Origin: Fusobacterium necrogenes
Lineage (GTDB): Bacteria > Fusobacteriota > Fusobacteriia > Fusobacteriales > Fusobacteriaceae
Assembly (NCBI RefSeq): GCF_900450765.1
Contig: NZ_UGGU01000003.1
Location: forward strand, 124,001-188,000
DNA: 64,000 bases
Direction: 5' to 3'
Under the pieces are notes generated by a model. The model saw only the letters and a program-made list of their open reading frames with translations. It ran no database searches and was not told the DNA's origin. The translations under genes and the position numbers were made by a program. Below, one piece after another: positions 1 through 64,000 of this stretch (position 1 is the first letter of the stretch; every line of letters begins with the position of its first letter).

Positions 1-1191
1 ATTGAAAATGAATTAAGAATGTTAGAAGAATTATTTTATTATACTTATGATGAAGAATCTAGATATATAACAGATTTAAAAAATGAACTAAAAAAAGATG
101 GTTATATACCTGAAAATAGTGAAAAAGTACAAAAAAAATTTGGTTTGAAAAATAGCTTTAAAGAAACTAGATTTTATACTGATTTCAAAATAATGGGAAA
201 TAAAAAAGTAAAAAATGAAATAACTAGAAAGATGACATTAGAAGAATTAAAAAGTACAAAAATTGAGATAAAACTAAACTATAGTTTAAAAGAAGAAGAT
301 AAAATTTTTGATAATGAAAGACATTTAGAGTTAGAAAGTGACATTCATCAATTAGAAATCAAGATAAAAGATATACCTAAACATGTATTTTTTAAAGCTT
401 TAAATCGATGTATAAGTGTAGATAAAAATATATTTAAATTTGAAATTTTAAAAAATAAATTAGGAATTAAAACTGTTGATGAGCTTTTAAAGGATGAATA
501 TTTAGGAGAATTTAAAATATCAATTAATTCAAAAAATGTTTCTTTGGAAAGTATTAGTGGAGAAGATTTTTTGCAAATAACAGAAAAGGGACTGAAGAAA
601 ATTTTTTATGATTTAGAAACTAATTTTTATGATGAAAGAGGAACTGAATTTGAACCATTATATTCTATTGAAGAATTATTTGGAAAAGAAAAAGTAAAAA
701 TAATAAAAAAAGAAAATATAGATAAATCTGCTTCTTTAAATTCAGAGTTAGTAAATAGACCTTGGTATGTTTTAAACTCTTTTGTAGGAACAAGTGAAGA
801 AATATCTTGTATAAATTTTTTGAAAGAAAATTTATTTTTATTAGAAGAAAAATATGAAGAAGTTTATTTATTGAGAAATGAAGAGATTTATAAAATATAT
901 GATTTTAGTACAGGAAGAGGATTTCAACCAGATTTTTTACTATTTTTAAAAGAAAAGGGTAATAAAAAGTATTATCAAATTTTTATTGAACCAAAGGGAA
1001 GTCATTTATTAGAAAATGATGAATGGAAAAATAATTTTTTAAAAGAAATAACAAAACGTTATGAAAATAAAAATTTATTTGAAAATTATACTATAGAAAG
1101 TGAAGAATATATTTATAGAATAGTTGGCTTACCTTTGTATAACACAGAGAAGAATGAAGAGTTTAAAGAAGCTTTTGAAAACATAATTTAA
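1..1191 (+). CDS. Type III restriction enzyme Res subunit, C-terminal part (5' end outside window)
   Basis: The reading frame is open from base 1, so this is the C-terminal ~396 residues of a longer protein; the first in-window ATG (19) is internal. The end carries a PD-(D/E)XK nuclease signature: a PDFLLF block at about 928-945 followed by YQIFIEPKG at about 975-1002, giving the D...ExK triad. This layout is typical of the nuclease end of type III restriction Res subunits and related DEAD/DEAH-helicase nucleases; the helicase motor would lie left of the window. The partner Mod methyltransferase is not visible. An hsdS remnant lies just downstream, which fits a restriction-modification site. 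It could also be a solitary helicase-nuclease. Confidence 0.7.
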   Translation: MENELRMLEELFYYTYDEESRYITDLKNELKKDGYIPENSEKVQKKFGLKNSFKETRFYTDFKIMGNKKVKNEITRKMTLEELKSTKIEIKLNYSLKEEDKIFDNERHLELESDIHQLEIKIKDIPKHVFFKALNRCISVDKNIFKFEILKNKLGIKTVDELLKDEYLGEFKISINSKNVSLESISGEDFLQITEKGLKKIFYDLETNFYDERGTEFEPLYSIEELFGKEKVKIIKKENIDKSASLNSELVNRPWYVLNSFVGTSEEISCINFLKENLFLLEEKYEEVYLLRNEEIYKIYDFSTGRGFQPDFLLFLKEKGNKKYYQIFIEPKGSHLLENDEWKNNFLKEITKRYENKNLFENYTIESEEYIYRIVGLPLYNTEKNEEFKEAFENII

Positions 1192-1312
1192 GAAAATTTA
1201 AAAATATCTAAAAATACCCTTGTAGGTAACACATAGGTAACAAAAGGTATATTTATACCAATAAAATCAAGGATTTCAAATTCTCAAAAAGATAATTGTA
1301 TGGAATTATATA

Positions 1313-1345
1313 CCTCACAAACTCAATGTTTGTGGGGCTTTTTTC
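1313..1345 (+). terminator. Intrinsic terminator
   Basis: A 10-bp stem (CCTCACAAAC with GTTTGTGGGG, one T-G wobble) closed by a short TCAAT loop is followed by a T-rich run. It lies about 120 bp after the restriction subunit stop and probably ends that transcript. The stretch 1192-1312 before it has no gene. It holds two copies of TAGGTAAC (1223-1230, 1234-1241) three bases apart and a 14-bp palindrome, GGTATATTTATACC, at 1246-1259. Confidence 0.7.
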
Positions 1346-1401
1346 TTTATAAATTATTTTCATGATTCTATATTTTTTCTAGCTTTTCAATATATTTATG
1401 A

Positions 1402-1488
1402 GTATATATTTCTTTAATAGATAGTAAAATAGAGAGTATAGAAAAAGAGCTTGAGGGATTAAAAAAGTTTAAAAAAGGATTATTTTAA
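1402..1488 (+). pseudogene. Remnant of a type I restriction specificity subunit (hsdS 3' end)
   Basis: From 1402 to the TAA at 1486-1488 the frame reads a short helix ending in IEKELEGLKKFKKGLF. This resembles the coiled C-terminal end seen in many HsdS proteins, where ...IEKELEGLK.FKKGLL precedes the last residues. There is no start codon, and a stop lies directly upstream in frame (1399-1401), so only about 28 codons remain. The call rests on recognising this tail and is not proven. It is best read as scar tissue from a lost type I system beside the type III gene. Confidence 0.5.
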
Positions 1489-1502
1489 GAGTTAGTTGAA
1501 GA

Positions 1503-1532
1503 AATCAGTAACATATGTTACTGATTTTTTTT
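1503..1532 (+). terminator. Intrinsic terminator after the hsdS remnant
   Basis: A perfect 24-bp palindrome, AATCAGTAACAT followed by ATGTTACTGATT, leads into a run of T. It lies 15 bp after the stop of the hsdS remnant and was probably the original terminator of that lost gene. Confidence 0.75.
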
Positions 1533-1585
1533 GTAGTATATAATATAATGTTTACGAAAATAGAAAAGATTAAATGGAGGAGATT

Positions 1586-2803
1586 ATGAGATATATACAT
1601 GAGAATATGACACTATTAGAGATATGTGAAAAATATCCAGAAAGTATAGAATTTTTAGAGTCAAAAGGATTTAATAATTTGAATAATGAAAGTATAAAAA
1701 GTATGTTAGGAAAGTTGAGCTTAAAAAATGCTTTAGTATCTAAAAAAATAAATGTAGAAACTTTTGTAGAGATGCTAAATGAATTTATTAATCAAAGTAG
1801 AGACAGTGTAGATATTACGATGAAAAAAAATATTGTTAAAGATGAAGAAATAACAGTTATGGGACTTTTACCTTGTCCAATAAGAATACCACTATTAGAA
1901 GGTTTTACAAAATTTTTAGAAGAAAACCCAGATATAAAAGTAAAATATGAATTAAAAGCTGCATCAGCTGGACTTGATTGGCTAAAAGATGATGTCATAA
2001 AAGCTAATCATCCTGAAAGGTTAGCAGATATATTTATATCAGCAGGTTTTGATCTATTTTTTGAAGAAAGACTTATGGGAAAATTTAAAAAAGAACACAT
2101 ATTTAAAGACATCACAGGTATAGAAAAATATAATAAAGATTTCCAAAATGAAGAAATTTCTTTAAAAGATCCAGATGGAGATTATTCTATGTTAGGAGTA
2201 GTGCCAGCTGTATTTTTAGTAAATAAGAATATGTTAGGAGATAGGGAGATACCAAAATCTTGGGCAGATTTATTAAAACCAGAGTTTAGAAAATCTGTAA
2301 GTTTACCAATATCAGATTTTGATTTATTCAATTCTATTTTAATAAATATAAATAAAAATTATGGAGAGGAGGGAGTAGCAAATTTAGGAAGAGCTTTATT
2401 AGAAAATTTACATCCATCTCAAATGGTAAAGTCGGATAAAATGAAATCTAACACTCCGACAGTTACTATTATGCCATATTTCTTTACAAAGATGATAAAA
2501 GCTGATGGACCAATGGTACCAGTATGGCCAAGTGATGGGGCTGCAATTTCTCCAATATTTATGCTTACTAAAAAGGATAAAGCAGAAAAAATAAAAAAAC
2601 TTGTAGATTATTTAGCAGGAGAAGAGGTAGGAAAAGTATTTTCACATCAAGGACTATTTCCTACTGTAAATCCAAATGTAGATAATAGAATAGAAGGAAA
2701 GAAATTTATGTGGTGTGGTTGGGATTACATACGTAATAATAATATCGGCGAAATATTAGAGAAAACAAAAGATATATTCTTTAAAGCAAGTGAGGAGGAA
2801 TAA
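1586..2803 (+). CDS. Cytosolic binding-protein-like protein with DUF1858-like N-terminus
   Basis: About 405 residues. The start at 1586 is chosen because GGAGGAG at 1577-1583 sits just before it; the ATG at 1574 overlaps this ribosome site. Residues 1-70 are helical and resemble the DUF1858/ScdA-N type (TLLEICEKYPESIEFLESKGF begins this part). From about residue 85 the protein resembles a type 2 periplasmic solute-binding protein, with a late LFPTVNPNV segment. No signal peptide or lipobox is present, so the protein should stay in the cytosol, unlike true transport receptors. It is the first gene of a three-gene unit: the GTPase gene starts one base after its stop. The ligand is unknown; an oxyanion or metal is possible but is inference. 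Cysteines in LLPCPI and MWCGW may matter. Confidence 0.7.
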   Translation: MRYIHENMTLLEICEKYPESIEFLESKGFNNLNNESIKSMLGKLSLKNALVSKKINVETFVEMLNEFINQSRDSVDITMKKNIVKDEEITVMGLLPCPIRIPLLEGFTKFLEENPDIKVKYELKAASAGLDWLKDDVIKANHPERLADIFISAGFDLFFEERLMGKFKKEHIFKDITGIEKYNKDFQNEEISLKDPDGDYSMLGVVPAVFLVNKNMLGDREIPKSWADLLKPEFRKSVSLPISDFDLFNSILININKNYGEEGVANLGRALLENLHPSQMVKSDKMKSNTPTVTIMPYFFTKMIKADGPMVPVWPSDGAAISPIFMLTKKDKAEKIKKLVDYLAGEEVGKVFSHQGLFPTVNPNVDNRIEGKKFMWCGWDYIRNNNIGEILEKTKDIFFKASEEE

Positions 2804-2804
2804 G

Positions 2805-3524
2805 ATGAATTTAGTAACAATATCAGGACCACCATCATCTGGAAAAACTTCCTTGATAATAAAGACAATAGAGAGTTTTAAACAAAGAGGGATTAAAGTA
2901 GGAGTAGTGAAATTTGATTGCTTATATACTGATGATGATAAATTGTATGAAAAAATAGGAGTTCCAGTTAGAAAGGGTTTATCAGGTTCTCTATGTCCAG
3001 ATCACTACTTTGTAAGCAATATTGAAGAAGTTGTAAAATGGGGGATAGAAGAAAGTTTAGATGTCCTTATTACAGAGAGTGCGGGGCTGTGTAATAGGTG
3101 TTCACCATATATAAAGGATATAAAGGCTGTATGTGTAATAGATAATCTAAGTGGTGTGAATACTCCTAAAAAAATAGGACCAATGTTAAAGAGTGCAGAT
3201 ATAGTAGTAATAACAAAGGGAGATATAGTATCTCAGGCAGAGAGAGAGGTTTTTTCATCAAGAGTAATGTCTGTAAATCCTAAGGCTACTATTATGCACG
3301 TAAATGGACTTAATGGACAGGGAGCTTATGAATTTGGAACTCTTATTTATGATGAGGATGAGAAGTTAGAAAGTCTAAAGGGAAAAAGTTTAAGATTTTC
3401 TATGCCATCAGCTCTATGTTCTTATTGTTTAGGGGAGACTAGAATTGGAGAGGAACATCAGATGGGAAATGTTAGAAAGATAGATTTAAGCTCTTCTTGT
3501 AAAGGAGGAAGTTGTGGTAAGTAG
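2805..3524 (+). CDS. P-loop GTPase with cysteine pairs, HypB/CobW-like metallochaperone type
   Basis: 239 residues starting at ATG 2805, with GGAGG at 2793-2797; a GTG at 2790 is in frame but has no ribosome site. The Walker A is GPPSSGKT (residues 8-15), and TKGD (137-140) stands in the place of the guanine-specific NKxD motif. Cysteine pairs lie at 96/99 (LCNRC), 205/208 (LCSYC) and 232/237 (CKGGSC), which would suit a metal or Fe-S site. The general type is that of SIMIBI GTPases that load nickel or cobalt, such as HypB. It lies between the binding-protein-like gene and the ABC ATPase gene and overlaps the latter by 11 bp. The exact target is unknown; no hydrogenase or urease gene is nearby. 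Confidence 0.7.
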   Translation: MNLVTISGPPSSGKTSLIIKTIESFKQRGIKVGVVKFDCLYTDDDKLYEKIGVPVRKGLSGSLCPDHYFVSNIEEVVKWGIEESLDVLITESAGLCNRCSPYIKDIKAVCVIDNLSGVNTPKKIGPMLKSADIVVITKGDIVSQAEREVFSSRVMSVNPKATIMHVNGLNGQGAYEFGTLIYDEDEKLESLKGKSLRFSMPSALCSYCLGETRIGEEHQMGNVRKIDLSSSCKGGSCGK

Positions 3525-4521
3525 AAAATTTTTGTTAGAGAATAAGTTAAAAATAATTATAGAGAAATATCCTTTTGTAGAGGAGTTTTTAAAGGATAAT
3601 CAGATAGATATAAAGTTAGAGCTGAATATAGCAGAGATTTTAAATGGTTATGATGAGACTATTTTAGAAGAAAAATCATTAGATAAAGAGAAATTTATAG
3701 AAAATTTAGTTGAATTTGTTAATCAAATGATTGAGATACTAGGGATAGAAGATAATAGTATAGAGGAGATGACAATTTTAGCTGGAATAAATAAATTTGG
3801 AGAGAAAGAGGAGTTTGGTGAATTTATTATTCATAAAGGGGAGATAATCTCAATAGTGGGTCCTACTGGAAGTGGAAAAAGTAGATTATTAGCAGATATA
3901 GAGTGGGGAGCTCAAGGAGATACACCAACAAAAAGAACTATTTTAGTAAATGGGAAACCTCTTGATAAGAAAAGTAGATTTTCATCAAGTAATAAATTGG
4001 TAGCTCAACTTTCACAAAATATGAACTTTGTAATGGACTTAACTGTTTATGAATTTTTAGAGTTACATGCTAAGAGTAGAATGGTTGAGAATGAAGAAGA
4101 AGTAATTCAAAGAATTTTTGAAAAAGCTAATGAATTAGCTGGAGAGAAATTTAAAATAGATGCCCCAATTACAAGTTTAAGTGGTGGACAATCAAGAGCA
4201 CTTATGATAGCAGATACAGCAATATTAAGTACCTCTCCAATAGTTCTTATAGATGAGATAGAAAATGCAGGTATAGATAGAAAAAAAGCTTTAGACTTAC
4301 TTGTAGGAGAGGAAAAAATAGTTTTAATGGCTACACATGACCCTTTACTTGCTCTTATGGGAGATAAGAGAATAGTTATAAATAATGGTGGTATTTATAA
4401 AATTATGAATATTACTGAAGAAGAGAGGGGAATATTAGAAGATTTAACAAAACTTGATAATATTATTCAAGGAATGAGAAATAAGCTTAGATATGGAGAA
4501 AAACTACAGTTAGACATGTGA
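3514..4521 (+). CDS. Stand-alone ABC ATPase with DUF1858-like N-terminus
   Basis: 335 residues with a GTG start at 3514, preceded by AAAGGAGG and overlapping the GTPase stop. Residues 1-75 are helical (IIIEKYPFVEEFLKDNQI) and look like the N-terminal part of the first gene of this unit, so two of the three proteins share a module. The ATPase part is complete: Walker A GPTGSGKS (116-123), signature LSGGQ (222-226), Walker B VLIDE (244-248) and the H-loop ATHD (273-276). There are no membrane segments, and no permease gene is in the unit. A non-transport role in a cofactor or metal insertion machine is therefore inferred; an ABC importer using a distant permease is the alternative. Confidence 0.75.
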   Translation: MVSRKFLLENKLKIIIEKYPFVEEFLKDNQIDIKLELNIAEILNGYDETILEEKSLDKEKFIENLVEFVNQMIEILGIEDNSIEEMTILAGINKFGEKEEFGEFIIHKGEIISIVGPTGSGKSRLLADIEWGAQGDTPTKRTILVNGKPLDKKSRFSSSNKLVAQLSQNMNFVMDLTVYEFLELHAKSRMVENEEEVIQRIFEKANELAGEKFKIDAPITSLSGGQSRALMIADTAILSTSPIVLIDEIENAGIDRKKALDLLVGEEKIVLMATHDPLLALMGDKRIVINNGGIYKIMNITEEERGILEDLTKLDNIIQGMRNKLRYGEKLQLDM

Positions 4522-4599
4522 AACTTTTATAAATATAATATATTTTAAAAAGATTCTATAGTAGATTTTTTAAGAAAGTAACTATTAAATTTTTAAAAT

Positions 4600-4630
4600 A
4601 AAATAGGAGTGGTTTAACACTCCTATTTTA
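4600..4630. terminator. Bidirectional intrinsic terminator
   Basis: AAAATAGGAGT and ACTCCTATTTT form an 11-bp stem with an 8-base loop, flanked by A-rich and T-rich runs on both sides. It lies between the convergent ABC ATPase gene (+) and the QueD-like gene (-) and can serve both. Confidence 0.85.
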
Positions 4631-4631
4631 T

Positions 4632-5195
4632 TTATTTTTTATATCCACATTTAGGACAAGCTCCATGTTCATCCAATGAAATTCCACAAAGAGGACAACG
4701 CTCTATATTATTTTTAGTTGTAAACTCCGCAGAAGCAGCATTAACTCCACTAGTAAAAGTAATTTTAGCAATATTTAATTTATCTTTTAATAAATCATAA
4801 ACTATTTTGATCATACCTTCAACTGTTAATGTTTCTTTAGTAACAACTAGACGAGCATCTGGATATGCTGTAGCTAATTCAGTTTTAAATGCAGGTCCTT
4901 TCATAGTATTTTGAGGAGCCCCATCTTTAATTCCAGTTTCTTCATAAACTTTTAAAATAGCTGGTAAAAGTGGATCATCTTCTCTTAAAATAAGTGAATG
5001 ATCAAAGTTTTGTAAAACTTCCCAAGCTGTTTTTTTGATCTCGTTGCAAGGGAATACCATGTTTACCCCTTCATTGACAGAATCTTCTACTTCTATAGTA
5101 AGAACTCCAGTATGTCCATGTAAATATTGAGCCTCTCCTTTAAATTTATAAAATCTGTGTGCATATTGTAAATCAAAACTTGTAATACTTCTCAT
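4632..5195 (-). CDS. PTPS/QueD-family protein with C-terminal zinc ribbon
   Basis: 187 residues, longer than usual QueD (about 120-140). The N-terminus has the family's metal-binding histidines (YAHRF and YLHGH), the FDHSLIL segment and a late TVEGM motif in place of PTxE. The C-terminus adds a two-pair zinc ribbon (CPLC ... CPKC). The reference family converts dihydroneopterin triphosphate to carboxy- or pyruvoyl-tetrahydropterin. However, the catalytic cysteine normally four residues before HGH is replaced here (AQYLHGH), so the standard queuosine reaction is doubtful. It is a single gene with its own promoter, and a Fur-type dyad lies upstream. A changed pterin activity or a zinc-related paralogue is possible. 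Confidence 0.7.
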   Translation of the reverse strand: MRSITSFDLQYAHRFYKFKGEAQYLHGHTGVLTIEVEDSVNEGVNMVFPCNEIKKTAWEVLQNFDHSLILREDDPLLPAILKVYEETGIKDGAPQNTMKGPAFKTELATAYPDARLVVTKETLTVEGMIKIVYDLLKDKLNIAKITFTSGVNAASAEFTTKNNIERCPLCGISLDEHGACPKCGYKK

Positions 5196-5246
5196 AGTTT
5201 AATCCTCCTTTTAAAATATTTTAACTCATTTGTTCTTCTTGATATA

Positions 5247-5275
5247 AGTATAGCATTAATAAAAAAATAAGTCAA
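5247..5275 (-). promoter_or_regulatory. Promoter of the QueD-like gene
   Basis: Read on the minus strand: TTGACT at 5275-5270, a 17-base spacer, then TATACT at 5252-5247. This leaves a 5' leader of about 45 bases before the ATG at 5195, which follows an AAGGAGGA ribosome site. Confidence 0.7.
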
Positions 5276-5291
5276 TGAAATTTTTATAAAT

Positions 5292-5306
5292 TTGTAATAA
5301 TTACAA
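5292..5306. promoter_or_regulatory. Fur-superfamily-like 7-1-7 operator candidate
   Basis: TTGTAATAATTACAA is a perfect 7-1-7 dyad. It has the layout of Fur, PerR and Zur boxes and differs from the Bacillus Zur consensus TCGTAATnATTACGA only at the second base of each arm. It lies 17 bases upstream of the -35 of the QueD-like gene and 48 bases upstream of the ylxM -35. A regulator in this window is not seen. Confidence 0.4.
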
Positions 5307-5353
5307 TTTAATAATAAAAACAATAATTATATAAATTTGTAAAGAAAAAACAC

Positions 5354-5382
5354 TTGACAGTTTTTGTATAATCTTATATAAT
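5354..5382 (+). promoter_or_regulatory. Promoter of ylxM-ffh-rpsP
   Basis: Consensus TTGACA (5354-5359), 17-base spacer, TATAAT (5377-5382). Transcription should start near 5389, only about 8 bases before the ylxM ATG, so the leader is extremely short. Confidence 0.8.
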
Positions 5383-5396
5383 ATGCTGGTGATATA

Positions 5397-5708
5397 ATGG
5401 AATTAGATGAGTTTTTAGAAGTTTCAACCCTATTAGATTATTATAGAAATCTGTTAAGTGATAAGCAGAAAGAATATTTAATTAATCACTTTGAAGAAGA
5501 TTTATCTCTTTCGGAGATAGCTAAAAATAATGGTGTGAGTAGACAGGCAGTATATGATAATATAAAAAGAGGAATAAAACAACTGAGAGAATATGAAGAG
5601 AAGCTAGGATTTCATGAAAGAGAAAAAAGAGTATATAATGAACTCTTAAGCTTGAAAGAAGATTTCAAGAAAGAAAGACTAGATGAGATAATAGAAAAAC
5701 TATTTTAG
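5397..5708 (+). CDS. ylxM: YlxM/UPF0122 family HTH protein, SRP-associated
   Basis: 103 residues. The middle carries a sigma-like helix-turn-helix (LSLSEIAKNNGVSRQAVYDN), the hallmark of the YlxM/p13 family, and the length matches. In Gram-positive bacteria this small protein is encoded with ffh and stimulates SRP functions. Here the gene is 11 bases upstream of the ffh start, which supports the same role. The ATG at 5397 aligns with the family N-terminus, although the predicted leader is very short and only a GGTGA ribosome site is present. Confidence 0.9.
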   Translation: MELDEFLEVSTLLDYYRNLLSDKQKEYLINHFEEDLSLSEIAKNNGVSRQAVYDNIKRGIKQLREYEEKLGFHEREKRVYNELLSLKEDFKKERLDEIIEKLF

Positions 5709-5719
5709 CAGAGGTGAAT

Positions 5720-7069
5720 ATGTTAGATAATTTAGGCTCTAGGTTTCAAGAGATATTTAAAAAAGTTAGAGGACATGGAAAACTGAGTGAAAGTAATATA
5801 AAAGATGCTCTTAGAGAGGTTAAGATGTCTCTTCTAGAAGCTGACGTTAACTATAAAGTGGTGAAGGATTTCACTGCAAAAATTCAGGAAAAAGCTATTG
5901 GAACTGATGTTTTAAAAGGAATAAATCCAGGGCAACAGTTTATAAAAATAGTAAATGATGAATTAGTAGAACTTTTAGGTGGAACTAATGCTAGACTTAC
6001 TAAGGGAGTAAGAAATCCTACTGTACTTATGCTTGCAGGATTACAAGGAGCAGGAAAAACTACTTTTGCCGCTAAATTAGGTAACTATTTAAAAAAGCAA
6101 GGTGAAAAAGTTCTGATGGTAGGAGCTGACGTATATAGGCCAGCAGCTATCAAACAATTACAAGTTTTAGGAGAACAAATAGGAATAGAAGTTTATTCAG
6201 AAGAAAATCATCAAGATGTTATTGGAATTTGTGAAAGAGGACTTGCAAAAGCTAAAGAGTTAGGTTCTACTTATATGATAATAGATACAGCAGGAAGACT
6301 TCATATAGATGAAAAGCTTATGGATGAGTTAAAAGAGATAAAAAGATTAACTAGACCGCAAGAGATACTATTAGTAGTAGATGCTATGATAGGACAAGAT
6401 GCTGTAAACTTAGCAGAGTCATTTAATAATGTATTGAATATAGATGGAGTAGTACTTACAAAATTAGATGGAGATACTAGAGGAGGAGCTGCTCTTTCAA
6501 TAAAAGCAGTTGTAGGAAAGCCTATAAAATTTGTAGGAGTTGGAGAGAAAATTGATGATATAGAGCTTTTCCATCCAGAAAGACTTGTTTCAAGAATATT
6601 AGGAATGGGAGATGTTGTATCACTAGTTGAAAAAGCACAAAGTGCAATAGATGAAGAAGATGCAAAGTCATTAGAAGAAAAAATTAGAACTCAGAAATTT
6701 GATTTAGATGATTTTTTAAAACAACTACAAAATATTAAAAAGCTTGGTTCATTAGGAAGTATTTTAAAAATGATACCAGGTATGGGACAGATTGGAGATT
6801 TAGCTCCTGCTGAAAAAGAGATGAAAAAGGTAGAAGCGATAATTCAATCTATGACTAAAGAGGAAAGAAAGAAACCTGAAATATTAAAAGCTAGTAGAAA
6901 GCAAAGAATTGCTAAAGGAAGTGGAACAGAAGTAGCAGATGTAAATAGACTTTTAAAGCAATTTGAGCAAATGAAAGCTATGATGAAAATGTTCAGCGGT
7001 GGAAAAATGCCTTCATTACCATCATTTGGTGGATTTAAAGGTGGAAAGGGTGGAAAATTTCCATTCTAA
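5720..7069 (+). CDS. ffh: Signal recognition particle GTPase Ffh
   Basis: 449 residues, normal for Ffh. The N domain is followed by the G domain with GLQGAGKT (107-114), the DTAGRLH segment, VLTKLDGDTRGG and the family-typical FHPERLVSRILGMGD. A methionine-rich M domain carries the RNA-binding KASRKQRIAKGSGT stretch and ends in a glycine/lysine-rich tail. The protein binds signal peptides on ribosomes with 4.5S RNA and docks to FtsY. ATG 5720 is used because GAGG at 5711-5714 fits it; a GTG at 5714 lies inside that ribosome site. It lies between ylxM and rpsP, a common order. Confidence 0.97.
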   Translation: MLDNLGSRFQEIFKKVRGHGKLSESNIKDALREVKMSLLEADVNYKVVKDFTAKIQEKAIGTDVLKGINPGQQFIKIVNDELVELLGGTNARLTKGVRNPTVLMLAGLQGAGKTTFAAKLGNYLKKQGEKVLMVGADVYRPAAIKQLQVLGEQIGIEVYSEENHQDVIGICERGLAKAKELGSTYMIIDTAGRLHIDEKLMDELKEIKRLTRPQEILLVVDAMIGQDAVNLAESFNNVLNIDGVVLTKLDGDTRGGAALSIKAVVGKPIKFVGVGEKIDDIELFHPERLVSRILGMGDVVSLVEKAQSAIDEEDAKSLEEKIRTQKFDLDDFLKQLQNIKKLGSLGSILKMIPGMGQIGDLAPAEKEMKKVEAIIQSMTKEERKKPEILKASRKQRIAKGSGTEVADVNRLLKQFEQMKAMMKMFSGGKMPSLPSFGGFKGGKGGKFPF

Positions 7070-7126
7070 AAATTAATAAATAACTTAAAGATTAAAATAT
7101 AAATAATAAAAGGAGACGTGAAATTT

Positions 7127-7390
7127 ATGTTAAAATTAAGATTAACTAGATTAGGAGACAAAAAAAGACCTTCTTATAGAGTTGTAGCTATGGAAGCATT
7201 ATCAAAAAGAGATGGTAAAGCAGTTGCTTATTTAGGAAACTACTTCCCATTAGAAGACTCTAGAGTAGTATTAAAAGAGGAAGAAATAGTAAAATTCTTA
7301 TTAAACGGAGCTCAACCAACTAGAACTGTAAAATCAATTTTAGTTAAAGCTGGAGTATGGGCAAAGTTCGAAGAAGCTAAAAAAAGATAA
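7127..7390 (+). CDS. rpsP: 30S ribosomal protein S16
   Basis: 87 residues beginning MLKLRLTRLGDKKRPSYRVV, the standard S16 start, and continuing with YLGNYFPLE and QPTRTVKSIL. The ATG at 7127 is chosen over the in-frame GTG at 7118, which lies two bases after the AAAGGAG site. It is the last gene of the ylxM-ffh-rpsP operon and is followed at once by a terminator; the usual rimM-trmD genes do not follow here. Confidence 0.97.
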   Translation: MLKLRLTRLGDKKRPSYRVVAMEALSKRDGKAVAYLGNYFPLEDSRVVLKEEEIVKFLLNGAQPTRTVKSILVKAGVWAKFEEAKKR

Positions 7391-7405
7391 TTGATTAAAA
7401 AAATT

Positions 7406-7434
7406 AAGGGACATCATAGTAGTCCCTTTTTTAT
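7406..7434 (+). terminator. Intrinsic terminator after rpsP
   Basis: AAGGGAC and GTCCCTT enclose a 9-base loop and lead into a T run. It ends the ylxM-ffh-rpsP transcript 15 bases after the stop. Confidence 0.85.
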
Positions 7435-7466
7435 TTTTCTTAAGTTGCTATTTTGTAGGAGTTAAT

Positions 7467-8756
7467 CTAATAGTTACTGCTATTCTTCTTTGGAATGAAT
7501 TTAAAGAGAACTCCTCCAATTATTGCTGGTAAGACCCAAGCAAGTCCAAAAGATTCTAGTGGAAGTAAAGAATAAATACTTGTGAAGAAAGAAAGTTTTA
7601 TTCCTATAGTTTGTAATGCTTCATAACCACTTATAATTCCAGCTCCTACGACAGTCCCAATGAAAATATTATCATTTGTAATTTTATTTTTTAAGATATT
7701 TAAAAATATTAATGCAATTGCAATAGGATATAAGAATACTAAAACAGGCACAGCTAATTTGATTATGATATCAACCCCAAACATAGCAAAAATTATACTT
7801 ATAATAGTAGTTATAACAGCTAATTTTTCATATGATATTTTAGTTAGATCACTAAAATAATCGGCAACAGTCGCAGTAAGTCCAATTGCTGTTGTAAGAC
7901 AAGCACCAGTAACACAAATACCTAAGATAATTTTTCCAAAATTTCCAAGGAGTAATTTAGCTGTAGAAGTAAGAAGTTCAACACTTCCAATTCCTGCAGG
8001 GAGAATATTAGTTACAGTACTTCCTATGTATCCCAAACCACCATAAACTATTGCAAGACCACCAATAGCTATGAAACTAGCTTGTATAAGGAAAGAAACC
8101 TCTTGATTAGGAGATAGTTCTCTATCTTTTCTGATAGATTTTAAAATTATATCTGAGAAAACAATAGCGGCAAGAGTGTCCATTGTTTGATAACCATTTA
8201 AAAATCCATATTTGAATGGAGTAATTTCTTTTTCAAGTGGAATAGACTTACCTAGAGGAATAAATACACCCTTAAAAATTATAATAGCAAGAACTACTAA
8301 AAGAATAGGTGTCAAAATAGCACCGACTCTATCTACTACTTTACTAGATTTAAGTGAAAAAAGTAGAGATATCCCAAAGAAAATAATTATGAAAACAATA
8401 TTATAAATACTGTAATTAGTAGAATTTTTGGGAAAAATCATCTCAAAGGCAGTAGCTCCAGTTCTAGGTAGAGCAAGTAGTGGACCTATAGAAAGAATCA
8501 AAGCTATATTAAAAAATTTACTAAATTTTGGAGATACTCTTTTAGCAAAGCTATCTAAATCTTTTCCAGCAAAAGCAGAGGTAAATATAGCTAAAAGTGG
8601 AAAACCAGCTCCTGTTAGGATAAAACCAATGGCAGCAGGGATCCATTCATCTCCATTTATAAATCCAACCATAGGTGGAAAAATTAAATTTCCGGCACCA
8701 AACAGCATTGCAAAAAGAGCAAAGCCTGTGACAATGACATCTTTTTTCTTATACAT
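7467..8756 (-). CDS. brnQ: Branched-chain amino acid transporter, BrnQ/LIVCS family
   Basis: 429 residues with about 12 hydrophobic segments. The N-terminus has GFALFAMLFGAGNLIFPP, the signature start of the BrnQ family of sodium- or proton-coupled leucine/isoleucine/valine carriers. Length and the loop DYFSDLTKISYEK agree with the family. The ATG at 8756 follows AAGGAGG. It is a single gene convergent with rpsP. There is no T-box or other leader in front of it (about 90 bases separate it from the infC promoter), so its regulation is not evident. Confidence 0.93.
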   Translation of the reverse strand: MYKKKDVIVTGFALFAMLFGAGNLIFPPMVGFINGDEWIPAAIGFILTGAGFPLLAIFTSAFAGKDLDSFAKRVSPKFSKFFNIALILSIGPLLALPRTGATAFEMIFPKNSTNYSIYNIVFIIIFFGISLLFSLKSSKVVDRVGAILTPILLVVLAIIIFKGVFIPLGKSIPLEKEITPFKYGFLNGYQTMDTLAAIVFSDIILKSIRKDRELSPNQEVSFLIQASFIAIGGLAIVYGGLGYIGSTVTNILPAGIGSVELLTSTAKLLLGNFGKIILGICVTGACLTTAIGLTATVADYFSDLTKISYEKLAVITTIISIIFAMFGVDIIIKLAVPVLVFLYPIAIALIFLNILKNKITNDNIFIGTVVGAGIISGYEALQTIGIKLSFFTSIYSLLPLESFGLAWVLPAIIGGVLFKFIPKKNSSNY

Positions 8757-8847
8757 AATTTTCCTCCTTAAATATTCAAGTTTTAGTATATTTTATAAAA
8801 ATATTTTATCAATGTCAAATTAAATTAAGACTTTATAAAAAAATATC

Positions 8848-8876
8848 TTGACAAATTATAATCAATCTATTATAAT
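8848..8876 (+). promoter_or_regulatory. Promoter of infC-rpmI-rplT
   Basis: Consensus TTGACA (8848-8853), a 17-base spacer and TATAAT (8871-8876). The start point near 8883 gives a leader of about 170 bases. Confidence 0.8.
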
Positions 8877-8882
8877 GATATA

Positions 8883-9040
8883 GTTAAATAGATATTTAAA
8901 AGAAGAAACTACCTGTTTCTCACCTTATGGGCATTAGCTTACACAAGGTCAAAAGCTTTTTTTAATGATAGTTACGTTTATTTATTATAAAAGTTAGAGA
9001 TACAGGGCATAGTTTGTCCTGTTTTTATTTATAATTTAGA
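8883..9040 (+). promoter_or_regulatory. Structured infC leader with attenuator-like hairpin
   Basis: The leader begins with a small hairpin (AGAAAC, 8904-8909, with GTTTCT, 8915-8920). Near its end ACAGG (9002-9006) pairs with CCTGT (9018-9022), followed by a T-rich run, an attenuator-like layout shortly before the ribosome site. In Firmicutes the infC-rpmI-rplT operon is controlled by L20 binding to its leader, and the same is inferred here. The L20-binding fold itself was not resolved by eye. Confidence 0.55.
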
Positions 9041-9055
9041 ATGGAGGTGCTTATT

Positions 9056-9562
9056 ATTACTGAGAAAATTAGAATTAATGAAAAAATAAAAGGAAAAGAG
9101 TTTAGAATAATCTCATCTTCTGGGGAACAATTAGGAGTGATGAGTGTTAATGCAGCACTTGAATTAGCTAGACAAGAAGGATTAGATCTAGTTGAGATAG
9201 CAGCTACTGCTAAACCACCTGTATGTAAAATAATGGATTTTGGGAAATACAGATATGAACAGATGAGAAAAGCAAAGGAAGCGAAGAAAAATCAAAAACA
9301 AACAATTGTAAAAGAAATAAAAGTAACAGCTAGAATAGATAGTCATGACTTAGAAACTAAGATGTCTCAGATTAAAAAATTCTTAGAAAAAGAAAATAAA
9401 GTTAAAGTGACACTAGTGCTATTTGGAAGAGAAAAAATGCATTCTACTTTGGGTGTAGATACATTGGATGAGATAGCTGATAAATTTGCTGAAATAGCTG
9501 AAGCAGATAAAAAATACAACGATAAGCAAAAACATGTAATCTTATCGCCAAAGAAAAATTAA
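9056..9562 (+). CDS. infC: Translation initiation factor IF-3 (probable AUU start)
   Basis: About 168 residues. The protein matches IF-3 throughout: KIRINEKIKGKEFRI at the N-terminus, CKIMDFGKYRYEQ in the middle, and the C-terminal domain with KVTLVLFGREKMH. The start is unusual. The only upstream ATG (9041) overlaps a full GGAGGTG ribosome site (9043-9049), and the codons at the right distance are ATT at 9053 and 9056. IF-3 genes classically use AUU, which lets IF-3 repress its own translation. ATT 9056 is preferred here for spacing, with 9053 possible. It is the first gene of infC-rpmI-rplT. Confidence 0.93.
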   Translation: MTEKIRINEKIKGKEFRIISSSGEQLGVMSVNAALELARQEGLDLVEIAATAKPPVCKIMDFGKYRYEQMRKAKEAKKNQKQTIVKEIKVTARIDSHDLETKMSQIKKFLEKENKVKVTLVLFGREKMHSTLGVDTLDEIADKFAEIAEADKKYNDKQKHVILSPKKN

Positions 9563-9599
9563 TAATAAAGATTTATATATTTGAGAGGAGGACATTATT

Positions 9600-9806
9600 A
9601 TGCCAAAAATGAAGACTCATAAAGGAGCTAAAAAAAGAATAAAAGTTACAGGGACAGGTAAATTTGTAGTAAAACACTCAGGAAAAAGTCATATTTTAAC
9701 TAAGAAAGATAGAAAAAGAAAAAATAACCTAAAGAAAGATTTCGTAGTAACTGAAACTTTAACAAGACACATGGAAGCTTTATTACCATATGGAGCAGGA
9801 AGATAA
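9600..9806 (+). CDS. rpmI: 50S ribosomal protein L35
   Basis: 68 residues, highly basic, starting [20 protein letters not shown] and containing [13 protein letters not shown], both diagnostic of L35. The start has a GAGAGGAGG ribosome site. It lies between infC and rplT in the standard order. Confidence 0.97.
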
Positions 9807-9856
9807 TTAATTTAGCATAAAAGCATATTTTCGATAAATAATTAGGAGGAAATGTA

Positions 9857-10207
9857 ATGAGAGTTAAAACTGGTATAGTTAGAAGAAGAAAGCATAAAAA
9901 AGTTTTAAAAGCAGCTAAGGGATTTAGAGGTGCTTCTGGAGACGTTATAAAACAAGCTAAACAAGCTACAATGAAAGCAGCAGCTTATTCTACAAGAGAT
10001 AGAAAAGTAACTAAGAGAAGAATGAGACAATTATGGATAATCAGAATAAATACAGCTGCTAGATTAAATGGATTGACATATTCAACTTTAATGAATGGTC
10101 TTAAGAAAGCTGGAATTGTATTAGATAGAAAAGTTTTAGCGGATATAGCTTTAAACAATTCAGCAGAGTTCACAAAATTAGTAGAAACTGCAAAATCAGC
10201 TCTATAA
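9857..10207 (+). CDS. rplT: 50S ribosomal protein L20
   Basis: 116 residues beginning MRVKTGIVRRRKHKKVLKAA, with the L20-typical AYSTRDRKVTKRRMRQLWI and the C-terminal globular part. L20 binds 23S rRNA early in assembly and, in Firmicutes, represses its own operon by binding the leader mRNA. The start follows TTAGGAGGAA. It is the last gene of infC-rpmI-rplT, with a strong terminator 27 bases after the stop. Confidence 0.97.
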   Translation: MRVKTGIVRRRKHKKVLKAAKGFRGASGDVIKQAKQATMKAAAYSTRDRKVTKRRMRQLWIIRINTAARLNGLTYSTLMNGLKKAGIVLDRKVLADIALNNSAEFTKLVETAKSAL

Positions 10208-10233
10208 TTTAAATTATATTATAAAATAAAAGG

Positions 10234-10267
10234 CTTTGAAAGGAAAGAGAACTTTCAAAGTTTTTTT
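10234..10267 (+). terminator. Intrinsic terminator after rplT
   Basis: CTTTGAAAG (10234-10242) pairs with CTTTCAAAG (10252-10260) and is followed by seven T. It ends the infC operon and separates it from the small-RNA candidate that follows. Confidence 0.88.
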
Positions 10268-10361
10268 ATGATATTCATATATATGTAAAAAAAAAATTAA
10301 AAAAAAATAAAAAAATATTTAAATGTAACGAAGTTGTCACAAAGGAAAGATATAATAAGTT

Positions 10362-10437
10362 TGTAATAAATCTTTCCCCAAGATATTTTAATATAGATTA
10401 GTAAAAATAGCAGACAAAAGTCTGCTATTTTTATTTT
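10362..10437 (+). ncRNA. Candidate small RNA, copy A of the CTTTCCCC family
   Basis: An intergenic unit with promoter-like elements TGTAAC (10324-10329), TTGTCA (10334-10339) and TATAAT (10351-10356), then the core CTTTCCCCAA (10372-10381), and then a strong terminator (ATAGCAGAC and GTCTGCTAT with a T run, about 10406-10436). The predicted transcript is about 75 bases with no open frame of note. Copy B near 45.18 kb on the other strand has the same elements at exactly the same distances, although its flanks are unrelated. Fusobacteria have known small RNAs, but whether this is one of them was not tested. The C-rich core is a natural seed for pairing with G-rich ribosome sites (inference). 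Confidence 0.6.
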
Positions 10438-11731
10438 ATTTGTTATCAATTTGATACGACAATATATTTTGGTATTCTTCAGGAGTATCAATATCTAGAA
10501 ACTCTTTTTTATCTTGGAAGTCTACAAAAGAGATAAGGGCTGTTTTTTTTATAATTTCTCGACCACCAGTATCTCCCTCTAGTTTTAACAAATCTTCTCT
10601 TTTATTTTTAGGAAAAAATACTGGAGAAAAAGATTGACCTTCGGCTCTTGGAATTGTAATATAATTGTATCTCAAAAAATTGAAATAAATTTTTAGAAGA
10701 GTATTTTTTGTCAAAAGAGGTTGATCAGCAGTAAAAAAAACAATTCCTTCTCCTGATGAATTGTTTATACCAAGCTTTATACTTTCACTTTGTCCAAATT
10801 GAGATCTTTTATTTTCAAGATAATTGTATCCAAAATTTTTAGTCAAATCTTTTACCCATTTTTCTCTTCCACATACATATATGTTATAAAAAGGTAGAAA
10901 AGATAATTTTTCTAAGGTATATCCAAGTAGGTTTGTATCTCTATAAGGAAGTTGTAATTTATTTTTTCCCATTCTCTTTGAATATCCTGAAGCCATAACT
11001 ATTGCATCAGTAGGAATGTATTTAAAAAAATAGTTATGATAAAGTGAACCTAGAATAAAATTGTATGGACAATTTTCTTTTTTTAGCTGATTACAAATTT
11101 CTAAGGTTTGTGAAAATTTTTCAAGATAATTATCTCCATCTATTCCATTAAAAAATAAGTAGTTATTTGTATTTGAAGAACATTTAAAAAAATCACCAAA
11201 TTTAATATAATCTTTTAAGAAATACTTGTTTGCAATTTTATTTATATAGAGGCTAAATTTCTCTTTAAAAATTTCAAATCTATGAATATTATTTTTCTCT
11301 AACTTTAAATTTAGGATATCTAAATTGATTACTCCGATAGTTTTTGTTGAAAAAGGGGGAATACAAGGTTCTGTATCACTCCAAGCTTTTATTTTTTTCT
11401 CTTTAGCTCCATCACCTTCTATTAATATATAGTCAAATTCTTTTTTTAAATTGTAAATCTTATCATATGAAGGAGAATAAAGCTTATTATTTTCTAGCTT
11501 TTCCCCATAGACAAAGATATTTTTTGAAAGCCCTTTAATTTTGTTATTAGCTGTTATTAATACTTCAAATTCTTCAGGTTTTGGGAGAAAGATTTTAGTA
11601 GTTGTAGTTATTAATACTTTTCCAGAAACAGAGAGTTCTCTAGCTAAAGAAAACATAAGAGAGGTTTTTCCACCAGCACCTGTAATAGTAATAACATCTC
11701 CTTTTTTTATATCAAATACTTTTACTAACAT
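10436..11731 (-). CDS. YqeC-MobA/MocA-like fusion, selenium-dependent hydroxylase accessory
   Basis: 431 residues with two parts. Residues 1-230 resemble YqeC (P-loop-like TGAGGKTS near residue 17, LITTTTKIF, LIEGDGAK). From about residue 245 follows a MobA/MocA-like nucleotidyltransferase (VMASGYSKRMGKNKLQLPY, then TADQPLL and a late DIDTPEEY). Both families occur with selenium-dependent molybdenum hydroxylases, where the nucleotidyltransferase is thought to mature the molybdopterin cofactor. They are usually separate genes; here they are joined. No hydroxylase, selD or moa gene is in the window. The ATG at 11731 follows AAGGAGGTGG. Family assignment is fairly sure; the pathway role is inferred. 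Confidence 0.75.
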   Translation of the reverse strand: MLVKVFDIKKGDVITITGAGGKTSLMFSLARELSVSGKVLITTTTKIFLPKPEEFEVLITANNKIKGLSKNIFVYGEKLENNKLYSPSYDKIYNLKKEFDYILIEGDGAKEKKIKAWSDTEPCIPPFSTKTIGVINLDILNLKLEKNNIHRFEIFKEKFSLYINKIANKYFLKDYIKFGDFFKCSSNTNNYLFFNGIDGDNYLEKFSQTLEICNQLKKENCPYNFILGSLYHNYFFKYIPTDAIVMASGYSKRMGKNKLQLPYRDTNLLGYTLEKLSFLPFYNIYVCGREKWVKDLTKNFGYNYLENKRSQFGQSESIKLGINNSSGEGIVFFTADQPLLTKNTLLKIYFNFLRYNYITIPRAEGQSFSPVFFPKNKREDLLKLEGDTGGREIIKKTALISFVDFQDKKEFLDIDTPEEYQNILSYQIDNK

Positions 11732-11790
11732 AATCCACCTCCTTTTTTTATATTTTATGATAGAAGAGAATTTTATTCAAGTATAAATAA

Positions 11791-11836
11791 TAAAAAGAAG
11801 AGAATATTACAATAAAATTTGTAATAATTCTCTTCT
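11791..11836 (-). terminator. Intrinsic terminator after metQ
   Basis: AGAAGAGAAT-ATTAC and GTAAT-ATTCTCTTCT (minus strand sense) make a long stem with one bulge, followed on the minus strand by five T. It lies 32 bases past the metQ stop. Confidence 0.8.
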
Positions 11837-11867
11837 AGTTTATTAATATAAATTGATTTAAAACTTA

Positions 11868-12650
11868 TTAAAATGTAGCGACAACTCCACCATTATAATT
11901 AGATAGAATATATTGTTTTACTTTTTCACTTTGTAAAGCTTGAATAAGTTTAACTATATCTTCTTTTTTTTCATCTCCTTCTCTTACAGCTAAAATATTA
12001 GCATAAGGAGATTCTTCCCCTTCTAGAACTAAAGCATCTTTTACCGGAGAAAATCCAGCTTCTAAAGCATAGTTACCATTGATTACAGCAGCAGCTACAT
12101 CTGGTAAAACCCTAGGAAGTTGTGGAGCTTCAATAGGTTTGAATTTTAATTTTTTAGGATTTTCAACAATATCAAATTCTGTTGCATATAGATTATTAGG
12201 ATCAGCTAATTTGATAAGTCCTTTATTATGTAATAATATAAGTGCTCTTCCACCATTAGATGGATCGTTAGGGATAGCAACAGTAGCTTTTGCTGGTATA
12301 TCTTCAAGCTTTGTATATTTTTTAGAAAATACTCCTAATGGTTCTACATGAATTTTTGCAGCTGAAACAAGTTTTAGATTTCTTTCGTTTGCAAATTTTT
12401 CTAAGTATGGATAGTGTTGAAAATAATTAGCATCTATTTCACCATCAGCTAATGAAAGATTTGGAGTCACATAGTCAGTGAACTCTATAACTTTTAAATC
12501 TACTCCTTGAGCTTTTAAATCATCTTTTATTAAATTTAAAAGTTCAGCATGTGGAACAGGAGTAGCTCCAACTTTTAATTCTCCAGCTACAGAATTAATA
12601 CCTAGTGTTAAAAGTCCTGCTAATAAAAGTGTTTTAACTGATAATTTCAT
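11868..12650 (-). CDS. metQ: Methionine ABC transporter substrate-binding protein
   Basis: 260 residues, NlpA/MetQ family. A signal peptide covers about residues 1-22 (LLLAGLLTLGINSVAG). There is no lipobox cysteine, so the protein appears to be secreted rather than lipid-anchored, unlike many MetQ. The mature part starts ELKVGATPVPHAELL and has the family segments DANYFQHYPYLE and IPNDPSNGGRAL. It would capture methionine in the periplasm and deliver it to MetI-MetN. It is the last gene of the metN-metI-metQ unit behind a SAM riboswitch. Confidence 0.92.
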   Translation of the reverse strand: MKLSVKTLLLAGLLTLGINSVAGELKVGATPVPHAELLNLIKDDLKAQGVDLKVIEFTDYVTPNLSLADGEIDANYFQHYPYLEKFANERNLKLVSAAKIHVEPLGVFSKKYTKLEDIPAKATVAIPNDPSNGGRALILLHNKGLIKLADPNNLYATEFDIVENPKKLKFKPIEAPQLPRVLPDVAAAVINGNYALEAGFSPVKDALVLEGEESPYANILAVREGDEKKEDIVKLIQALQSEKVKQYILSNYNGGVVATF

Positions 12651-12679
12651 ATTATCCTCTCCCTTATGTTTTATGTTAT

Positions 12680-13327
12680 TTATCTATTTTTTTTTGATCT
12701 GTAAACTAAATAATCTCCGAGTGATTGTAAGATTTGAACTACTATAATAATAACTATTACTGCGTATATCATGATATCTGTTTTAAATCTTTGATATCCA
12801 AATCTGATAGCTAGATCTCCTAATCCACCAGCACCAATTGTTCCTGCCATAGCTGAAAATCCAATAAGACTTACTATAGTAACAGTTATACCATGTAGTA
12901 TATGAGGCATAGTTTCAGGTATCATAACTTTAAATATTATTGTCCAGTTATTTGCTCCCATACTAGAACTAGCTTCAATGAGACCTTTATCTACTTCGTT
13001 TAAAGCACCCTCTATCATTCTGGCTACAAATGGAGCTGCTGAGATAGAAAGAGGTACTATTGCTGCAGTACTTCCTATTGTTGTTCCTACTATTATTCTT
13101 GAAAGAGGAAAAAGAAGTATCATAAGTATAATAAAAGGGAATGATCTTAAGGTATTGATTACAAAATCTAGTACTTTGTTGAGTTTAGGTTTTTCCAAAA
13201 TATTTCCTTCTTTTGTAATTGTAAGAAGTATTCCTATTGGAAATCCAATTAATAGTGAAAAAAATGTTGAGAAAAAAACCATGTATAATGTTTCTAATGT
13301 AGATGTCCATATCATACTAAATACCAT
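12680..13327 (-). CDS. metI: Methionine ABC transporter permease
   Basis: 215 residues with about five membrane segments. The conserved permease loop [18 protein letters not shown] (the EAA-type contact with the ATPase) lies near residue 145. It matches MetI in size and in FPIGILL and [18 protein letters not shown]. It overlaps the metN stop by 11 bases, with a GAGGTGAT ribosome site inside metN, so translation is probably coupled. Confidence 0.93.
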
Positions 13328-14327
13328 TGTATATCACCTCTGTGAGTACTCCTGCTTCATTTTTAAACCAAGATATAGCTTCTTTTTGCTGATCAATATT
13401 TCCAGAAAGTTCTATAAATAGGTGTCCTACCTTCATAGTAGATAAATTATCAATAGATCCTCCAATTATACTAAGATCTATATTGAAGGTTCTCACAGCT
13501 TGAGAAATTATAGGTTCTTCAGCCATTGTGCCTAAAAAATCGAGTCTAACTATTGACTTACCCTTTGTTTTCATTATCTCTATTCCTTGCTTTTCGTCAG
13601 CTGGAAGATAAGAAATTAGTTCCTTTGTAACTTCAGTTTGTGGATTAGAGAAAATATGGTGGACACTTCCAGATTCTACAATTTTTCCATCAGACATTAC
13701 AGCTACTCGATTACAAATATCTCTGATTACTTCCATTTGATGAGTTATCATCACAACTGTAAGCCCAAATTGTTTTTTTATATTTTTTATTAATTCCAGT
13801 ATTGATTTAGTTGTTTTAGGATCTAGGGCTGAAGTAGCTTCGTCAGATAGTAGTATATCTGGATTATTTGCTAATGCTCTAGCTATGGCTACTCTTTGCT
13901 TTTGTCCGCCAGATAACTGTGATGGATAGTAATTTTCTTTATCAGAAAGTTCAACTACCTTTAAAAGTTCTTTAACTCTCCTGTCTATATCAGATTTTTT
14001 CCAATTAGCAATCTCTAGGGAAAAAGCTATATTTTCTCCTACTGTCCTTGAAGAAAGTAGATTAAAATGTTGGAAAATCATTCCTATTTTTTTTCTTCTT
14101 TCTAATAACTCTGCTTTAGAAAGAGCTGTAATATCAATACCATCTATTATAATTTTTCCATCTGTTGGTTCTTCAAGTCTGTTTATGAGTCTTATTAAAG
14201 AAGATTTTCCAGCACCACTAAGTCCAATTACTCCAAAAATATCCCCTGTTTTTATTTCTAAAGATACATTTTTAACGGCATGATAGCCATTAGGATATAT
14301 TTTATTTATGTTTTGTATCTCTATCAT
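13317..14327 (-). CDS. metN: Methionine ABC transporter ATP-binding protein
   Basis: 336 residues. The start is set at 14327 ([14 protein letters not shown]) because CAGGAGGTA lies just before it; the frame stays open further upstream only because it runs into the riboswitch. Motifs are Walker [10 protein letters not shown], signature [15 protein letters not shown], Walker [13 protein letters not shown] and the ITHQ switch. The last 75 or so residues form the NIL domain that binds methionine and inhibits transport in this family. It is the first gene of metNIQ. Confidence 0.95.
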
Positions 14328-14350
14328 TCTTACCTCCTGTAGATATTTAT

Positions 14351-14495
14351 TAGTAAAAAAATCTCTATTACCATCAAGTAATAGAGATATAATAGAGCTT
14401 TTTAGTTCTATCCATCTTTCTGGAATTAGCACCACACTTTAAAGCAGGTTGCTGAAACTTCTTTGGGCCAGTCCCTCGGTTTCTCTTGATGGTTA
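14351..14495 (-). promoter_or_regulatory. SAM-I (S-box) riboswitch with terminator, controls metNIQ
   Basis: On the minus strand the leader shows the S-box landmarks in order: CCATCAAGAGAAACCGAGGG, ACTGGCCC, GAAGTTTCAGCAACC, the GTGTGGTGCTAATTCC arm, and GATGG closing P1 (arms 14488-14494 and 14410-14416). Downstream, ATCTCTATTAC and GGTAATAGAGAT form an intrinsic terminator with a T run (14355-14388), 28 bases before the metN start. With S-adenosylmethionine bound, transcription should stop. The remaining gap to 14675 holds only the promoter and AT-rich sequence. Confidence 0.95.
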
Positions 14496-14512
14496 ATTTC
14501 TTTGTTAGAGTT

Positions 14513-14541
14513 ATGATATAATTTTTTTATAAAAATGTCAA
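14513..14541 (-). promoter_or_regulatory. Promoter of the SAM riboswitch-metNIQ transcript
   Basis: Minus strand TTGACA (14541-14536), a 17-base spacer, then TATCAT (14518-14513). The start falls just before the S-box aptamer. Confidence 0.7.
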
Positions 14542-14675
14542 TACTTTTTTTGAAAATATAAAAATCTTTTATTGGAATTTATTTTTTAGGAATAGAAACG
14601 AGAAAAAATCTTTATATTTTTGTAAATAAATTTTATATTCTTCAATTTTTTAGTTTCTATAAGTTTACTTTCATT

Positions 14676-16037
14676 TTATAATTTTATAAATTTTCTTTTC
14701 TCTTTTTTCTTAGGCAATTTAAATGAAAAGGGAAGTTCTTTTCTAAGGATAATAATACTAATAATAAAACACATAAAATCTGAAGCTGGAAGAGATAGCC
14801 AGACACCAGTTTCTCTCAAGAATAATGGAAGTATAATTATTGAAATTATAAAAAATACAATGCTCCTCAATGAAGAAATTATATTTGATAACTTTGTCAT
14901 CCCTTTAGATTGTAAGTATGATATATTAATAAAATTTGCTCCTTGAAAGATAATAGCACTTGCAAATAAAATCAATCCATGTGCTGCTAAATCTACAAGA
15001 GCTTTATCATTATTAAATAATTTTACTAAATATTTTCCAAAGAATATTATAGTTAGGAGTATAGATGAAGATATAAAGAAAGTTACTATATGTCCTAATC
15101 TATATGTTTTTTTAACTCTCTCATACTCTTTTATTCCATAGTTATAGCTTATAATAGGTTGTATTCCTTGAGATAATCCAGTAAATAAGCATCTAAATAT
15201 ATAACAAATGTATGCAACAATACAGTAAGCTGATACTCCTATTTCTCCTAAAAATCTCATAAAAGAGATATTGAAGAGTGCATTTGTAAGTGCTGCTGTA
15301 AACTCTATTGTAAATGATGGAAAACCAATAGAGATAATATTTTTAAGAAAAGGCATCTTTATTTTTTGGAATTTATATTTTAATTTACAATCTATTCTAT
15401 AAAAGTATTTTACTAAAAATAAAAATGAAAATAATTGTCCAATAGCTGTAGCAAAAGCTCCTCCAAAGACTCCCCACTTAAATATTATAATAAATAACCA
15501 ATCTAAAAATACATTAGTGATAGCTCCAATAAGCATAGATATGAAAGCATATACTGGAGCTTTATCATTTCTGACTACAGCATTTAAGCTATTAGATAGC
15601 ATTAAAAATATCATAGCAATGATGCAAGTATAGAGATATATTTTAACTTGTAAAAGTAACTGTTCACTAGAACCTAACAAAAATATCAATCTATCTCCAC
15701 TAATTAGAACTAAGGCTAAAATGAGAATGTAAAAAATAATATTCAAAGTAACTATATATGAGAAACAGGTATTTTTAAATTTTATATTTTTAGGACGTAG
15801 AGACATCAAAGTAGCTCCACCAGTTCCAATTAATAAACTTATAGCAATTCCTAGGTTAATAATAGGGTAAGCTATATTTACAGCAGCAAGTCCAGCTGCA
15901 CCAACCCCTTGTCCAATAAAAATTCCATCTACAATGGCATAGAGAGCATTAACCATCATACCAGTAACAGCAGGTATTGAAAAATTAAAAAATAGCCTTG
16001 TGATTGAATCCTTTTTTAGGTCAATAGCTTTAAACAT
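14676..16037 (-). CDS. MATE family efflux transporter
   Basis: 453 residues with about 12 hydrophobic segments. The N-terminus (SITRLFFNFSIPAVTGMMVNAL ... IFIGQGVGAAGLAAVNIAYP) and the repeated half-protein pattern are typical of the MATE/NorM/DinF group of sodium- or proton-driven exporters of drugs and metabolites. The substrate cannot be told. The start has a GAGGTGG ribosome site. It is a single gene; glsA ends and MATE begins about 55 bases apart on the same strand, so some co-transcription is possible. Confidence 0.9.
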   Translation of the reverse strand: MFKAIDLKKDSITRLFFNFSIPAVTGMMVNALYAIVDGIFIGQGVGAAGLAAVNIAYPIINLGIAISLLIGTGGATLMSLRPKNIKFKNTCFSYIVTLNIIFYILILALVLISGDRLIFLLGSSEQLLLQVKIYLYTCIIAMIFLMLSNSLNAVVRNDKAPVYAFISMLIGAITNVFLDWLFIIIFKWGVFGGAFATAIGQLFSFLFLVKYFYRIDCKLKYKFQKIKMPFLKNIISIGFPSFTIEFTAALTNALFNISFMRFLGEIGVSAYCIVAYICYIFRCLFTGLSQGIQPIISYNYGIKEYERVKKTYRLGHIVTFFISSSILLTIIFFGKYLVKLFNNDKALVDLAAHGLILFASAIIFQGANFINISYLQSKGMTKLSNIISSLRSIVFFIISIIILPLFLRETGVWLSLPASDFMCFIISIIILRKELPFSFKLPKKKEKRKFIKL

Positions 16038-16091
16038 TTTTCCACCTCATTTTAAAAATATTAGTTCTTTTAGATAAGATAAAATTACAAT

Positions 16092-17012
16092 TTAGAAAAT
16101 AGTGAGATTTAATTCTTTAGATAGATCTTCTAAAAGAGCTACCCCAGCAATTGGATTTCCCTTTTCATCTAAAGATGGAGCATAAACTCCAATTGCCATT
16201 TTACCAGGAACAACAGATAAAATACCACCACCTACGCCACTTTTAGATGGAATACCAACCCTTATAGCAAATTCACCAGAATTATCATACATCCCACATG
16301 TAACCATAAGAGTTTTTATAATAGTGGCAACTCTTGTAGGAATAATTTCCTCACCAGTAGATAATCTACCATTATTTAGTAAAAATACAGCTATTTTAGA
16401 AAGTGTTTCTGCTGTTACTTCAATAGAACATTGTTTAAAATATACTGTTAAAGCATCTTCTACATTTCCATCTATAATACCTTCACTCTTTAAAAAATAT
16501 CCCATTGATCTATTTCTATTACCTGTTTCACTTTCGCTACAATATACTTTATAGTCAACATCCAATGTATTATCTTCTGAGATTAATTTAAAAAAATCTA
16601 AAAGACGGTCAAATTTCTCTTTAGCATCCTTCCCTTTTATCATAGATGAAACAGCAATAGCACCAGCATTAATCATAGGATTGTAAGGTTTTTTTCCATT
16701 GGAAGTTTCAAGTTTAACTATTGAATTAAATGGATCACCAGTTGGCTCCATTCCAACTTTTGAAAAAACATAATCTTCTCCATTATCTAGTATAGCTAAC
16801 ATAAGAGTAATTAGTTTAGATATACTTTGAATAGTAAATTTATTATTCCAATCTCCAGCACAGTATTTATTTCCATTTATATCTGTTATAAAGATACCAA
16901 GAGCACCTTTAGGAGCCCTATCAAGTTCTGGGATATAGTTAGCAAGATGTCCAAGCTCACAAATAGGTCTATTTTTTATAACTAATTTATCTAAAAGTTC
17001 ATTTAAATTCAT
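16092..17012 (-). CDS. glsA: Glutaminase
   Basis: 306 residues, the usual length for bacterial glutaminase (beta-lactamase-like serine fold). Key segments are FTIQSISKLITLMLA with the catalytic SxxK, NPMINAGAIA, SETGNRNRSMGY and the late SGVGGGILSVVPGKMAIGV. It hydrolyses glutamine to glutamate and ammonia in the cytosol, which suits an amino-acid-fermenting anaerobe. The start follows a GGAGTG ribosome site. Confidence 0.96.
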   Translation of the reverse strand: MNLNELLDKLVIKNRPICELGHLANYIPELDRAPKGALGIFITDINGNKYCAGDWNNKFTIQSISKLITLMLAILDNGEDYVFSKVGMEPTGDPFNSIVKLETSNGKKPYNPMINAGAIAVSSMIKGKDAKEKFDRLLDFFKLISEDNTLDVDYKVYCSESETGNRNRSMGYFLKSEGIIDGNVEDALTVYFKQCSIEVTAETLSKIAVFLLNNGRLSTGEEIIPTRVATIIKTLMVTCGMYDNSGEFAIRVGIPSKSGVGGGILSVVPGKMAIGVYAPSLDEKGNPIAGVALLEDLSKELNLTIF

Positions 17013-17124
17013 TTATACACTCCATATAATTATATTTTAAATATTCAAAATAATTATATCAAAAAAATAAAATAATTTAAACTTTTTCCAAAAAAATTTC
17101 GTCAAAAAGATGTAGTAATTAATT

Positions 17125-17178
17125 CATAAAATTCTTTCCCCAAAAAAAGAGGAGTCTATAGTTGTATAGGCTCCTCTT
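17125..17178 (+). ncRNA. Weak candidate for a third CTTTCCCC small RNA / bidirectional terminator
   Basis: CTTTCCCCAA (17134-17143) is followed directly by a strong hairpin: AAAGAGGAG ... CTCCTCTTT with an inner CTATA/TATAG stem and a T run. The upstream promoter elements of copies A and B are not conserved (only a GTCA at 17101-17104 and TAGTAA at 17113-17118). The hairpin also works on the minus strand as the terminator of the VOC gene, which may be its only role. Confidence 0.3.
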
Positions 17179-17187
17179 TTTATAATA

Positions 17188-17556
17188 TTATTTTCTAACT
17201 GGCACTATCTCTATCCAATAACCATCTGGATCTCCTATGAAATAGATTCCCATAGCTGGATTTTCATAGATAATAATTCCCATTTCTTTATGTTTTTTAT
17301 AGGCTTCTTCATAGTTTTCAGCGGTGATAGCTAGATGGAATTCTTCGTCACCTAAATCATATTTTTCTTTTCTATCTCTGAGCCAAGTGAGTTCAAGGGA
17401 GAAATGTCCTTCGCCATCCCCTAGATAAACTAGCTTATAACTACCATCTTGAGCTTCTTTTCTTCTTACTTCTTTCAATCCAAGAGCTTCTTTATAAAAT
17501 TTTAAACTATTTTCTAAATCTAATACATTGAAATTAAAATGATTAAATTTAAACAT
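17188..17556 (-). CDS. VOC family protein, glyoxalase I-like
   Basis: 122 residues covering one glyoxalase/bleomycin-resistance (VOC) unit. The start FKFNHFNFNVLDLENSLKFY and the end MGIYFIGDPDGYWIEIVP fit lactoylglutathione-lyase-like proteins, with metal ligands expected at the first His, the mid Glu (HFSLELT) and the last Glu (WIEI). In bacteria without glutathione the substrate is uncertain. It is divergent from the MBL-fold gene, with overlapping promoters. Confidence 0.8.
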   Translation of the reverse strand: MFKFNHFNFNVLDLENSLKFYKEALGLKEVRRKEAQDGSYKLVYLGDGEGHFSLELTWLRDRKEKYDLGDEEFHLAITAENYEEAYKKHKEMGIIIYENPAMGIYFIGDPDGYWIEIVPVRK

Positions 17557-17586
17557 ATTAATCCTCCTTAAATATTGATAAATAAA

Positions 17587-17638
17587 TTATAACAAAGAAG
17601 AATAAAAGTTGTCAAAAATAATCTTAGGGGTTATAATA
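17587..17638. promoter_or_regulatory. Overlapping divergent promoters (VOC gene / MBL-fold gene)
   Basis: Plus strand: TTGTCA (17610-17615), 17 bases, TATAAT (17633-17638) for the MBL gene. Minus strand: TTGACA (17616-17611), 18 bases, TATAAT (17592-17587) for the VOC gene. The two -35 boxes share the same bases, so the two polymerases should exclude each other. Confidence 0.7.
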
Positions 17639-17667
17639 TATGGAATAGTAATATTTAGGAGGTAAAA

Positions 17668-18363
17668 ATGAAAATTTTTTATATTTATCATAGTGGGTTT
17701 GCAGTAGAAACAGAAAATTATAGATTGGTCTTTGATTATTATATGGAACCTAAGAGAAATAGTGGAGATTTTAAAGTAGAAAATTTTGTAATCAGTGATA
17801 AACATGTAATAGTATTTTCATCTCATGGACATGGAGATCATTTTAATAAAGAAATTTTAAAATGGAAAGAGAAAAATCCAAACATAAACTATATTTTAAG
17901 TGATGATATTGAAGCTGAAATAAAAAAATATTTTGTAAAAGAGGGAGACATTTTAAGTATAGCTGAAGCGGAGATAAAAGTTTTTGGCTCAACTGATTTA
18001 GGAACATCTTATTTAGTCAAATGTGATGGAAAGATATTTTTTCATTCTGGAGATTTAAATTGGTGGGCTTGGTCAGATGATACGCCGGAAGAGGAGAAAG
18101 AGATGAGAGATCTCTATATGAAAAAAATGGAAAAAATAGTAGAAAATGTAGAGAAAGTTGACTATTTATTTTATCCTGTTGATCCAAGATTAGAAAAAAA
18201 TAGTTTTTTAGGTATAGAGGATTTTATAAAAAGAATTGAAGTGAAAAATATAATTCCAATGCATATGTGGGATAACTATAGTATAGCTGAGAATTTGGAA
18301 AAAAGAGTTGATATAAATGTAATAAAATTTAAAAAAAATTGTGAAAAAATATTTGAAATATAA
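17668..18363 (+). CDS. MBL-fold metal-dependent hydrolase
   Basis: 231 residues. The metallo-beta-lactamase motif HxHxDH is clear in SSHGHGDHFN (near residue 52), followed by FHSGDLNWW and a late PMHMWDNY that supplies further metal ligands. This belongs to the broad UlaG-like group; the substrate is unknown. The start follows TTAGGAGG. The acetyltransferase gene begins 12 bases after its stop, so the two form a small operon. Confidence 0.82.
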   Translation: MKIFYIYHSGFAVETENYRLVFDYYMEPKRNSGDFKVENFVISDKHVIVFSSHGHGDHFNKEILKWKEKNPNINYILSDDIEAEIKKYFVKEGDILSIAEAEIKVFGSTDLGTSYLVKCDGKIFFHSGDLNWWAWSDDTPEEEKEMRDLYMKKMEKIVENVEKVDYLFYPVDPRLEKNSFLGIEDFIKRIEVKNIIPMHMWDNYSIAENLEKRVDINVIKFKKNCEKIFEI

Positions 18364-18375
18364 GGAAAAAGAAAG

Positions 18376-18870
18376 ATGTTAAAGATAAGATTTGCTAAAA
18401 AAGAAGATTTAGATAGAATAGCTGATATAGAATTAGAGTGTTTTCCGGTAGCAGAAGCAGCTGACAGAGAGACATTGAGAACTAGATTTGAAGCCTTTAG
18501 TGAAAATTTTTTAGTAGCTGAAAAAGATGGGAGAGTAATAGGTTTTATAAATGGTTGTACAATTCATGTTCCAGAGCTTTCAGATGAGTTATATCATAAT
18601 ACAAAGCTACATAAACCTACTGGAAATTATCAGACAGTTTTTGGATTAGATGTAATACCTGAATATAGAAAGCAGGGTATAGCAGGAAAACTTTTAGACG
18701 AATTAATAAATTTGAGTAAAAAAAGAAGTAAAAAAGCAGTGATATTAACTTGTAAAGATCAACTAGTACATTATTATTCTAAGTTTGGCTTTAAACATCT
18801 AGGGGTATCAGTTTCTTCACACGGTGGAGCTAAATGGAATGATATGTATTTAGAGTTAAAGAGTAAATAA
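18376..18870 (+). CDS. GNAT family N-acetyltransferase
   Basis: 164 residues. The acetyl-CoA-binding signature is GLDVIPEYRKQGIAGKLL (about residues 95-112), followed by the late KFGFKHLGVS loop usual in this fold. The start of the protein (KIRFAKKEDLDRIADIELE) is also typical. The acceptor is unknown; small-molecule amines or a polyamine are possible. It forms an operon with the MBL-fold gene. Confidence 0.85.
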   Translation: MLKIRFAKKEDLDRIADIELECFPVAEAADRETLRTRFEAFSENFLVAEKDGRVIGFINGCTIHVPELSDELYHNTKLHKPTGNYQTVFGLDVIPEYRKQGIAGKLLDELINLSKKRSKKAVILTCKDQLVHYYSKFGFKHLGVSVSSHGGAKWNDMYLELKSK

Positions 18871-18874
18871 AATA

Positions 18875-18903
18875 TTGATAAAATTCGTATTTTTTGATAT
18901 AAT
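18875..18903 (+). promoter_or_regulatory. Promoter of the SNF2 helicase pair
   Basis: TTGATA (18875-18880), a 17-base spacer and TATAAT (18898-18903), about 45 bases before the helicase ATG. Confidence 0.7.
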
Positions 18904-18946
18904 ATACTCTGAATAAAAATTAAGGATAGTAAGGGTAGAAAAAGTT

Positions 18947-21688
18947 ATGAACTTAGAAAAGAGAGCTAATGTATTAAAGAAGATATATTTTATGTTAAAA
19001 ATGGACCAAAGAGGAGCCTATATTACTCCAGTTGATTCTAATGGAAAGATATTAGAGAATATTGAAATAGATGAGGGTATAGATAAGACTTCTGCTGCAA
19101 TTTTGACATATATAAAAGAAATAAAAGAGGATAGCTTCTTCATAGACTGGGAAAATGAATATGAAGAGCCTTATTTAAGTGAACATCCAGACTTAATAGA
19201 GTATTTGATTGATAATCCAATATTTGTAAATGAGAAAATGGAGAGACTTAAATGGATAAAAAGAGATAATACTCTCTCTTTGATAATTAAAGAGAAAGAA
19301 AATACTAGTACCGTTCTTACAACAGAACTATTGCTCAATGGAGCTATAAATGATTTTGTAATAATAAATGAAGATTTAATTTTAGCTGATGATATTTTTT
19401 ATATAATAGATATGGAGAGTAATGATTTTCATACATTGAAGGAGCTAGTTGGAACAATAGATGAATCAGGACTAGAAAATTTTTTAACTCTTACTATAAA
19501 GTACTTTAAGAATATTGAGATAGAATATAAAAACTATAAGGTTGTAGAAGGAGAAAAGAATACTCCTAATCCTCAATTAATTATAGAAAAAATCTCTCAT
19601 GATAATAGTTTGTATCTTCAAGTGACACTTATGGTGTCTGGAATGCATTATGATTTTTTGAATAAACATGAAATTGATAAAGTAGCTATAGTGAATAATA
19701 TGGAAAAAAAGATATCCATCTGTAAGATAGATATCAGTAAGATTTCTGAAGCGATAGAAGATATTATAAAACTTCTAGTAAAAAATCAGAAAAATTTAAA
19801 AGTGAGAGCAAGTTATTATTTAGATGAAAGTAATTTTATTATTATGCAAGAAAAACTTGCAAAAGAGTTTATTATGCAAGATTTGTTACAATTAGCTTCA
19901 AAATATAAAGTTGTAGGAACTGATAAATTGAGAAAATATAATATAAAAGCTGTAAAACCTAAAGTTATAGGAAAATTTACTCACTCAATAGATTTCTTAG
20001 AAGGAGAGGTAGAATTAGAGATCGAAGGGGAAAAATTTTCTATTCTAGATGTATTATCTTCCTATAGAAAAGATTCTTATATAATGTTGAGTGATGGAAC
20101 AAGTGCTTTAATTAATAAAAAATATATAGAAAAACTTGAAAGAATTTTTAAAGATAGTGATAAAAAAAAGGTAAAACTTTCATTTTTTGATTTACCTCTT
20201 GTAGAAGAGTTAATAGAAGATAAAATTTTCTCAGAAGAGATGAATAAAACTAGAGATTTTTTTAAAGGGATGAACAATATAAAGGATTATCCAATTGAAT
20301 TACCAAAGATAAAAGCACAATTAAGAGAGTATCAAGAGTATGGATATAAATGGTTATCTTATTTGATGGATAATAATTTAGGAGGATGTTTGGCTGATGA
20401 TATGGGACTTGGAAAAACGTTACAAGCAATCTCAGTACTGACAAGATTACATGAAGAAAAAGGGAAAAAAAGTTTAGTAATTATGCCAAAATCTCTCATA
20501 TATAATTGGGAAAGTGAAATAAAAAGATTCAGTCCTAGGTTAAAAGTTGGAATTTATTATGGAAATTTTAGAAACAGAGATATTATTAAAAAGAATAGTG
20601 TGGTACTTACAACTTATGGAACAATAAGAAATGATATTGAAATTATAAGAGATTATATTTTTGATGCTGTGATATTAGATGAATCTCAAAACATAAAAAA
20701 TGTAAACGCGCAAACCACTAAAGCAATTATGCTACTTAATGCAAAACATAGAATAGCTTTGAGTGGAACACCGATAGAAAATAATTTGAGTGAATTATAT
20801 TCCTTATTTAGATTTTTAAATCCATCTATGTTTGGAACTATGGAGGAGTTTAATAATTATTATGCTATCCCTATTCAAAAGGAAAATGATCAGGAAGCTA
20901 TAGATGAATTGAAGAAGAAAGTTTATCCATTTATTTTAAGAAGAATAAAAAAAGAGGTTTTAAAAGATTTACCAGATAAAATAGAAAAAACAATGTATAT
21001 AGAGATGAATCATGAGCAGAAGAAACTTTATGAAGAGAGAAGAAACTATTATTATAATATGGTACATTCTCAGATTAAAGAGAATGGATTTGGAAAAACA
21101 CAATTTTTTATACTTCAGGCTTTAAATGAATTAAGACAGATTACAAGTTGTCCAGAAGTTAAAAGTATAGGGGTTACTTCTAGTAAGAGAGAGGTTCTTA
21201 TAAATAATATATTAGATGCTGTTGAAAATGGACATAAGGTACTCGTGTTTACTAACTATATAAGCTCTATAAAGAATATTTGTGAAGATTTAGAAAAGTA
21301 TGGAATAAAGTATTTATCTATGAGTGGATCAACAAAAGATAGACAATTGTTAGTAAACAAATTTCAAAAAGATAATAAATATAAAGTTTTTGTAATGACA
21401 TTAAAAACCGGAGGAGTAGGGTTAAATCTTACTGCTGCTGATACTATATTCATATATGATCCATGGTGGAATAAAACAGTTGAAAATCAGGCTGTAGATA
21501 GAGCTTATAGACTTGGACAGGATAGAACAGTGTTTTCTTATAAATTGATTCTAAAAGATACAATTGAAGAAAAGATACTCCAATTACAGGAGTCAAAGAT
21601 AAAACTCCTAGATAATTTGATATCTGAAGATAGTACAACATTGAAGACACTTACAGAAAAGGATATTGAATTTATTTTAGGAGAATAA
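18947..21688 (+). CDS. SNF2-family DNA helicase/translocase
   Basis: 913 residues. The first 450 or so are of the bacterial SNF2-associated kind, without SWIM-type cysteines. The motor follows: LADDMGLGKTLQAISVL (Walker A, near residue 484), motif II DESQ (near 578), SGTPIENNLSELYSLFRFLNP, and then the second lobe with VFTNYISS, TLKTGGVGLNLTAADTIF, DPWWN and QAVDRAYRLGQDR (motif VI). Such proteins move on double-stranded DNA or strip bound proteins. Motif II as DESQ rather than DEAH/DEAQ is a mild variant. The next gene starts 17 bases after the stop, suggesting a two-protein unit. Confidence 0.92.
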   Translation: MNLEKRANVLKKIYFMLKMDQRGAYITPVDSNGKILENIEIDEGIDKTSAAILTYIKEIKEDSFFIDWENEYEEPYLSEHPDLIEYLIDNPIFVNEKMERLKWIKRDNTLSLIIKEKENTSTVLTTELLLNGAINDFVIINEDLILADDIFYIIDMESNDFHTLKELVGTIDESGLENFLTLTIKYFKNIEIEYKNYKVVEGEKNTPNPQLIIEKISHDNSLYLQVTLMVSGMHYDFLNKHEIDKVAIVNNMEKKISICKIDISKISEAIEDIIKLLVKNQKNLKVRASYYLDESNFIIMQEKLAKEFIMQDLLQLASKYKVVGTDKLRKYNIKAVKPKVIGKFTHSIDFLEGEVELEIEGEKFSILDVLSSYRKDSYIMLSDGTSALINKKYIEKLERIFKDSDKKKVKLSFFDLPLVEELIEDKIFSEEMNKTRDFFKGMNNIKDYPIELPKIKAQLREYQEYGYKWLSYLMDNNLGGCLADDMGLGKTLQAISVLTRLHEEKGKKSLVIMPKSLIYNWESEIKRFSPRLKVGIYYGNFRNRDIIKKNSVVLTTYGTIRNDIEIIRDYIFDAVILDESQNIKNVNAQTTKAIMLLNAKHRIALSGTPIENNLSELYSLFRFLNPSMFGTMEEFNNYYAIPIQKENDQEAIDELKKKVYPFILRRIKKEVLKDLPDKIEKTMYIEMNHEQKKLYEERRNYYYNMVHSQIKENGFGKTQFFILQALNELRQITSCPEVKSIGVTSSKREVLINNILDAVENGHKVLVFTNYISSIKNICEDLEKYGIKYLSMSGSTKDRQLLVNKFQKDNKYKVFVMTLKTGGVGLNLTAADTIFIYDPWWNKTVENQAVDRAYRLGQDRTVFSYKLILKDTIEEKILQLQESKIKLLDNLISEDSTTLKTLTEKDIEFILGE

Positions 21689-21705
21689 AAATTTAGGGAG
21701 AAAAG

Positions 21706-23466
21706 ATGGCGATAAGTAAAGATAGATTTAGAGAGGCAGTAAATGATTTTTACTCAAAAGAGGTACTATTCAAGCTATATACTAAATACTTTCTAGATTG
21801 GATAGCTGAAGGATATATAGGGAGTAATTTAGGGCTTTTTGAGATCTCTTTAATTAACGAAAATACTAATAAACAAACTTTCTTAGATTTATTAGAGCAA
21901 TTTTATTCCAAAGAAGAGGTATTTTGTACAATATTTGAAAAATTAGATAAAGATGTAAGGGAAGTTTTTGAAGAAATAGCTTGGAATGGAAAGTTTTTTA
22001 TATTAGATAAAGATAGGTTTTTCAAATTAGAAAATAATTATGATATAAATAAAGATTTAAAAGAGGAATTTTTATTTTTCAAAGTGGATAAGGATATCAA
22101 AAAAGGAGAGTATTTATACTTAGATTATGATATTGTAAGGGTAATAAGACGATTTATGGAAAAACCAGAATCATATAATATAGTTGCTCAAAATAATGTA
22201 AAAGTAGCTTTAGTTAATAACAATGAAAGGGAGTTTATAGAGAATTTTAAGATGTATTTTGAGTTTTATTCTCAAGGTGGGGTAAAACTTTCAAGTAGTG
22301 CAAAGATATTAAAAGAATCTAAGCTCAACATGAAAAAATATTGTAATATAACTGAATACTATGAAGACTCTAAAGATTTAGATTATTTAAAAACAGAAAC
22401 AATAGCACTTTTCTTTTTTTTAGTGAAGGAAAAATATATCAATGAGAGCTACTTTAAAGTTTCAAATATAAAGAATATAGTTAAAGATTTTATAAGTGGG
22501 GAACTCATAAAGGAAGAGAATTATCATTATACTTCTTTATATTTAAATTATTTAAAGGGAGTAAAAAATATTTGGAAATCTAAAGAAGAGATAAAAAGAG
22601 GATTTACAACTATTAAAAGAATGATAGATGAGATGCCAGATGATAAGGTTGTAAGTATTGATAATATTATAAAGGCCATACTTTATAGAGATGAGTTTAT
22701 TGAGATTATAGATGTGAAAGATGCATACGATTATATCTATATCAATGAGGCTAACTATGAAAGAACAAAGATTTTAAACTATGAGAAATACCAAATGTAT
22801 GTTGTAATACCTTTTATAAAGTCGGTACTTTTTATTTTAGGAGTATTAGGGGTATTTGAAATTTACTATGATTACCCTTCGATTAATAATTCCTTATATC
22901 TAAAAAATGGATATTTAAGTAAATATGATGGAATTAAATACATAAAATTTACAGAGCTGGGAAGATATTGTTTTGATAGAATAGAAGAGTATGATTTTAA
23001 AAACTCTAAAGAAGATGCAGAGGTTATATTAGATGAAGATAGATTAATAGCAACTATTATGGGAGATGCTCCAATTAAGATTATGTTTTTAGAAAGAGTA
23101 GCTCAAAGAATAGCTACAAATAAATATAAATTTACTAGGGAAAATTTCTTAAGAGGGATATCTAGTTCAAAAGAGATTGAACAAAGGATAGATGAATTTT
23201 ATTCAAAAATAACTTCAAAACCTAATAAACTTTGGAAAGAGTTTTTTGATGATATTTTAGAGAAGAGTAATGCAATAATGGCTGAGACTCAATTTGTAGT
23301 TTTGAAATTAAAAAATGATAAGGAACTTATAAAAACTATTACTAAGGATGAAAGATTTAGGCCACTTGTTTTGAAGGGGGAGGATTTTCATCTCTTAGTA
23401 AAAAGTGAAAACGTAAGTGAAGTAATTAATTTATTTAAAGAGCATGGTTATTATGTAAATTTTTAA
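21706..23466 (+). CDS. Helicase partner, XPB N-terminal/helicase-associated-like (tentative)
   Basis: 586 residues, no signal peptide or membrane segment, rich in Lys, Glu and Asp. The last 150 residues look like the bacterial helicase-associated domain related to the XPB/Ssl2 N-terminus: DEDRLIATIMGDAP, KYKFTRENFLRGISSSKEI, then VVLKLKNDKELIKTI ... RPLVLKG ... LFKEHGYYVNF, i.e. the YxFTRENF...L...G pattern with a closing GY strand. The first 400 residues are not recognised. It has a GGAG ribosome site and follows the SNF2 gene directly, so the two products probably act together on DNA. The similarity was judged by eye and could be wrong. Confidence 0.5.
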   Translation: MAISKDRFREAVNDFYSKEVLFKLYTKYFLDWIAEGYIGSNLGLFEISLINENTNKQTFLDLLEQFYSKEEVFCTIFEKLDKDVREVFEEIAWNGKFFILDKDRFFKLENNYDINKDLKEEFLFFKVDKDIKKGEYLYLDYDIVRVIRRFMEKPESYNIVAQNNVKVALVNNNEREFIENFKMYFEFYSQGGVKLSSSAKILKESKLNMKKYCNITEYYEDSKDLDYLKTETIALFFFLVKEKYINESYFKVSNIKNIVKDFISGELIKEENYHYTSLYLNYLKGVKNIWKSKEEIKRGFTTIKRMIDEMPDDKVVSIDNIIKAILYRDEFIEIIDVKDAYDYIYINEANYERTKILNYEKYQMYVVIPFIKSVLFILGVLGVFEIYYDYPSINNSLYLKNGYLSKYDGIKYIKFTELGRYCFDRIEEYDFKNSKEDAEVILDEDRLIATIMGDAPIKIMFLERVAQRIATNKYKFTRENFLRGISSSKEIEQRIDEFYSKITSKPNKLWKEFFDDILEKSNAIMAETQFVVLKLKNDKELIKTITKDERFRPLVLKGEDFHLLVKSENVSEVINLFKEHGYYVNF

Positions 23467-23476
23467 ATAGTATAAA

Positions 23477-23527
23477 GTATATAATGCACCCAAAATCCCA
23501 AATAAGGATAAGAGGTGCATTTTATAT
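23477..23527. terminator. Terminator between the helicase pair and yoaK
   Basis: TATAATGCACC and GGTGCATTTTATA form a long stem around an A-rich loop. It can end both the + transcript of the helicase pair and the - transcript of the DUF1275 gene. Confidence 0.65.
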
Positions 23528-23540
23528 TAATTAAATATTT

Positions 23541-24236
23541 TTAATATCTAGAAATATCATCTCTTAATAAACGGACAAACATTATAAGTAGGGGTATTAG
23601 TGTAAATAAAATAGCCTTACCTAAAAAAATACGACAGAGTATAGCTGCGAGGAAACAACCTAATATAAATGCCCCTATCATTTTAAGATGTATTTTTAGT
23701 TTATCTTTTGCTTCTTGCTTGTCTCCAGATTTAATAAAATTTACAAAACTTGTTCCAGTTTGTCTCACATGATTTGTACAGAAAGTTGTTGCCACTGGAA
23801 CTTTTCTTGTTTTTTGAAAGGTATTATACTGCATTGAACATATAAAACTAATAAAGATCTGTGAAATTTGATAAGGGGCAGTTTCAGGTAACAATCCTAG
23901 AAATAATACAACTATTATCTCTATAAAAATTAGAATAGTATCCCATCTAATATCATTTAATTTTTTTATAGGGCCACTTATAGCTTCAGATATTACTGCT
24001 CCTAGAAAATATGCTGAAATAGGTATTAAATAGTAAAGAGACTCTAAAATTTTTCCAGAACTTAAGTTTAGTGCTAAAAAAAGAAAGTTTGCAGTTTGAG
24101 CATTTGAAAAAACTCCACCTCTTGTTGTATAAGTAAAAGTTCCGTAAAATCCACTTACCATCATCAGAGTCAAAAATATCCACAATTTTTCACATTCTAA
24201 TTCATGGCTCCTATCTTTATTTTTAAAATTCTTCAT
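23541..24236 (-). CDS. YoaK family (DUF1275) membrane protein
   Basis: 231 residues with about six membrane segments. The family signature is seen in SGFYGTFTYTTRGGVFSNAQTANF near the N-terminus and TTFCTNHVRQTG in the middle. The function of YoaK proteins is not established. It is a single gene; the ribosome site AAGGAG lies 10 bases before the ATG. An extended -10 (TGATATAAT, minus strand) stands about 80 bases upstream. Confidence 0.85.
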   Translation of the reverse strand: MKNFKNKDRSHELECEKLWIFLTLMMVSGFYGTFTYTTRGGVFSNAQTANFLFLALNLSSGKILESLYYLIPISAYFLGAVISEAISGPIKKLNDIRWDTILIFIEIIVVLFLGLLPETAPYQISQIFISFICSMQYNTFQKTRKVPVATTFCTNHVRQTGTSFVNFIKSGDKQEAKDKLKIHLKMIGAFILGCFLAAILCRIFLGKAILFTLIPLLIMFVRLLRDDISRY

Positions 24237-24380
24237 AATTTTATTACTCCTTGTTTAATTTTTAAATAACTTTAAAATTGTATATCTTTCAAAATCTTAG
24301 TATTATTATATCATAAAATTAGAAAAAAATTCTATAAATAAAATACTTAATTAGTATAATTTAGAAAGCATTCTGATAAA

Positions 24381-24443
24381 AATAAAAGCAAATAATCTTA
24401 ATATAAACTTATTTCCTGTCTATATTAGTTTATTTGCTTTTTT
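24381..24443. terminator. Large bidirectional hairpin downstream of the alcohol dehydrogenase gene
   Basis: AAAGCAAATAA pairs with TTTATTTGCTTT, and inside it AATATA pairs with TATATT, around a loop of about 15 bases, with A-rich and T-rich flanks. It fits a terminator for the minus-strand dehydrogenase gene. The rest of 24237-24531 is AT-rich, with the yoaK promoter and no supported gene. Confidence 0.6.
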
Positions 24444-24531
24444 CTTGAGATAAATAGTTCTTTGGAGTATAATCAAATAATCTCATATTAATCAATGAAG
24501 CAGCAACAGTAATTGATAACCACATTTTGCT

Positions 24532-25698
24532 TTAGTAAGCTAATTTTAAAATTTTTAATATATCTTCAGGAGATAATTTTTTATAGCCACTATCAAGAAT
24601 CACACAAGAGTTAGCGATTTTTGGTAACATATCTTCAGTAGTTCCAATTTCTCTTAATGTTGTAGGAATACCAAGTTCTTTTATAAAGTCAGAAAGTTTC
24701 TCGATTCCAGCAAGAGCAATCTCTTCCTTACTCATATTTTCACCATTTACATTCCAGATTTTTTGTGCAAATCTTACAAACTTATCTAATCCATGTTTAT
24801 AAATATATTTATAATAAGGAATAGAGATAATAGCAAGACCAATTCCATGAGCACAATCTGTATAAGCTCCAAGTTGATGTTCTATCATATGTACTTCCCA
24901 ATCTTGAGTTTTTGAAAGTCCTGTAATTGTATTTAATCCAACAGTTGTACACCACATAATATTACTTCTAGCTTCATAATTCTCAGGGTTTCTTATAGCT
25001 ACTCTTGCATTATCAATCAAAGCTTCCATAACTCCTTCAATAATATAATCAGTTGTATTATTATCATTACCTGAAAAGTATTGTTCCATCAGATGAGATA
25101 AAGTATCAAAAATACCACTTATCATTTGATATTTAGGAACAGTGTAAGTATATTCTGGATTTAGAATAGAAAATTTAGGATAAACCTCAGGAGAAAAAAC
25201 CCTTCCATTTTTTAACATCTGTTTTTCATGAGTAATTACAGAACCACCATTCATTTCAGATCCTGTTCCAGCCATAGTAAGTATACTTCCTACTGGAATG
25301 ATTTTGTTATCAACTTCTTCAAAATTTACCCAGTATTTTTGCCAAGGATCTCCATTACAGTAAGCTGATACAGATATTCCTTTAGAACAATCTATTACAG
25401 ATCCTCCACCTACTCCTAAAATTAAATCTACATTATTTTCTTTGACAAGTCTTGCTCCTTCCATCATTTGATCATAAGTAGGGTTTGATTTTATTCCAGC
25501 TAATTCTACAACTTTTTTGTTAGTTTCTTTTAAAATTTCAATAACTCTATCATAGAGACCACTTCTTTTAATTGAATTTTTTCCATATACTAAAAGAATA
25601 TTTTCACCATAATTTTTTAATTCCTCTTTTAGATTGTTAAGAGCTGTTTTTCCAAAATAAATTTTAGTTGGATTATAATAGTTGAAGTCAAATTTCAT
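24532..25698 (-). CDS. Iron-containing alcohol dehydrogenase, YqhD/butanol dehydrogenase type
   Basis: 388 residues, normal for the group. The start FDFNYYNPTKIYFGKTAL is typical of NAD(P)H-dependent butanol dehydrogenases (YqhD, BdhA). GVGGGSVIDCSK binds the cofactor. Metal ligands are expected at Asp and His in GIFDTLSHLMEQYF and in AHGIGLAI. It reduces aldehydes to alcohols and may detoxify aldehydes. The promoter has a 19-base spacer with an inverted repeat, the arrangement used by MerR-type regulators. A decayed flavodoxin-like gene start lies on the other strand upstream. Confidence 0.93.
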   Translation of the reverse strand: MKFDFNYYNPTKIYFGKTALNNLKEELKNYGENILLVYGKNSIKRSGLYDRVIEILKETNKKVVELAGIKSNPTYDQMMEGARLVKENNVDLILGVGGGSVIDCSKGISVSAYCNGDPWQKYWVNFEEVDNKIIPVGSILTMAGTGSEMNGGSVITHEKQMLKNGRVFSPEVYPKFSILNPEYTYTVPKYQMISGIFDTLSHLMEQYFSGNDNNTTDYIIEGVMEALIDNARVAIRNPENYEARSNIMWCTTVGLNTITGLSKTQDWEVHMIEHQLGAYTDCAHGIGLAIISIPYYKYIYKHGLDKFVRFAQKIWNVNGENMSKEEIALAGIEKLSDFIKELGIPTTLREIGTTEDMLPKIANSCVILDSGYKKLSPEDILKILKLAY

Positions 25699-25737
25699 TT
25701 GAATACCTCCATTTATTTGCTTTCTTTCTATATTTGT

Positions 25738-25768
25738 ATTATAGTATTTGGAGTTAACTCTAAGTCAA
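25738..25768 (-). promoter_or_regulatory. MerR-type promoter of the alcohol dehydrogenase gene
   Basis: Minus strand: TTGACT (25768-25763), a long 19-base spacer and TATAAT (25743-25738). The spacer contains GAGTTAACTC (25751-25760), a perfect dyad. Over-long spacers with a central dyad are the hallmark of MerR-family activation; the sequence resembles aldehyde-responsive AdhR/NmlR sites. No MerR gene is seen in the window. Confidence 0.65.
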
Positions 25769-25837
25769 GAGAAAAATTGAAATATCTTTAATTTAAAGTG
25801 GAACTCAATGTGTTATGCTCAAAAAAAGGTGATAGTT

Positions 25838-25897
25838 TTGAATAAAAAAGTATTGATAATATCTATAACATTTAGAGAGAAAGAAATTCCGAGTTAG
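25838..25897 (+). pseudogene. Remnant of a flavodoxin/NAD(P)H reductase-like gene start
   Basis: After an AAAGGTGAT ribosome site, a TTG at 25838 opens a frame reading NKKVLIISITFREKEI before a TAG at 25895. Flavodoxin-like fold reductases often begin KKVLIISxSPR, so this looks like a broken gene start; the rest is gone or unrecognisable. Upstream, GTGGAACTC with TATGCT seven bases after ACTC mirrors the dehydrogenase's MerR-type promoter in the opposite direction. The rest of 25699-26038 holds only promoters and a terminator. Confidence 0.35.
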
Positions 25898-25969
25898 ATA
25901 GAATAAATCTACTTTTTTCTAAGTGAATATAAATTTAGGATATAGATATTGTTTGGAGACTATATTATA

Positions 25970-26022
25970 CAAAAAAGAGAGTTGAGTAAAGCATTTTTTA
26001 ATGCTACTCAACTCTTAAAATT
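25970..26022 (-). terminator. Intrinsic terminator after the CstA-type gene
   Basis: GAGTTGAGTA and TACTCAACTC with an inner GCATT/AATGC stem form a strong hairpin. On the minus strand it runs into TTTTTT, 20-odd bases after the stop of the CstA-type gene. Confidence 0.85.
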
Positions 26023-26038
26023 CTCATTAATTTTTTAA

Positions 26039-27484
26039 TTAAGAGTGCATAGGGGCATATTTAACTCCCTTTTTTGATGTTTTTATAAAAGCTATCGTAC
26101 AGATTAGTGCTACAATAATTCCAACTACAGTACCAATTAATTCAACTGTATCTGTAGGAACACCTTTGAAAAATCTCACAAAACCTTCAGGTGCAATAAT
26201 TATATATGAAGTTACAACTACTGTCATAAATATTGATGGAATTAATGCTATATAGTAATTTTTATCATGATTAATTAGATATTTAGCTGCAGCCCATAGA
26301 GCTATTGTAGCTAAAGTTTGGTTAGACCAACTGAAATATCTCCATAGAATATTAAAATCTATAAAACATAGAGCTACTCCTACTACAAATAGTGGGATAG
26401 CAACAATAAATCTATTGACAATAGGTCCTTGTTTATAATTAATAGCATCTGCTATAGTAAGTCTAGCACTTCTAAAAGCTGTATCTCCAGAAGTTATAGG
26501 ACAAGCAACTACACCTAGTATAGCAAGGGCTCCTCCAACTTTACCTAAGACACTGTTTGAAATTTTATTTACAACAACCGCAGCTCCACCTTGTCCGAGA
26601 GCCTCTCCTAATCCTTCTGTTCCACCGAAGAAAGACATAGCTGCAGCTGCCCAAATAAGAGCTACTATTCCTTCTGCTATCATAGCACCATAGAATACTC
26701 TTCTACCTTGTTTTTCATTTCCAAGACATCTTGCCATCATAGGAGATTGAGTAGCATGGAAACCACTAATTGCACCACAGGCTATAGAGATACATAGATA
26801 TGGGAATATAGAAACACCTTTTGGATGATAATTTTGGAAGGTAATTTCAGGGATTTGATATCCTTGTACTATGATACCAACTCCTATACCAACCGCCATT
26901 ATAAGTAAACATATACCAAATATAGGATAGATTTTACCAATTACTTTATCTATTGGAAGTACTGTAGCTATTAAATAATAAATGATGATTAATCCTACAA
27001 AAGCTATTGTAGGAACAGATTTAACTAAATCATGTAAAATAGCAGCTGGACTTGTTACAAATACAACTCCTACTAAAATTAATAAAACTACTGAAAAAAC
27101 TCTCATCAACTGTTTAGCTTTGTCTCCTAGATTTTCTCCAACTAATTCTGCTACGCTAGCACCATCTTTTCTCAAAGACATCATTCCAATTAGATAATCA
27201 TGAACAGCACCAGCAAAGATACAACCAAATACTATCCATATAAATGCAGCAGGTCCCCACATTGCTCCAGCAACTGCTCCAAATATAGGTCCTGTTCCAG
27301 CTATATTAAGAAATTGAATTAAGAAAGTTTTCTTTTCATCCATTTCAACATAGTCTACTCCATCCTCTAATCTTTTAGCTGGAGTGAGAGAATTTTCATC
27401 GGGACCAAATATTCCTTCAACAATTTTACCATAAATAAAATATCCAACTACTAAAACAATTATTGATACTACAAAACTTAGCAT
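26039..27484 (-). CDS. CstA/BtsT-family carrier (short form), probable pyruvate or peptide-linked transporter
   Basis: 481 residues with about 13 hydrophobic segments. The N-terminal VEMDEKKTFLIQFLNIAGTGPIFGAVAG and the LVGENLGDKAK loop are diagnostic of the carbon starvation CstA family. It is shorter than E. coli CstA/BtsT (about 700). BtsT is a pyruvate/proton symporter switched on by the LytS-type pair BtsSR. Here a LytS/LytTR pair lies divergently next door, so the same logic is likely. The substrate is inferred, not shown. Confidence 0.88.
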   Translation of the reverse strand: MLSFVVSIIVLVVGYFIYGKIVEGIFGPDENSLTPAKRLEDGVDYVEMDEKKTFLIQFLNIAGTGPIFGAVAGAMWGPAAFIWIVFGCIFAGAVHDYLIGMMSLRKDGASVAELVGENLGDKAKQLMRVFSVVLLILVGVVFVTSPAAILHDLVKSVPTIAFVGLIIIYYLIATVLPIDKVIGKIYPIFGICLLIMAVGIGVGIIVQGYQIPEITFQNYHPKGVSIFPYLCISIACGAISGFHATQSPMMARCLGNEKQGRRVFYGAMIAEGIVALIWAAAAMSFFGGTEGLGEALGQGGAAVVVNKISNSVLGKVGGALAILGVVACPITSGDTAFRSARLTIADAINYKQGPIVNRFIVAIPLFVVGVALCFIDFNILWRYFSWSNQTLATIALWAAAKYLINHDKNYYIALIPSIFMTVVVTSYIIIAPEGFVRFFKGVPTDTVELIGTVVGIIVALICTIAFIKTSKKGVKYAPMHS

Positions 27485-27555
27485 AATTCTTCCTCCTCTT
27501 TTATATTTTTACTTCTCTTCAATAATATATATATTATATTATTTGTGATTTTTTT

Positions 27556-27631
27556 TACTTTTTAATCTAAAAAGTATTTTTTTTAGCTTAAAAGGTTGTT
27601 TTACGATCTTAAATTACTTTTTTACTTTTTA
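27556..27631. promoter_or_regulatory. Three TACTTTTTA boxes, candidate LytTR-regulator operators
   Basis: TACTTTTTA (27556-27564) and its exact inverse TAAAAAGTA (27568-27576) form a dyad with a 3-base gap, and a third copy lies at 27623-27631. They sit between the CstA-type gene and the LytS-type gene; the third covers the -35 position of the lytS promoter. LytTR proteins bind short repeated boxes, so these are good candidates for control of both genes. Confidence 0.45.
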
Positions 27632-27645
27632 GAAAAAAAAAATTA

Positions 27646-27654
27646 TGTTATAAT
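27646..27654 (+). promoter_or_regulatory. Extended -10 promoter of the LytS/LytTR pair
   Basis: TGTTATAAT is an extended -10 element (TGnTATAAT), 30 bases before the kinase ATG. The -35 position has only TTTTTA and lies within the third TACTTTTTA box, so an activator may be needed. Confidence 0.55.
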
Positions 27655-27683
27655 TACAAAGAAAGTTGTATTGGAGGGATATT

Positions 27684-29366
27684 ATGTTTGAATTAACCGT
27701 TAGAAGTTTGAATAATTTGGGTTATATAATAGCTCTTGCTTTTTTCTTTACAAAATTTGAAAGTGCTAGAGACATATTCACTAAAAAAAAACGTAGTAAA
27801 AAAGATATCTTCTTTCTTTCTTTATTTTTTTCGTTTCTTTCAATAATAGGAACTTATACAGGAATAGATTACCGTGGAGCCATAGTAAATACTAGAAACA
27901 TAGGAGTAGCTGTATCTGGAATAATAGGTGGACCACATGTAGGAATTATAACAGGGGTTGTAGCAGGAATACATAGATTTTTCATAGATATAGAAAGTCC
28001 AACTACTATAGCATGTGCTATTTCTTCTATCAGTGGAGGATTTATAACATCTATATTTTTTAAACGGACCAATGAAAAAAATTGTTATATATACGGATTT
28101 ATTAGTGGATTTCTTATAGAAAATTTAAGTATGATTTTGATTTTAGTGACAGGTTATTTTTTTAATAATTTTAGTATGGCTACGGATATTGTAAAAAATA
28201 TATATCTTCCCATGATTTTAGCTAATGCTTTAGGTGTTTCTATAGTGATAATTATAATTGAGGATATTATCTCTGAAAAAGAAATAATGGCAGGAAAGCA
28301 AGCTAAGCTCGCATTGGAAATAGCTAACAAATCTCTTCCATATATCAGAAAAGGAGATAAATTAAATGAAGTATGTAAAATTATTCTTGAATCTTTAGAA
28401 GCTAAAATTGTAATAATAACTGATGATAAAAATATAATTGCGAGTTATTTAGCATCTGGAGATTACATATTAAATCACACTGAAATAAGAAGTTCTGCTA
28501 CAAAACAGGTTCTTAAAACAGGAGAATTTTTGATATTAGGAAAAGAAGAAAGTGATGCGGCAGACTTTCAATGTATAGGAGGAAGTATAAAATCTTGTAT
28601 TATTCTTCCTTTATTTCAAGAAGGGAAAAAAATATCTGGAACTTTAAAACTTTATTTTGATACTTCTAAAATAATAGCTGAAAGAAAACAATATTTAGCA
28701 GAAGGTTTATCTATGCTTATATCTACTCAATTAGAGCTAAGTAGGATAGAGAATTTTAAAGCTATGGCAAAGGAAGCTGAATTAAAAATCTTACAAGCTC
28801 AAATAAATCCACATTTTCTTTTTAATGCATTGCATACAATCTCTTCTTTTGTGAGAATAGAGCCTAATAAAGCTCGAGAAATAATAATTAACCTATCCAA
28901 TTATTTAAGATATAATTTAGAAAATTTTTCAAAGTTACTTCCCTTACAAGATGAAATAAATCAAGTTGAAGCCTATATTAATATTGAAAAAGCAAGATTT
29001 GGAGAAAAAATAAATGTGATATATAATATTCCAAAGGCACTTTTGAATGTACAATTACCAAGTCTTATAATTCAGCCATTAGTTGAAAATAGTATAAAAC
29101 ATGGAATATTAAAAAGGAGAGAGGGAGGGAATATTTGGATTTCTGCCTTTGAAAAAGAGGATATTTATACTATTAGTATAGAAGATGATGGAGTAGGTAT
29201 AGAGCAGGCAATTATAGATAATATAGATAATAAAATAGAAAAAAATATTGGTTTAAAAAATGTACATAATCGTTTAAAGATACTTTATGGGAGAGGTTTG
29301 ACTATTGAGAGATTAGATAGGGGGACTAAAGTTTCTTTTTATATAAATAAGGAGGGAATATGTTAA
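27684..29366 (+). CDS. LytS/BtsS-type sensor histidine kinase
   Basis: 560 residues; ATG 27684 follows GGAGGG, and the in-frame TTG at 27666 lacks a site. Residues 1-190 hold the multi-membrane LytS sensor region (RSLNNLGYIIALAFFF ... GIDYRGAIVNTRNIGVAVSG). A GAF-like region follows (about 210-350), then the kinase with AQINPHFLFNALHTISS containing the phospho-accepting His, and a HATPase domain with QPLVENSIKHG and DDGVGI. It would pass phosphate to the LytTR regulator whose gene overlaps it by 7 bases. Confidence 0.92.
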   Translation: MFELTVRSLNNLGYIIALAFFFTKFESARDIFTKKKRSKKDIFFLSLFFSFLSIIGTYTGIDYRGAIVNTRNIGVAVSGIIGGPHVGIITGVVAGIHRFFIDIESPTTIACAISSISGGFITSIFFKRTNEKNCYIYGFISGFLIENLSMILILVTGYFFNNFSMATDIVKNIYLPMILANALGVSIVIIIIEDIISEKEIMAGKQAKLALEIANKSLPYIRKGDKLNEVCKIILESLEAKIVIITDDKNIIASYLASGDYILNHTEIRSSATKQVLKTGEFLILGKEESDAADFQCIGGSIKSCIILPLFQEGKKISGTLKLYFDTSKIIAERKQYLAEGLSMLISTQLELSRIENFKAMAKEAELKILQAQINPHFLFNALHTISSFVRIEPNKAREIIINLSNYLRYNLENFSKLLPLQDEINQVEAYINIEKARFGEKINVIYNIPKALLNVQLPSLIIQPLVENSIKHGILKRREGGNIWISAFEKEDIYTISIEDDGVGIEQAIIDNIDNKIEKNIGLKNVHNRLKILYGRGLTIERLDRGTKVSFYINKEGIC

Positions 29367-30082
29367 ATTGTATAATAGTAGAAGATGAGTTTCCTGCAAG
29401 AGAGGAGTTAAAATACTTTATCTCTAAACACAAGGGTTTAAATCTCGAAAAAGAGTTTGATAATCCTGTAGATGCTTTAAAATATTTTCAAGAAGCTAAA
29501 ACAGATATAGTTTTTTTAGATATAAATATGCCTGAATTAGATGGAATGAGTCTAGGAAAAATCTTAATGAAGTTAAATCCAGAGTTAAAAATAGTTTTTA
29601 TTACAGCGTATAAGGATTTTGCAGCTGAAGCTTTTGAGATTAAGGCCTTTGATTATATTTTAAAACCATACTCTGAAAAAAGAATTTCAGAAGTATTGGA
29701 TAATTTGATTTCAGTTAGAGAAAATAATTTTGTAAAAGAAATAGAGAAGATAAATAAAGTTACAGTTTTTTTAAATGAAAAAATGGTAGTGCTTTCACTA
29801 GATGAAATATGTTATATAGAAGTGGCAGAAAAAGAGAGCTTAGTGTACACTAAAGAGGAAGTATATACTTCCAAATTTAAAATTTCTAAGTGGGAAGAGA
29901 TCCTTCCAGAAAATAAATTTTATAGAACACATAGAGCTTATATAGTAAATTTAGATAAGATAAAAGAAATAGAGCCTTGGTTTAATGGGACATTTGTTCT
30001 AAAAGTTCAAGATTTAAAATTTAAAGTTCCAGTAAGTAGAAATAATGTGAAGGAGTTTAAAGAATTGTTGAACATAAAGTAA
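29360..30082 (+). CDS. LytTR-family response regulator
   Basis: 240 residues. The receiver domain (1-120) has the acidic pair in IVEDEFPARE, the phospho-acceptor Asp in VFLDINMPELDG, and KPY with the conserved Lys. The last 100 residues are a LytTR DNA-binding domain (ICYIEVAEKESLVYT ... FYRTHRAYIVNLDKI ... VPVSRNN). It is translated together with the kinase (7-base overlap). The probable target is the divergent CstA-type gene, as in BtsSR-BtsT. Confidence 0.93.
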   Translation: MLNCIIVEDEFPAREELKYFISKHKGLNLEKEFDNPVDALKYFQEAKTDIVFLDINMPELDGMSLGKILMKLNPELKIVFITAYKDFAAEAFEIKAFDYILKPYSEKRISEVLDNLISVRENNFVKEIEKINKVTVFLNEKMVVLSLDEICYIEVAEKESLVYTKEEVYTSKFKISKWEEILPENKFYRTHRAYIVNLDKIKEIEPWFNGTFVLKVQDLKFKVPVSRNNVKEFKELLNIK

Positions 30083-30108
30083 AAATTTATAAAAAATAGT
30101 TAAATGAT

Positions 30109-30167
30109 ATAGGACTGTTACAAATTTTAGGTTAGAAATACAATAATTGTAACAATCCTATTTTTAT
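30109..30167. terminator. Bidirectional terminator between the LytTR gene and speE
   Basis: ATAGGACTGTTACAA pairs with TTGTAACAATCCTAT (one mismatch) and is flanked by A and T runs, serving the convergent regulator (+) and speE (-) genes. Confidence 0.8.
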
Positions 30168-30182
30168 TATTAAGTACATAGT

Positions 30183-31034
30183 TTAATATCCTAGTCTTTT
30201 TTTTACATAGTTAGGAAGAGCAAAGCAAGCTTTTTGAATATCTGTATTATAATATCTTGTTTTTATTCCTAGTTTGTTCCAAGAAATAGTATCACAATCT
30301 ATAACAGGATCATATTTTTTAGAAGCAAATCCAAATAACCAGTGTCCAGATGCATATGTAGGTTGATGGAACTGATAAACTTTTGAGATAGGAAAGATAT
30401 CTTTTATTTTATCATGGGCTTTTTTCATCTCTTTCGCATAGTTTTCATGATAAGGAGATTCATGTTGATTCACTAAGATTCCATCAGTTTTTAAAATTCT
30501 ATAGCAATCTTCATAAAATTTCTGAGTAAAAAGTCCTTCACCAACAGATATAGGGTCAGTTGAATCCACAATTATTAGATCATACTTTTCATTTTTACAA
30601 TTTTTTACAAATTTTAAGCCATCATCAAAAATAAGGGTTACTCTACTGTCACTTAATTTATCTGCTGTAAATGGAAGATACTTTTGAGATAATCTAACTA
30701 CTCTTTCATCAATTTCAACCATATCGATTTTTTCAATAGATGAATATCTAGTTAATTCTCTAACTGTACCCCCATCCCCTCCTCCTATGACTAAGACTTT
30801 TTTTATGTTTAAATTTGTACACATAGGAACATGAGTTATCATTTCATGATAAAAAAACTCATCTTTTTCAGTTATCATGATGAAGCCATCTAGTGTAAAA
30901 AAACGTCCATATTCATTAGAGATAAAAAAATCTATCTTTTGAAAAGGAGTTTGTTCAGAATATAGATGTTCTTTAATTTTTATTGAAAATTTTGTATCTT
31001 CAGACCATTTTTCACTATACCATAAATCTAACAT
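30183..31034 (-). CDS. speE: Spermidine synthase
   Basis: 283 residues. It contains LWYSEKWSEDTKFSIKIKE at the start, the donor-binding VLVIGGGDGGTVRE, MVEIDERVV and the catalytic-loop DSTDPISVGEGLF. The enzyme moves an aminopropyl group from decarboxylated SAM to putrescine. It overlaps speD by 7 bases, so the two pathway steps are translated together. Confidence 0.96.
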   Translation of the reverse strand: MLDLWYSEKWSEDTKFSIKIKEHLYSEQTPFQKIDFFISNEYGRFFTLDGFIMITEKDEFFYHEMITHVPMCTNLNIKKVLVIGGGDGGTVRELTRYSSIEKIDMVEIDERVVRLSQKYLPFTADKLSDSRVTLIFDDGLKFVKNCKNEKYDLIIVDSTDPISVGEGLFTQKFYEDCYRILKTDGILVNQHESPYHENYAKEMKKAHDKIKDIFPISKVYQFHQPTYASGHWLFGFASKKYDPVIDCDTISWNKLGIKTRYYNTDIQKACFALPNYVKKRLGY

Positions 31035-31459
31035 GCTTCCCCCTCAATTACTTCAGGTTTAAAAGTTATTTTTCCTAAATCTTTAGGAGAAAAATTTCTT
31101 ATTTTTTCAACCATTCCTCTTGGAACTTCAATTGATTCACTCCTTTTAGCACAAAATACTTCTTCTAAAAATTTGAATGCTGTCCAAGGATTTATTTTAT
31201 CTCCACAGGTAAAAACGTCAACAGCAGCATAACCATACTCAGGCCAAGTATGTATTGCTAAGTGAGATTCGGAAATGATTACAGCTCCAGATACTCCATA
31301 TGGATTAAAGTGATGAAATACAGATTGTACAATAGTCGCATTTGCTATTTTCGCTGCTTCATTCATTCTTTTTTCAACTATTTCAGGGTTTTTTAATATC
31401 TCCTCATCACAGTTGTAAAATTCAATCAAAATATGTCTTCCAAGTGTTTCTAGTTTCAA
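31028..31459 (-). CDS. speD: S-adenosylmethionine decarboxylase proenzyme
   Basis: 143 residues, the short prokaryotic class 1 form. The self-cleavage site is in ISESHLAIHTWPEYGYA, where the Ser of ESH becomes the pyruvoyl group. FTCG further on supplies the catalytic Cys. It makes the aminopropyl donor for SpeE. It is the first gene of speD-speE; the promoter is shared head-to-head with an XRE-cupin regulator gene. Confidence 0.96.
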   Translation of the reverse strand: MKLETLGRHILIEFYNCDEEILKNPEIVEKRMNEAAKIANATIVQSVFHHFNPYGVSGAVIISESHLAIHTWPEYGYAAVDVFTCGDKINPWTAFKFLEEVFCAKRSESIEVPRGMVEKIRNFSPKDLGKITFKPEVIEGEAC

Positions 31460-31508
31460 TTTTCCCTCCTAAATACCAGTATTAATATAAATTAAATTTT
31501 AAAATTAA

Positions 31509-31568
31509 TATATTTAACTTATTGATAAAAAAATATATTTGAAATTAAATATATTAAACTATTGATAT
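31509..31568. promoter_or_regulatory. Two direct repeats upstream of speD, candidate operators
   Basis: Two similar boxes, ATATTTAACTTATTGATA (31510-31527) and ATATTAAACTATTGATA (31551-31567), lie about 41 bases apart, near four DNA turns. They sit in the speD leader and over its -10. A regulator of the neighbouring XRE-cupin kind could bind them. Confidence 0.35.
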
Positions 31569-31624
31569 AATATAATTTTTTTATTATTTTGTCAATTGAT
31601 TTTTTATATTAAATAGAATATACT
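31567..31624. promoter_or_regulatory. Divergent promoters for speD (-) and the XRE-cupin gene (+)
   Basis: Minus strand: TTGACA (31595-31590), 17 bases, TATTAT (31572-31567). Plus strand: TTGATT (31596-31601), 17 bases, TATACT (31619-31624). The -35 boxes abut. Confidence 0.7.
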
Positions 31625-31654
31625 ATAAGCAGTGAAGATAGAGGGAGAATAATT

Positions 31655-32194
31655 ATGAATATAGGAAAAAAGATTAAAAGATTAAGGCAAGAAAAGTATC
31701 TAACTCAAGATGAATTAGCTAGTCGTTGTGAACTTTCAAAGGGATTTATTTCACAGATTGAAAGAGGCTTAACTTCACCATCCATTGCTAATTTAGCAGA
31801 TATATTAGAAGGACTAGGAACTAATCTTAAAGATTTTTTTAGTGATGATACAGATGAAAAAATTGTTTTTAATTTAGATGATGCTTTTGAAGTAATTGAT
31901 TCTAAAATGAAATATAAAGTTGAGTGGATAATTCCTAATGCTCAGAAAAATCAAATGGAACCAATTCTTTTGACCTTAGAAGAGGGTGGAAGGTATAAAG
32001 AAGAGATAGCTCATGATGGACAGGAATTTGGTTATGTTTTAGAAGGGGAGATAAATATTCATTTAGGCGATAATGTATTTAAGGCTAAAAAAGGTGAATC
32101 TTTTTACTATAACTCTGGTAAAAATCATTATCTTTCTAACTCAGGAAAAGGAGTCGCCCAGATTTTATGGGTAGCTACTCCACCATCTTTTTAA
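31655..32194 (+). CDS. XRE-family regulator with cupin domain, probable polyamine-pathway regulator
   Basis: 179 residues. The N-terminal helix-turn-helix (IKRLRQEKYLTQDELASRCELSKGFISQIERG region) is followed by a cupin domain (about 105-175; DGQEFGYVLEGEINIHLGD, YYNSGKNHYLSN). The architecture is that of PuuR and related regulators that sense small metabolites. Being divergent from speD-speE with touching promoters, it probably controls polyamine synthesis; the ligand is inferred. Confidence 0.88.
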   Translation: MNIGKKIKRLRQEKYLTQDELASRCELSKGFISQIERGLTSPSIANLADILEGLGTNLKDFFSDDTDEKIVFNLDDAFEVIDSKMKYKVEWIIPNAQKNQMEPILLTLEEGGRYKEEIAHDGQEFGYVLEGEINIHLGDNVFKAKKGESFYYNSGKNHYLSNSGKGVAQILWVATPPSF

Positions 32195-32212
32195 CTAATA
32201 ATTTAAATAGGA

Positions 32213-32288
32213 AAAGGAGAGTTATGTACTATTTTCAAAATCTTAGATATTTAAGATGGAGGGTGTAGTATATGACTCTCCTTTTTTA
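32213..32288. terminator. Long bidirectional terminator
   Basis: AAAAGGAGAGT at the left pairs with ACTCTCCTTTT at the right, with a second inner pairing of GTACTA and TAGTAT, ending in a T run. It separates the XRE-cupin gene from the convergent AraC gene. Confidence 0.7.
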
Positions 32289-32289
32289 T

Positions 32290-33153
32290 TTATGCTTCTT
32301 TATGTAGTTTTAAAAATTTTCTAGGAGTAAGGTCGTTATTGTATTTTTTAAAGACCTTAGTAAAATAACTGAGATCATTAAAACCACAATCGTAAGCTAT
32401 TTCTGTTATAGAGAGATTAGATTCTTTTAATTTTTCTTTAGCACACTCAACTCGGTAATAATTTAGATATTCCATAGGTGTTTTTTTAGTTAACTCTTTA
32501 AAAAATTTACAGAAATAGTTTGTATTCATTTCAATACTTGAAGCTAGATCCTCTAAAGATATATCATACATATATTTTTTTTGTATTATAGATAAAACTT
32601 TTTTTAAATGAATTAACTTTTTTTTATTGCTAAAACTTATATTTAACTTATTAGAAAAGAGATCTTCTTTTTCTATTATCCCTAAGAAATAATAAAATAA
32701 TCCAAAAATTTTCATTTCAAAACCTTTTTTCTTTTCTTTTATTAAATCAAAAATTTCATCAAATATTTTTAAAATATTTTCATTTTCTTTTGTATAAATT
32801 ATTTTAATCTCTTTTTGAAAGGTGATTAGACTGTTTAAAAAGCTATTTGCAAAACTTCTTTCTCGTTTTAGAAATGAAATATCAAAGACTAGACATTCAT
32901 AGATACAGTTTTTAGGAGCTCCAGAATGAATGAAGCCACTATTTATAAAGGCAACGTTACCTTTGGAAAGATGATAGGATTTGGTATTAATTTTTAAATT
33001 GAAACTTCCTTCTATTATCCTGATTAATTCACATTCCTCATGCCAATGAACAGTCATGGTATAGCGTGGATGGAGAGGAGTAACATAGTAGTAAGCAAAA
33101 GGGAAAAATTTTGTTCCGTGTACAATTTTTTCTTTAAATTCTAGATTTTTCAT
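32290..33153 (-). CDS. AraC-family regulator, probable L-fucose operon activator
   Basis: 287 residues. The N-terminal half is a cupin-like sensor (TVHWHEECELIRIIEGSF, GNVAFINSGFIHSG). The C-terminal 100 residues hold two helix-turn-helix motifs (SLEDLASSIEMNTNYFCKFF; SITEIAYDCGFNDLSYFTKVF). It is divergent from fucU with a 228-base gap, so control of the fucose operon is inferred. The fuc promoter has a good -35 but a weak -10, as expected for activation. Confidence 0.88.
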   Translation of the reverse strand: MKNLEFKEKIVHGTKFFPFAYYYVTPLHPRYTMTVHWHEECELIRIIEGSFNLKINTKSYHLSKGNVAFINSGFIHSGAPKNCIYECLVFDISFLKRERSFANSFLNSLITFQKEIKIIYTKENENILKIFDEIFDLIKEKKKGFEMKIFGLFYYFLGIIEKEDLFSNKLNISFSNKKKLIHLKKVLSIIQKKYMYDISLEDLASSIEMNTNYFCKFFKELTKKTPMEYLNYYRVECAKEKLKESNLSITEIAYDCGFNDLSYFTKVFKKYNNDLTPRKFLKLHKEA

Positions 33154-33277
33154 AGTTCTCCTTAAATAATAAAAAAGTTGTTTTGATTTCAGTTCAAAAA
33201 AGTGAAAAAAATACCATTTATTACTAATATATCACAAGAAAAATAAAAAAATCAAGTGTAAAATAAAAATATAATAA

Positions 33278-33293
33278 ATATTTTCGAAAATAT
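33278..33293. promoter_or_regulatory. 16-bp palindrome in the araC-fucU gap
   Basis: ATATTTTCGAAAATAT is perfectly symmetric and lies about 45 bases before the fuc -35. AraC proteins more often bind direct repeats, so the binder is open. Confidence 0.35.
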
Positions 33294-33334
33294 ATGATTG
33301 AAAAAAGTTAATAAAATACTTTTCTAGTACTATT

Positions 33335-33363
33335 TTGACAAAAATAAAAAATAAGAAAATATT
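33335..33363 (+). promoter_or_regulatory. Probable fuc operon promoter
   Basis: TTGACA (33335-33340) with AATATT 17 bases on (33358-33363). The poor -10 suggests activator dependence. The fucU ribosome site TTAGGAGGCG follows. Confidence 0.5.
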
Positions 33364-33381
33364 ATTTTTAGGAGGCGAAGA

Positions 33382-33816
33382 ATGTTAAAGAATATTCCAA
33401 CAATCATTTCACCTGAATTATTAAAAATTTTGGCAGAAATGGGACATAGTGATTATTTAGTAATTGCTGATGGGAATTTTCCAGCAGAGAGCATAGGAAA
33501 AGATAGCAAGGTAGTTAGAATGGATGGACATAATGTATCGGAAATATTAGAAGCTATCTTAAAACTTTATCCATTAGATACTTATGTTGATTTTCCAGTT
33601 ATTTTAATGGAGAAGGTAAAAGGAGATGTTGTAGAAACTCCTATTTGGGACGAGTATAAAAAAATAGTAAAAAAGTATGATAATAGAGGAAGAGAATGTT
33701 TTACAAACATAGATAGATTTGATTTTTATGAAAAAGCAAAAAAAGCTTATTGTATTATAGCAACAAGTGAGAAAGCACTTTATGCAAATATTTTATTACA
33801 AAAAGGGGTAATTTAA
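33382..33816 (+). CDS. fucU: L-fucose mutarotase, RbsD/FucU family
   Basis: 144 residues. The family start is clear: PELLKILAEMGHSDYLVIADGNFP, with the His of MGHSD as the catalytic residue, and a late CFTNIDRFDFYEKAKKAYCI. FucU turns over the alpha and beta anomers of L-fucose so that the isomerase can use them. It is the first gene of the fuc operon. Confidence 0.92.
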   Translation: MLKNIPTIISPELLKILAEMGHSDYLVIADGNFPAESIGKDSKVVRMDGHNVSEILEAILKLYPLDTYVDFPVILMEKVKGDVVETPIWDEYKKIVKKYDNRGRECFTNIDRFDFYEKAKKAYCIIATSEKALYANILLQKGVI

Positions 33817-33847
33817 GTAAATTTGAGTAGAGTTTAGGAGGGAGATT

Positions 33848-35200
33848 ATGGCATTTGAAAATGAAGGAATTTTAAAAGGTCAAGTAAAGATAGAGAAAAT
33901 AAAAAAAGAAGAGAAGATGGTAGTTCCTAAAGAGTATAGAGTAACTTTTGTAATGTTAGTTTCATGTTTTATTTTATGGGGTTTACTAAATAATATGACT
34001 GATAATTTAGTTCCTGCTTTTGGAAAAATATTTATGATGTCAGCTGTAGATTCATCTTTAGTACAGTTTGCTTTTTATGGATCTTATGCAGTTTTAGCTA
34101 TACCAGCAGCAATAATAATAAAAAAATATACATTTAGACATGGGGTTTTGATAGGTTTAGGTTTTTATATAGTAGGAGCATTGGGATATATTCCAGCTAC
34201 AATATTACAAAATTATAACATTTTCTTAGTTTCAATCTTCATATTAGCTGGGGGACTTTCAATATTAGAAACAACTTGTAATCCATTTGTTATCTCATTA
34301 GGAGATGAAGAAACAAGTATAAGAAGAATAAACTATGCTCAAGCATTCAATCCATTAGGATCTTTAGCAGGATTATTCATGGCGAAATTTATGATACTTG
34401 GAAATCTTAACCCTGCTGACTATGAAGAAAGATTAGCAATGGATCCAACTCAGTTAGATGCTATCAGATCAACAGAACTTTTATGGGTATGCATTCCATA
34501 TGTAGGACTTATAGCAATAGCTTTAGTAATTTGGATATTTTTCTTAAGAAATAAATCATCTAAAAGAGATGAGGGTGGAGATTTAAATTTTGGACATTCT
34601 CTAAATAGTTTATTACAAAATAAAAGATATGTCTTTGGAGTAATAACTCAATTTTTCTATGTAGGAATGCAAATAGCTGTATGGACTTGGATGACTAAGT
34701 ATGTAATGACTTTAACTGATTTAGATGAAGCTACTGCTGTAAATAAATATCTTTATGCAATGGTTCTTTTCATAGTAATGCGTTGGTTATGTACTTATTT
34801 AATGAAAAAGTTTATGCCAGCAAGACTTATGACTGTAATAGCTTTTATAGGAATTTTAGTAACATTTGGAACAATTTATTTACCAGCATCAAGTTCAATA
34901 GTTTGCTTAATGATAATTTCAGGTTGTATGTCATTAATGTTCCCAACAATTTATGGAATAGCATTAAGAGGTTTAGGAGAAGAGGTAAAATTAGGAGCTG
35001 CAGGATTAATTATGGCAATTTTAGGAGGAGCATTGATAACTCCATATATGGGAAAAGTTATTGATACAGGAAGTTTAGCTTTTCTAGCTCCTATGTATTC
35101 AGGAGTAGAAGCTGCAGTAAGAACAAGTTATTATGTTCCATTAATCTGTTTTGTAGTTGTATTCCTTTATGGATTATTCAATAGTAAAAAAACAAAATAA
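33848..35200 (+). CDS. fucP: L-fucose:H+ symporter
   Basis: 450 residues with about 12 membrane segments, major facilitator superfamily. LLNNMTDNLVPAFGKIF with its membrane-embedded Asp/Asn matches the N-terminal FucP signature (where an Asp carries the proton), and SILETTCNPFVISLG and RINYAQAFNPLGSLAG are typical of FucP. It imports L-fucose released from host glycans. It follows fucU by 31 bases with an AGGAGGGA ribosome site. Confidence 0.93.
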   Translation: MAFENEGILKGQVKIEKIKKEEKMVVPKEYRVTFVMLVSCFILWGLLNNMTDNLVPAFGKIFMMSAVDSSLVQFAFYGSYAVLAIPAAIIIKKYTFRHGVLIGLGFYIVGALGYIPATILQNYNIFLVSIFILAGGLSILETTCNPFVISLGDEETSIRRINYAQAFNPLGSLAGLFMAKFMILGNLNPADYEERLAMDPTQLDAIRSTELLWVCIPYVGLIAIALVIWIFFLRNKSSKRDEGGDLNFGHSLNSLLQNKRYVFGVITQFFYVGMQIAVWTWMTKYVMTLTDLDEATAVNKYLYAMVLFIVMRWLCTYLMKKFMPARLMTVIAFIGILVTFGTIYLPASSSIVCLMIISGCMSLMFPTIYGIALRGLGEEVKLGAAGLIMAILGGALITPYMGKVIDTGSLAFLAPMYSGVEAAVRTSYYVPLICFVVVFLYGLFNSKKTK

Positions 35201-35249
35201 TTGATATATAGAAATAATAAAAAGAATTTTTAAGGAAAAGGTGAAGAAA

Positions 35250-36398
35250 ATGCCAAATAGAATAATTTTAAACAATGTATCATATCATGGAAAGGGAGCT
35301 ATACAAGCTATACCAGATGAGGTAAAGGCAAGAGGATTTAAAAAAGCTTTTGTTTGTAGTGATCCAGATTTAGTGAAATTTAATGTTACAAAAAAAGTTA
35401 CAGATTTATTAGATGCTAATAATCTTGAGTATGTAATTTATTCAAATATAAAACCTAATCCTACAATAGAAAATGTACAAACAGGAGTAGAGGAGTTTAA
35501 AAAATCAGGAGCTGATTATATTATATCTGTTGGTGGAGGTTCATCAATGGATACAGCTAAAGCTATTGGAATAATAATTAATAATCCAGAGTTTGCAGAT
35601 GTAAGAAGTCTAGAAGGTTGTGCTCCTACTAAAAATCCTACTGTTCCTACAATAGCAGTTGCTACAACAGCTGGAACAGCAGCAGAAGTAACAATTAACT
35701 ATGTAATAACAGATGTGGAAAAAGAAAGAAAATTTGTATGTGTAGACCCTAATGACATGGCAATTATAGCTATATCTGATCCAGATATGATGGCAACTAT
35801 GCCAAAAGGACTTACAGCAGCAACAGGAATGGATGCTTTAACCCATGCAATAGAAGGATATACTACAAAAGCAGCTTGGGATATGACAGATATGTTCCAC
35901 TTAAAAGCTATTGAACTAATTGCTCAAAGTTTAAGAGGAGCAGTTAATGGAGAGGATAAAGGTAGAGAGGGAATGGCTTTAGCACAATATATAGCTGGAA
36001 TGGGATTTTCAAATGTTGGACTTGGAATAGTACACTCTATGGCTCATCCATTAGGAGCTCTATATGATACACCACATGGAGTAGCTAATGCAATTATTTT
36101 ACCAACTGTTATGGAATATAACGCTGAATATACTGGAGAAAAATATAAACATATAGCAAAAGCATTTGGAGTAGAAAATGTAGATACTATGACACAAGAG
36201 GAATATAGAAAAGCAGCAGTAGAAGCTGTAAAAAAACTTTCTCAAGATGTAGGAATTCCTCAAAACTTAAAAGAGATAGTAAAAGAGAAAGACTTAGATT
36301 TCTTAGCAATATCAGCATTTAATGATGTATGTACAGGAGGAAATCCAAAAGATACGTCAGTAGAGGAGATAAAAGAATTATATAAATCTCTAATTTAA
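35250..36398 (+). CDS. fucO: Lactaldehyde reductase (1,2-propanediol oxidoreductase)
   Basis: 382 residues, iron-dependent alcohol dehydrogenase. It matches FucO through NPEFADVRSLEG, TTAGTAAEVTINYVITD, KFVCVDP, HAIEGY and the metal-binding VHSMAHPLGA ... HGVANAI. It reduces the L-lactaldehyde made by FucA to propanediol and restores NAD+. ATG 35250 gives the family start (MPNRIILN) with AAGGTG upstream; a GTG at 35241 overlaps that site. Confidence 0.95.
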   Translation: MPNRIILNNVSYHGKGAIQAIPDEVKARGFKKAFVCSDPDLVKFNVTKKVTDLLDANNLEYVIYSNIKPNPTIENVQTGVEEFKKSGADYIISVGGGSSMDTAKAIGIIINNPEFADVRSLEGCAPTKNPTVPTIAVATTAGTAAEVTINYVITDVEKERKFVCVDPNDMAIIAISDPDMMATMPKGLTAATGMDALTHAIEGYTTKAAWDMTDMFHLKAIELIAQSLRGAVNGEDKGREGMALAQYIAGMGFSNVGLGIVHSMAHPLGALYDTPHGVANAIILPTVMEYNAEYTGEKYKHIAKAFGVENVDTMTQEEYRKAAVEAVKKLSQDVGIPQNLKEIVKEKDLDFLAISAFNDVCTGGNPKDTSVEEIKELYKSLI

Positions 36399-36409
36399 TG
36401 GAGGAAAAA

Positions 36410-37807
36410 ATGAAATATTCTTTAGCATTTGATTTAGGTGCTACTTCTATAAGAGGAATTCTTGGATATGTAGAAGATGGAAAATTAAAAACAGAAGAAG
36501 TGTTAAGATTTTCACATGAAAGAATAAAAGAAAATGGACGTAGCCGTTGGGATTGGAATAAAATAATTAAAAATATAGAAAATACAATATTAAAATATGG
36601 AGATTCCATTTCAAGTATCGGAGTAGATACTTGGGGGGTGGATTTCGGAATATTAGGTAAAGATGGAGAGTTATTAGAAAATCCTGTATCATATAGAGAT
36701 GGATACAATATTGTAGGGTTTGAAAAAGCTCAAGAGAATTTTTCATTAAAAGATATATTTATGAAAACTGGAAATCAAATAATGTCTATCAACACTCTTT
36801 TTCAAATCCTAGCATTGAAAGAGGAGAATAGAAACTATAAAGATATTAAAACTCTATTAATGATGCCAGATTTAATAAATTATTTTTTAACAGGAGAAAG
36901 TTATGCAGAGATGACAATAGCATCTACAACTCAACTTTTTGAACTAGAAAATAAAAAGTATAGTAATGATATCTTAGAAAATTACGAAATAGATAAGAGT
37001 ATCTTTCCAGAGGTCATAGAACCTGGTAAAGTTGTAGGAAGTACTAAAAATTCTAAATTAGAGTCTCTTAGAAAATTTGATATACCAGTTATATCAACAG
37101 CTTCTCATGATACAGCTAGTGCAGTGCTTTTAACAAAAGCCTATACAGATAGTGAGACACTATTCCTATCTTGTGGAACTTGGTCTTTAATAGGTTGTCT
37201 TTCAGAAAAGCCAATTATAACAGAAGAAGCTTTCAAAGATTCACTAACAAATGAAACAGGTTATAATTGTTCAAATATGTTCTTTAAAAATATTACAGGA
37301 TTATATATTCTTGAAAAATTAAAAGAACAGTTAGAAAAGAAATTAGGAACAGAGATAAGTTTTGAAGAGATTACAAATTATGTAAATAGTTGTAATGTGA
37401 AAGAGATAGTAGATGTAGAAAATGAGGTTTTTCAACAAGATGAATTTAATGTAATAGAGGAGATAGATAAGCTTATACCAACTCCTTTAGATAATGATTT
37501 TGACTACTTCAAAGTAGTATATTTAAGTTTAGTTGAAAAGTATAAAAAAACTATTGAGCAAATATCTAAGGTAATGAATAAAAATTTTAGAAATTTACAT
37601 ATTATAGGTGGAGGAGCAAAGTCAAAACTTCTTTGTCAAATGATAGCTGATGCTACAAAACTTGATATAGTAGCTGGACCTTTTGAAGCTACTGCTTATG
37701 GAAATATATTAATACAAAAAATTGCTTTGAATGAAATTAAATCTTTAAAAGAGGGGTTTAATATTATAGAAAAATCATCAGAAGTATATAAATATCAAGC
37801 AAATTAA
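36410..37807 (+). CDS. fucK: L-fuculokinase of the rhamnulokinase (RhaB) family
   Basis: 465 residues, FGGY sugar kinase. Diagnostic parts are LAFDLGATSIRGILG (phosphate 1), SIGVDTWGVDFG, ASHDTASAV, LSCGTWSLIG and HIIGGGAKSKLLCQMIADAT (adenosine region). These match RhaB more closely than E. coli FucK. Its place between fucO and fucI makes phosphorylation of L-fuculose the likely job. ATG 36410 is used, with GGAGG at 36400-36404; the ATG at 36398 overlaps the fucO stop. Confidence 0.88.
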   Translation: MKYSLAFDLGATSIRGILGYVEDGKLKTEEVLRFSHERIKENGRSRWDWNKIIKNIENTILKYGDSISSIGVDTWGVDFGILGKDGELLENPVSYRDGYNIVGFEKAQENFSLKDIFMKTGNQIMSINTLFQILALKEENRNYKDIKTLLMMPDLINYFLTGESYAEMTIASTTQLFELENKKYSNDILENYEIDKSIFPEVIEPGKVVGSTKNSKLESLRKFDIPVISTASHDTASAVLLTKAYTDSETLFLSCGTWSLIGCLSEKPIITEEAFKDSLTNETGYNCSNMFFKNITGLYILEKLKEQLEKKLGTEISFEEITNYVNSCNVKEIVDVENEVFQQDEFNVIEEIDKLIPTPLDNDFDYFKVVYLSLVEKYKKTIEQISKVMNKNFRNLHIIGGGAKSKLLCQMIADATKLDIVAGPFEATAYGNILIQKIALNEIKSLKEGFNIIEKSSEVYKYQAN

Positions 37808-37825
37808 TATTAGGAGGGAACAAAT

Positions 37826-39601
37826 ATGAATTATCCAAAAATAGGAATTAGACCAACAATAGATGGAAGAAGAGGAGAGATAAAAGTTAGAGAGTCTCTT
37901 GAAGAGCAAACAATGAATATGGCAAAGGCTGCTGCAAAATTATTTGAAGAGAATTTAAGATATTCAGATGGAACACCAGTTCAAGTAGTAATAGCTGATA
38001 CAACAATAGGACGTGTAAATGAAGCTGCAGCTTGTGCAGAAAAATTTAGAAGAGAAAATGTGGATATCACTTTAACAGTAACTCCATGTTGGTGCTATGG
38101 TTCAGAAACTATGGATATGGATAAGATGACAATAAAAGGAGTATGGGGATTCAATGGTACTGAGAGACCAGGAGCTGTATATCTTGCAGCAGTATTAGCA
38201 GGACATGCACAAAAAGGATTACCAGCTTTTGGAATCTATGGACATGAAGTACAAGATGCTGATGATACAAGTATACCTAAAGATGTAGAAGAAAAACTTT
38301 TAAGATTTGGTAGAGCTGCTTTAGCTGCTGCACAAATGAGAGGAAAAAGTTATTTACAAATAGGTTCTATCTGTATGGGAATAGCAGGTTCTATAATTGA
38401 TCCTAACTTTATAGAAGAGTATTTAGGAATGAGAGTAGAATCAGTTGATGAGGTAGAGATTATCAGAAGAATGACAGAAGAGATTTATGATAAAGAAGAG
38501 TTCAAAAAAGCTATGGAATGGACTAAGAAATATTGTAAAGAAGGTTTTGATAAGAACCCAGAAGGAATGCAAAATCCTCGTGAAATAAAAGATGAGCAAT
38601 GGGAATTTGTAGTTAAGATGATGATAATAATTAAAGATTTGATGAAAGGAAATCCTAATTTACCAGCAGGATGTGAAGAGGAAAGATCTGGACATAATGC
38701 AATAGCTGCAGGATTCCAAGGACAAAGACAATGGACAGACTTCTACCCTAATGGAGATTTTGCTGAAGCATTATTAAACTCTAGCTTTGACTGGAATGGA
38801 ACTCGTGAACCTATGGTATTAGCTACTGAAAATGACGTGCTAAATGGAATAGGAATGTTATTTGAAAAACTTTTAACTAATAAAGCACCTCTTTTCTCAG
38901 ATGTTAGAACTTATTGGAGTAAAGATGCTGTAAAACGTGTTACTGGATATGAGTTAGAGGGAGTAGCAAAAGAAGCAGATGGATTCTTACATTTAATTAA
39001 CTCTGGAGCATCGGCGTTAGATTATTCAGCTCAAGCAGTAGATGAAAATGGAAATAGATGTATAAAACCTTTCTATGATATGACTGAGAAAGATGTAAAG
39101 AGTTGTTTAGAAGCAACTACATGGAATCCAGCAGACTTAGGATATTTTAGAGGTGGAGGATACTCTTCAAGATTCTTAACTGATGCAGAGATGCCAATGA
39201 CTATGATTAGATTAAATCTTGTAAAAGGATTAGGACCAATGTTACAAATAGCAGAGGGATACAGTATAAAATTACCTCAAGAAGTAACTGAAAAATTATG
39301 GAAAAGAACAGACTATACTTGGCCATGTACATGGTTTGCACCTATCTGTAATGGAGAAAAAGGAATGTTTAAAACTGCTTATGATGTAATGAATAACTGG
39401 GGAGCTAATCACGGAGCAATAGTTCATGGACATATAGGAGCTGATTTAATAACTCTAGCTTCTATCTTAAGAATACCAGTAGCAGCTCACAATGTACCAG
39501 AGGAAAAAATATTTAGACCAGCAGCTTGGAATGCATTTGGAATGGACAAAGAAGGACAAGATTATAGAGCATGTCAAAACTATGGACCATTATTTAAATA
39601 A
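37826..39601 (+). CDS. fucI: L-fucose isomerase
   Basis: 591 residues, the normal FucI length. It has [20 protein letters not shown] at the start, [32 protein letters not shown] (metal and substrate region) and a long conserved C-terminal part with [19 protein letters not shown]. It converts L-fucose to L-fuculose using manganese. It starts after TTAGGAGGGA, 18 bases past the kinase gene. Confidence 0.97.
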
Positions 39602-39637
39602 TACATAAGATTAAAATAGAATTAAGGAGATAAAATT

Positions 39638-40291
39638 ATGTTGATGGAAAAAGCTCGTAAAGAGATTGTTGAATATGGAAAAAAATTGGTTACTTCAAAT
39701 CTTACAAAAGGAACTGGAGGAAATCTAAGTGTTTTTGATAGAGAGAGTGGTTATATGGCTATAACTCCTTCAGGAATAGATTTCTTTGAAATTCAACCAG
39801 AAGATATAGTAATAATGGACTTAGAAGGAAATATAGTAGAAGGAGATAGATTGCCTTCAAGTGAATGGGAAATGCATCTATTACAATATAAGGAAAGAAC
39901 AGATTTAGATGCTGTAATTCATGCTCATACAACTTATGCAACAGTACTAGCTTGTTTACGTTGGGAACTACCAGCAACTCATTATATGATAGCAGTAGCT
40001 GGAAAAAATGTAAGATGTGCTGAATATGCAACTTATGGAAGCCATGAGTTAGCAGTAAATGCAACTAAAGCTATGAAAGATAGAAGAGCTGTAATATTAG
40101 CTAACCATGGAATATTAGCAGGAGCTAATGATTTATTAAACGCTTTTAATATAATAGAAGAGATAGAATATTGTTCTCAGATTTATTATATGGCAAAAAG
40201 TATAGGAGAACCTATAGTATTACCAGATGAAGAGATGAGTTTAATGGCTGAAAAATTCAAGACTTACGGGCAAAGAACTAAAAAAGCATAA
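39638..40291 (+). CDS. fucA: L-fuculose-1-phosphate aldolase
   Basis: 217 residues, class II aldolase/adducin family. TKGTGGNLSVFDRESGYMAI and TPSGIDFFEIQPEDIV bind the phosphate, EWEMHLLQY holds the catalytic Glu, and the zinc site is formed by HAHTTYATVLAC plus a later ANHG. It splits fuculose-1-phosphate into dihydroxyacetone phosphate and L-lactaldehyde. It is the last gene of the fuc operon; a strong terminator follows. Confidence 0.96.
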   Translation: MLMEKARKEIVEYGKKLVTSNLTKGTGGNLSVFDRESGYMAITPSGIDFFEIQPEDIVIMDLEGNIVEGDRLPSSEWEMHLLQYKERTDLDAVIHAHTTYATVLACLRWELPATHYMIAVAGKNVRCAEYATYGSHELAVNATKAMKDRRAVILANHGILAGANDLLNAFNIIEEIEYCSQIYYMAKSIGEPIVLPDEEMSLMAEKFKTYGQRTKKA

Positions 40292-40333
40292 AAGTACTTG
40301 ACTTTTAAATTAGGCACCACTTCCTTAAAATAA

Positions 40334-40376
40334 AAACTACTCAATGAGTTGAAAAACTTGTTGAGTAGTTTTTTAT
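40334..40376. terminator. Terminator after the fuc operon
   Basis: AAAACTACTCAA and TTGAGTAGTTTT enclose a 16-base loop and end in a T run. It lies between fucA (+) and the convergent permease gene (-). Confidence 0.85.
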
Positions 40377-40378
40377 TA

Positions 40379-41809
40379 TTATAGATTTTGTTTTTTTGCT
40401 ATTCTTGGAAGAATAAAACCAAGTCCTATTAATACTATGGGTGTTAAAATATTTAAACTAATTTGGAAAATCCATTCTGAACTAAGTGTTTCAACATTTT
40501 TAGGAAAAATACCCATCAAACAAGCAAAAGCTGTAAATAAGAAACACCAAATTCCAACTAAAGTAGCTGCTTTATCACTGGCAATAAATTTAAAAGTAGC
40601 TTTTTCCATAAGTCCTTTATTTTTAATAAAACCTCTAAGACCGATATAAGCTAAAAATACCCACAAATATCTAAGTGGCATGACAATAGAGTTGAGATCT
40701 AAAAGCCAGTTGTAAAGATTATTCATATCACCAATTCCTAGAGCTGGAATGATAATTAATATACCTACTAGTATAGCAGTTAGTTTATATCCATTAATTG
40801 GTGCACCATATTCATTAGTTTTAGTGAAAGATTGAGGGATAAAATTTCTATCTCCTTCTCCAATTAGCATCTTTAATGGAGCATCTATAGAAAACATAAG
40901 AGCAGAAATTTGCCCTAATGTATTAGCAATAGCATACAAGACCATTAAAGTATTTCCTAAACCATAATATTCTCCTAATAGCTTAAAAGCATAATATTGT
41001 CCATTCATCTTTAAATCAGCAGGAATATTTCCACTATTAAACATTATACCCATGGCAAGTGAACCTAAAAGTGCAGAAACTCCAACTGAAGCAGCTAATA
41101 TAATCATACCTTTTGGGAAATTTTTATTAGGATTATCCACTTCTTTAACATAAGGAGATATCTTTTCACAACCGCCAACAGCAAATACAAGCATAGAAAG
41201 AGTTGTAAAATATGCAAAATCAAATTTAGGTAAAAATGTATTTAAACTCCAGTCAGTAGTAGCGGAGTTAGCTCCAACAATAGATGGTGCTGCAACTGTC
41301 AAAAGAATATATAATATTCCCATAAAAAACATTGAAGTTCCTGCAAGAGCTCCTATTTTTTTTAGTGAGTTGATACCTTTAGATGATAGCCATAAGAAAA
41401 ATAGAAAAATAGCAAGTACAATGCTTTGTAGAATTAAAGGATTAAAGCTTTTAATCACATCTCCATTTTGGAAAAATACCCAACTAAGAGCAACTAATGC
41501 TCCTTGAGGTTTTTGGGCAAGATAAGGAATATGTACTACCCAATATGTCCAACCAGCAAGATAAGCTATCATTGGACCATAAGTTGAACCTATCCAACTT
41601 GATACTCCTCCACCTTTATTTTCAAATACAGAACCCATCTCTCCTACCATTAATGCATATGGTAAAAAGTAGAATGTAAGAATTAATAACCATGAAATTA
41701 CAACTGTAAGTCCTTGGTTAGCGTAATTGTTAACAACATTTCCAAATCCCCATACAACTGTGAATCCCATCATTGCTAAGGTACGCCAATTAAGTTTTTT
41801 TGTTTCCAT
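40379..41809 (-). CDS. APC-superfamily amino acid permease/antiporter
   Basis: 476 residues with about 12 membrane segments. The start is set at 41809 (METKKLNW) because AAAGGAG lies 8 bases before it; the frame is open further upstream without a good site. TLAMMGFTVVWGFGNVVNN and KEVDNPNKNFPKGMIILA are typical of the amino acid-polyamine-organocation family, in the branch of YjeM/GadC-like antiporters. The substrate (glutamate or another amino acid) cannot be told from sequence alone. Confidence 0.85.
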   Translation of the reverse strand: METKKLNWRTLAMMGFTVVWGFGNVVNNYANQGLTVVISWLLILTFYFLPYALMVGEMGSVFENKGGGVSSWIGSTYGPMIAYLAGWTYWVVHIPYLAQKPQGALVALSWVFFQNGDVIKSFNPLILQSIVLAIFLFFLWLSSKGINSLKKIGALAGTSMFFMGILYILLTVAAPSIVGANSATTDWSLNTFLPKFDFAYFTTLSMLVFAVGGCEKISPYVKEVDNPNKNFPKGMIILAASVGVSALLGSLAMGIMFNSGNIPADLKMNGQYYAFKLLGEYYGLGNTLMVLYAIANTLGQISALMFSIDAPLKMLIGEGDRNFIPQSFTKTNEYGAPINGYKLTAILVGILIIIPALGIGDMNNLYNWLLDLNSIVMPLRYLWVFLAYIGLRGFIKNKGLMEKATFKFIASDKAATLVGIWCFLFTAFACLMGIFPKNVETLSSEWIFQISLNILTPIVLIGLGFILPRIAKKQNL

Positions 41810-41848
41810 CAGTCTTTCTCCTTTTTTTAAAATTACAAACACCATAGA

Positions 41849-41980
41849 TTATATCATAAAAAATAGAAAAAATTTATAATTTTTTGTATATCTTAATTTA
41901 GTTACTCCTCCACTTTCATCTGCTCTTATTGAATAAAATGTTTTAAATGATTTTTTAACTATTTCTATATATCTCATCAT
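41849..41980 (-). CDS. Tiny ORF, possible small gene
   Basis: 43 codons reading MMRYIEIVKKSFKTFYSIRA and on to KLRYTKNYKFFLFFMI. It starts 12 bases after the stop of the next small gene on the same strand, with only a weak AAAGAG ribosome site. No family is recognised. The charged first half resembles real protein, but in AT-rich DNA this length can arise by chance. Confidence 0.25.
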   Translation of the reverse strand: MMRYIEIVKKSFKTFYSIRADESGGVTKLRYTKNYKFFLFFMI

Positions 41981-41992
41981 ATCTCTTTGAAA

Positions 41993-42232
41993 TTAATCCA
42001 AATCCTCTTCTATCAAAAGATTCATCTCATGCCAATCATAATATTCTTTCATCTTAAAAGGGATAGTATTATTTTTGTAAGCAAGAGCTATCATTTCATC
42101 TGGGTCTAGTTTATATACTATTTGATGTTCTTCAAAATCATCTAAAATCATCTCATGATACTCTTCATATTTCCCATTTGTTTTCATCTCTTGTAATATA
42201 TTTTCTAATTCTTTTTTATCTAATGTATTCAT
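41993..42232 (-). CDS. Small acidic hypothetical protein
   Basis: 79 residues, strongly acidic (MNTLDKKELENILQEMKTNG; DDFEEHQIVYKLDPDEMIAL; a late EEDLD), no membrane segment or signal peptide. It has a good AAAGGAAGTG ribosome site and ends with an EYYDWHEMNLL segment rich in aromatic and acidic residues. No family is recognised. It stands alone between two amino acid carriers; no partner gene gives a hint. Confidence 0.65.
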   Translation of the reverse strand: MNTLDKKELENILQEMKTNGKYEEYHEMILDDFEEHQIVYKLDPDEMIALAYKNNTIPFKMKEYYDWHEMNLLIEEDLD

Positions 42233-42314
42233 TATATCACTTCCTTTTTTTAGTATACTACTATTATATTATTCTTTATTAAAATAGTCAACTTTAATAA
42301 AAATTTATTTCTTT

Positions 42315-42350
42315 ATAAAAAAGCTGTTGCAAAATATTATTGCAACAGCT
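42315..42350 (-). terminator. Terminator after the AGCS carrier gene
   Basis: AGCTGTTGCAA and TTGCAACAGCT form an 11-bp perfect stem with a 7-base loop. On the minus strand it leads into TTTTTT, ten bases past the stop. Confidence 0.88.
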
Positions 42351-42359
42351 CATTAAGTA

Positions 42360-43697
42360 TTATTTTTCATTTTTTAATAATTTTTCATATTTTTTTAATT
42401 CAGCAATGGCTTCTCCAGCTATTGGTAAAATGCAGATGATATTAATTACTGTCATTATTCCCAATCCAAAATCAGCTAGTGACCATACGAAAAAATTTTG
42501 TTCTATTCCACCGATAAATACCATTATCACTACTATTATATGATATACATATTTTAATTCTTTAGCTTCTGTTATAAAGTTGATAGCATTTTTTCCGTAG
42601 AAGGTAACAGCTAGTATTGTACTAAGAGAAAAGAAAAATAGTACAACTATGGTGAAAGGAATTCCTATCCATCCTATGTGACTTTTGATAGCTTCTTGGA
42701 ACATAGTCATTCCACTTGTATTAGCTAGTACTTCTGAATCAGCAAGTAAGATTATGAACGCTGTTGCACTACATACAATTAATGTATCAACAAATACTCC
42801 AAGAGCTTGTACCATACCTTGCTTAGCTGGTTCATCTATATCAACTACAGCTGCTGCGTAGTTTGAATCTCCACTTCCAGCTTCATTTGAAAAAAGGCCT
42901 CTTCTAACTCCTTGCATTATAACTATTCCTACTCCACCACCTATCATTTCATTAGGTCTAAAAGCTTGTTCTATTATTTTTATTAACATTCCAGGAATAG
43001 ATGTAAAATTAGTTATAATAACAAATAATACAACAATTAAATAAAGTATAGCCATTACAGGTACAATTTTATTTAAGGCTATTATTATACTATCTTTTTT
43101 TCCTCTACTGAAGATTATTAATCCTACGATTATAGTAAGTCCAATTGCGATATGTTTAATATTTAGACCGTAGGCACTATTTACAGATTCAGTTATAGAG
43201 TTAGACATTACTTGAATAACTCCTATATAACATATAATTGAAGCTATTGCATATATTATTCCAAGCCATCTTTTATTCAATCTTTTTTCTATTATCCATG
43301 GTGTTCCACCTCTATATTCTTTTCTTGTAATCCTTTCTCTATACATGACAGCTAGACAAGATTCAACAAAAGAAGTAGCTGCTCCTAAAAGAGCCACAAG
43401 CCACATCCAAAATATAGAACCAGGACCTCCTACTGAAATAGCTGCTACTACCCCAGTTATATTTCCAGCTCCGACTCTACATGCTGTACCTAAGAAAAAA
43501 GCTTCTAATGAACTTATTCCTTCTTTATTTTTTTCATCTTTATTTAGGATTTTAATTATATCACCAAATAATCTAAATTGCATAAAATTAGTTCTTAAAC
43601 TTAAAAATATAGCCGTTCCTATTAACATAACTACCAGGATATTTTTCCCCCATAGTAGATTGTTCACAAAATTTATTATTTCTCTTATACTATCCAT
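42360..43697 (-). CDS. Alanine/glycine:cation symporter, AGCS family
   Basis: 445 residues with about 11 membrane segments. The family marks are FFLGTACRVGAGNITGVVAAI, GSIFWMWLVALLGAATSFVE, EYRGGTPWII and GVRRGLFSNEAGSGDS. It takes up alanine or glycine with sodium. ATG 43697 follows a GGAG ribosome site. It is a single gene with its own terminator. Confidence 0.93.
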   Translation of the reverse strand: MDSIREIINFVNNLLWGKNILVVMLIGTAIFLSLRTNFMQFRLFGDIIKILNKDEKNKEGISSLEAFFLGTACRVGAGNITGVVAAISVGGPGSIFWMWLVALLGAATSFVESCLAVMYRERITRKEYRGGTPWIIEKRLNKRWLGIIYAIASIICYIGVIQVMSNSITESVNSAYGLNIKHIAIGLTIIVGLIIFSRGKKDSIIIALNKIVPVMAILYLIVVLFVIITNFTSIPGMLIKIIEQAFRPNEMIGGGVGIVIMQGVRRGLFSNEAGSGDSNYAAAVVDIDEPAKQGMVQALGVFVDTLIVCSATAFIILLADSEVLANTSGMTMFQEAIKSHIGWIGIPFTIVVLFFFSLSTILAVTFYGKNAINFITEAKELKYVYHIIVVIMVFIGGIEQNFFVWSLADFGLGIMTVINIICILPIAGEAIAELKKYEKLLKNEK

Positions 43698-43814
43698 TGA
43701 ACTTTTTCTCCTTTATTTTATTTTCAAATATATTTTATCACTCGATTTCGAAAAATAATACCATCAATTTTTTTTATTTTTTGTTCGTAATAAAGTAGAT
43801 AAAATATTTAATTT

Positions 43815-43850
43815 AAAAGAGATTCATCATTTGATGAATCTCTTTTTTTG
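43815..43850. terminator. Terminator after rfbB
   Basis: AAAGAGATTCATCA and TGATGAATCTCTTT form a 14-bp stem with a 2-base gap and T/A-rich ends, usable in both directions. It lies just past the rfbB stop. Confidence 0.88.
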
Positions 43851-43857
43851 TTCGTAT

Positions 43858-45012
43858 TTACTTTATATTTTCTACCCATTCTTGGTTATCTAAATACCAT
43901 CTAATTGTTTTTTCTATTCCTTTATCAAATGGAGTTTCTGGATACCAACCTAACTCCACTGCTATTTTTGTTGGATCTATTGCATATCTTGCGTCGTGTC
44001 CAAGTCTGTCTTGCACATATGATATTAAATTGTAATTGATATTTTCAATACCTGTTTTTAATATTTTTCTATATTCAGGTTCTTCTGTCATTATTTTAGC
44101 TATTGTATCTATTGTCAATTTTACTATATTGATATTTTTTTCTTCGTTAAATCCCCCAATATTGTAAATTTCTCCTAATTTTCCATTATTTATTACCATA
44201 TCGACAGCCTTATTGTGATCTTTTACAAATAGCCAATCTCTCACATTACTTCCATCTCCATAAACTGGAAGAGTTTTTCCTTCCAATATATTTTTTATAA
44301 TTAACGGAATCAATTTTTCTGGGAATTGGTACGGACCATAATTGTTTGAACATCTTGTAATATTGATAGGTAGTTTATATGTCTCAGCATAGGCCCTTAC
44401 TATCATGTCACCTGAAGCCTTTGATGATGAATATGGTGATCTTGGATCCAAAGGAGTTTCTTCAGTAAAGAACTTATCTCCATAAGTTTTTAGTTTATCT
44501 CTTCCCTCAACGACTTTTTTTACATTTTCATCAAGATGTAGAGCTTTAGCTTCTACATAATCTCTATTTAAAGAGCCATAAACTTCATCAGTTGAAATTT
44601 GGATATATTTTTTCCCTTCTTTATATATAGGATATCCATTTTCATCTCTTCCTATAGTCCAGTTGTCTTTTGCTACTTCTAATAAATTTTGTGTTCCTAA
44701 TATATTTGTTTCTAAAAAAACTTTAGGACCAAGAATACTCCTATCTACATGAGATTCAGCTGCAAAGTTAACTACATAATCTATATCATACCTTGCAAAG
44801 ATATTTTCAACTAGTTCTTTGTTAGCAATATCTCCTTTGACAAAATCTATTTTATTATGCTCAATTTCATCTTTTAAACTATCTTTATTTCCAGCATAAG
44901 TAAGCTTATCTAAGACTATTATTTGTATGTTATTTTCATATTTTTCAAGCATGTACTTTACGAAGTTTACTCCTATAAATCCGGCTGCTCCTGTGACTAA
45001 GTATGTTTTCAT
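43858..45012 (-). CDS. rfbB: dTDP-glucose 4,6-dehydratase
   Basis: 384 residues, extended short-chain dehydrogenase. VTGAAGFIGVNFVKY binds NAD, ISTDEVYGSL and YSSSKASGD give the catalytic Thr-Asp-Glu and YxxxK motifs, and RCSNNYGPYQFPEKLIP is typical of RfbB. It makes dTDP-4-keto-6-deoxyglucose for rhamnose. The next steps (RfbC-RfbD fusion) lie 10 kb away in the glycan cluster; RfbA is not in the window. Confidence 0.95.
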   Translation of the reverse strand: MKTYLVTGAAGFIGVNFVKYMLEKYENNIQIIVLDKLTYAGNKDSLKDEIEHNKIDFVKGDIANKELVENIFARYDIDYVVNFAAESHVDRSILGPKVFLETNILGTQNLLEVAKDNWTIGRDENGYPIYKEGKKYIQISTDEVYGSLNRDYVEAKALHLDENVKKVVEGRDKLKTYGDKFFTEETPLDPRSPYSSSKASGDMIVRAYAETYKLPINITRCSNNYGPYQFPEKLIPLIIKNILEGKTLPVYGDGSNVRDWLFVKDHNKAVDMVINNGKLGEIYNIGGFNEEKNINIVKLTIDTIAKIMTEEPEYRKILKTGIENINYNLISYVQDRLGHDARYAIDPTKIAVELGWYPETPFDKGIEKTIRWYLDNQEWVENIK

Positions 45013-45101
45013 ATTCCTCTCCTTTAGTTTTAAGTTTTATCTTTCGTTCATATTTTAACATTTTCTTAAAAAAAAAACAAATAGAATAATAGATATATAA
45101 C

Positions 45102-45181
45102 AAAAAACCACTGGTTTGCACCAATGGTTTCTTGTTGTTTGTTATCTAATATATAAAATATTTTGGGGAAAGATTTATTAT
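45102..45181 (-). ncRNA. Candidate small RNA, copy B of the CTTTCCCC family
   Basis: Read on the minus strand: TGTAAC (45220-45215), TTGTCA (45210-45205), TATTAT (45193-45188), then CTTTCCCCAA (core at 45172-45163), and a strong 11-bp terminator hairpin AAACCATTGGT/ACCAGTGGTTT with a T run (to about 45102). The predicted RNA is about 80 bases. Distances between all four elements equal those of copy A near 10.36 kb, and the bases around the core (AATAAATCTTTCCCCAA) agree. It lies between der and rfbB with no coding potential. Confidence 0.6.
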
Positions 45182-45239
45182 GGTTTAATAATATCATAGA
45201 ATTATGACAAAATTGTTACAGATTAATTATAAATTTGTA

Positions 45240-46562
45240 CTAATTCTCTCCAGTTTTCTTTTCGAAACTAATTAGGATAGGAGAACCATCAAAACCAAAA
45301 GCTTCCCTAAATTTATTTTCAATATATCTAGCATATGAAAAATGAACTAACTCTGGATAATTACAGAATAAAACAAATCTTGGAGGTGCAACAGATACTT
45401 GTGTAGCGTAATTAATTTTTACAACTCTACCTTTTCTTGTAGGTGGATTATTCATAAGTATAGCTTCTTTAAGTACTGTGTTTAAAATACCAGTAGATAT
45501 TCTTTTATTATATTCTTCAAATATTTGATCAGCTATTTCTAGAAGTTTTGTTGTTCTTTGTCCTGTTAAAGCTGATACAAACTCTATTGGAGCATAAGAT
45601 AGGAATGGTAACTCTGCATAAAGTTTTTCTCTCATCTTCTCCATAGTGTTAGATTGTTTATCTACTAAATCCCATTTATTAACTACTACAATTATAGGTT
45701 TTAACTCTTCAGCAGCTATTCCAGCTATTCTTTTATCTTGCTCACTTAGTCCCTCTTTTCCATCTAACATAAGTAAGCATACATCTGCTCTTTTTATAGT
45801 TTTGATAGCTCTAAGAACAGAGTAGTATTCTAAGCTTTCCTCTATTTTGGATTTCCTTCTAATACCAGCAGTATCTATTATCATATATTTTTTTTCATCA
45901 AATTCAATGATAGTATCAATAGCATCTCTAGTAGTTCCAGCTATGTCACTTACTATAGTTCTTTCTTCTCCAGCTAGTCTATTTACGAGAGAAGATTTTC
46001 CAGCATTAGGTTTTCCTATAATAGCAAGTTTTAAGACATCTTCTTCCTCTTCAGGAATATCTATTTTTTTAATCATATCTGTAACCATATCCAACATATC
46101 CCCAAGGTTTACCTTATGTCCTCCAGAGATTGGTATAAGATGTTCAAACCCTAATGCCCAGAAATCATATACATCATCTTGTTGCTCTAAGAAGTTATCT
46201 ATCTTATTTACACATAGAATGATTGGTTTATTTTTCTTTCTTAAGATATAAGCTATTTCTTCATCTAATGGGTTTACTCCACACTTACCATCAACAACAA
46301 ATAAAATCACATCAGCTTCATTCATAGCAACTTCTGCTTGTTGTTTAATTTTTGTCATCATAAAGTCGTTATTTCTCGGTTCAAGCCCTCCAGTATCCAC
46401 TACCACAAACTCTGTACCATTCCATTCTGTTTCTCTATAAAGTCTATCTCTTGTAACTCCTGGCATATCATCAACGATAGCCACTCTATCTCCTACTAGG
46501 TTATTAAATAAGGTTGACTTACCCACATTTGGTCTTCCAACTATTGCAACAATAGGTTTCAT
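45240..46562 (-). CDS. der: Ribosome assembly GTPase Der (EngA)
   Basis: 440 residues with two tandem GTPase domains: GRPNVGKST, DTGG and NKID in the first; GKPNAGKSS, DTAGIRR and NKWD in the second. A KH-like C-terminal domain follows (FCNYPELVHFSYARYIENKF). Der matures the 50S subunit and is essential in most bacteria. It begins 4 bases from the stop of the YgiQ-type gene, so the two are co-transcribed. Confidence 0.97.
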   Translation of the reverse strand: MKPIVAIVGRPNVGKSTLFNNLVGDRVAIVDDMPGVTRDRLYRETEWNGTEFVVVDTGGLEPRNNDFMMTKIKQQAEVAMNEADVILFVVDGKCGVNPLDEEIAYILRKKNKPIILCVNKIDNFLEQQDDVYDFWALGFEHLIPISGGHKVNLGDMLDMVTDMIKKIDIPEEEEDVLKLAIIGKPNAGKSSLVNRLAGEERTIVSDIAGTTRDAIDTIIEFDEKKYMIIDTAGIRRKSKIEESLEYYSVLRAIKTIKRADVCLLMLDGKEGLSEQDKRIAGIAAEELKPIIVVVNKWDLVDKQSNTMEKMREKLYAELPFLSYAPIEFVSALTGQRTTKLLEIADQIFEEYNKRISTGILNTVLKEAILMNNPPTRKGRVVKINYATQVSVAPPRFVLFCNYPELVHFSYARYIENKFREAFGFDGSPILISFEKKTGEN

Positions 46563-46565
46563 TTT

Positions 46566-48368
46566 TTACCTCCCTATCTTCTTTTCTCTATTATTATTAA
46601 ACTTTTTCTTTATTTGTTTAAAACTTGATTGTTTTTCATTTCCTGTATTTTTATTTCCACTTTTACCTTTTATATTTTTTTCTTGTGGTATAACAATATC
46701 TTTTTGTCTCTGCTTTCTTCCATTATCTTTTTCTACAAACATCTTTTTTCCAGTAAAAGGATTTATCTCTGTATAATACATAAGTGTCGAATATGTAGAA
46801 GGTGTTGGTGTAAATATTTGTACCTGTTCTGGATTAACTTTTAGCTCTGCAGAAGCAAATTTTTTCAAATCTAGCATATCTTTTTCATCGCAGCCTGGAT
46901 GAGCAGCTATGAGGTAATAAGTTAAAAATTGTTTTAATCCATATTTTTCATTTATCTTATAAAATCTATTTTTAAACTCTTTAAGAGGGGCTTTCCCATC
47001 TTTTCCCATCAGAGATAAAACCTTATCTTCTGTATGTTCAGGAGCTATTTTCATCTGCCCAGATACATGATCTTTTACTAATTCTTCAAGGTAAATTTGT
47101 CCACATTTACTATCGTCTAGAATCATGTCATATCTTATTCCGGATGCGATAAATATTTTTTTTATTTTATCTATTTTTTTTAATTTTTTTAAAAGATCTA
47201 TTTGTTTGCTATGATCTATTTTTAACGCAGGACATTTCTTAGGATAAAGACACCTTCTATCCGGACAAGCTCCTAGTTTTAATTTTTTTGTACATTCAAC
47301 TTGATACATATTAGCAGTGGGACCACCTACATCCGATATATATCCTTTAAATTTAGGAGCAGAGGCTATCTCTTTTATTTCTTCTACAATTGAATCCTCA
47401 CTTCTAGATACTACAGTACGACCTTGATGGATAGCTATAGCACAGAAGTTGCACTCTCCATAACAGCCTCTATGTGTAGTAACAGAGTTTTTAATTGTAT
47501 CAAGTGCTCTTACATTTCCCATTTTTTTATAATATGGGTGTACTTCTCTTTCAAAATCCATAGAGTATATCTCATCTAACTCATCAGAGGTAAAGTTTTC
47601 ACTAGGTGGATTTTGTATCAGATATCTATCTCCACATTTTTGATATAAGCCTTTAGCAGTTATTGGATCACAATTTATATAAAAATTATTAAAAGCATCT
47701 ATAAATTTGAATTTATCAGCCACACACTCTTCATAAGAAGGAAGTTCTAGATAGCTTTCGTTTTTATCTTTAGAAATATAACAAAGTCCTCTTATATTCC
47801 TCCATTCTCTTCCACCTTTTAAGGCTCTAGCTAGTGCTAACATAGATTTCTCACCCATACCATAAGATAAAATATCCGCCTTAGCATCAAAAATTATAGG
47901 TCTTCTAAGAGAGTTACTCCAATAGTCATAGTGGGTGATTCTTCTAAGGCTTGATTCTATACCACTTATTACTATTGGTATATTATAGTTTTTAAAAAAT
48001 CTTTTTATCAAATTTGTATAGGCTATTACAGCTCTATCCGGTCTTTTTATATTTTCTCCACCTGGAGTAAAATCATCTTGCTTTCTTTTCTTTTTTGTAG
48101 CTGTATAGTTAGCTACCATAGAGTCTACACAGCCACCAGATATTGCCCAGTAAAGTCTAGGTACTCCCAATCTTTTTATATCAAGATCACTATTTATATC
48201 TGGTTGAGCTATTATTCCTACTTTAAAGCCATGTTTTAGTAGCCATTTTCCTATGATAGCACTACCATTATATGAACTATCTATATAGGTATCACCTGAT
48301 ATTAAAATTACATCTAGATCTCCCCAGCCTAATTTTTTTACCTCTTCCATTGTAGTAGGTAAAAACAT
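46566..48368 (-). CDS. YgiQ-family radical SAM protein
   Basis: 600 residues, UPF0313/YgiQ type. The radical SAM cluster motif CxxxCxxC is CYGECNFC (near residue 303). The N-terminal part (GDLDVILISGDTYIDSSYNG) and the late FTPTPSTYSTLMYYTE are family marks. Residues after about 540 form a very basic low-complexity tail, common in this family. Its reaction is unknown. It is encoded just upstream of der. Confidence 0.9.
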   Translation of the reverse strand: MFLPTTMEEVKKLGWGDLDVILISGDTYIDSSYNGSAIIGKWLLKHGFKVGIIAQPDINSDLDIKRLGVPRLYWAISGGCVDSMVANYTATKKKRKQDDFTPGGENIKRPDRAVIAYTNLIKRFFKNYNIPIVISGIESSLRRITHYDYWSNSLRRPIIFDAKADILSYGMGEKSMLALARALKGGREWRNIRGLCYISKDKNESYLELPSYEECVADKFKFIDAFNNFYINCDPITAKGLYQKCGDRYLIQNPPSENFTSDELDEIYSMDFEREVHPYYKKMGNVRALDTIKNSVTTHRGCYGECNFCAIAIHQGRTVVSRSEDSIVEEIKEIASAPKFKGYISDVGGPTANMYQVECTKKLKLGACPDRRCLYPKKCPALKIDHSKQIDLLKKLKKIDKIKKIFIASGIRYDMILDDSKCGQIYLEELVKDHVSGQMKIAPEHTEDKVLSLMGKDGKAPLKEFKNRFYKINEKYGLKQFLTYYLIAAHPGCDEKDMLDLKKFASAELKVNPEQVQIFTPTPSTYSTLMYYTEINPFTGKKMFVEKDNGRKQRQKDIVIPQEKNIKGKSGNKNTGNEKQSSFKQIKKKFNNNREKKIGR

Positions 48369-48441
48369 AACATCACCTAACCTTTTATAATTTACCCTTT
48401 ATTTTATCATATTTTATAAAATTTTACGAATTATTTTTTAT

Positions 48442-48469
48442 AAAAAAATAGAGAGCCTAAACTCTCTAT
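48442..48469 (-). terminator. Terminator of AAA/PD-(D/E)XK copy 1
   Basis: ATAGAGAG and CTCTCTAT (minus-strand sense the same) form a hairpin, followed on the minus strand by a T run. The stem overlaps the stop codon of the gene. The same hairpin recurs at about 50205 and 51963. Confidence 0.75.
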
Positions 48470-50154
48470 TCGTAATGAAACTCTACCTCTTTTCCTCTAA
48501 AGGCTATTCCAATTTTTACTATGTCTATTACTCCTCTTTTTCTTAGCTCTGTTTCATATATCTTACTATCTATTTGTTTATGAGCTCTCTTAGCCAAGTT
48601 ACTTATTCTGCTATTTTTTCTAGTTGCCTTTATCTCTAATATATATTCCACTCCATTTTTATTCTTTGGCTCTAGTAAGATATCTGCTCTACCTAAGCCA
48701 CTTTCTTGTTCTGGAGTTACATAGAATTTATCCTGCATAGATGTCAAAAAGCCCAACATAAACATTTGGTATGGTACCTCTGAATAAGCTAGTTCATCTA
48801 CTTCTTTACCTTCCTCTTTTCTCATATTCAAAGTAGTATTATGAAAACTTATGCTCTCTAGCACCATATTTTGAAAAGCTATCTCAAAGGATTCTAAATC
48901 TTTAGTTAGTAGTGCCCTCTTTACATCATTTACATATCTTGTTCCTCTAAATACCATCTTGATAAAAGCATCTTTAAAGAATGTTCTTATCTCTTTATTA
49001 GGAATTTTGATTATATAATTTTTTCTATCTATCTTCTCTTTTATTGTCAGATATCCAGATGAGAGCATCAAGCTCCATATATCACTCTCTAACAGACTTT
49101 TTCCCATATCTAGTTCTAAGTCCACTGTTGTCTCTAACTCTTTTTCTTCAAAGAGTTTTTCTAAATCCTTGATTACCCTATCATCACTATTGGCTATTAT
49201 CTCCATAATTAGCGCATTTCCAGAGGTATTTATCCAGTATGATTCTAGTTCTTTTTCTTTGATATATTTTAAGATACTCAATGGATTGTAGACTTCTGTT
49301 CCTACAAAGTTATACCCATCATACCAAGCTCTTACCTCATCTAACTTGTACTCTATTCCATAGTATCTTAAGGCTTCCTCTACCTCAGCTTCTAATAGTC
49401 CAAAGTATTGAGAGTAAGATTTTTTTAATATTGTATAGTTCTCTATATTATTTAAATCAGAAAATATTCCTGCCTGTGTTACTCTAATTATTCCAGTTAG
49501 TACTCCCATCTGTAAGTATTCATTAGTTTTTAGTGCATCACCATAGAAAGCTCTCAAAAAATCTTTCATCTCTGTATAGTAACTTTTTTCAACAGCTGAA
49601 AGAATAGGAGAGTCATATTCATCTATTAAAAGAATTACCTTTCGATTATAATATTTATACAAAAGCGATGTCAAAAAAGATAGTGCTGTCTGCATTTCAG
49701 CTTGTCCACTTTCTTGACTAAGTAATCTTTGAAACTTTTTACTCTCCACCTCATTAAAATTAGAATTAATTATTCCATCAAATTGATTATATAGTTTAAA
49801 AATCTTTTCACTAATATTTTTGATAGCCTCACTCCAATTTGAAGAAGTAATTCCTTTCATACTGATAAATATAACTGGGTATTTTCCTTGCTCAGACATC
49901 ATAGGAGAGTTGGATATATATAGTCCATCAAAGAGTTTTCTATTTTCTTCTTTATTTTTTATATCAAAGAAATATCTTAGTGTAGACATACTTAAGGTCT
50001 TTCCAAATCTTCTTGGACGACAAAAGAGCTTTACCTCTGTCTTGTCAATTAGTAAATCTTCTATCAATTTGGTTTTATCTATATAGTAACAGTTTGTTTC
50101 TCTTATTTTTTTAAAATCTTCTACCCCTATTGGTAATCCTTTTAACATATCCAC
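48466..50154 (-). CDS. AAA-ATPase-like/PD-(D/E)XK nuclease protein, copy 1
   Basis: 562 residues. The PF09820-type N-terminus (GVEDFKKIRETNCYYIDKT, then CRPRRFGKTLSMS with the P-loop at about 45-55) is followed by Walker B VILLIDEYDSP (173-183). The C-terminus has the PD-(D/E)XK part: GLGRADILLEP and EYILEIKATRKN. Such proteins are abundant in Fusobacteria and Bacteroidetes; their role is not settled. It is nearly identical to the next gene except at residues about 98-191, so it belongs to a tandem duplication. An extended -10 promoter lies in front. Confidence 0.88.
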   Translation of the reverse strand: MDMLKGLPIGVEDFKKIRETNCYYIDKTKLIEDLLIDKTEVKLFCRPRRFGKTLSMSTLRYFFDIKNKEENRKLFDGLYISNSPMMSEQGKYPVIFISMKGITSSNWSEAIKNISEKIFKLYNQFDGIINSNFNEVESKKFQRLLSQESGQAEMQTALSFLTSLLYKYYNRKVILLIDEYDSPILSAVEKSYYTEMKDFLRAFYGDALKTNEYLQMGVLTGIIRVTQAGIFSDLNNIENYTILKKSYSQYFGLLEAEVEEALRYYGIEYKLDEVRAWYDGYNFVGTEVYNPLSILKYIKEKELESYWINTSGNALIMEIIANSDDRVIKDLEKLFEEKELETTVDLELDMGKSLLESDIWSLMLSSGYLTIKEKIDRKNYIIKIPNKEIRTFFKDAFIKMVFRGTRYVNDVKRALLTKDLESFEIAFQNMVLESISFHNTTLNMRKEEGKEVDELAYSEVPYQMFMLGFLTSMQDKFYVTPEQESGLGRADILLEPKNKNGVEYILEIKATRKNSRISNLAKRAHKQIDSKIYETELRKRGVIDIVKIGIAFRGKEVEFHYE

Positions 50155-50202
50155 ACCTCACTTTTCTTTTTTTATTTCTCATATATTATACCATAATATG
50201 AG

Positions 50203-50232
50203 TAAAAAAAATAGAGAGCCTAAACTCTCTAT
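50203..50232 (-). terminator. Terminator of AAA/PD-(D/E)XK copy 2
   Basis: The same ATAGAGAG/CTCTCTAT hairpin with a T run on the minus strand, overlapping the stop codon of copy 2. Confidence 0.75.
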
Positions 50233-51914
50233 TCATAGTGAAACTCTACCTCTTTTCCTCTAAAGGCTATTCCAATTTTTACTATGTCTACTACTCCTCT
50301 TTTTCTTAGCTCTGTCTCATATATTTTACTATCTATTTGTTTGTGCGCTCTCTTAGCCAAGTTACTTATTCTGCTATTTTTTCTAGTTGCCTTTATCTCT
50401 AATATATATCCCACTCCATTTTTATTCTTTGGTTCTAGTAAGATATCTGCTCTACCTAAGCCACTTTCTTGTTCTGGAGTTACATAGAATTTATCCTGCA
50501 TAGATGTCAAAAAGCCCAACATAAACATATGGTATGGTACCTCTGAGTAGGCTAGCTCATCTACTTCTTTACCTTCCTCTTTTCTCATATTCAAAGTAGT
50601 ATTATGAAAACTTATGCTCTCTAGCACCATATTTTGAAAAGCTATCTCAAAGGATTCTAAATCTTTAGTTAGTAGTGCCCTTTTTACATCATTTACATAT
50701 CTTGTTCCTCTAAATACCATCTTGATAAAAGCATCTTTAAAGAATGTTCTTATCTCTTTATTAGGTATTTTGATTATGTAATTTTTTCTATCTATCTTCT
50801 CTTTTATTGTCAGATATCCAGATGAGAGCATCAAGCTCCATATATCACTCTCTAACAAACTTTTTCCCATATCTAGCTCTAAGTCCACTGCTGTCTCTAA
50901 CTCTTTCTCTTCAAAGAGTTTTTCTAAATCCTTGATTACTCTATCATCACTATTGGCTATTATCTCCATAATTAGCGCATTTCCAGAGGTATTTATCCAG
51001 TATGATTCTAGTTCTTTTTCTTTGATATATTTTAAGATACTTAGTGGATTATATACCTCTGTTCCTGCAAAGTTATATCCATCATACCAAGCTCTTACCT
51101 CATCTAGTTTGTACTCTATTCCATAGTATTTAAGCGCTTGTTCTACTTCCATTTCAAGTAATCCAAAGTATTGAGAGTAGGATTTTTTTAATATTGTGTA
51201 GTTCTCTATATTATTTAAGTCTGAAAATATTCCTGCCTGTGTTACTCTAATTATTCCAGTTAGTACTCCCATCTGTAAGTACTCATTAGTTTTTAGTGCA
51301 TCACCATAGAAAGCTCTCAAAAAATCTTTCATCTCTGTATAGTAACCTTTTTCAACTGCATTAAGTAGTGGAGAATCATACTCATCTATTAAAAGAACTA
51401 CTTTTTGGTTATAGTACTCATATAAGAATTGTGTTAAAAATCTCAAAGAGCTTTTTATCTCAGCAATACTTCCTTCTTTTCTTGCTAATCTATTAAAAAC
51501 CTCTCTAGCATTTGGATTTAATCTCTCTTCTATAAAAAAATATCTATTGTATAGTTCATAGATTTTTACTTCTATATCTTTTATTACCTCTTCTAAATTT
51601 CTTCCAATAATTCCCTTCATAGTTATAAATATTACTGGATATTTTCCCTGTTCTGACATCATAGGGGAGTTAGATATATATAGTCCATCAAAGAGTTTTC
51701 TATTTTCTTCTTTATTTTTTATATCAAAGAAATATCTTAGTGTAGACATACTTAAGGTCTTTCCAAATCTTCTTGGACGACAAAAGAGCTTTACCTCTGT
51801 CTTGTCAATTAGTAAATCTTCTATCAATTTGGTTTTATCTATATAGTAACAGTTTGTTTCTCTTATTTTTTTAAAATCTTCTACTCCTATTGGTAATCCT
51901 TTTAACATATCCAC
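50229..51914 (-). CDS. AAA-ATPase-like/PD-(D/E)XK nuclease protein, copy 2
   Basis: 561 residues with the same motifs as copy 1: CRPRRFGKT P-loop, VVLLIDEYDSP Walker B, and the nuclease pair RADILLEP and YILEIKATRKN. Residues 1-97 are identical to copy 1 and those after about 192 nearly so. The block between them differs strongly (for example NRYFFIEERLNPNAREVFNR here against NQFDGIINSNFNEVESKKFQ), with shared ends. That pattern suggests gene conversion around a specificity-like segment or swapping with another paralogue. Confidence 0.88.
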   Translation of the reverse strand: MDMLKGLPIGVEDFKKIRETNCYYIDKTKLIEDLLIDKTEVKLFCRPRRFGKTLSMSTLRYFFDIKNKEENRKLFDGLYISNSPMMSEQGKYPVIFITMKGIIGRNLEEVIKDIEVKIYELYNRYFFIEERLNPNAREVFNRLARKEGSIAEIKSSLRFLTQFLYEYYNQKVVLLIDEYDSPLLNAVEKGYYTEMKDFLRAFYGDALKTNEYLQMGVLTGIIRVTQAGIFSDLNNIENYTILKKSYSQYFGLLEMEVEQALKYYGIEYKLDEVRAWYDGYNFAGTEVYNPLSILKYIKEKELESYWINTSGNALIMEIIANSDDRVIKDLEKLFEEKELETAVDLELDMGKSLLESDIWSLMLSSGYLTIKEKIDRKNYIIKIPNKEIRTFFKDAFIKMVFRGTRYVNDVKRALLTKDLESFEIAFQNMVLESISFHNTTLNMRKEEGKEVDELAYSEVPYHMFMLGFLTSMQDKFYVTPEQESGLGRADILLEPKNKNGVGYILEIKATRKNSRISNLAKRAHKQIDSKIYETELRKRGVVDIVKIGIAFRGKEVEFHYE

Positions 51915-51962
51915 ACCTCACTTTTCTTTTTTTATTTCTCATATATTATACCATAATATGAG

Positions 51963-51997
51963 TAAAAAAAATAGAGAGCCTAAACTCTCTAATCTTT
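51963..51997 (-). terminator. Third copy of the family terminator, ends the membrane protein transcript
   Basis: TAGAGAG and CTCTCTA with flanking A and T runs; on the minus strand it follows the 301-residue membrane protein gene. It is the upstream boundary of the duplicated region. Confidence 0.65.
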
Positions 51998-52057
51998 TTT
52001 TGTAGTTTAAATTATCTTTTTTCTTTTTTATTAATTAAAAAATTTTTAAATATTGTA

Positions 52058-52963
52058 TCATTTATCATTTTTATTACTTTTTATTTCAATTTTAGAAAAA
52101 TTTCGATATTCTAAAGTTAATCCATCAGAATTTTTTATTTTATATTTTTTTGTATCTATTATTAAAGTTTCTAATCCATTATTTTCTGTAATTTCACCAT
52201 CTGCTACAATCAATTTCCCATCTTTTTTAGATAAAACTACTTCAATTTTTTCATTATCAATTAATAATTCATAGCTTCTTTTCCATTCTGATTCATTAAA
52301 AATGTCTTTAAATATATATATAAATAAAATTACTCCTAATATTACAATGAGCAATTTAAAAAATTTTTTCAAATATTTCGTTGAAAATCTGTAAAATAAA
52401 AATAATACAGAATTAAGTATTATAAAAAAATGAAAGGTTTTTTCATAAAATTCTTTAGATAATTTTAAAGCTATGGCCTGTATTTTTTCTGAAAAAAAGT
52501 GTGTCAAACTATCAGCTAGAATAAAATAATAAAAAATTCCTAATAATCCACCTATTAATACTACATATAATAAAGAAAAAAATAAACTAAAACTTTTTAT
52601 ACCTCTAATAATTTTCTTCCTATTTTTATTTTTTATACTTTTTCTTTTTAAAAATAGAATAATATTTTTTAAATCCTTTATTGATGTAGTTATCTCTAGA
52701 AAAAAACAGTTATAATATAAAGTTAAAATAATAAAAGCTAAAACTATTTTTTTTAATACTCTATAGATATCTAATTCCTTATACTCACTTGGAATCATAT
52801 AAAAATTGGTAAAATTTAATTTTTCAAATGTTGTAAGCATCAACACAAATATAGGAGTTAATAATAGTAATATTTCTAACCATGTTTTTAAATCTTCTTT
52901 GTTTTTACAAATTTTTTTTAAATTTTCTTTTAATCTACCTTTTAAAGTTTTTAGTTTTTCCAT
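52058..52963 (-). CDS. Hypothetical membrane protein
   Basis: 301 residues. After a basic start come about five hydrophobic segments (for example TWLEILLLLTPIFVLMLTTF, VLKKIVLAFIILTLYY, LFFSLLYVVLIGGLLGIFYY, FHFFIILNSVLFLFY, LLIVILGVILFIYIF), then a hydrophilic beta-rich tail of about 80 residues (IEVVLSKKDGKLIVADGEIT). No family is recognised. Its upstream region (about 53060-53110) resembles the promoter region of the two AAA genes, with TGATATAAT as the -10, so the three may be expressed alike. Confidence 0.65.
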   Translation of the reverse strand: MEKLKTLKGRLKENLKKICKNKEDLKTWLEILLLLTPIFVLMLTTFEKLNFTNFYMIPSEYKELDIYRVLKKIVLAFIILTLYYNCFFLEITTSIKDLKNIILFLKRKSIKNKNRKKIIRGIKSFSLFFSLLYVVLIGGLLGIFYYFILADSLTHFFSEKIQAIALKLSKEFYEKTFHFFIILNSVLFLFYRFSTKYLKKFFKLLIVILGVILFIYIFKDIFNESEWKRSYELLIDNEKIEVVLSKKDGKLIVADGEITENNGLETLIIDTKKYKIKNSDGLTLEYRNFSKIEIKSNKNDK

Positions 52964-53102
52964 ATTATTTACCTCTCTACTGCTATTTTAATAGTACATT
53001 CATCATATTTATTGTTTTAATATTTTATCTTTTTAAAAATATTCTAATATATCTATATCTCTCCTTTTCTTTTGTCTTTCATATATTATATCATAGTATT
53101 TA

Positions 53103-53140
53103 TAAAAAAATAGGAAGCAGTGTATCTCTACTCCCTATTT
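53103..53140 (-). terminator. Terminator of the surface-glycan gene cluster
   Basis: Minus strand AATAGGGAG and CTTCCTATT enclose a 13-base loop and run into TTTTTT. It lies about 110 bases after the Wzx stop and ends the long minus-strand operon. Confidence 0.7.
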
Positions 53141-53248
53141 ATAATTTATAATGCTAAAATATCTATTTTTTGGTGTTTGTTACTTTCTAAAAATATTCTA
53201 TCCATATGATATTCAGTAGCAGAATTTACTACAGAATATACTTCTATT

Positions 53249-54706
53249 TTAACTTCTTTTTTTAAATTTTTTCTTTAATAATTTTATTCCTTCTTGAGTA
53301 TACTCTTCTTTCATTATAAATAAAGTAAAAAAATATACAATTATTCCTACTATAATAGAATATATAATTGTTACAATATTATTAAAGTTTTGAAGTGTTA
53401 TCATATATACTACTATTCCCATCATTATAGCTGCTGTGAAATATTTTAACCTTTTTATAGAAAAAAAATTTATTTCTCTTAATATACTTCTTGAAAAATA
53501 TAGCATCATAATAACACCAATACTTTCCGCTATAACAGTCCCTATTGCTGCACCATTTTGAAGATACTTAGGAATCATTATATAATTAAATACAAAATTT
53601 ACTATTGCCGCTATAGCTACAGAATAAGTATAATATCTCTCTAATCCTCTTGGGTATAATAACTGGTATCCTAAAAAATATGCTATTCCAACTATAAATA
53701 TTATTATTGCTAAAATATTCATTGTTTTTATTGAAGATAAAAATTTTTCTCCTGCCATGATTAAAATTATATTTTTTGAAAGTAATACTATACCAGTTAA
53801 AGCTGGTAAAGAAAGCATCAAAATATAATTTAAAGAATAGTTTAAATATTTTTTATAATTTTCTATATCATTTTTTTGATAAGAGTTTGATACTCTCGGT
53901 AACATCACAACACCTAAAGCAGTTACTATAGTTAATATCAACCTTATTATTTTATTAGGCACATTATATAGAGCTACTGAACTCTTATCTATATTTCCTA
54001 TCATTACAATATCTAATTGTAAATAAATACTTGTTGCGATACTAGCTGAAAAAATGATTAATATTGGCTTTATATGTTTTAGAATCTCTAATTCTTTATA
54101 TTTTATTTCTTTGAAGCTTATATATTTTCTTAAATTTATAAAGTTTAAAATATTTGAACCACTATTTATTAATACTATTATAAAGCCATACTTTAAATAA
54201 TCATTTGAATTTTTTACTAAAAAAAATAATAAAATTAAGCATATAAATCTAACTATAATATATCTAATAGTTATATATATTTGATTTTCAATTCCTTGAT
54301 AAAACCATTCAAACCCTATATTAGTAAATATCAAATTTATTGACATAATCAAAACTAAATTTTTTAATTCCAGTAATCTGGTATTATATAAAAATATTAA
54401 AAGAACCACATATCCAATAATTGTTGTTATAAATAATATTATTCCTAACTCAAAGACTATTTTTGATAGTTTCCTTTTATCTTCTCTACATCTAGCAACC
54501 TCTCTAAGACCATAATTAGGAATACCTAAAGCTGTAAAAAGAAGAAAATAAGTAATTACAGAATTAATATAATCTACTTTTCCTAAATTTTCTACTCCTA
54601 ATACTCTCGTAACATAAGGTGTTGTTAATAAGACAAATACTATTCCTAATAACATTCTAGTTGTATTTAATAGAAAGTTTATCTTTACACTATTTATTTT
54701 CATCAA
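53249..54706 (-). CDS. Polysaccharide flippase, Wzx family
   Basis: 485 residues with about 14 membrane segments, MOP superfamily. The N-terminus (NTTRMLLGIVFVLLTTPYVTRVLGVENLG) is typical of RfbX/Wzx. It moves lipid-linked repeat units across the inner membrane. It overlaps the RfbC-RfbD gene by 17 bases. A run of seven A (53257-53263 on the minus strand) lies four codons before the stop; a one-base loss there would add about 36 codons, which remain open to 53146. Confidence 0.88.
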   Translation of the reverse strand: MMKINSVKINFLLNTTRMLLGIVFVLLTTPYVTRVLGVENLGKVDYINSVITYFLLFTALGIPNYGLREVARCREDKRKLSKIVFELGIILFITTIIGYVVLLIFLYNTRLLELKNLVLIMSINLIFTNIGFEWFYQGIENQIYITIRYIIVRFICLILLFFLVKNSNDYLKYGFIIVLINSGSNILNFINLRKYISFKEIKYKELEILKHIKPILIIFSASIATSIYLQLDIVMIGNIDKSSVALYNVPNKIIRLILTIVTALGVVMLPRVSNSYQKNDIENYKKYLNYSLNYILMLSLPALTGIVLLSKNIILIMAGEKFLSSIKTMNILAIIIFIVGIAYFLGYQLLYPRGLERYYTYSVAIAAIVNFVFNYIMIPKYLQNGAAIGTVIAESIGVIMMLYFSRSILREINFFSIKRLKYFTAAIMMGIVVYMITLQNFNNIVTIIYSIIVGIIVYFFTLFIMKEEYTQEGIKLLKKKFKKRS

Positions 54707-56114
54707 TTATTCCCATCTCTTCTAAAAATCTATCAATCCCCTCTTTCCAATGAGGTATCTTCTTATTTACTAATCTCTCTATCTTACTACTATCTAATTT
54801 TGAATATTTAGCTCTTTTTGCCTTTAATGGAAAATCATTTGTCTTTGCTCTTTCTAATTTTCCTCTCCAGCCTATCTTATTTAATATATATTCTGCTTGT
54901 TCGTACTTAGAAGTTTCTCCTGCATTTGAAAAATGATATAATCCATACTTATCTGTTTGTATTAAAGCCCAAGAAAATTCTGCTAAATCCCTTGAATATG
55001 TTGGGCTAGATACTTGATCATCTACTATCTTTAATATATCTTTTTCTTTTGACCAACTTATTACTTGTTTACAAAAATTATTATTTCCCATTCCAAATAC
55101 CCAAGATGTCCTAATTAAAAAAGCCTTCTCATATTTTAAAGAGTATTTCTCGCCTTCTAACTTAGATTTAGAATATATTGATAAAGGATTAGGAGTATCT
55201 TCTTCTACATATGGTATCTCTTTTTCTCCATCAAATACAAAATCTGTCGAATAGGTTACAAAAATAATATCTTTTTCTTTACAGATCTCTGCTAAATTTT
55301 TAGGTGCATAAGTATTTAAAGAATAACACTTTTCAACTTCATCTTCTGCCTTATCTACATCATTATATGCAGCGCAATTAATAACTACTGTAAAATTATT
55401 ACTATTCATATACATTTTTATTTTTTCTTTATCTGTTATATCAAGATCTTGATAATCAGTAGCTATATATCTAACTCCTAATTTATCAAATAACTTTTGA
55501 AAATCTTGTCCTAATTGGCCATTAGCACCAGTAAGCAATACATAATCTCCTTGATAATTTTCTGTATACTCTTTAAAGGTTTGATGTTTTTTATCTTTTT
55601 CTGATAAAATTAACTCTGTTATCCCATATTCTTTTAATTTCCAATCTATATTTAAATCTTTATCATTGTACATTATTCCACTATCATATTGTGGCGCATA
55701 TATATCTGTACATTTATATTGAAACTCTGTATCATCTTCTAAAGTTAAAAATCCATGAGCAAATCCAGCTGGTATATAGAACATCTTTTTATTTTCTGCG
55801 CTTAATTCTACTCCATACCACTTACCATATGTTTTACTTTTTTTTCTAATATCTACTGCTACATCATATACTGAGCCTTTTACTACTCTTACTAATTTTC
55901 CTTGAGAATGTTTAGTTTGAAAATGTAATCCTCTCAATACTCCTTTTCTAGATTTAGAATGATTATCTTGTACAAATTCTTCTGTTATTTCTATCTCTTC
56001 AAATTCTTTTTTACTATATGACTCTAAGAAAAAACCTCTATTATCTCCAAATACAGTAGATTCTATTATATATAATCCTTCTATTCCTGTTTCTATTTTT
56101 TTAAACTTACTCAT
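54690..56114 (-). CDS. RfbC-RfbD fusion: dTDP-4-keto-rhamnose 3,5-epimerase and reductase
   Basis: 474 residues with two enzymes in one chain. Residues 1-180 are RfbC (FGDNRGFFLESY, GVLRGLHFQ, FYIPAGFAHGFLTLEDDTEF). From about 190 follows RfbD (YVLLTGANGQLGQDF for NADPH, VTYSTDFVFDGE, YSKSKLEGE with YxxxK). The two carry out the last two steps to dTDP-L-rhamnose. They are usually separate genes; fused forms occur. RfbB is in the window but 10 kb away. Confidence 0.94.
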   Translation of the reverse strand: MSKFKKIETGIEGLYIIESTVFGDNRGFFLESYSKKEFEEIEITEEFVQDNHSKSRKGVLRGLHFQTKHSQGKLVRVVKGSVYDVAVDIRKKSKTYGKWYGVELSAENKKMFYIPAGFAHGFLTLEDDTEFQYKCTDIYAPQYDSGIMYNDKDLNIDWKLKEYGITELILSEKDKKHQTFKEYTENYQGDYVLLTGANGQLGQDFQKLFDKLGVRYIATDYQDLDITDKEKIKMYMNSNNFTVVINCAAYNDVDKAEDEVEKCYSLNTYAPKNLAEICKEKDIIFVTYSTDFVFDGEKEIPYVEEDTPNPLSIYSKSKLEGEKYSLKYEKAFLIRTSWVFGMGNNNFCKQVISWSKEKDILKIVDDQVSSPTYSRDLAEFSWALIQTDKYGLYHFSNAGETSKYEQAEYILNKIGWRGKLERAKTNDFPLKAKRAKYSKLDSSKIERLVNKKIPHWKEGIDRFLEEMGIIDENK

Positions 56115-56305
56115 CTACTCCACCTATTTCATTTATAAAATAATTTTATATATGTTATTATTCTTTTTCTTTAATATTTAAAACATTATTTTTCTTATGA
56201 TCCATTAATATTGAAATAAAAAGGTGATAGGTATCATTTTAGTTCCATATCAATTGTCTCCTTTGAGTTTGTTTTGGCTCTTTGATAAAATTTTATTTTT
56301 TAATA

Positions 56306-57232
56306 TCAATAGTTCTTTTTTAAATTTTTATAATTTTCTAAAAACTTCTTATATTCCTCTTTATTTATTTTGTACATTTTCCAATAATCTTTATTTATTC
56401 TTAAAATTAGAGATAGTAAATGTCCTAATTGAGATATATAATAAGCATACTTACATATTTTTAAATTTGATGTTTTATAAAAATATTTATACTTACTTTC
56501 TAATCCCATTCTAAATCTATTTTCCTTAAAAGTTATAGATTTTCCTTCTAAATGAATTATCTTAGCTTCTGGAACAGAATAACTCAAATATCCACTTCTA
56601 TAAACTCTATATGTTAACTCTATTTCTTCTGAATACATGAAAAAATCCTCATCAAATATCCCAACCTTATCCAATATAGATTTCCTTAACATCATATCTG
56701 CACCAGTTATACATCCAACTACTTTAGGAGTATTTGTATAATTAAAGTCTCTTTTTCTTTTCAATATTTTTCTACATATTTTTTCTATAAAATTCAAATA
56801 TACAATAGCTTCTGTTTTTATTGTTACATATGGTAAATCTGGAAAAAATGAATGTAAAGGATCATTATTTAAAGTATATAGATTTCCTCCACATATTCCA
56901 CAATTATTATTTTTTTCCATAAAATCATATAATATTTTTATGGCATTATTTTTCAATAACGTATCTGAATTTAATAAAAATATATACTTTCCTTTAGCTA
57001 TTTCTATTCCTTTATTATTTGCCCTTCCAAAACCTAAATTCTCATTATTTTTTATAAAAATAACTTTATCCTTATAACTATTTTCAAAAAATTCTATTGA
57101 ACCATCTGTTGAAGCATTATCTACTAAAATAACTTCATAGTTTAATCCTTTTGTTTTTTCAAAAACTGATTCAATAGTATTTTTAGTCAAGTCCAAAGTA
57201 TTATAATTAACAATTATAATTGAAACATCCAT
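56306..57232 (-). CDS. Family 2 glycosyltransferase, rhamnosyltransferase-like
   Basis: 308 residues, GT-A fold. SIIIVNYNTLDLTKNTIESV at the start, VDNASTDGS, FLLNSDTLL (metal-binding DxD-like) and DEDFFMYSEEIELTYRVYRSG are typical of WbbL-type rhamnosyltransferases. Rhamnose transfer fits the RfbC-RfbD gene next to it. The 191-base gap to the next gene downstream (56115-56305) has only AT-rich sequence and a weak hairpin. Confidence 0.88.
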   Translation of the reverse strand: MDVSIIIVNYNTLDLTKNTIESVFEKTKGLNYEVILVDNASTDGSIEFFENSYKDKVIFIKNNENLGFGRANNKGIEIAKGKYIFLLNSDTLLKNNAIKILYDFMEKNNNCGICGGNLYTLNNDPLHSFFPDLPYVTIKTEAIVYLNFIEKICRKILKRKRDFNYTNTPKVVGCITGADMMLRKSILDKVGIFDEDFFMYSEEIELTYRVYRSGYLSYSVPEAKIIHLEGKSITFKENRFRMGLESKYKYFYKTSNLKICKYAYYISQLGHLLSLILRINKDYWKMYKINKEEYKKFLENYKNLKKNY

Positions 57233-57234
57233 AG

Positions 57235-58368
57235 TTACTCCTTAACTAAATTTTCAAATAATTCTTTCCACTGCTTCATAATTTTTTCCTCTGAAAATTT
57301 TAATGAATTTTCTCTAGCTTTCTTTCCAAATATTTTTCTTTTTTCTTCATTTTCAATTAAATAAATAATTTTATCAACCATATCATCTATATCACCAAAT
57401 TCACATAAAAAACCATCTTCTTCATTGGTTATTATATCTTTTGGTCCACATGGACAGTCAAAAGATACTATTGGTAATCCACATGCTTGAGCCTCCACTA
57501 ATACCATCCCAAAACCTTCATAACGTGAGCTCATGATATATATCGATGATTCTAAATATTTTTCTTGAATATTTTTTTCTCTTCCTCTTAAAAAAATATT
57601 ATTTTCTAATTTATAATTATTTATTTTTTCCTGTAATTCTTTTCTTAATTCTCCTTCTCCATAAATATCTAAAATCCAATCAGAATATTTTTCTACTACT
57701 TTTTTCCAGATTTCTATTAATAAATCATATCCTTTTTGATAAACTAATCTTCCTACTGAAATTACCTTTTTATTTTGCAATGTACTTGTTATTTTAGGAT
57801 AAAAAGATAGAGAATTATTTATGACTTGAACTTTAGAATTTTTCCATTGTATTCTATCCTCTTCAGTTAAAACTATAAACCTATCATATTTTTCTATTAT
57901 TTTTTCTTCTTTATATATTTTAAATAAATTTTTTAACTTATAAATTTTTCTTTCTTCTGCAAATAAACTAGCATATTTATTAAAATGATGTTCTCTTATA
58001 ATTTTACTCTTCCCCAGTTTTAAATATGGTAAAAAATATAGTTCTGGCCCTATCATTGAAACTATTATATCAGGTTGCTTTTCTATTATTATTTTTTGTA
58101 ATAATTCAATGTGTTTCTTTCTTTTTTTTAAAAAAATTGGAATTCTTATAGGGAAAAATCTTTTTCTGTCGTTAGAATAATTAATTTTTAAATCAATCAA
58201 AGTATAATTATTTTTTAATGGATAGAATGAAATATTTTCTTTTTGATCAGTTGTTATAATAATAATTTCGTATTCTGTATTTTTTTTAAACCAATTAATT
58301 TTATTACTTAATACTCTTTCCATTCCACCAGAATTATAAAATTCTGGAATACAATACATTATTTTCAT
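57235..58368 (-). CDS. Family 4 glycosyltransferase
   Basis: 377 residues, GT-B fold. The N-terminus is CIPEFYNSGGMERVLSNKIN; the donor-binding half has VISVGRLVYQKGYDLLIEIW, and the EX7E motif lies in SSRYEGFGMVLVEAQACGLP, followed by DCPCGPKDII. The sugar is unknown. It overlaps hddC by 4 bases and ends 2 bases before the next gene, so the operon is tight. Confidence 0.9.
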   Translation of the reverse strand: MKIMYCIPEFYNSGGMERVLSNKINWFKKNTEYEIIIITTDQKENISFYPLKNNYTLIDLKINYSNDRKRFFPIRIPIFLKKRKKHIELLQKIIIEKQPDIIVSMIGPELYFLPYLKLGKSKIIREHHFNKYASLFAEERKIYKLKNLFKIYKEEKIIEKYDRFIVLTEEDRIQWKNSKVQVINNSLSFYPKITSTLQNKKVISVGRLVYQKGYDLLIEIWKKVVEKYSDWILDIYGEGELRKELQEKINNYKLENNIFLRGREKNIQEKYLESSIYIMSSRYEGFGMVLVEAQACGLPIVSFDCPCGPKDIITNEEDGFLCEFGDIDDMVDKIIYLIENEEKRKIFGKKARENSLKFSEEKIMKQWKELFENLVKE

Positions 58369-59045
58369 ATTATTTTCTCCATAAATTTATAATAATCTTC
58401 AGGTATTCCAATATCTATAAAATATCCTTCTGATTTATATCCATATTTTTCTACTTTTAAATCTTTATTTTCCAAAATATCTTTTTCAAAAGAAAAACTA
58501 TCTTCTTTTTTTATATCTAGTATATTTCTATTTAATAAATATACTCCTCCATTTATATAACCTTTCTCAATATATTTCTTTTCTTCAAATTTTACAATTT
58601 TATTTCCTTCTAAAACCAAAGAACCATATCTGTCAAATTTTTCCATCTCTTTTATTGCTAAAGTTAAATTTGAATTATTTTTTTTATAAAATTTATACAT
58701 TTCTTTTAAATCAACATCAAAAAATGTATCTCCATTTACAATAAAAATATCTTCAGTTTTAGACAGAGTTAAAGCTTTTTTTATAGCTCCACCTGTTCCC
58801 AAAGGAATATTTTCTTCTGAATAAATAATTTCTATATTTTTATATCTCTTTTGAAAGTGTTCTTTTATTATTTCTTTTTTATATCCAACAGCTAATATAA
58901 CTCTATCAATTCCTTTTTTATCTAAATCATCTAATAAATACTCTAAAAATGGTCTTTCATTTATTGGTGCCATAGGTTTAGGGACATTTGATACTACTTT
59001 ACTTAATCTTGTTCCAAATCCTCCAGCTAATATAATTGCTTCCAT
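58365..59045 (-). CDS. hddC: D-glycero-alpha-D-manno-heptose 1-phosphate guanylyltransferase (HddC-like)
   Basis: 226 residues, NTP-transferase fold. ILAGGFGTRLSKVVSNVPKP binds the nucleotide and phosphate, and FIVNGDTFFDVDL holds the metal site. Start 59045 (MEAII) has AAAGGA 8 bases upstream. With GmhA and HddA next to it, the route to GDP-D-glycero-D-manno-heptose is the best reading; the phosphatase GmhB is not seen. Confidence 0.85.
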   Translation of the reverse strand: MEAIILAGGFGTRLSKVVSNVPKPMAPINERPFLEYLLDDLDKKGIDRVILAVGYKKEIIKEHFQKRYKNIEIIYSEENIPLGTGGAIKKALTLSKTEDIFIVNGDTFFDVDLKEMYKFYKKNNSNLTLAIKEMEKFDRYGSLVLEGNKIVKFEEKKYIEKGYINGGVYLLNRNILDIKKEDSFSFEKDILENKDLKVEKYGYKSEGYFIDIGIPEDYYKFMEKII

Positions 59046-59049
59046 GTTA

Positions 59050-59700
59050 TTATTCCTTTCCGAAAAGTTCATTTTCCAATGCTAGACAAATATTATGATA
59101 AATAGGTAAGTGATACTCTTGTATTTTAAAAGTTTCTTTCTCATTAATATTAATATTTATATCTGAAAGTTTTTTTATTTCTCCACCATCTCTTCCAGTC
59201 AAGGAAATTACTTTTATTCCTTTTATCTTAGCTATTTTTATAGCATTAATAATATTTTTAGAATTCCCAGATGTACTTATTGCAAATAAAATATCATTTT
59301 CTTTCCCCTGAACATACACTTGTTGGGCAAATATTAACTCTGAGTTCTTATCATTTCCATAAGCTGTCATTAAAGCAATTTCATTAACTAATGAAATTGC
59401 TGATACACCTTCTTGTAAATTATTTATAAAATAGTCTGCTTCTTTAGGAAAAAACTCTCTTAATTTATTTTCTGAATCTTTTTGAATATTTCTTTGAAGA
59501 ACAAAACCTTTTCCTAATTCTCCAACTATATGCAATGAATCAGTTGCACTTCCACCATTTCCACAAATCAATACTTTATTCTTTGAAAAATACATTTTTT
59601 TTAATGCTTCAATAGTTAATTTTATTTCTGGTATATTATTTACTAATTTTGAAAATCTATTTCCCAACTCTTCAATAATCTTTTCTGTAGTTTCTTTCAT
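59050..59700 (-). CDS. gmhA: Sedoheptulose 7-phosphate isomerase (GmhA-like SIS domain)
   Basis: 216 residues. The SIS fold shows VLICGNGGSATDSLHIVGEL and FAISTSGNSKNIINA, with EYHLPIYHNICLALENELF at the end matching GmhA. It makes D-glycero-D-manno-heptose 7-phosphate, the first step of heptose activation. It is somewhat longer than E. coli GmhA (192) because of an insert around residues 75-100. It lies between hddA and hddC. Confidence 0.88.
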   Translation of the reverse strand: MKETTEKIIEELGNRFSKLVNNIPEIKLTIEALKKMYFSKNKVLICGNGGSATDSLHIVGELGKGFVLQRNIQKDSENKLREFFPKEADYFINNLQEGVSAISLVNEIALMTAYGNDKNSELIFAQQVYVQGKENDILFAISTSGNSKNIINAIKIAKIKGIKVISLTGRDGGEIKKLSDINININEKETFKIQEYHLPIYHNICLALENELFGKE

Positions 59701-59708
59701 TACTCCTC

Positions 59709-60740
59709 CTATTTATAAATAGTCCAAGCTTGTGTCCCCTCATCTGTAAAGTGAGGTAGCATTACTTTTCCATCTAATTTTTGTAATTTTTTTACTAGAT
59801 TATATCTTTCTTTAGGGTCACAAAGAATCATCATAAATCCTCCGCCTCCAGCTCCTGAAACTTTAGCTGCTTTTCCACCATTTTCTATAATAAATTTATA
59901 TCTTTCTTCAATTAGTGGATTAGATATTGAATTAGACATTTTCTTTTTTGATTCCCAACCATTTTTTAAACAATTAGCTAATTCCTCAAAGCTTCCAGTT
60001 AAAATAGCATTTTTCATCTCTATTGCTGATTTTTTTAATTCATGCATTCCTTCTAAGCTTTTTTCAAATTTCTTTTTTACATTATCTATTTGTTCATCAA
60101 TTATCTTAGCTGATTCTCTAGAAGTACCAGTATAATATAATATCAAGGAGTTTTCTATCTCGTTCTTTATCCATCTTTTTATTCTCAATGGATTTACTAT
60201 CACTCTATTTTCTGAAAAAAACTCCATTAAGTTAAATCCACCAAATGTTGCAGAAAACTGATCTTGCTTTCCACCGCTTAATTTTAAGTCTTCTCTTTCT
60301 ATTTCATAAGCTAAATGAGCCATATCATATTCTCCTAATGGTAAATTTAACCATTCCATAAAAGCTTTTATAATTGCTACAACCATTGTTGAAGATGAAC
60401 CTAACCCTGACCCTGCTGGTGCATCAGAATATGTAGTCATCTTAAATGAAAGTGGTTTACCATTATTATATTTTTCAACTATTTTATTATATACTCCCTT
60501 ATGTAAAGTTAATTTTTTATTAATTTCTAATTTATTTTTACTTTCTAATATCTCTTGTTCATTCCTATCACTTGAAATAAAAACTATCTTATTATCACTC
60601 ATTGGTTCAATAGTACAATAAGCATACATATCTATTGTTACATTTAAAACTACTCCACCATAATTATCACAATATGGAGAAACATCAGTTCCACCACCAG
60701 CTAATCCTAGTCTTAATGGGGCTTTAGAACGTATTATCAT
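59709..60740 (-). CDS. hddA: D-glycero-alpha-D-manno-heptose 7-phosphate kinase (HddA-like GHMP kinase)
   Basis: 343 residues. [19 protein letters not shown] and [18 protein letters not shown] are the GHMP kinase motifs, and [16 protein letters not shown] closes the fold. The start is set at 60740 with AAGGAAG close upstream; the in-frame ATG at 60758 is 18 bases further out. It phosphorylates heptose 7-phosphate at C1. It overlaps the polymerase gene by 17 bases. Confidence 0.9.
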
Positions 60741-61914
60741 ATAACTTCCTTCTTTCATTAATTATTTTTGTAAAAATACTATATATTAAAATTTGATGAG
60801 GTGCTTGAAATTCAGATGAATAAAATATATTTGAAGTAAAAAAGAATATTAATAAAGTTAATAAAATACTTTCATTTTTTAATTTTAAGAAAAAATATTT
60901 GAAATTATTATATGAAAATTTTAAATATCCTATTCCAGCTATAAGAACACCAAAGAAAAAACCAGATTTAGGGGATAATGCAACCCCACTATCTAGCATA
61001 AATTCTATTTCAGTAAAATTAAAAAAAGAATATCTCATCTGTAATATCTCTTTTACTTTCTCACCTATAAAAGAATAAAATACTAAGTAACTCCCTCCAC
61101 TTCCAATCGGAAAAAGAATAAAACATATAACTGCAGTGATTATTGACCAACTTCTAGTTATTATACTTGTAAAATATTTTATATCATTTTGAAAAAGTGA
61201 TAATACTCTTTCATACCCTATTATTGTTATCAAAAAAGCTAAAATTATTATTTTATATCTATGCTGCTTTTCTTTTGTTCCTATAAGTATAATTGATAAT
61301 AATATACATATAATTGATCCTTTTGATAATATAAAAAAATTCATATAAATCATTGTCCCCACTATAATAACTTTTAGTATTTTTTTTTGAGTAAAATATA
61401 AATTTAACATCCCTAAAATAACAACATAATATCCAGCAGCACTAGGCTCAGCAAAAGTTAAAACTATTCTTCCTTCATTATTTAAAATATATTTTTCTAC
61501 TAAAAAAATTATAGATATTATTATATAGTTTATTTCAAAAATTTTTTTAAGTTTTTTTAGCCTTATTTTTTCAAATATTTTTACCATTGCTAATAAAGTA
61601 ATATATTGAAATATAATTCCTAATAAAATATGAAAACTTTTTATAAAAGAATTTTCTCCATATATTGAAATTCTACCAGTAAAAATTATTAATATACTAA
61701 CTAATAAGTTTAAAATAAAACTATATTTAATAAAGTTACTATATGAGTTAGTTATATAATGTTTTTTAATTTTTTTTGAAAAATATAATATTATTATACT
61801 GACAGGTAATAGATAGTATTCTCCTATCATAGTTATAGTTCCGTATTCTCTTAAAAGTTGAATATTTTGAAATATAAAAGAAAAAATATATACATAAGCT
61901 AGGATATTATACAT
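60724..61914 (-). CDS. Wzy-like O-antigen/polysaccharide polymerase (tentative)
   Basis: 396 residues, about ten hydrophobic segments, very AT-rich codons. The layout of a polytopic protein with a large outer loop in its second half, in a glycan cluster that has Wzx and transferases, is what is expected of Wzy. No sequence motif proves this; Wzy proteins are poorly conserved. It overlaps both neighbours (17 and 8 bases). Confidence 0.65.
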
Positions 61915-63067
61915 TATCTATTATCTCCTCTATTTCCTTAAAAACTTTTTTTGTAGAAAAATTTTCTTTAAAATATTCTCTTATATTTTTTTCAAAATTT
62001 ATTTCATTTTTTTCTTCTAATAATTCTTCAATGAATGTATTAAGTTCCTCTATATTTCTATTTTTAAAAACTTTTACATATTTTTTTTCTAAATTATTAT
62101 ATCCTATTACAGAATGCTCACTTGCTATAATTGGTAATCCGTAAAATAATGCTTCAATAACTTTTGTTTTCATTCCACTTCCTTCAAATACAGGAGATAT
62201 ATATATCAAACTTTCTCTTAGAAGTATTTCCATTTCTTCTTTTGTTGGATTAGCTATCAATTCGATTTTAGTTTCTATTTTTAATTCTTTTATTTTTTTA
62301 ATCAATCTATTATTAGGATTTCTTCCAGCTAAAACTAACTTTAACCTTTTTTTTTCTAAAATTTTTTTATAATTTTCAACTAAAAATAATCCAGCTTCTA
62401 TGTTAGCTTCCATATCTAAGCTTCCAGTAAATATAACTTGTTTCTTTTTCTTTATATACTTTTCTTCTGTAAAGATATTATTATAAATAATAGGGATTAT
62501 TTTATATTTCTTGCATTTTATTTTATAAAATTCTTCTACACTTTTTTTATCTTTTTCAGTTAAAAAGATCCCATAATCCATATTCTGTAAAGCTTTTTTT
62601 TCAGACTTTTTAACATTATACTTTTCTATAACCTGAATTGTTTTATTCATATTTTTAGTAAACATTGTTGAAAATTCGTATTCAAAGTTATCAAAATTTT
62701 GAATTATTTTAATTTTTGGAAAATTTTTCTTAATTTTTTCAGAAATACTTCCTAATCTTGAGTTTTGTAAAATTACTATATTTATATTTTTTTCTTTAAT
62801 TGCTTTTAATATTTTTTTACTTGCTAATTCTAGTTGTTCTGAATATCCTAATATTCTAGATAAAAGTGCTTTTTTCTTATTTCTCTCTATTTCTAATAAA
62901 TATTTTCCCTTATTTTGATTTTTTATTTCTTTATTAATTATTCCATACCATTTTATTTTTTCATTTCTCTCTAACTCTTCTAAAATACCTATTATTTTTT
63001 TTGTACCTATAGCACCACCATTTGAATATTCTGGATTAGTAGAACTTATATATAATATATTTTTCAT
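61907..63067 (-). CDS. Family 4 glycosyltransferase
   Basis: 386 residues, rich in Lys and Ile. The donor-binding half is clear: VIFTGSLDMEANIEAGLFLV, LVLAGRNPNNRLI, and YISPVFEGSGMKTKVIEALF with GLPIIASEHSVIG. The N-terminal ILYISSTNPEYSNGGAIGTKK is also GT-B-like. The sugar cannot be told. It is the first fully contained gene of the cluster; a 144-base gap separates it from the next transferase. Confidence 0.85.
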   Translation of the reverse strand: MKNILYISSTNPEYSNGGAIGTKKIIGILEELERNEKIKWYGIINKEIKNQNKGKYLLEIERNKKKALLSRILGYSEQLELASKKILKAIKEKNINIVILQNSRLGSISEKIKKNFPKIKIIQNFDNFEYEFSTMFTKNMNKTIQVIEKYNVKKSEKKALQNMDYGIFLTEKDKKSVEEFYKIKCKKYKIIPIIYNNIFTEEKYIKKKKQVIFTGSLDMEANIEAGLFLVENYKKILEKKRLKLVLAGRNPNNRLIKKIKELKIETKIELIANPTKEEMEILLRESLIYISPVFEGSGMKTKVIEALFYGLPIIASEHSVIGYNNLEKKYVKVFKNRNIEELNTFIEELLEEKNEINFEKNIREYFKENFSTKKVFKEIEEIIDNV

Positions 63068-63211
63068 TTTTAATTCCTTTCTACAATTTTTACTGTATCT
63101 AATTTTTAAATAATACTTACTGAGTTTTTTTGAAAGTAGCTTCCAATTTTTTATTGTTTTTTAATATTAAATTTTTTCATATTTATAATATACCTTTTTT
63201 ACTTTTTTATA

Positions 63212-64000
63212 TTACTGCAAATATTTTATTTTAGACTTTAATTCTTCTATATTTCCTACTTCAAATAATTCTCCATACTTTCCATTTGCTAAAATTTCTT
63301 TTGGTCCTACTGGGCAATTACTTGAAATTACTTTTGTACCTACTAGTAAAGCTTCTAATAAAACTAATCCAAATCCTTCATATTTAGAGCTTAAAACAAA
63401 TAATTTTGAATTTTTCATCCAAATGTATGGATTTAATTTTTTTCCTAAAAATATTACATCTTTTATTTTTAGATCTTCCACTAATTTTTCTAATTTTCTT
63501 CTATCTGGACCATCTCCTACTATTATTAATTTTTCTTTTATTTTTTCTTCAATTTTTAATTCTCCAAAAGCTTTTATTAGCGTTGTAAAATCTTTATCTA
63601 CTTCGTCTAGTCTTCCTACGCTACAAATATATTTACTTTTAATTAATACTCTTTCTTCTTCTGTTAATTCGCTATCATCTAAAGCCTTTTTTTGTATTTC
63701 ATCAACATCTATTGGATTATATACAGTCTTTTGTTTTTCTTTTAAATATGGTGCTAATTTAATTAGTTCATTTCCCATCTCTTGACTTACTGTGCATATT
63801 TCATCAAATTTTTCTAATTTTTTAAAAAAACTCTTTTTAAAATATTTTCTTATTCCATCAAAAAATCTAGTTACAGAACCATGTAAATAAATTTGATGCT
63901 TTGGCCCTTTTATTTTTGTTATATAACTTGGTAAATACTGAAAAAAAGTTATAGTGATATCATAATTTGCTTTTTCTACTACTTTTATTTCTTTTTTCCA
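63212..64000 (-). CDS. Family 4 glycosyltransferase, partial (5' end outside window)
   Basis: The frame is open to the right edge, so the N-terminus is missing; about 262 residues are visible. Motifs: ICSVGRLDEVDKDFTTLIKA, LIIVGDGPDRRKLEKLVEDL, and SSKYEGFGLVLLEALLVGT with SNCPVGPKEIL. Internal ATG 63778 is not the start, because in-frame transferase sequence (YLHGSVTRFF) precedes it. The protein stops early, at KIKYLQ, where family members run on; the same frame continues for 14 more codons after the TAA (63170-63211). Confidence 0.88.
   Translation of the reverse strand, partial: WKKEIKVVEKANYDITITFFQYLPSYITKIKGPKHQIYLHGSVTRFFDGIRKYFKKSFFKKLEKFDEICTVSQEMGNELIKLAPYLKEKQKTVYNPIDVDEIQKKALDDSELTEEERVLIKSKYICSVGRLDEVDKDFTTLIKAFGELKIEEKIKEKLIIVGDGPDRRKLEKLVEDLKIKDVIFLGKKLNPYIWMKNSKLFVLSSKYEGFGLVLLEALLVGTKVISSNCPVGPKEILANGKYGELFEVGNIEELKSKIKYLQ

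What the first reader, a model, noticed from the sequence alone, without database searches (positions are those of the whole stretch)
10324..10437. Small-RNA family, copy A: promoter, CTTTCCCCAA core and terminator in the rplT gap
TGTAAC-4-TTGTCA-11-TATAAT-15-CTTTCCCCAA, then a strong terminator, giving a transcript of about 75 bases. Copy B at 45102-45220 on the other strand repeats every element at the same distance, in an unrelated gene context. A C-rich unpaired core is what one expects of a seed that covers G-rich ribosome sites. The shared TGTAAC and TTGTCA could be the site of one regulator or an alternative sigma factor.
Basis: partly seen in the sequence, partly recalled or inferred. 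Interest (0 to 1): 0.65.

Follow-up and report, generated by a model that had tools for sequence, protein, structure and literature searches.

The report
Multicopy C-loop small RNA family, Fusobacterium
A gut-type Fusobacterium and its close relatives each carry about 4 to 14 scattered copies of one short RNA gene, most of them behind the same predicted envelope-stress control site and all showing the same short C-rich "hook" thought to grip messenger RNAs; the family is in no RNA database searched here, and some copies ride on phages.

Summary
Copies A and B are two of five copies (plus one relative with another promoter) in this genome. All 12 genomes held of its genus (F. mortiferum and relatives) carry about 4-14 copies; 49 genomes of 13 other genera of the family have no real copy, and Rfam has no such family. 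Shared parts: an 11-bp direct repeat (TGTAAC-N5-TGTCAC), an extended -10 box exactly 10 bp on, the core AAATCTTTCCCCAA(G/A)AT(G/A)TTTTA, and a different terminator per locus. Most copies converge on the next gene, so they are sRNA genes, not leaders. The repeat fits an OmpR-family response regulator, not a sigma factor. The same box heads an operon of a Spy/CpxP/ZraP-like protein with murE-kdsA-kdsD, pointing to envelope stress. Copy B sits directly after der, the FoxJ locus of F. nucleatum. A third CTTTCCCCAA RNA, at 17134, has a sigmaE-type promoter. Prophage copies use other promoters. Best reading: envelope-stress base-pairing sRNAs that work like Listeria LhrC. Targets could not be shown (seed matches at start sites do not exceed chance), the regulator is not identified, and no transcript data were available.

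The parts
10324..10340 (+). copy A: direct repeat TGTAAC-GAAGT-TGTCAC, predicted response-regulator box
   Evidence: 29.3 bits with the -10
10351..10356 (+). copy A: -10 box TATAAT, 10 bp after the repeat
10363..10437 (+). copy A: predicted sRNA, about 75 nt (5' end inferred from the -10)
   Evidence: next gene is convergent
10368..10390 (+). copy A: conserved core AAATCTTTCCCCAAGATATTTTA; predicted seed, UCCCC in the loop of AUCUU/AAGAU
10400..10437 (+). copy A: terminator stem-loop and T-run
45204..45220 (-). copy B: direct repeat TGTAAC-AATTT-TGTCAT, predicted response-regulator box
   Evidence: 31.7 bits with the -10
45188..45193 (-). copy B: -10 box TATTAT
45100..45182 (-). copy B: predicted sRNA, about 80 nt, directly downstream of der (45240-45162 side: der is 45240-46562 on the same strand), the FoxJ position
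45154..45176 (-). copy B: conserved core AAATCTTTCCCCAAAATATTTTA; hairpin broken by a C.A mismatch, core unstructured
45100..45135 (-). copy B: terminator stem-loop
17080..17103 (+). sigmaE/ECF-type promoter AACTTTTT..CGTC of a third CTTTCCCCAA RNA (FoxI/FoxJ-like)
17104..17182 (+). third RNA with CTTTCCCCAA (17134-17143) and its own terminator; 5' end inferred

Best explanation
Copies A and B are two genes of a multicopy sRNA family of the genus of F. mortiferum and relatives that Rfam does not list. Shown from sequence: each has its own promoter, the common core and its own terminator, and the copies lie in many different gaps. Inferred: an OmpR/PhoB-family response regulator that senses envelope damage binds the 11-bp direct repeat in place of a -35 box and switches the copies on together, along with an operon of a Spy/CpxP/ZraP-like periplasmic protein with murE-kdsA-kdsD. 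Inferred: each RNA of roughly 65-90 nt offers UCUUUCCCCAAG (in a weak hairpin loop or unpaired) and pairs with G-rich mRNA sites such as Shine-Dalgarno regions to lower translation of envelope proteins; several copies give dose and room to diverge. The sigmaE-type RNA at 17134 shows the same seed, so two stress pathways would meet on one target set.
For: 12 of 12 genomes of the genus have 4-14 copies, none real in 49 genomes of 13 other genera. Box and -10 at fixed spacing in 62 distinct promoters. Searched without the core, 48 of 60 box hits run into the exact core. Terminators unrelated between loci but present at nearly all. 54 of 88 copies have the next ORF on the opposite strand. Six of the 12 other box hits head the small protein-murE-kdsA-kdsD operon, and the same operon in this genome, which was not in the training set, has a box of 20.9 bits with the -10 at the exact distance, while nothing but sRNA copies exceeds 18.2 in 864 kb. 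The small protein's best solved-structure match is ZraP, E 0.0098. C-rich seeds of FoxI/FoxJ and LhrC act on envelope or surface protein mRNAs (PMC11005410, PMC4132741).
Against: No transcript data. The regulator is not identified; none of the 7 OmpR-type regulators has the box within its fetched flank. Seed complementarity at 703 start sites is not above permuted seeds, and exported proteins are not favoured. No covariation in the hairpin, broken in copy B's group. The ZraP likeness is weak. Invariance of TCTTTCCCCA among collected copies is partly by construction, as it was the bait.
Confidence: 0.68

Rival explanations
1. The copies are simply orthologues of the known sigmaE-dependent sRNAs FoxJ/FoxI, in another species.
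For: Copy B lies directly after der like FoxJ; C-stretch in a hairpin loop as reported for FoxJ; RNAs with sigmaE-type promoters and C-rich runs stand after der in G027 and G047.
Against: A and B lack the AAC..CGTC promoter and have another box; length about 75-83 nt against about 156 nt; FoxJ is one gene, here 5-14; the sigmaE-type RNA of this genome is a separate gene at 17134.
Confidence: 0.12
2. The conserved core is not a base-pairing seed but a binding site for an RNA-binding protein, and the copies act as a sponge that titrates it.
For: A 23-nt core kept nearly unchanged in many copies and no sign of targets; F. nucleatum is said to lack Hfq and ProQ.
Against: C-rich single-stranded seeds are the rule for sRNAs of AT-rich bacteria; some copies repeat the motif in the terminator loop as LhrC does; no such protein is known here.
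Confidence: 0.1
3. The elements are attenuators or leaders of the genes downstream.
For: 33 of 88 copies are followed by an ORF on the same strand, copy B among them (rmlB-like gene at 43858-45012).
Against: 54 of 88 face a convergent ORF, copy A included; downstream genes are unrelated; no alternative fold of the terminator was seen.
Confidence: 0.04
4. A mobile or repetitive DNA element (MITE/REP-like) without RNA function.
For: Dispersed copies, tandem pairs, copies on phages.
Against: Only promoter and core are conserved, the terminators are unrelated yet present, and orthologous copies keep their neighbours between species.
Confidence: 0.03
5. A and B are transcribed by an alternative (ECF) sigma factor through TGTAAC/TTGTCA.
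For: An AAC motif in the box; a sigmaE-type promoter drives a sister RNA.
Against: The two half-sites repeat directly every 11 bp, too close for -35/-10, and an extended -10 of the TGnTATAnT type follows at a fixed 10 bp.
Confidence: 0.03

Closest known systems
LhrC1-5 sRNAs of Listeria monocytogenes (PMC4132741)
   Same: Multicopy, short, C-rich motif in loops (in 9 copies here also in the terminator loop), LhrC controlled by an OmpR-type two-component system under envelope stress; Hfq not needed
   Different: No sequence family in common by Rfam search; LhrC carries three CUCCC motifs per RNA, most copies here one; the regulator is predicted only; 4-14 copies in every species of a genus
FoxJ of Fusobacterium nucleatum (PMC11005410)
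   Same: C-stretch in a hairpin loop; locus directly after der (copy B); envelope-stress setting
   Different: FoxJ is sigmaE-dependent, about 156 nt, one gene, before ylmH; here a response-regulator-type box, about 75-83 nt, many genes
FoxI of Fusobacterium nucleatum (PMC11005410)
   Same: C-stretch seed in a linear region; the RNA at 17134 has the sigmaE-type promoter and an exposed CTTTCCCCAA
   Different: FoxI's sequence was not held, so orthology of 17134 is not tested; A and B have another promoter
Phage-encoded sRNAs that act on host sRNA circuits in E. coli (PMC4104026)
   Same: sRNA genes carried by phages of the host
   Different: Here the phage RNAs carry the host family's core under other promoters; no function shown

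Membership tests
FoxJ | gene directly downstream of der | tested here: met
   Copy B only; G000-G005. Copy A: no. ylmH does not follow.
FoxJ | sigmaE-dependent promoter | tested here: not met
   A and B have the direct-repeat box and -10, no AAC..CGTC
FoxJ | C-stretch in a hairpin loop | tested here: inconclusive
   Predicted in A, broken in B; no covariation
FoxJ | length about 156 nt | tested here: not met
   Predicted 75-83 nt
FoxJ | sequence homology to FoxJ | not testable with these tools
   FoxJ sequence not printed in the text held; earlier papers not held
FoxJ/FoxI | repression of the porin FomA by the C-stretch | not testable with these tools
   No expression data; start-site statistics negative
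LhrC | several copies per genome | tested here: met
   4-14 per genome
LhrC | sequence/structure family of LhrC in Rfam | tested here: not met
   No Rfam match to the copies, even at E up to 5
LhrC | control by an envelope-stress two-component system | tested here: inconclusive
   Box of the right type, shared with an envelope operon; regulator unknown
OmpR/PhoB-type activated promoter | direct repeat of about 11 bp ending about 10 bp before a -10 without a -35 | tested here: met
   62 distinct promoters
Pho regulon (PhoB) | same box before pstS | tested here: not met
   pstS has TGTCTTAATATTGTCTTAAC; no box-like site by the matrix
Spy/CpxP/ZraP proteins (co-regulated gene) | profile match to the LTxxQ-type family | tested here: inconclusive
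   ZraP E 0.0098, Metal_resist E 0.016 below cut-off

The most novel reading that the evidence does not exclude
One seed (CUUUCCCCAA) has been put under at least three kinds of control in one lineage: a two-component envelope-stress box (multicopy), a sigmaE-type promoter, and phage promoters near a holin-like gene. The phage copies would mimic the host family and retune its envelope control during lysogeny or lysis, and the sRNA at the FoxJ locus would have changed hands from sigmaE to a two-component system.
Probability: 0.3. Interest if true: 0.75.

Novelty: new variant of a known kind. Interest (0 to 1): 0.62.

Why it matters
Knowledge of sRNAs in Fusobacteriota rests largely on FoxI and FoxJ of F. 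nucleatum. This gives another branch of the group a large sRNA family with a defined promoter box and a predicted envelope regulon, which one end-mapping experiment and a few regulator deletions can test. If right, it shows an envelope-stress sRNA multiplied up to about 14 times and rewired between a sigma factor and a two-component system, in a group reported to lack Hfq and ProQ, with phages carrying the same core.

Tried and rejected
PhoB as the regulator: the box resembles a pho box, but pstS has another repeat. CRP/FNR palindrome: variants such as TTTCAC-N5-TTTCAC are direct repeats. ECF sigma for A/B: wrong spacing. My first sigmaE pattern had the wrong spacer and found nothing real; corrected. 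A peptide in the core (frame KSFPKMFY): no start codon in most copies. Targets: perfect GGGGAAAG before ATG against the reversed pattern (many hits are the antisense of the copies themselves), duplex energies and a signal-peptide test, exact 7-9-mers against permuted cores: none above chance; only 703 genes were at hand. Covariation of the hairpin: none. Literature searches for this family found nothing in the held library; the two earlier FoxI/sigmaE papers are not held. Structure prediction of the small protein was not tried, because its locus came from a source outside the tool's stated list.

Full report
Observation. Both copies are in the sequence as described. A: TGTAAC-4-TTGTCA-11-TATAAT-15-CTTTCCCCAA at 10324-10381. 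B: the same on the other strand at 45220-45163, with TATTAT. Each is followed by a stem-loop with a T-run; the predicted RNAs fold far better than shuffles, owing to the terminators. The spaced TGTAAC/TTGTCA pair occurs three times in the 2.0-Mb genome, two of them here.

Family. BLAST of copy A against 12 genomes of the same genus gave several hits in every one, and reading them out showed one architecture. A core pattern gave 4-14 copies per genome, and a single chance hit in 49 genomes of 13 other genera. Named matches include Fusobacterium mortiferum An814 and Fusobacterium sp. S1M_St_21, so the genus is that of F. mortiferum and relatives (inferred). No Rfam family covers the copies.

Promoter. 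From 62 distinct sites: ttTGTaACAnaatTGtCAcAAnnnntTGgTATanT. Half-sites TGTAAC/TGTCAC, in some copies TTTCAC/TTTCAC, repeat directly every 11 bp; the second ends exactly 10 bp before an extended -10. That is the layout of OmpR/PhoB-type activation (established knowledge), not of a sigma factor. Searching box plus -10 without the core, 48 of 60 hits in 12 genomes run into the exact core (my count). This is the least biased test, since the copies were otherwise collected with the core as bait. A minority of copies have other upstream sequences.

RNA. The conserved stretch is AAATCTTTCCCCAA(G/A)AT(G/A)TTTTA. Most copies can form AUCUU-UCCCC-AAGAU; copy B's group has a C.A mismatch, and no pair covaries. 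The C run is exposed either way, but the hairpin is not proven. Terminators are unrelated between loci yet present at nearly all. Nine copies repeat CUUCCCC in the terminator loop (my count), as LhrC repeats its motif (PMC4132741). 54 of 88 copies face a convergent ORF, copy A among them, which excludes leaders for these.

Regulon. Of the 12 box hits without the core, six lie before a small signal-peptide protein followed by murE, kdsA and kdsD (Pfam domains; gene names are mine from the translations and domains). The small protein has an LTxxQ-like motif; its best match among solved structures is ZraP (E 0.0098) and Pfam Metal_resist comes at E 0.016, below the cut-off. Both are weak but point to the Spy/CpxP/ZraP group of envelope-stress chaperones. 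In the window's own genome the orthologous operon was looked up afterwards, and a box of 20.9 bits with the -10 at the exact distance stands before it. In 864 kb of the genome only sRNA copies score above 18.2. PhoB is excluded because pstS carries another repeat. Seven OmpR-type regulators exist; which one binds is not known.

Relation to FoxI/FoxJ. FoxJ of F. nucleatum lies directly after der (PMC11005410). Copy B lies directly after der, and so do its counterparts in G001-G005. In G027 and G047, of two other genera, the same place holds RNAs with AAC..GTC promoters and C-rich runs, in G047 as a tandem array. The window also has, at 17080-17182, an RNA with the ECF-type promoter and TTCTTTCCCCAA; the pattern recurs in G001-G005 and in four genomes of another genus. 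So the same seed appears under two stress promoters. Copy B fails the sigmaE and length tests and is not filed as FoxJ.

Phages. Three viral contigs carry the core; two of them have three copies each within about 2.4 kb, near a holin-like gene (named from its translation) and with other promoters, one of them TTGACA-17-TATTAT. Loci L186, L189 and L214 of the bacterial genomes are of this kind.

Function. The most likely mechanism is base-pairing of UCUUUCCCCAAG with G-rich sites around start codons of envelope genes, under an envelope-stress regulator. Target evidence is missing: three tests gave nothing above controls, on 703 genes or on perfect seed matches. The mechanism rests on analogy with FoxI/FoxJ and LhrC and on the predicted regulon.

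Verdict. A real multicopy sRNA family, not listed in Rfam or found in the held literature. Control by an envelope-stress response regulator is likely but unproven; the targets are open.

Noticed in passing
window 14409-14495 (-): SAM riboswitch (RF00162, 70 bits) before a methionine-type ABC transporter operon.
   Followed up: no
window 8894-9036 (+) (L004:95-237): L20 leader (RF00558), E 2.5e-7 but below the gathering score, before infC-rpmI-rplT.
   Followed up: no
L303 (G047, after der): Tandem array of short sRNA units, each with a sigmaE-type promoter (AAACTTT..GCGTC), a TTTCTC-TCCCCC-GAGAAA-like hairpin and a terminator, at the FoxJ position.
   Followed up: partly
L350, L351, L352 (viral contigs): Phage contigs with the family core; two have three copies each near a holin-like gene, with non-host promoters.
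   Followed up: partly
L228:2020 and L229:2036 (G007, G008; also G010): The same box and -10 drive a different very short hairpin RNA (ATTTCCCTC..GAGGGAT) before an efflux-pump-like gene.
   Followed up: no
G000:C3:1305549 (-): Box-like site of 18.2 bits with -10, 12 nt before the start of a HydF-like GTPase gene.
   Followed up: no
G000:C3:1236691 (+), locus L238: An OmpR-family regulator gene has ATCTTGGGG, a 9-nt complement of the core, just before its start; possible feedback, but about 1.5 such matches are expected by chance.
   Followed up: partly
G000:C3 about 109.8 kb (L346 near 5900): pstS promoter with direct repeat TGTCTTAATATTGTCTTAAC, a likely Pho box of this organism.
   Followed up: partly
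L287 (G031, after der): Repeats with unique spacers, CRISPR-like, begin shortly after der.
   Followed up: no
window 17188-17556 (-); L262-L266: The glyoxalase gene beside the sigmaE-type sRNA here is the convergent neighbour of der in G006-G010, a sign of a rearrangement at the FoxJ locus.
   Followed up: partly
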